DNA from: Dacryopinax spathularia
Taxonomy: Eukaryota; Basidiomycota; Dacrymycetes; Dacrymycetales; Dacrymycetaceae
Assembly (NCBI GenBank): GCA_037974965.1
Contig: JBBPFI010000024.1
Span: 1 to 21,000 of the forward strand
Direction of reading: 5' to 3'
Length of the DNA: 21,000 bases
Below are positions 1-21,000 of this stretch, one piece after another (position 1 is the stretch's first letter; each line of letters opens with the position of its first letter). The translations under genes and the position numbers were made by a program. The notes below the pieces were generated by a model. The model ran no database searches. It was not told the origin of the DNA and was given only the letters and a program-made list of their open reading frames with translations.

Positions 1-151
1 ATATGAGTCCTTGAGTAAATCTTTTGTTTACCTTCAACCGTCATGTTGTGGGAACCTTAGAAAGGCTAGCACCCTAACTCTATTGAAAATCAGAAGAAAT
101 TTAATTAGTAGATATTAAAAAAAAAAATAAAAAAAAAAAAGAAAAGCTACA

Positions 152-1954
152 ATGATTAAAAGAATGTACTCTAATTTAAATTATAACAGCATGGCGAATA
201 TTGAGAAAGGCGTTACTATTAGTAGTAATAGTGAAAATTTTGTAAATCCTATTATGCTGAAGGATATTACAAAAAGTATAAAGGTTAATTTGTCTGCAGA
301 CAGATCAAATTGATATGATATAGATTGAAAAAAAGTAAATAATGAAGTAAATAAAATTCAAGAAAAAATTGTAATCGCTACGAAAGAAAATGATATGAAT
401 TTGGTGTATAAATTGCAGAGACAATTAGTGTGTAGTTTCTCTGGAAGAGCTTTGGCTGTTCGTAATGTTATTATGAATAAAGGAGCTAAAATGGCAGGTA
501 TAGATGGTGTTGTATTGAATGGTCCAAGTGATTATTGAAAAGTATTAAAATCATTAAGAACAACAGTTTTTGATATAAAAAATTATAAATCAAGTACCCT
601 TAAGAGAGTTTTAATACCTAAGAATCAAAAAGAGACTCGAGCTATAGGTATTCCAACTATTTATGATAGATGTATACAAAGCCTTTATTTGTTAGCTGTT
701 GATCCTGTGGTAGAAACAATGTCTGATAAAAATTCTTATGGATTTAGAAAATATAGATCTACTCATGATGCTATCACATATTTAAGAAGTATATTAGATA
801 AAAATGTGCATCCTCATTGAATTTTGAATGCTGATATTTCTAAATGCTTTGATAAAATTAGTCATGAATTTTTAATGAAAAATACTCCAATTTGTGATAA
901 AAATGTTTTAAAGGAATGATTAAAATCTGGGGTTGTTGAAAAAGGTTCTTTCTTTGTTACTAATGAGGGAACACCACCTTTTGCCCGAAGTGCAAGTGCA
1001 AGGGAGGGTGGTTTTATTTCTCCTTTGTTATGTAATGTAGCATTGAATGGTTTAGAAGAAAGAATCTTAAGTGTATGAAAAAAGAAAAAAGGATTGAGCC
1101 CGGGAGTACATTTTGTTCGATATGCGGATGATATTGTTGTAACGGCTAAAACTAAAGCAATGTTAATTGAAATTAAGGATGTAATAAGTATTTTTCTTAA
1201 AGAAAGAGGTTTGTTATTGAATGAAGTCAAAACAAATATCAAACATATAAGGGTAGGATTTGATTTTTTAGGTTTTAACTTTACTAGAAAAAATTGAGAT
1301 CCTAAATTGAATAAAAATACAAATCAAAAAACTGTTCTTATTATTAAACCAACTGAAAAGGAGGTGTTAAGTCTTAAGAAAAAAATAAAAGAAATAATTA
1401 ATATTAATAATCCTATAGAAAAAATTGTTTCTGATCTAAATCCGATTCTTAGAGGATGAGGTGAAGATAAAAGAATTTCTTATCATTCACAACAAACCAT
1501 GATTAAACTTGATCATTATATTTTTGAAAGAATGATGAAATGATCTATTAAACATGGGGGGAGTGTAAGAAAAACAGTTCTTAAAAACATTGTTCAAAGT
1601 AAAAATAGAAAATGAAATTGAGGTACCTCTCTTAATATGAAGATTTTAAATTTAGCGGAGATTCCAATTTTGACATTAAGACTATTAAAACTTAGTTGTA
1701 ATCCTTATATTTTAGAAGATAAAAAATATTTTAATAATAGAAGAGAAAGATTAGTATTTGCTAAATTTAGAGCAGAAATTTATAAACAATATAAACAAGA
1801 ATGTCCTATTTGTGGAGAATCTTTACATAATGGGGAACCAGTTGAACTTCATCACATTATACCTGTAAAAGATGGTGGAAAGTATAAATTAGATAATATA
1901 CAACCTTTACATCAAATTTGTCATCAAAAAGTAACATTTTCTAAAAGTGGCTAA
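152..1954 (+). CDS. Group II intron maturase: reverse transcriptase with C-terminal HNH endonuclease
   Basis: A 600-residue protein, continuous when TGA is Trp. It should help fold and splice its intron and copy it into intronless rnl by target-primed reverse transcription. The RT core includes the catalytic box YADD at residues 324-327 (FVRYADDIVV), preceded by an RT finger/palm region with SPLLCNVALN near 290-300. The maturase X/thumb region follows. The C-terminus has a zinc-binding HNH nuclease: CPICGE at about 551-556, LHHIIP with the HH pair at 567-568, then N582, H587, C590 and H591. The start ATG at 152 is the first in frame after the structural part of the intron. All expected motifs are present and no internal TAA or TAG interrupts it, so it looks functional, in contrast with most other intron genes here. 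Confidence 0.93.
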
Positions 1955-2012
1955 GGTATTAATATTTTTTTCCAAAACGTGTTAAAAATATTAACATCTG
2001 ATAATACAGCTT

Positions 2013-2046
2013 GAGCCGTATGTGATGAAAGTCGCACGTACGGTTC
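2013..2046 (+). ncRNA. Group II intron domain V (intron i)
   Basis: A 34-nt catalytic hairpin with the two arms GAGCCGTATG and CGTACGGTTC and a GAAA tetraloop. It is nearly identical to the domain V at 9991-10024, differing in the lower stem (TGTGAT/GTCGCA against CGCGAT-like pairing). Confidence 0.93.
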
Positions 2047-2085
2047 TTAGAGGGGGAAAGTCTGAGAGGGCCTACCTATCTCGAT

Positions 2086-2470
2086 TGGGTGAATTGCTTG
2101 CCCTTTAAAATTGTAAAATTTTTTATAAACTGGCTAAAGATCTTAATTGATCGGTAATAATTAAATTTTGAATAATTGATATGTTAGTATAAAAGTTTTA
2201 TTATACTATGTTTAAGTTATATTAATTAATTATTGCTAACGGTGAATTTTAAATATATTAAAAAAATCATATAATTATGTTTTTTATTTGTGATGTATGG
2301 CTTTTTTTTTAATACGTGCTCAATTTTATTTTTATATATTTTAAAAATACCGTGGGAAGTATTGTTTAATTTACAATGCCCTGTAACGACTTATTCTAGT
2401 AGTATAGAATAGGCTTTATTTTGTTTATTGTTAATTTATATTTAATAAAATAAACATAAAAGCAAAAGGT
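2086..2470 (+). rRNA. rnl: rnl exon a (5' part of domain II/I junction)
   Basis: Mitochondrial large-subunit rRNA. The segment around 2129-2156 (ctggctaaag ... gatcggta) matches bacterial 23S GGCTAAATACT...GACCGATAG, and 2350-2362 resembles the AGTACCGTGAGGGA block. Between these the sequence is AT-rich and poorly conserved, as usual in expansion regions. The exon appears to end after AGCAAAAGGT, matching the sequence before CAGCGACTTA of E. coli 23S. The 5' boundary follows from the group II intron end; the 3' boundary is inferred from where the conserved sequence resumes at 3520. Confidence 0.65.
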
Positions 2471-2530
2471 CAGCAACTCTAATTTAATATTTTACTTTTT
2501 TTTAGTTAAAAAAAAAATTTAAATTAAATT

Positions 2531-2548
2531 GTTTCTTAATTAAGAAAC
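2531..2548 (+). repeat. 18-nt perfect palindrome upstream of LAGLIDADG start
   Basis: GTTTCTTAATTAAGAAAC is a perfect inverted repeat with no loop. It ends 12 nt before the ATG of the intron ii ORF. It could be a simple hairpin insertion of the kind seen elsewhere in this window, or an RNA structure near the start codon; the sequence does not decide. Confidence 0.8.
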
Positions 2549-2560
2549 TTTATAATAAAA

Positions 2561-3289
2561 ATGAAAAAATTTTATACAAATATTGATATGATATATCTTA
2601 AAAAAATAATGATTAATGTTCGGTTTTTAAAGACTCAATGTAATCAAGATTTGTCTTCACGCGAAAAATTGGATCCTGTTTTAAATGAAATAATTATAGG
2701 ATCTTTGTTAGGAGATTTATCAATTGAAAGAAAAAATAATCGTTGTAACTCTAGATTATAATTTAAGCTAAGTATAAAATATGAAGAATATATTTTGCAT
2801 TTATATGCTTTATTTAAAGATTTTTGTGGTTCTAAACCTATAAAAATAAGTTGATTTGATGAAAGAATAAATAGAAAAAAAAATTATACTGCAATTAAAT
2901 TTCAAACTTTAAGTTTAAGTGTTTTTAATCAATATAGGGATTTATTTTATAATTTGGATGGAAAAAAAATAGTACCTTTAAATATAAAAGATATACTAAC
3001 CATTAGAGGTTTTGCTTATTTCTTAATGGATGACGGTTATTTTTCTCGAAAATCTGTTTATATTTGTACTGAATCATTTACATATCAAGAAAATATGTTA
3101 TTATGTGAGGTTATTAATGAAAAATTTGAATTAAATTGTAGTATATATAAAACAACAAACGGTTATAGATTATGTTTTTTAAGTAGTTCTAGAGAAAATT
3201 TAGTAAATTTAGTTAAACCGTATTTTATATCTTGTTTTTATTATAAATTGGGTCTATTATCTGTAAACACGGAAGTACCTAAGGTATAA
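2561..3289 (+). pseudogene. LAGLIDADG homing endonuclease with one in-frame nonsense codon
   Basis: A two-motif LAGLIDADG protein of 242 codons. The first helix is EIIIGSLLGDLSIERK (codons about 46-61) and the second RGFAYFLMDDGYFSRK (about 148-163); both have their acidic residues (GD, DD). The C-terminus has the usual LVKPYF...YKLG pattern. The frame is continuous from the ATG to TAA at 3287-3289, with TGA as Trp, except for TAA at 2759-2761. It lies at NSRL*FKLSIKYEEY, where relatives usually have Gln (CAA) or Arg, so a single C-to-T change would explain it. It is either a recently killed gene, a sequencing error, or a read-through stop. Confidence 0.85.
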
Positions 3290-3519
3290 GTATTTATTTT
3301 TTATTCCCTTATTTAATAGATCCGAAAGATAAATTATAGAAAATTATAACCCCGTTATCTGATTTTATAAATTTAATTTAATTTATCAATAAACAGCCTT
3401 GTCTTAAGTGAAGGGCAAAGAATGAAAATTTTTTCGAATTAAAAAAAAATGAAGTTAATTAATATAAGAGTTGAAGGTATAGTCTAATCTATTATGAAAA
3501 TAATAGTATAATAATATTG

Positions 3520-4890
3520 CAGCAAGTTAAATAAGTTGGTAAGATTTATAAGATCTTAGCGAAAGCGACTATTAAATAATTTAATAAAAATTAAAATAAT
3601 GGGTTAATCAATTTATTTAGATCCGAAACGAAGTGATCTTTATATGATCAGATTAAAGGGATCGAACGGGTGAATGTAGCATAATTCTCCGATGAATTGT
3701 ATAAAGTTGGTGAAAGACCATTCTTACTTCGAGTTTTCTGATTTTCCACGAAACATATTTTAGTATGAGATCTATGGTATATTTTTGGGGGTACAGCACT
3801 ATATTTCCAAACATTATGTGGGATTATTTATAAAAAAAAAAATTATAACATCACTGATCTTATAATTTTTTAAATAATCTTACGAACATTGTAATTTTGG
3901 GGGGTTGTAGAAGACTCTATCATTGGAAGTAAACCTCGGAATAACATTAATAAGTAATAGATTTTCAGACTACTCGTGACAAGGTGGGTAGTCGAGACGT
4001 AAACAGACGTTAACATGTATTAAGGTCCCAAAATAGTATTGAAGTGAAATTAAGGATGTATCTTTCCTAATACAGCTATTTAGTGAGCTCGGCAGTCGCT
4101 AGCTTTTAAAGATCGTGTAATAACGCAGTAGTATAATTAGTTTTTATATTTATATAAGCCTTTACTGATTGCTAGGGTTTACCCTGGTAGCAAAGGTTAC
4201 TAAGGTTTTTGGCTCCGAAAATGTAGCGGGTCTACAAATATAAACCGATATCATGTCTTTTTTTTAATAATTAAATATTCTATTTTTGTAAATTTTATTA
4301 AAAAAAATGAGTAGTGGAACATTCAGTATAAGAGATATATAGTGTTTCATTATGTTGATGTTACTGAACAGAGAATGCTGACATGAGTAACGTAAAAGAA
4401 GATATTAAATTCTTCTCGCCGAAAACGAAAGGGGTTTAAAGCTTGGGTAATCTACTTTAATAATTTATAGCGGTCTCTAAGGTATACCACTTATATAGTT
4501 GGTATCTGATGAGTATTTATTTAAAAATAATAAAGTTTATATTATTTAAAATATAAAATCTAGAAATATAGATAATATAGTTATTTTTTTATTAATATGA
4601 TGTGTGAAATTGTATTAATAATAATAATTATAACTACCGTACCCTAAACCGACACTGGTTCGTGAGTTGAATATACTAAGGCGTAGAGTGAATACTTGTT
4701 AAGGAACTCGGCAAAATAGCCTAATACGTTTGACTAGAGGAGGCGTTACATTAAAATTTAATATACTTGGGTAATAAATTGTTTGAGTTATTATTGTAAT
4801 TTAAACTTTTTATTATCAAAAAGGTATTATATTGTTTAGTAGAATATCATTGAAAGGGAGGCCCCGACTGTTTACTTAAAACACAGACAT
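3520..4890 (+). rRNA. rnl: rnl exon b (domains II-IV)
   Basis: The longest rnl exon in the window. Landmarks matching bacterial 23S in order: CAGCAAGTTA (3520); GATCCGAAACG and GTGATCT (about 3622-3640); TCCGATGAATTG; TTTTCCACGAAA (about 3741); TTAAGGTCCCAAAATAG (about 4018); GGGTCTACAAATATAAACCGATATC (about 4228); AATGCTGACATGAGTAACG (about 4375); TTCTCGCCGAAAACGAAAGGG; TACCCTAAACCGACACTGGT (about 4637); AAGGAACTCGGCAAAATAGCC; GACTGTTTACTTAAAACACAG (about 4866-4886). AT-rich insertions separate the blocks. The 3' boundary is approximate (within about 10 nt), judged from the loss of match after AAAACACAG. Confidence 0.9.
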
Positions 4891-5010
4891 TTCATTACGT
4901 TGTTGGGTAACGTTTCTATATTTTTATAATATTAGATTAAAATGGGGTGTTTACTATCAAATTCCGGGGACACCTTATATTTTATAGTACTAGAACAAAT
5001 TCGAAAGGGT

Positions 5011-6403
5011 ATGATTGGATGAAGTAATGATTCATGTAGAGTAATAAACTATAATTCTAATTTTGGTGAAAACCATATAGGCAATCGCGGATCTAAATTA
5101 CTTTGACTTAGATTAAGTCAAAGTGTAAAAGAGCAACGAACAGACGGTAGTATATTTGAGTTTTGTTAAATCAAATTTAAGGTGTGTTCTAGATATTTTT
5201 GAAAAAAATAGTTATTTCAAAACCCTTTCTTCACAAATAATGAAAAGAAATTATAAATGTTTTCTTTTCTTTTCTCGCTGCAGGCGAAAATATAAGTATT
5301 TTTAAAAAGGCAAAAAGCATAAAAATTTTAATTTAATAATGAGTGTTTATAAAAAAAATTTTACATTAGACCCTTGATTTATAACGGGGTTTACAGATGC
5401 TGAGGGGTGTTTCGGTATATATTTAAGACAACGAAATAAATTAATATTACGTTGAGAAATACAACCTCAGTTTATGATACATTTACATATTAAAGATATT
5501 GATATACTAAACAATATATGTAAAACATTAGGGGTAGGAAAAGTAAGGATACAAGGTTCTAATTCTGCAAGTTTTATTGTTGAAAATATCAAGGAAGCAA
5601 GTATTGTTGTAGATCATTTTTCTAAATATCCTTTAAAAACAGTAAAAGCTTCGGATTATTTAATATGGAAGGAATGCTTAGATATTTTAATAGCTAAAAG
5701 CCATTTTCTTCACTTTATAATATAAAGTGAAGATCTTGAAATAAAAATATTTATTTTTTTTCAAGAAACTAAAAAGGGATTTTTGAGAATTCTAGAATTG
5801 AAAAGTGTTTTAAATTTAGGTTTATCTAAAAATTTAAAAAATTATTTTCCTGATATTAAACCTGCCATTAAACCTAATGTTCCTATTGCTTTGAATTTAG
5901 AACCCTTCTGAATATCAGGTTTTACTAGTGGAGATGGTTCTTTTGTGATTCAAAAACGGGAGATAATAGGTAAAGCTCATTACAGTTTAATATTTACATT
6001 TCATTTACATATTAGAGATATTTTTATATTATATTTAATTAAGGATTTTTTTAAGAATTATCCTAGTATTAATAACAATAAAGAAATTAATATAATTTCT
6101 AAGGATAATAAGGAAGATTTAGTTAAAGAAAGTTTAGGAAAAAAAATAAATAGTAATAGTATGATATATATAGATAAAAATAAAAATAGTGTTCATTTTA
6201 AAATTACAAAACTTTCAGATATAATACAAAAAGTTATTCCTTTTTTTGATTTATATCCTGTGAATGGTATAAAATATTTGGATTATGTTGATTGAAAAAA
6301 AGTAGCTATTATGATAAACAATAAAGAACATTGTTCAACAATTGGTTTAGAATTAATTGAAAATATTAGAAAAAATATGAACAGCCATAGGGAGTGAAAA
6401 TAG
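5011..6403 (+). pseudogene. LAGLIDADG homing endonuclease with three disruptions
   Basis: A double-motif LAGLIDADG gene whose reading frame runs through the intron core. The N-terminal part (ATG 5011, MIGWSNDSC...RGSKLLWLRLSQSVKEQR) stops at TAA 5167-5169. One extra T there shifts the frame, since the next frame continues with the expected SNLRCVLDIFEKN. A second stop is TAA 5303-5305. The first LAGLIDADG domain follows (ATG 5339; WFITGFTDAEGCFGI; HLHIKDIDILNNI). It is stopped by TAA 5723-5725 inside the 60-nt hairpin insertion. The frame resumes unchanged with LTKKGFLRILELKS and the second motif PFWISGFTSGDGSFVIQK, ending at TAG 6401-6403. The 5339-5725 and 5726-6403 parts could in principle act as two separate domains, but loss of function is the simplest reading. 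Confidence 0.85.
5707..5766 (+). repeat. 60-nt double-hairpin insertion in LAGLIDADG gene
   Basis: Two adjacent inverted repeats. Hairpin 1 (5707-5733) has perfect 13-bp arms, TCTTCACTTTATA and TATAAAGTGAAGA, around a single A. Hairpin 2 (5734-5766) has arms TCTTGAAA and TTTCAAGA around an AT-rich interior. Ignoring exactly these 60 nt leaves CAT TTA ACT AAA AAG across the junction, i.e. HLTKKGFLRILEL, which is the usual family sequence. The insertion keeps frame but brings a TAA. Confidence 0.85.
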
Positions 6404-6425
6404 TATTTGTGTTTGTATTAATTTG

Positions 6426-6580
6426 AAATCAGTGCTAAGAAGTAATATATTTGTATAAGTGTTGAATTTTGCCCAATGCCCCATAAATAAGGAATGTAAT
6501 ATAAGGTTACAGACTGAAGGAACGGTCAATGGCGGTCTTAATCTAAGGATCCAAAGGTAGCGAAATTCATTGGCCTGCTT
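6426..6580 (+). rRNA. rnl: rnl exon c (domain IV, helix 69-71 region)
   Basis: The exon contains GTGCTAAGAAG, then TTTTGCCCAATGCC, ACGGTCAATGGCGGTC and the highly conserved AAGGATCCAAAGGTAGCGAAATTCATTGG (about 6545-6572), matching E. coli ACGGTCCTAAGGTAGCGAAATTCCTTG. Conservation is lost after TTGGCCTGC, where intron iv starts. Both boundaries are approximate. Confidence 0.85.
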
Positions 6581-6720
6581 TGTGTTATGGAAAAACACAA
6601 CAGTGGGTGTTACTATCGAACTTCGGGGAAGCCCTAAAGCTTATATTACCAAGCTATAGATATTCATGTCAATATTTTAGTGGGTGATTTAATCAATCAT
6701 ATAAGGTAAAAAGTAATAAG

Positions 6721-7836
6721 ATGATGGAAACTGAAATGGGTAATCACGAAACTAAATCACTTTGACTTGATTCTAGTCTAAGTGTAAAAGCGCAACGAGT
6801 AGGCGGTAGTAGATTTGAGATATCAAATTTAAGGTGTACTCTATTGGATCTTGAAAGAGATCTTCATATCAAAATCCATTCTAACCAATTTAATTATAGA
6901 AAATATTCGACCTTATCTTCAAATAATGAAGTAAATCCTTGATTTCTAACAGGGTTTTGTGATGCAGAATCTTGTTTTTATATTGGATTATCTCATAATA
7001 AACATACTAATAAATGAGTACTCAAACACCGGTTTTTTATTATTTTGCATAAAAAGGATTCTTTTTTATTGGAAGCTATAAGAAAAACTTGAAATGTAGG
7101 TAAAGTAGTCAAACATAGAGAAAATTCTTCAATGTTTGTAGTTTATGATAGATCCGAATTAAAAGTAATTATTAATCATTTTGATAAATATCCTTTAATA
7201 ACGCAAAAAAAGAAAGATTTTTTTATATTTAAAGAATGTATCAAAATGATGGAAAACAGGGAACATTTAACTCAAACTGGTTTTTTAAAAATAGTTGGAT
7301 TAAAAAGATCTCTTAATTTAGGATTATCTATTAAAGCTTTAAAAGCTTTCCCGGATAGTATATTAGATGAAAAAATTAATTTAGATTCTATATTGTCAAG
7401 CAATAATGTTATTTCTGATCCTTATTGAATATCTGGTTTTGTGACTGGTGAGGGTTCTTTTCATTTTGTTTTTAATAAATTAAAAACAAAGGCTAAGGTT
7501 AGATTTAGTATTCATTTGCATATTAGAGATATTCAAGTATTAAGAGAGATTCTTACTTATTTAGAAATAAATAAAAATTTAAATGGTACAAATAGATATA
7601 TTTCTAAAAGAGAAAAGAGTGTACAATTGCAATTAAGTAGCAGTTCTCATATTGGTAATATCTTAATACCTTTTTTCGATAAATATCCATTATTTGGTAT
7701 AAAAAGATTAGATTTTGAAGATTTTAAAAAAGGGTTTTATTTAATACAAAATAGTCAAAGTTTAAAATCGGAATTGGATTTTAATGCTTTATTAGAAATT
7801 ATTTCGAATATGAATTTAAGGAGAAATATTGAATAA
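6721..7836 (+). CDS. LAGLIDADG homing endonuclease, double motif (intron iv)
   Basis: 371 codons with TGA as Trp, no internal TAA or TAG. Motif 1 is NPWFLTGFCDAESCFYIGL and motif 2 DPYWISGFVTGEGSFHF, each followed by the family's HLHIRDI-type strand. The acidic position is D in motif 1 (CDAES) and E in motif 2 (TGEGS). ATG 6721 (MMETEMGNHETKSLW) is the first in-frame ATG, but the open frame continues upstream to 6547 through the ribozyme core and into the exon. The translated core (RVGGSRFEISNLRCTL) resembles the N-terminal part of endonucleases of introns in protein genes such as cox1. The stop TAA at 7834-7836 lies inside a 45-nt hairpin, so the C-terminus may be shortened. This is the least damaged group I ORF of its type here. 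Confidence 0.85.
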
Positions 7837-7877
7837 AAAAATTTTTTATAGAAGGTTTCTATAAAAAATTTTTTTAT
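7833..7877 (+). repeat. 45-nt perfect hairpin supplying the stop codon of the intron iv ORF
   Basis: 21-bp perfect arms (7833-7853 and 7857-7877) with loop GGT; the arms start ATAAAAAAATTTTTTATAGAA on the left. The LAGLIDADG frame ends in the left arm. It has the form of the insertions found inside other ORFs in this window. Confidence 0.85.
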
Positions 7878-7904
7878 CTATTTTTGATTGTATGATAAAT
7901 TTGT

Positions 7905-8025
7905 GAGCTAAGTTAAATGAGGTCCTTTGCATGAATAGAGTAACGATGGTCTCACTGTCTCAACAAGTAGCTCAGTGAAATTGAATTATCCGTGCAGATG
8001 CGGATTGCCTCCAGGTAGACGGGAA
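7905..8025 (+). rRNA. rnl: rnl exon d (domain IV-V junction)
   Basis: TGAGGTCCTTTGCATGAATAGAGTAACGATGG (about 7918), CTGTCTCAACAAGTAGCTCAGTGAAATTGAATT (about 7957-7987) and GTGCAGATGCGG ... CAGGTAGACGGGAA (ending 8025) match E. coli GACCTGCACGAATGGCGTAATGATGG, CTCAGTGAAATTGAACTCGC and GACGGAA. The exon ends at the counterpart of E. coli A2059, because 10066 continues with AGACCCTATG. The 5' end is approximate. Confidence 0.88.
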
Positions 8026-8875
8026 AATAAAATGCGACTAGATAAGTTTATTATAGCAATGAGGTGTGATTCCTCCAAATAACCCATTATTTGAGCTCAA
8101 ACAATATAATAAAAAAGTAATTTTTTATTATAAAGCTTGTGGTTTGTAATGCAAACTGAGCTAAATTTCTAAGAATAATATATTGTGAATTCATATTGGA
8201 AGCGTAATTTCTTTAATATAAAATTTAAAGATCTTATATATATTTAATTTAATATTATAAGAAAATTGTAAAAAAATGTTCCCGTATTTTTTTTCATGGG
8301 TCTAAATGTTTAATTACGTATAGTGAAATTCTAAAGAAATTATAAAGGTGTTATAATAAAAACTAGGTAAGCCCAATAGTATTCTATCAAAAAAAATAAA
8401 TGTGGTAGAAGGTTTTTTTGTGAAGAGAAATATCTATTAGTGGGTAAAGGAATTTCTAAAAAGCTAAAGCTTTATTTTTTTTATTACCAATTTATGTTAA
8501 AATGGTAATAAAAGATCTAATTATAATTAATGTAATTAGAGTAATAATAAAGATAATGTATGTTATAAAAAAATGATTTATTTTTTTATAATTATATTTG
8601 ATCTGAAAAGATGCAGACTTAGAAATGGTGTTATTTTTTTTAATAATTTTATATATAAAATTGTTTTCATAATGTAAATTTTGGATATTAACTCGTTTTT
8701 TAAAAAATGTTTTTTATTAATTAAGTACCCGTACTGCTACAAGCAAACATGTCGTGAGAAACATGCGTGGTTCATAACAGGCTAGCACCCTAATCTATGA
8801 GACAGCTTTTTTAATTTAAAAAATTTTTTAATAAAATAAATAAAACATAATTATATAATCAATGCTACTAAAACA

Positions 8876-9955
8876 ATGTTTCTCACAAATAGTTTTTTTC
8901 ATTTTTTTTTCAAAAAAAAATGTCTAAATTTGCCTTTATTTTCAAAGGCAAATTTTTATGTTAAATTTAATAAAAATGATAACAAAAAATTTTTACATTT
9001 GGATTCTAGAAATTATGCTATGGGGGATGTAAATTTAAATTTACATCCTTGATGAATAACAGGATTTACGGATGCTGAAGGACATTTTTTTGTTAATTTA
9101 AAAAAATCTCAAACAAATATAAAAACAGAAATGATTTTTAATATAGTTTTAGGTTTTAAGATAACGCAAAAAGAGGATTCCGGTGGTGTTCTTTTTGATA
9201 TTATGAATTTTTTTAAATGTGGTAGAGTTGTTAAAGAAAGAGATGGTTTTTTAAAATTTGAAGTTACTAAATTTGAGGATATATTTACAAAAATAGTACC
9301 ACATTTTAAATATTTTCCACTTGTAACATCTAAACAATTAAATTTTGTAGATTTTGAAAAAATAGCTAATATTATAAATAGTAAAGATCATAAAACTTTA
9401 GAAGGGTATAAAGAAATTATGTGTATTTATAAAAATATGAATACACGTAGAACTTTTAAAGATAAATGATGTTTTACAAAAGATTATATTAATTTAGATT
9501 TTAAATTACATCCAGAATGGCTACAAGCTTTTGTAGATGGTGATGGTACTTTTCAATTTGGAATAGCTGTAAGAAAGAGTAGAAATTCTACTTATTTATC
9601 TTTAACACCATCATTAGAAGTGGCTCAAAATACTCATGATGTAGGAGTTTTAATTGCAATAAAGAATTTTTTTAATAGTGGTTATATAAAACCTAAATTT
9701 AATTTTGAAAATTTAAATGAATCTTTGAAAGTTAGGTCACTTTCTCGTTATGTTTTAAGAAAAACAGATATCATAGAAAATTTTTTTGATAAGTATCCTT
9801 TATTAACATTAAAACAAAAAGATTATTTGAATTGAAAAAAGTTGAATTTATTAAAAAAACAAAGAGTTTTTGAAAATGAAGAGGGTTTATTATTAATGAA
9901 AAGTTTAAAATCCTCTATGAATAGAGGAAAATATTCTTCTTCACATGAAAGGTAG
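8876..9955 (+). CDS. LAGLIDADG endonuclease/maturase of group II intron v
   Basis: 359 codons, continuous with TGA as Trp. Motif 1 is HPWWITGFTDAEGHFFVNL (about residues 61-79) and motif 2 HPEWLQAFVDGDGTFQFGI (about 211-229); both have the catalytic acidic residue. ATG 8876 is the first in frame; the frame is open only from 8840. The first 25 residues are low complexity and include part of a 30-nt hairpin (8926-8955), so a later start is possible, but no ATG occurs before 9014. Unlike most intron genes here it is undamaged. It probably cuts the intronless rnl near the L2059 site, and may help splicing; both are inferred from the family. Confidence 0.88.
8926..8955 (+). repeat. 30-nt hairpin within the N-terminus of the intron v ORF
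   Basis: Perfect 12-bp arms AAATTTGCCTTT and AAAGGCAAATTT around ATTTTC. It is frame-neutral (30 nt) and adds no stop, in contrast with the insertions that break other ORFs. Confidence 0.8.
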
Positions 9956-9990
9956 TATATTTTTAATATAATTAAAAAAAAATAATGCTT

Positions 9991-10024
9991 GAGCCGTATG
10001 CGATGAAAGTCGCATGTACGGTTC
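9991..10024 (+). ncRNA. Group II intron domain V (intron v)
   Basis: A 34-nt hairpin with arms GAGCCGTATGCGAT and GTCGCATGTACGGTTC around GAAA; near-identical to the first intron's domain V at 2013-2046. Confidence 0.93.
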
Positions 10025-10065
10025 TTAGAGGATATCAATATTGTAAAATTTGATGTGGCCTCAAC

Positions 10066-10529
10066 AGACCCTATGCAGTTTTACTATAGTTAGTTATAGC
10101 GCTATTCAAAAAAAACATTTGTAGTAATACAAGGGAGTTGTTTAAACGCCAATGAAATACCTTTAGTGTTTACACGAATAGTACCTACCATATATTTTTA
10201 TATAAAAATAAAAAATAGGAATAGGTGATTAATGGTTAGTTTGTCTGGGGCGGACGTCTTTAATAGAGTATCAAAGAACCTCCTCTTTTTAATTTTGAAG
10301 GTATGTTTACAACGGAAGGAAACCAATGAATCATGTATGATTTAATAACGTATAATGACATAGCATGCTTAACTGATAGACTTATAAGTCAAGCAGGTAC
10401 GAAAGTAGGGCATAGTGACCCTACGGTTTTTTATGGATTAGCCGTAGTTCAGAGATAAAAATTACGCTAGGGATAACAGGGTAATGATTTGAGAGAGTAC
10501 ATATTGTCAGAATCGTTTGCCACCTCGAT
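10066..10529 (+). rRNA. rnl: rnl exon e (domain V, peptidyl-transferase centre)
   Basis: AGACCCTATGCAGTTTTACTATAG (10066), GTTTGTCTGGGGCGGACG (about 10238), CAAGCAGGTACGAAAGTAGGGCATAGTGACCC (about 10391), GCTAGGGATAACAGGGTAAT (10466-10485) and GTTTGCCACCTCGAT (ending 10529) follow E. coli domain V in order. The 3' end is set by the pairing of CTCGAT with GTCGAG (10537-10542) as P1 with a terminal U-G. Confidence 0.95.
10468..10485 (+). other. Uninterrupted I-SceI (omega) recognition site in rnl
   Basis: TAGGGATAACAGGGTAAT is identical to the 18-bp target of the yeast omega-intron endonuclease. The exon continues across it, so the classical L2449 site is unoccupied here (an omega-minus state), although other rnl sites are filled. 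Confidence 0.95.
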
Positions 10530-11860
10530 AGTTTTTGTCGAGAATAAATTAGGTTAATTTAAAGGAATTCTTAAATATTTAGTATTATTTTTTTAAGAAT
10601 ATTTTAAGCGAATTAATTATAAAAAAATTAAACGTTCAACGACTAGTATTAATATCTTATTAGATATATGATACCATGAAAACCTAACAAAATTTTTATT
10701 TTTTATCTTTGTCCTAGCCAGAAGCTTAAAAAATAAATTAAAAAAATATATTTTTTTAATTTATTTAGGCAGATATAAAAAGTTTATTTATTTTTAAATT
10801 ATTATAGTTAATAAATTTGTTGCATGACTTAGTTAAATTTAATATCCTATTTTTAATGTAATATTAAGAAGCAAAAAAAGAGAATTAGACCTGAACACGC
10901 TAAACCGGCTTCAATATATTTAGTAGTATCTAACATTACTGAAATGTATGTTAATGTTAAATGTTAAAAATAGAAATAATGAAAAAGAGTTTACAATTAT
11001 ACAATAATGAAATTAATTATAAAAAAAAAAATTATTTTTCTTCTTACGCAGGGGATGGTAAAATAAAGAACATAAAAAAAGGTCATCATTTAAATTCTAA
11101 ATATTGACAGTCTTGGAAAAAAAGTTTGAAGGATTTACCTCTGGATTTAAAAGAAATTGCAATAGGGATGATTTTAGGTGATGCTTGTATGTATAAAAAA
11201 AGTAAAGAAGCTTTAATAAAATTTGAACAAGGTTATTTACAAAAAGATTTTTTATATTATTTATTTTTTTTATTTCAAAATTATTCTTTTATGGAAGAAC
11301 CAGGTAAAAGAATGGAATTAAAAGATCCAAGAAAAGGTGAAATTAAAAGTTTTTGATTTAAAACTTTTTCACATAAATCTTTTACTGAAATATATAATTT
11401 ATTTTATGTATACCAAGAAGAAACTAATAAATATAAAAAAATTATAAAAAAAAATTTAATTTTAAATCATGTAAGTTCTAAAGGATTAGCCTTCTGAATT
11501 ATGTGTGACGGTTCTTTACAAAAAGATAAAAAATGTATGATTTTACATACTCAGGGTTTTAGTAAAAATGAAAATTTAATTATAAGTGAAGAATTAAATT
11601 TAAAATTTAAATTTAATACTAAAGTATGTAATCATAAAAAAAAATATTGAGTAATAAAATTTCCAAGTTCAGATGCTAAATTATTATATGATACTATTTC
11701 ATCATATATTTTTAAAAGTATGGAATATAAATTACCTCTAATTGAAAAATAGAAAATTATTTTTATTATTTTGTAAATATAAAAATTTTGAAGACATAGT
11801 CTGAACCTAATAGTAATATTAGGATACTTAAGATAAAAAGCTTGAGTGTTAACAATATTG
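10530..11860 (+). mobile_element. Group I intron in rnl (intron vi), LAGLIDADG-encoding
   Basis: Boundaries are supported by structure: the exon CTCGAT pairs with GTCGAG just inside the intron (P1, U-G at the splice site), and the intron ends in G before GTCGACTCATCC, matching E. coli GATGTCGGCTCATC (about position 2504). Core elements are GTTCAACGACTAG (10633-10645, P7/R side) and GAAGACATAGTCTGAAC (about 11790, S side). Between them, 10646-10978, are P8/P9-like AT-rich sequence and no other gene. Confidence 0.9.
10979..11752 (+). CDS. LAGLIDADG homing endonuclease, intact (intron vi)
   Basis: 257 codons, TGA as Trp, no internal stop. Motif 1 is LKEIAIGMILGDACMYKK (about residues 55-72) and motif 2 KGLAFWIMCDGSLQKDKK (about 168-185), each with its catalytic Asp (GD, CDG). 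Length and layout are those of two-motif rnl endonucleases. It would cleave intronless rnl at the 2500 region to spread the intron. ATG 10979 is the first in frame. It lies inside the intron, between the two halves of the core. Confidence 0.9.
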
Positions 11861-11941
11861 GTCGACTCATCCTATCCTCCTGGTGCACAATCTAGGAAGG
11901 GTTCGGCTGTTCGCCGATTAAAAGGGTACGTGAGTTGGGTT
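11861..11941 (+). rRNA. rnl: rnl exon f (81 nt, domain V/VI)
   Basis: GTCGACTCATCCTATCCTCCTGGTG, GGGTTCGGCTGTTCGCCGATTAAA and GGGTACGTGAGTTGGGTT follow E. coli GTCGGCTCATCACATCCTGGGGC...GGGTATGGCTGTTCGCCATTTAAA...GGTACGCGAGCTGGGTT. A micro-exon between two group I introns. The 3' end is supported by GGGTT/GACCC pairing (P1). Confidence 0.93.
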
Positions 11942-12298
11942 CGTATAAAATGTTGACCCCACTGATATATAGTATATTTATATTATTAAATCAAATTTTT
12001 TATTATATAATATATGAAATTATAGATATTAATTTTTATAGTTTAGAATTAGGAAGTTGTATTTTTCTCGTACCAAAATCTCAATATAGAGATTTTGGTA
12101 CTGAAAATATTCAAATAAATTTAACTTCACCAGAAAATATTCATTCTATTTTAGTTGGATTAATATTAGGGGACGCTGGATTGTATAAATCTTCTCCTAC
12201 ATCTAATACAAGGTTAGAAATGAGTTTTGGAGCAAATTATAAAGATTTTGCAGAATTTATACAAAAATTATTAAGTTTATTTATTTCTAATCCTGTTA

Positions 12299-12318
12299 CC
12301 CTTGCCTGAAGCCAAGGG
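12299..12318 (+). repeat. 20-nt palindromic insertion in LAGLIDADG gene
   Basis: CCCTTGCCTGAAGCCAAGGG has 6-bp arms CCCTTG/CAAGGG around CCTGAAGC. It is GC-rich in an AT-rich gene. Ignoring exactly these 20 nt restores the frame; there is no evident target-site duplication. Confidence 0.88.
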
Positions 12319-12677
12319 CAAAGGAAAAAGTAGAGATTAAAAGTATAAAAAAAATTTATAGTAATTATCGATTAAAAACAAAATCTTTATGTTTTTTTAA
12401 TTATTACTTTAATATGTTCTATTTATTAGATAAGGATTCTAATAAATATAAAAAAATTGTTCCAAAAAATATTATGGAATTAATGGATCCTATTGTATTA
12501 GCCTTTTTGATTATGTCTGATGGAAATTTTGACAAAAATAGGAAAAGGGTTCGTATTTATACTAATAGTTTTAGTAAAGAAGATGTTATCAGATTATCCC
12601 AGGCTATTAATAAAAATTTGGGTATAAAAACAGGTGTTTTATATGATCGAAAAGATCAATGAATATTAACAATTGGC

Positions 12678-12688
12678 CGCGTGGCGAG
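12678..12688 (+). repeat. GC-rich short repeat, copy 1 (CGCGTGGCG core)
   Basis: CGCGTGGCGAG inside the intron vii ORF, in frame (GRVARA). The same core occurs at 19384-19392 and twice at 20440-20460. Confidence 0.8.
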
Positions 12689-13005
12689 AGCTACAAATTT
12701 AGAATTATTAAGAAAAACAGTATCGCCCTTTTTTCATAGTTCTATGTTATATAGAATTGGTTTATAATGTTAATATAATTCTATTATATCAAGGGCTCAT
12801 TTTATTGAGCCTACGTAAAATTAGATAAATTGCAAGGACATCAGTTATTAGTAATAAAATTGATAATTTGCAGCCAAGCAAAATATAGTGTAAAATTAAT
12901 TTATAACTAGTTATAAATTAATTTTACTATTTTGAAGGTTCAACGACTAACAGGAGAATATACACTTATAATTATCCTGACACGAAAATCTAGCATTATT
13001 ACTTT

Positions 13006-13015
13006 GCCGTAGGCG
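13006..13015 (+). repeat. GC-rich short repeat GCCGTAGGCG, copy 1
   Basis: GCCGTAGGCG in the P8/P9 part of intron vii; an identical 10-mer is at 16021-16030 inside the unidentified ORF. Each has GCC and GGC arms around GTA and is an island of GC in AT-rich sequence. Confidence 0.6.
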
Positions 13016-13098
13016 AAAAAGTATTAATGAAGACATAGTCTGAACAGTAATGAGAATTACTGAAGTAAAATTTAAAAAAGTTACGATAACACCATTTG

Positions 13099-13430
13099 TT
13101 AGTACGACGTGAGTCAGTACGGTCCCTATCTTCTGGAGGAAATATAGTGAACATAGGTCTACCTCTTCGTACGAAAGGATCAGACGGTTATATTCCTCTA
13201 GTCAATCAGTTGTGTCATTCAAATAGTATTTAGGGTGGTAGCATTGCTGAGTAGCCACGAATGTTTAGGATAAAAGTTGATTGACTATCAAACTCGAAAC
13301 TAACTTATAGACACTATCAATTTAAGAAAAGTTATAGATTCTAACTAATTTTTTATAGATTATATATGGAAATAGAGTGACATACGGAGTATAATAATAC
13401 TAATTTTTCTAATGAAAAGGTTTTTTCCTA
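13099..13430 (+). rRNA. rnl: rnl exon g (domain VI and 3' end)
   Basis: AGTACGACGTGAGTCAGTACGGTCCCTATCT (about 13101) and the sarcin-ricin loop CTCTTCGTACGAAAGGAT (13164-13181) match E. coli GAACGTCGTGAGACAGTTCGGTCCCTATCT and AGTACGAGAGGACC. GAATGTTTAGGATAAAAGTTGATTGACTATCAAACTCGAAAC (about 13259) corresponds to the GATAAGTGCTGAAAGCATCTAAGCACGAAAC region. The true 3' end cannot be seen; it lies between about 13340 and the inverted repeat at 13434. Confidence 0.88.
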
Positions 13431-13433
13431 TTA

Positions 13434-13481
13434 TCAGACTTAATGTCTGAAAGAATAAAAAAAAAAATTGTCATTAAGTCT
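13434..13481 (+). repeat. Inverted repeats between rnl and nad2
   Basis: TCAGAC-TTAAT-GTCTGA (13434-13450) forms one hairpin. AGACTTAATG (13436-13445) can instead pair with CATTAAGTCT (13472-13481), so two mutually exclusive structures are possible. They could mark the processing boundary between rRNA and nad2 mRNA; no tRNA separates the genes. Confidence 0.6.
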
Positions 13482-13497
13482 AAATGGTAAAATAAAA

Positions 13498-15544
13498 ATG
13501 TTAGTGTTTACACTATTCTATTTAATTCTAGCCCTTGTGCTATTCTCTTCTGAAATTAGTAAAGGATTTTTTATAAAATTGTCATCTTTATCTTTAACGT
13601 ATGGTTGTTTATTAAGTGTATGTACACTTAATATTCATACACTTGGATCAGGTTTATCTTTATTCAGTGGTTTTTTTCAAGTTACAGTTTTATCTCAAAT
13701 TTTTGATGTTTTTTTATTTTTCTTAGCTGCTTTAGCTATGTTACCTTGGCCTTTAACCTTGAATTTGTATTCCAATAAATTATCTTTAGAAGATGAAGAT
13801 AAAAGCATTTTGGGGGTAAAAACTAAATTGGCAATTTTGGCAATTAATCAATTCTATAATTATTTAAAAGAAAAAAAAGATTTTTTATCTAATATTGAAT
13901 TAGGATTGAAAAGCCCTCAGTATGGATTAGGAATAAACATACCTTATAACTTTAGTTCTCCTATTAAAGAATTTTCTTTATTTTTAATATTTACAATAAT
14001 AGGAGGATCATTTTTAATATCTAGTTCAGATTTAATTTCTGTATATTTAAGTATAGAGCTTCAATCGTTTGGGGTTTATTTATATTCTGCTTTATACAGA
14101 GAAAAAGAATCAAGTGTTTCTGCAGCTTTAAAGTATTATTTATTAGGTAGTTTATCTTCTTGTTTTATATTACTAGGAGGTGTTTTAATATATACTTTTA
14201 GTGGTTTAACACAATTTGATTCAATATATAGTTTTATTTCTGTTACAGGAGATAATCTTTTATATTTATCCTATGTTGAAAATTTTTATTTAAATATAGT
14301 ATCCTATTTAAGTTATGAACAATCTATGTTTAGTACAAATTCGATAAGTATTGGAATACTTTTAGGTATAGTTTTTTTATTATATGGTTTTTTATTTAAG
14401 ATATCAGCAGCTCCTTTTCATAGTTGAGCCCCAGATGTTTATGATGGTACACCTACAATAATAACAACATGATTAACAATAATACCAAAGTTAACTATAT
14501 TTATTTTTTTATTAGAATTTTTAAATGGTTTAAATGGTATAAATATGAATATAGATAATTTATATTTATCTGCAAAATATATTATATTAAATAATTCTCA
14601 AATTACTAGTGTAAGTTCAACTGATATTGTAAATTTGACACTATTCTCTCAAGTTTTATCTTTTATTAATAATTTAAATGATAAATTAAATATGTCAACT
14701 TTAAATGTAATACAAAATTTATTATTAATAAGTTCTTTATTATCTTTAATAATAGGAACAGTAGTAGGACTAAGTCAAATAAGAATAAAAAGATTATTAA
14801 CATTTAGTACAATTTCTCATGTTGGTTTTTTATTGTTAGTGTTATCTTTGAATACAGATAGTTCTATTCAATCATTTATATTTTATTTATTTCAATATTC
14901 TATTACAAATTTAGATATATTTTTTATATTATTAGCATTTGGTTATGTAATTGATAGGTATCGTCCGTATATATAGTCAAAAGTTGATAGACGAAGGACG
15001 TGAAAAAGGTATTATAGAAAAAGAAAATTTTAAAACAAAAGTATTTATTACTGATATTACTTACATTGAAGATTTAAAAGGTTTATTTTATATTTTTCCT
15101 TTATTATCTTTAAGTTTTGCAGTTTGTTTATTTTCAATGGCAGGTACTCCGCCTATGATTGGTTTTTTTGCAAAACAACAATTATTATTTGCTACATTAT
15201 ATAGTGGATATTATTTTATGTCTTTTATAGCTATACTTGTTAGTGTAGTAAGTGCTTCTTATTATTTAAAAATAATAAGAGTATTATGTTTTTCATCAGA
15301 AGGTTTATTTCTAAAAATATATAAATATACATCTTATCCTGAAGATACGATTACAAATCTTTTTTTGAGAAATTATCTAATCTCAAGATTATTGAACAGT
15401 TATATTAAAGATTTTCAAATTATTAATAATTATCAAAGTTTTATTATTTCATTTTTAACTTTATTTATTTTAGCTTTTATATTTAAATCCTCATTTATAC
15501 TAAATAGTGCACTACTTTGTGCTGAAGCCAGTTTTTTTTTATAA
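13498..15544 (+). CDS. nad2: NADH dehydrogenase subunit 2 (with a frameshift)
   Basis: A membrane proton-pumping subunit of respiratory complex I. The first frame gives many hydrophobic helices and conserved blocks: [83 protein letters not shown]. It stops at TAG 14974-14976. The remainder is in the next frame: [49 protein letters not shown], ending TAA 15542-15544. The shift must lie between 14951 and 14976, because the second frame has a stop at 14948. It is probably a 1-nt error or indel in a variable loop; programmed shifting is possible. ATG 13498 is chosen as start; TTG 13468 in the same frame would add ten residues. About 680 residues, somewhat long for nad2. Confidence 0.9.
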
Positions 15545-15551
15545 AGAAGTA

Positions 15552-15938
15552 ATGACAACCTTTATAGTTTTTTTAATATTTATACCAATATTAGTAATAA
15601 ATTTATTATTACTAAATCTATTATTAGCAGTACATAAACCTTATGCTGAAAAAGTAGAAGTTTATGAATGTGGTTTTCATCCTGTAGGAGAACAAACAAG
15701 ATCAGCTTTTAATGTTCAATTTTTTCTTTTAGCTTTATTATTTATGGTGTTTGATGTAGAGCTTATACTGTTTGCACCTATTGTTCTTTCTATTAAAAAT
15801 GTAGATTCTTATGGTTTAATTATTGCAATGTTATTTTTTGTATTATTAACCTTTGGATTTATATATGAAATAGGTAAAGGAGCTTTAAAAATTAAAAATG
15901 TTTTACCATTACATTCGAGTAATAAAAATGAAAGATAA
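15552..15938 (+). CDS. nad3: NADH dehydrogenase subunit 3
   Basis: A complex I membrane subunit of 128 residues. It contains the diagnostic loop KVEVYECGFHPVGEQTRSAF with its redox-sensitive Cys, then FNVQFFLLALLFMVFDVE and two more helices. ATG 15552 starts 7 nt after the nad2 stop; the nad2-nad3 pair is a common fungal arrangement and suggests one transcript. The last 11 nt overlap the start of the following unidentified ORF. Confidence 0.97.
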   Translation: MTTFIVFLIFIPILVINLLLLNLLLAVHKPYAEKVEVYECGFHPVGEQTRSAFNVQFFLLALLFMVFDVELILFAPIVLSIKNVDSYGLIIAMLFFVLLTFGFIYEIGKGALKIKNVLPLHSSNKNER

Positions 15939-17121
15939 TATTTTTAAGTATATTTATTATTCAAAATGATTTAATTTATTTGCTATGCGTATTGTCACGC
16001 GTAAGGATAAATCTTTTTTAGCCGTAGGCGTAAAAATTTTTTTTATATTATTTTTTTTACTTTTATTTTTATTAAAGATATATTTATTTCTATTTTTTAT
16101 ATGATTTCAATTAGGGTCGTCATATGGTTTAATATATTACTTTTTAAAGATCTTTATTTTTTTATTATTTTTATTAATTATAAATAAATTTAAATTTCTT
16201 AATTTGTCTTTGAGATTAGATATAATATTTTATATAATAGATATTTGTAGAAATATAATTTATAAAATAAGAAAATTTATAGAGTGAATTATATTTTTAA
16301 AATTATTAAAGAATGTGAGATTTAGTATATATTTATTTTCTTTTAATATAAGTGACGTGGACAGAGATGGTTCTTACATTTGATATATTTTTTTTTTTAT
16401 TATAATTATAATGTTATTACTATTTTTTTCACGAAAATGTACTTATATAAAAAATGTGATAAAGAAAATAGGATCTGAAATTAAAAATGTGAAAGAGAAT
16501 ATATGATTTGGAATAAAATTGATTTGTATTATTTATGACTTTAGAGATAGATTAAATTATACTGAGCTAATTTTTAAATTATTAATGGATAAGTATAATA
16601 AAAAATATAAATCCAATTTTCTAACTTGTCTTTGATCAAAGATAAAATTAGAATATACAATTAAGAAGTATAAAATAATATTAAAATATTGAGCTATGAA
16701 GTATAGAATAATATCCATATTTGACTATAATTTAAATTTAATTATTGTTATTGTAAAATCGCTAGGTAAATTTGTAAAGGTATATAATTCTTGTGCGGTC
16801 GCCATGCAGAAAATCCTAAATAAAGTTTATGATTATGTAATTATAATTAGAGTAGCAATAAGATATAATATTAATATGTATTTTTTATTTCATAAATGAA
16901 TTAAAAATAAATTAATATTAGTATATAAAATATGAAAAAACCCTGATCTTATTAAAGTAATTCTAAAAAAAGTTATTCAAATATTAGTTAAACATATGAT
17001 TTTTTTTTTAATTAGGTTAACTTCGTTCGCTCTTAGATCTCATTTTAATCTTTTTATATTAGTTTTAATATTTTTATTTATTTTTTATATATTAATAAAA
17101 TGATTAATTTATATAGTTTAA
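15928..17121 (+). CDS. Unidentified 397-residue membrane protein ORF
   Basis: ATG 15928 to TAA 17119-17121, with about ten TGA codons read as Trp, which hides it from a standard-code search. The protein is rich in Ile, Leu, Phe and Lys. Hydrophobic segments are near residues 33-57 (VKIFFILFFLLLFLL...), 63-85 (LIYYFLKIFIFLLFLL), 153-170 (YIFFFIIIIMLLLFF) and the C-terminal 35 residues (FILVLIFLFIFYILI). Between them lies a basic stretch, residues about 170-350, with many Lys/Tyr/Ile. I see no match to cox, nad, atp, cob or rps3 motifs. In sequence this AT-rich, about 400 codons without TAA or TAG are very unlikely by chance. It overlaps nad3 by 11 nt, so it is probably cotranscribed. It carries the GC 10-mer at 16021-16030. 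Confidence 0.75.
16021..16030 (+). repeat. GC-rich short repeat GCCGTAGGCG, copy 2
   Basis: Identical to 13006-13015; here it is read in frame as AVGV within the unidentified ORF. Confidence 0.6.
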
Positions 17122-17455
17122 TTTTAGCTTGGGTAACGGAAAGAAAATTAATGATCCACTCCGAATCACAGAAATAAAAATAGAGGGCTAGGTTATATCC
17201 TTTTATATTTAGTTTTATATTAATTTATATTCTATTAATTTTTTATTTTAATTTTATTAAGAAAATAGAATTAAGTATTATTTATTTATAAGATTAGTTA
17301 ATAAAATAAATTAGATCTTATCATTAAATTAACATTTGTTACTAGGTAAGTTTTTTAAGATATTTTATATTAATTTAAGTCCTTTTTTTTTTATATATTT
17401 AGTTTTTATTATTTATTTTTATAACATAACATAACCCCTTTAAATCGTTATAAAG

Positions 17456-17526
17456 ATATTAAAATATTATTAATTATTATTAATGATAATTAAAAATATT
17501 AAAATATTATTAATTATTATTAATGA
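17456..17526 (+). repeat. 31-nt direct repeat, two copies offset by 40 nt
   Basis: The 31-nt unit starts ATATTAAAATATTATTAATT and ends TATTAATGA; the identical copies are at 17456-17486 and 17496-17526. Confidence 0.9.
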
Positions 17527-17562
17527 ATGTGTTTTTATTTTTTTTTAATACATAGTTTTAGT

Positions 17563-17590
17563 TTAAGATTGAAAAATATTTCAATCTTAA
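17563..17590 (+). repeat. 12-bp perfect hairpin
   Basis: TTAAGATTGAAA and TTTCAATCTTAA around AATA, in the spacer before cox2. Confidence 0.85.
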
Positions 17591-17770
17591 GCATCTAGGT
17601 AAGTGAATATTTAATAATAATAGTAAATCTTAGCTGGTAAAAAAAAAATATTTTTTTTTTAAGCCCTGGGTATATATATTATTAAATATCTCATATTACC
17701 CTTTTTTTCGGATCCGTCCGGATATTACAATTAAATTTATAAATTAAATTTTATTTTTTTAATTGGTTTA

Positions 17771-17822
17771 AAAAAATTAGTTTGTTATTTTTATATTTTA
17801 ATTTTAACAAACTAATTTTTTT
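17771..17822 (+). repeat. 17-bp perfect inverted repeat
   Basis: Left arm AAAAAATTAGTTTGTTA (17771-17787), right arm TAACAAACTAATTTTTT from 17805. A 17-nt AT loop lies between. The T-run after the right arm is terminator-like, but fungal mitochondria are not known to use such terminators. Confidence 0.85.
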
Positions 17823-17968
17823 TAAATTTTGTTTATAATAGGAATAACGCTTATTCATTTGTTTTTTGGTTATTTTAAAGAAAACTTTTATTATTTATTC
17901 CTTTTTAGGTTTAAATTTTAAATTTTAAATTTTTCATCGAAACGCGCTGTAAAAACGGCATCAAAATT

Positions 17969-17995
17969 TTATTCCGTTCTGTCTAAACGGAATAA
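17969..17995 (+). repeat. 10-bp hairpin
   Basis: TTATTCCGTT and AACGGAATAA around CTGTCTA. Confidence 0.85.
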
Positions 17996-18111
17996 TTTTT
18001 TGTCGTTCGAACGAATTTCTTTAAAATAAAGTATTAAGAATATTAAAAAAATATTTTTTTTAATATTACTTAGAATTATTTTTTTGCGTATTTTTTTTTT
18101 AGTTAATATTA

Positions 18112-18369
18112 ATGTTTTTATCAAAATTTCATACAATATTAAATAATATTTTTAGTGCATTATATTTATATAATGATGCTCCATTACCATGAGCTTTAGG
18201 ATTTCAAGATGGTGCTACACCAGGCTTTGAAGGAATAACTACACTTCATAATACTATATTCTTTTTTTTAGTAGTAATATTTTTTGGAGTTTTATGGGTA
18301 TTAATTTCAGTAATGTACTATTTTAATACTAAAAATTCCGCAATAGTTTATAAATATTTAAATCATGGT
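18112..18369 (+). CDS. cox2: Cytochrome c oxidase subunit 2, exon 1
   Basis: Subunit of complex IV that receives electrons from cytochrome c. Exon 1 encodes 86 residues: NDAPLPWALGFQDGATPGF, the first transmembrane helix (IFFFLVVIFFGVLWVLISVM) and YKYLNHG. It ends in frame at GGT; GGT pairs with GCC shortly downstream, as P1 of the intron. Reading resumes at 19694 with [15 protein letters not shown] 18112 is the first in-frame ATG. Confidence 0.96.
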
Positions 18370-18671
18370 ACACGTGTGCCTATTCAAAAGTGTTTTAAGT
18401 TTAGATTAAGTATGTACGTTTTTATAGTACAAGCTCTTCAGCAACTTCATCAAAGATTAATAGTATAAAATTTTATGATGATGCTTATTCTATGAGAAAA
18501 TTAATAATAAAAGATAATAAATATAAATCAGGTATTTATAAATGAACTAATAAATTAACAAATGACATTTATGTTGGGCAATCAATTAAATTAGCTAAAA
18601 GATTTATTAGATATTTCAATCTTAGTTATTTACAAAATAGAAAAACACTTGTAATTTATAAAAATATTGCA

Positions 18672-18733
18672 TATTTTTATAAATAACCTAATTTAAAAAT
18701 AAAATTTATTTTTAAATGGTAATAAGTAGGGAT
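18672..18733 (+). repeat. Hairpin insertion in GIY-YIG gene, copy A
   Basis: A block of about 62 nt between NIA and LIKYGYSN. It contains a 27-nt perfect palindrome at 18691-18717 (13-bp arms ATTTAAAAATAAA and TTTATTTTTAAAT around one A) and a weaker upstream stem TATTT/AAATA at 18672-18685. The frame on the two sides differs by two, which fits a 62-nt insertion. The exact ends are uncertain. Confidence 0.7.
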
Positions 18734-18773
18734 TTAATTAAATACGGTTATTCTAATTTTTTTTAGAAATTTT

Positions 18774-18830
18774 TCTTTAAAAAATAAATTTATTTTTTAA
18801 AGATCCTTATTAAAAAAAAAAAAGTAAGGA
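18774..18830 (+). repeat. 57-nt double-hairpin insertion in GIY-YIG gene, copy B
   Basis: A 30-nt perfect palindrome (18774-18803; arms TCTTTAAAAAATAAA and TTTATTTTTTAAAGA) is followed directly by a 27-nt hairpin (18804-18830; arms TCCTTA and TAAGGA, A-rich loop). Without these 57 nt the codons read GAA ATT TTA GAA TAC TGT GAT (EILEYCD), the expected GIY-YIG sequence. Confidence 0.88.
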
Positions 18831-19086
18831 AGAATACTGTGATATAAATAACTTAACAAAAAGAGAACAATATTATTTAGATAAATTGAATCCTGAGTAC
18901 AATACTTTAAAAATAGCAGGTAGTTCTTTAGGTCGCAAACATACTGAAGAAACTAAGAAAAAAATCAGTAAATCTTTAAAGGGAATTTATATTAAAGAAA
19001 AGTCAGCTTTATTTGGGCGTACTCATAGTGAAGCAACCAAAGCACTTATGTCTTTAAAGAAAATTAATAAAAACAATCCTTTATTT

Positions 19087-19151
19087 CATTTATTAAAAAA
19101 AAAATATGTATATTTTTTTTTTTAATAAAAAGCTTTTTTCTTAGAGAAAAG
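19087..19151 (+). repeat. About 65-nt double-hairpin insertion in GIY-YIG gene, copy C
   Basis: Hairpin 1 (19089-19129) has arms TTTATT-A10-TAT and ATA-T11-AATAAA around GT, with one unpaired base. Hairpin 2 is weaker (CTTTTTT against GAAAAGG, 19133-19152). Ignoring 65 nt joins NNPLF to GKNHTEETKK. Confidence 0.72.
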
Positions 19152-19383
19152 GGTAAGAATCATACTGAAGAAACTAAAAAGTTAATGAGTCAAAAAGCTT
19201 TAGGTAGAAAACACTCTGAAGCAACTTGATTAAAAATGAGTGCTAGTAAAGGTTATATTGTAAATATACAGGAAAAATCTGATTTAGAAGAAATTAAAGT
19301 AATAGGTAATTTTTTTTCAATCAGAAAAGCTGCTAAATTTTTAGGTATTAGTAGTAATACTATAAGATTGTATTTAAATACCC

Positions 19384-19392
19384 CGCGTGGCG
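19384..19392 (+). repeat. GC-rich short repeat, copy 2 (CGCGTGGCG)
   Basis: CGCGTGGCG near the C-terminus of the GIY-YIG ORF (NTPRGVKND). Confidence 0.8.
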
Positions 19393-19693
19393 TGAAAAAT
19401 GATTTAAAAATAAATATAGATTTATTCGCATTATTCTCAAATAAACTTAAAAAAAACAATGATTAAAATTCCACTATATGTTGAAAATTCATGAAAATTT
19501 TAGTAACTAAAAAATTTACAAACCTATTTTTAGGTCTAACTTTCCAAAAGAAAACTAAAAGGACTATCAACAGGAAACCACTAGATATTAAATAGTTTAG
19601 TAGGATCCTTAGAGACTACACGTGGAAACCATTTTATAATAAAAATTAATGGTAAGATATAGTCCTGTTAAATATGAAAATATTTATGTAAAG

Positions 19694-19822
19694 ACACTAA
19701 TAGAATTAATTTGGACAATTACACCAGCTCTTATATTAATGGTTATTGCTTTTCCATCATTTAAATTATTATATTTATTAGATGAAGTAATATCACCAAC
19801 ATTGACAATTAAAGTTGCTGGT
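19694..19822 (+). CDS. cox2: Cytochrome c oxidase subunit 2, exon 2
   Basis: 43 codons: [28 protein letters not shown] (second transmembrane helix region) and [10 protein letters not shown]. The exon ends at GGT; CTGGT pairs with GGCCAG (about 19834-19839), giving a P1 with U-G at the splice site. Confidence 0.95.
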
Positions 19823-20439
19823 TTTTTTAATGATGGCCAGAAATCAATAGAATATAATTTATATTATTTTTTTGACAATAATTTTTTTTTTAATAATTTA
19901 ATTATAGTATCTTGTCCTTTTTATTTTTATTGTAAGAAAAATTCTAATACTAAATCTTTTCATACTTACTGTAGATCTATTCAAAGAATAGGTCCACATA
20001 ATCAAGATGTTATTTCAGTTATTTTCGGATTATTATTAGGAGATGGTTATGCTAATAACCGTTCTGGTGAAGGGGTTAGAATTGCAATAAAACAAAGTGT
20101 GATTCATAAAGATTATTTGTTCTTTTTATATTCTTTTTTTTATTTAAGAGGTTATTGTAGTAATTTAAAACCTAGAAAATATGAAAGAAAAATAAAGGGT
20201 AAATCAGATATTTATAGTGGATTTGAATTTAATACTTATACTTTTAGAAGTTTTTATTGAATATATGAATTTTTTTTGAAAATGGTATAAAAAAAGTACC
20301 TGTTAATTTAGAATTTTATTTAACTCCTCAATGTTTAGCTATATGGTTAATGGATGATGGTGGTTATGCGAATCCAGGGGTTAGGATAGCTACACATTCT
20401 TTTACTAAAGAAGAGATATTTAAATTAATAATAATTTCT

Positions 20440-20459
20440 CGCGTGGCGACTCGCGTGGC
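20440..20459 (+). repeat. 20-nt GC-rich insertion (two CGCGTGGC units) in LAGLIDADG gene
   Basis: CGCGTGGCGACTCGCGTGGC. In context CTCGCGTGGCGA is tandemly repeated (20438-20449, 20450-20461). Ignoring the 20 nt joins LIIIS to EEINFLLNCTMQEI, the family sequence; with it, a TAA follows at once. Confidence 0.88.
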
Positions 20460-20538
20460 GAAGAAATAAATTTTTTATTAAATTGTACTATGCAAGAAAT
20501 TTCTATTAAAGGTAAATATAATATTTATATAAAAAAGG

Positions 20539-20558
20539 ACTTTGCATTAATGCAAAGT
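20539..20558 (+). repeat. 20-nt perfect palindrome in LAGLIDADG gene
   Basis: ACTTTGCATTAATGCAAAGT, 10-bp arms and no loop. Ignoring it joins IKK to VVLPYFHTSML; with it, the frame ends at TAG. Confidence 0.9.
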
Positions 20559-20992
20559 TAGTTTTACCTTATTTCCATACATCTATGTTATATAAATTAG
20601 GTTTGTAAATAATTTAAAAAAAAAAAAAATAATAGGAATAAACTTTTATTGATAGTCGTGAATTATATAAATGTCTATATAAATTATATGATTTTACTTA
20701 GTAGACATACTTTGTGAAAATATTAATAGGTTAGATATATAAATTTAAATTTATACTATTTTTATTTTTGGCGATGCTAGTGAAAACAGTTAAAATATTT
20801 TAATTTTTTGTATCAGATTAAATACAAGACTGTCAGTTATAAAAATTTATAAAAATTTTATGGTTGCCACAGACTGGGTCACTGGTGGGTGATAAAATTT
20901 AAATATATATTTATTTGTTTTATTGCTTTATGTACAGTCGAATAAATATAAGAATTAAATATAATATTTTTTATGTTTAACCTTATATTTTG

Positions 20993-21000
20993 CATCAATG
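20993..21000 (+). CDS. cox2: Cytochrome c oxidase subunit 2, exon 3 (start only)
   Basis: CATCAATG begins HQW of the conserved cox2 sequence GHQWYW; the window ends here. The preceding base is the G that ends the intron. Confidence 0.8.

Follow-up and report, generated by a model that had tools for sequence, protein, structure and literature searches.

A 57-nt block inside a GIY-YIG endonuclease gene in the mitochondrial DNA of Dacryopinax spathularia is, with a probability that we put at about 0.75, a member of a family of short, mobile, AT-rich double-hairpin elements that was inserted bluntly into what is most likely now a dead endonuclease gene. The block, insert B, lies in the window, by which we mean the whole stretch of 21,000 nucleotides that was analyzed, and consists of two hairpins standing flush against each other. 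The first, TCTTTAAAAAATAAATTTATTTTTTAAAGA, is a perfect palindrome with arms of 15 and 15 nt, and the second, TCCTTATTAAAAAAAAAAAAGTAAGGA, has a stem of six Watson-Crick pairs, then a G.T pair, and then one further pair. The insert interrupts a TT/A leucine codon (the slash marks the point of entry, here and below) and brings a TAA into the entering frame, so that the back-to-back, frame-stopping palindrome and hairpin described in the initial annotation are confirmed. A perfect palindrome with arms of at least 12 bp followed directly by a hairpin that closes with six or more pairs is an arrangement that the 141,479-bp mitogenome shows only here, and none of 20 second-order Markov resamples contained it. 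Insert B is single-copy, since a search of the assembly allowing up to two mismatches for the palindrome and up to three for the hairpin gave no second match. Its mobility is therefore inferred from its architecture, its ends, its siblings, and an empty orthologue.

The assembly comprises 29.2 Mb in 24 contigs. The window is contig C24, whose mitochondrial DNA is also represented by contig C19; C19 is 146,554 bp long, its ends overlap, and it closes to give the circular mitogenome, which has 24.7% GC. Positions on the circle are given as M, in the orientation of the window; they equal window positions up to 14,967 and exceed them by 2 thereafter, the difference being due to a TA of nad2 that is missing from the window. 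At window position 14968, nad2 seems frameshifted; C19 has the two extra bases there and an open nad2, and the frameshift is an assembly error in the window. Such small errors, together with homopolymer differences between the assembled copies elsewhere in the mitogenome, are what could suggest that insert B is itself an artefact of assembly, which we consider very improbable. A sharp-ended block of 57 nt differs from the known kind of error, and insert B reads the same in C24 and at either of the two overlapping ends of C19, three assembled copies that agree over window positions 17,817 to 20,141, with the qualification that the copies may share reads and so are not independent.

Several other features of the mitogenome were observed. 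An inverted repeat of about 10.3 kb (M 70,718-81,054 and 121,364-131,662) is 99.4% identical between its copies, with 2 mismatches and 55 gap openings, and is adjoined by runs of 200 N in C19. The last coding stretch of cob is present in three copies (M 57243, 60647, and 62262) that are 87 to 96% identical, two of which continue into an unidentified open reading frame. A 407-amino-acid open reading frame at window positions 15898 to 17118, in a region of 17% GC, gave no Pfam match at E 0.01, and several long open reading frames of the mitogenome resemble, by eye, group II intron reverse transcriptases. For nad5, PF00662 gave no match in the 29 Mb, PF00361 matched at the nad2 and nad4 positions only, and generic nad5 probes run against the whole assembly yielded a weak match inside nad4 as their sole result; nad5 may lie in missing sequence.

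Insert B is one of three inserts that divide the GIY-YIG gene into four coding pieces (Table 1). The gene lies downstream of an open reading frame, beginning DAPLPWALGFQDGATPGFEG, that we recognized by eye and take to be the first exon of cox2. The pieces are well kept: pieces 1, 3, and 4 together have 249 codons and no stop, where random sequence of like composition would have 0.083 stops per codon, and pieces 3 and 4 alone run for 85 and 104 codons, respectively, without a stop. The GC content of inserts A, B, and C is 0.12 each. Insert A (68 nt) and insert C (65 nt) both shift the frame. The left part of insert A is complementary to the coding sequence immediately upstream, and its ends are less certain than those of inserts B and C; homologues have three residues and no insert at this place. 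Piece 4 starts at position 25 of the NUMOD3 profile. Within piece 2, the LEI/LEYCD reading is out of frame with KYGYSN owing to a run of eight T's, a frame change that may be genuine or may be one more of the homopolymer errors seen elsewhere in the assembly. The initial annotation had presented insert B as an exactly excisable block in a GIY-YIG gene. The gene assignment stands on the matches of its pieces to PF01541 and the NUMOD profiles, and excision does restore a local match to homologues across the junction, but the T8 run breaks the frame just upstream and inserts A and C lie in the same gene. Covariance models run over positions 18300 to 19850 gave only a chance-level snoRNA match (19707-19768, E=1.2) and none at insert B, and there was no Rfam intron match inside the cox2 intron.

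Table 1. Features of the GIY-YIG gene in the cox2 intron and of the recurrent insertion sites (window positions unless marked M)
Feature	Position	Strand	Remarks
cox2 first exon (presumed), 3' end approximate	18112..18380	+	Open reading frame ending YLNHGT; upstream of the GIY-YIG-bearing intron
GIY-YIG coding piece 1	18492..18671	+	First half of catalytic domain; PF01541 E=8.9e-5, profile 2-40 of 78
Insert A	18672..18739	+	68 nt; hairpin with 13-bp stem in the middle
Coding piece 2	18740..18773	+	KYGYSN... / LEI; frame change at T8 run 18757-18764
Insert B, hairpin 1	18774..18803	+	30-nt perfect palindrome; ends TCTT...AAGA
Insert B, hairpin 2	18804..18830	+	27 nt; abuts hairpin 1 and the coding sequence
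Coding piece 3	18831..19086	+	Last base of Leu codon, EYCD...NNPLF, NUMOD3; PF07460 E=3.3e-12
Insert C	19087..19151	+	65 nt; hairpins with stems of 16 and 8 bp, separated by 3 nt; interrupts a NUMOD3 repeat
Coding piece 4	19152..19466	+	GKNHTEETKK..., NUMOD3, NUMOD1, stop; PF07453 E=1.9e-7, PF07460 E=2e-6
Double hairpin in LAGLIDADG gene	5707..5766	+	60 nt; Leu codon TT/A of His-Leu-Thr site
Asp-codon copies	M 69.1k, 70.3k, 75.8k, 78.6k, 103.4k, 89.3k		89.3k from junction-motif listing
Thr-codon subfamily	M 70.2k, 72.3k, 103.5k		AC/N
Leu-codon subfamily	M 5.7k, 73.3k, 102.6k		TT/A of His-Leu-Thr site; right end at 102.6k approximate

Homologous genes are uninterrupted at the site of insert B. 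Three genes on an IMG/VR contig, L022, read LEILEYCD, LEIIEYCD, and LEILEYCC, and two further loci read LDILEFC (L081) and SILEYCD (L084), compared with LEI/LEYCD in the window. The L084 gene, on an IMG/VR contig from another fungus, carries none of inserts A, B, and C, and it is preceded by an identical cox2 exon end (YLNHG), by which it is placed in the same cox2 intron. Given that the homologues, L084 among them, are gap-free at the junction, insert B is, as judged from these alignments, an insertion. This agrees with the initial annotation, which had preferred insertion to random decay; the ends are sharp, and the block, when looked for as a conserved part of related introns in L022, L081, and L084, was absent, including from the same cox2 intron in L084. 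The first GIY-YIG scan covered 59 loci, of which none matched cox2 at E <= 1e-3; L022 alone was taken further from it; a cox1 query gave three loci, and a bacterial-looking one, L083, was left out of the references. An automatic split-homology search returned eight candidates, and the exact insert B junction was not among them, so that its silence on the cob and cox1 exons carries little weight. The L084 gene itself, at about 5,400 to 6,300, has a frame break between its GIY and YIG motifs, and decay of the cox2-intron GIY-YIG endonuclease may be common.

The mitogenome contains many structures of the same kind. Perfect-stem hairpins with stems of at least 13 bp number 32, and in three first-order resamples no stem exceeded 12 bp. 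When the mitogenome was scanned for pairs of strong, neighboring hairpins, 17 scored at least 18, four of them in the second copy of the large inverted repeat, versus 0, 0, 0, and 0 in four resamples; this count excludes both insert B, whose weak second stem falls under the scan threshold, and insert C, because of its 3-nt spacer. The suggestion in the initial annotation that the genome harbors a family of such elements of its own is upheld, and the family is large. Among the 62 hairpins whose stems reach at least 11 bp, 8 have ends of the form TCTY...RAGA, compared with 0.54 expected, insert B and one hairpin in nad2 coding sequence being counted among the eight. The junction motif AAGATCTYG is found at eight distinct hairpin inserts and at one non-hairpin place, and the junction of insert B, AAAGATCC, matches it only in part. 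Another fungal contig, L082, has, within an open frame, a 54-nt double hairpin whose second half reads TCTT...AAGA.

The pair formed by insert C and its second copy, taken together with an empty paralogue, is, at the level of sequence comparison, the best single evidence for movement. The copy, on the opposite strand at a distance of 45 kb (M 64,067-64,153), has an unrelated context and is 93% identical over 87 bp; GGTAAG follows the insert in both copies, and near M 61,160 the region hosting the second copy has a paralogue from which insert C is missing. These observations also bear on a quite different origin, in which each palindrome would have formed where it now stands, through fold-back template switching as the DNA replicated, and would have stayed there. 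Such events are favored by AT-rich runs, and the complementarity of the left part of insert A to its upstream coding sequence is what a fold-back copy would leave. We nevertheless hold a fold-back origin to be unlikely, given that insert C recurs outside its context with an empty paralogue, that the arms of insert B show no visible copying from the sequence around it, and that the elements at a recurrent aspartate codon are alike despite unlike flanks.

That aspartate codon is one of three recurrent targets (Table 1). In six genes, elements of the form CCTTYATTT...AAGATCTYGATTT...AAGA, 57 to 74 nt long in the five that were measured, interrupt the LAGLIDADG motif directly behind the first base of its Asp, Asn, or Glu codon, all in one orientation, and a probable seventh copy, from the junction-motif listing, lies at 91.6k in the opposite orientation. 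Across four of the copies, the elements are 76 to 94% identical (all columns), compared with 51 to 62% for the 90-nt flanks. Like elements at the same codon of unlike genes point to transfer of the element with little of its flanks. A narrow motif scan found 22 unsplit LAGLIDADG motifs, three of which are inverted-repeat copies, and the Asp-codon element pattern had no matches in IMG/VR. Flanking repeats measure 0 nt in seven of nine measured inserts and 1 nt in the other two; for inserts B and C they are 0 nt. In a further comparison, repeats are 0 in four rows covering the Leu site and insert C and 2, 3, and 3 nt at the Thr site.

Some further observations concern short hairpins in and around these genes. 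Double hairpins that are in frame and free of stops, as judged by eye, occur at 72.6k (about 63 nt) and 69.4k (54 nt), and these may simply be translated. Small GC hairpins (TCCCCACGGGA and CCCTACAGG...) are nested inside the Leu-site double hairpins at M 73325 and 102599, which is insertion into an insertion. A GC-rich palindromic fragment, CCTTGCCTGAAGCCAAGG, is identical in two LAGLIDADG genes (window 12300-12317 and M 70479), and at 70.5k it is part of 20 extra nucleotides that separate aligned codons. The GC-rich motif CGCGTGGCG occurs at 21 places on M, on both strands and partly inside endonuclease open reading frames (window positions 12678, 19384, 20440, and 20452 are among them), and is possibly another ultra-short repeat family.

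The initial annotation had left open that the gene is expressed by removal or bypass of the block. Tolerated inserts of this kind, skipped by the ribosome as in byp elements or removed from the RNA so that the endonuclease is still made, would fit with the exact placement of the inserts relative to homologous codons, with the recurrence at one codon in six genes, and with coding pieces that are mostly open and conserved; by eye, even the 70k gene, with about four inserts, one of them GC-rich, is open in the segments between them. At the Thr site, two of three copies have a 3-nt flanking repeat. At insert B and at the others of the nine measured inserts, by comparison, the repeat is at most 1 nt, hence there is no matched take-off and landing codon, and five of the nine are not multiples of three (insert B, at 57 nt, is). 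Two 11-bp nad2 hairpins sit in open coding sequence, and the interrupted genes have further lesions, namely, the T8 frame change in the GIY-YIG gene, an in-frame TAA at 69k, and a frame change in an A run at 103k. No insert was seen in the recognized core genes, with the limits that not every exon is delimited and that nad5 was not found. The preference of the elements for endonuclease motifs weakens the argument that core genes offer against bypass, and for the same reason we did not retain the absence from core exons as proof of lethality; open reading frames are likewise a biased control, since stop-bearing inserts split them. Recent bursts of insertion would explain the well-kept coding pieces, as continued expression also would, and tolerance by removal or bypass is accordingly kept as an unlikely alternative. 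With no matched codons at insert B and no insert seen in the recognized core genes, expression of the gene by either route found no support here, and the precision, which blunt, site-recurrent insertion explains, is in itself no argument for removal. The TAA in insert B, the frame shifts in inserts A and C, and the lack of a codon repeat at insert B make inactivation the simplest reading. A combined proposal, in which each hairpin subfamily is a site-specific parasite of homing-endonuclease genes aimed at one conserved codon (for the catalytic Asp of LAGLIDADG, for Thr, or for Leu) and carriers survive through removal or skipping at expression, so that selfish introns would bear selfish passengers that silence themselves, appears unlikely to us, a little more so than tolerance as such.

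On the inactivation reading, the element enters homing-endonuclease genes bluntly and at recurrent codons, and no duplication of the target is clear. Most probably DNA was copied from one related endonuclease gene to another through recombination or a template switch in the handful of conserved bases that flank the site, with help from the hairpins; the alternative would be that an RNA hairpin was inserted by reverse transcription. The GIY-YIG gene, with three inserts and a T-run frame change, would most likely be a dead endonuclease gene, and the cox2 intron would stay as a splicing element, because cox2 needs the intron removed.

The double-hairpin elements of Allomyces, ascribed to Paquin 2000, reportedly consist of two adjacent hairpins of tens of bases in dispersed copies. 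In the cited sections of published work, the double hairpins of Allomyces and Schizosaccharomyces are G+C-rich and were scanned for at a GC content above 75% (PMC10085805), those of fission yeast are intergenic or in rRNA genes (PMC10085805, PMC2800124), and RNA-mediated insertion was suggested for Allomyces on the grounds that flanking duplications are absent (PMC2800124). The comparison with these elements drawn in the initial annotation is apt with respect to architecture, since two adjacent stem-loops are also present in inserts B and C, the second stem of B being weak. As far as those sections describe them, the likeness extends to the absence of a flanking target duplication (0 nt at inserts B and C and 0 to 1 nt in the nine inserts, with 2 to 3 nt possible at the Thr site). 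Dispersed copies may be a further likeness, being found here for insert C and the Asp-codon group but not for insert B, which is itself absent from the same intron of one other fungus. The difference is one of composition and place, since inserts A, B, and C have 12% GC and many inserts lie in endonuclease genes. As G+C-richness fails at 12% GC, insert B is not filed as a double-hairpin element, but it works like one, and we read it as an AT-rich relative, in kind, of these elements that inactivates endonuclease genes. The first hairpin of insert C, an A run, TATGTATA, and a T run, is similar to the (A)n-TATA-(T)n palindromes of Fusarium, which are described in the section cited as AT-rich, intergenic single hairpins that are optional between two species (PMC7218506). 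The byp elements of Magnusiomyces, described in the cited part of that study as disrupting 12 of 15 protein genes at 81 sites and being translationally bypassed, are likewise short blocks interrupting mitochondrial reading frames, but insert B has no matched codons, and none of the inserts here was seen in recognized core genes (PMC5009743).

A close precedent is in Annulohypoxylon stygium, for which the cited sections describe short fragments or small inverted repeats of 12 to 106 bp (75% of them 30 to 60) that mostly form hairpins (PMC6140425). Some are multicopy, they occur in LAGLIDADG_1 and GIY-YIG regions, including a tandem pair in one GIY-YIG region, they vary between isolates, and three are regarded as short introns, in nad5 or rns; the authors propose reduced endonuclease activity and hindered intron mobility (PMC6140425). 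Structure and location in intron endonucleases are thus shared with the inserts here, as far as those sections go, and with hairpin fragments in GIY-YIG and LAGLIDADG regions the general phenomenon is already known. Codon-exact recurrence across endonuclease genes is found here and is not described for A. stygium in the same sections (PMC6140425). With precedents known in Annulohypoxylon, Fusarium, and Allomyces, it is the recurrence at one endonuclease codon that may be new; it was absent from the titles and abstract beginnings of the literature searched, and we do not claim that it is unpublished.

For the movement of tiny, gene-less mitochondrial hairpin elements, one subfamily at the same codon of six endonuclease genes with unlike flanks gives a defined and testable target rather than general evidence of mobility. 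The finding suggests a route by which selfish introns are disarmed, in which the endonuclease motif would itself be the landing site of a smaller element.
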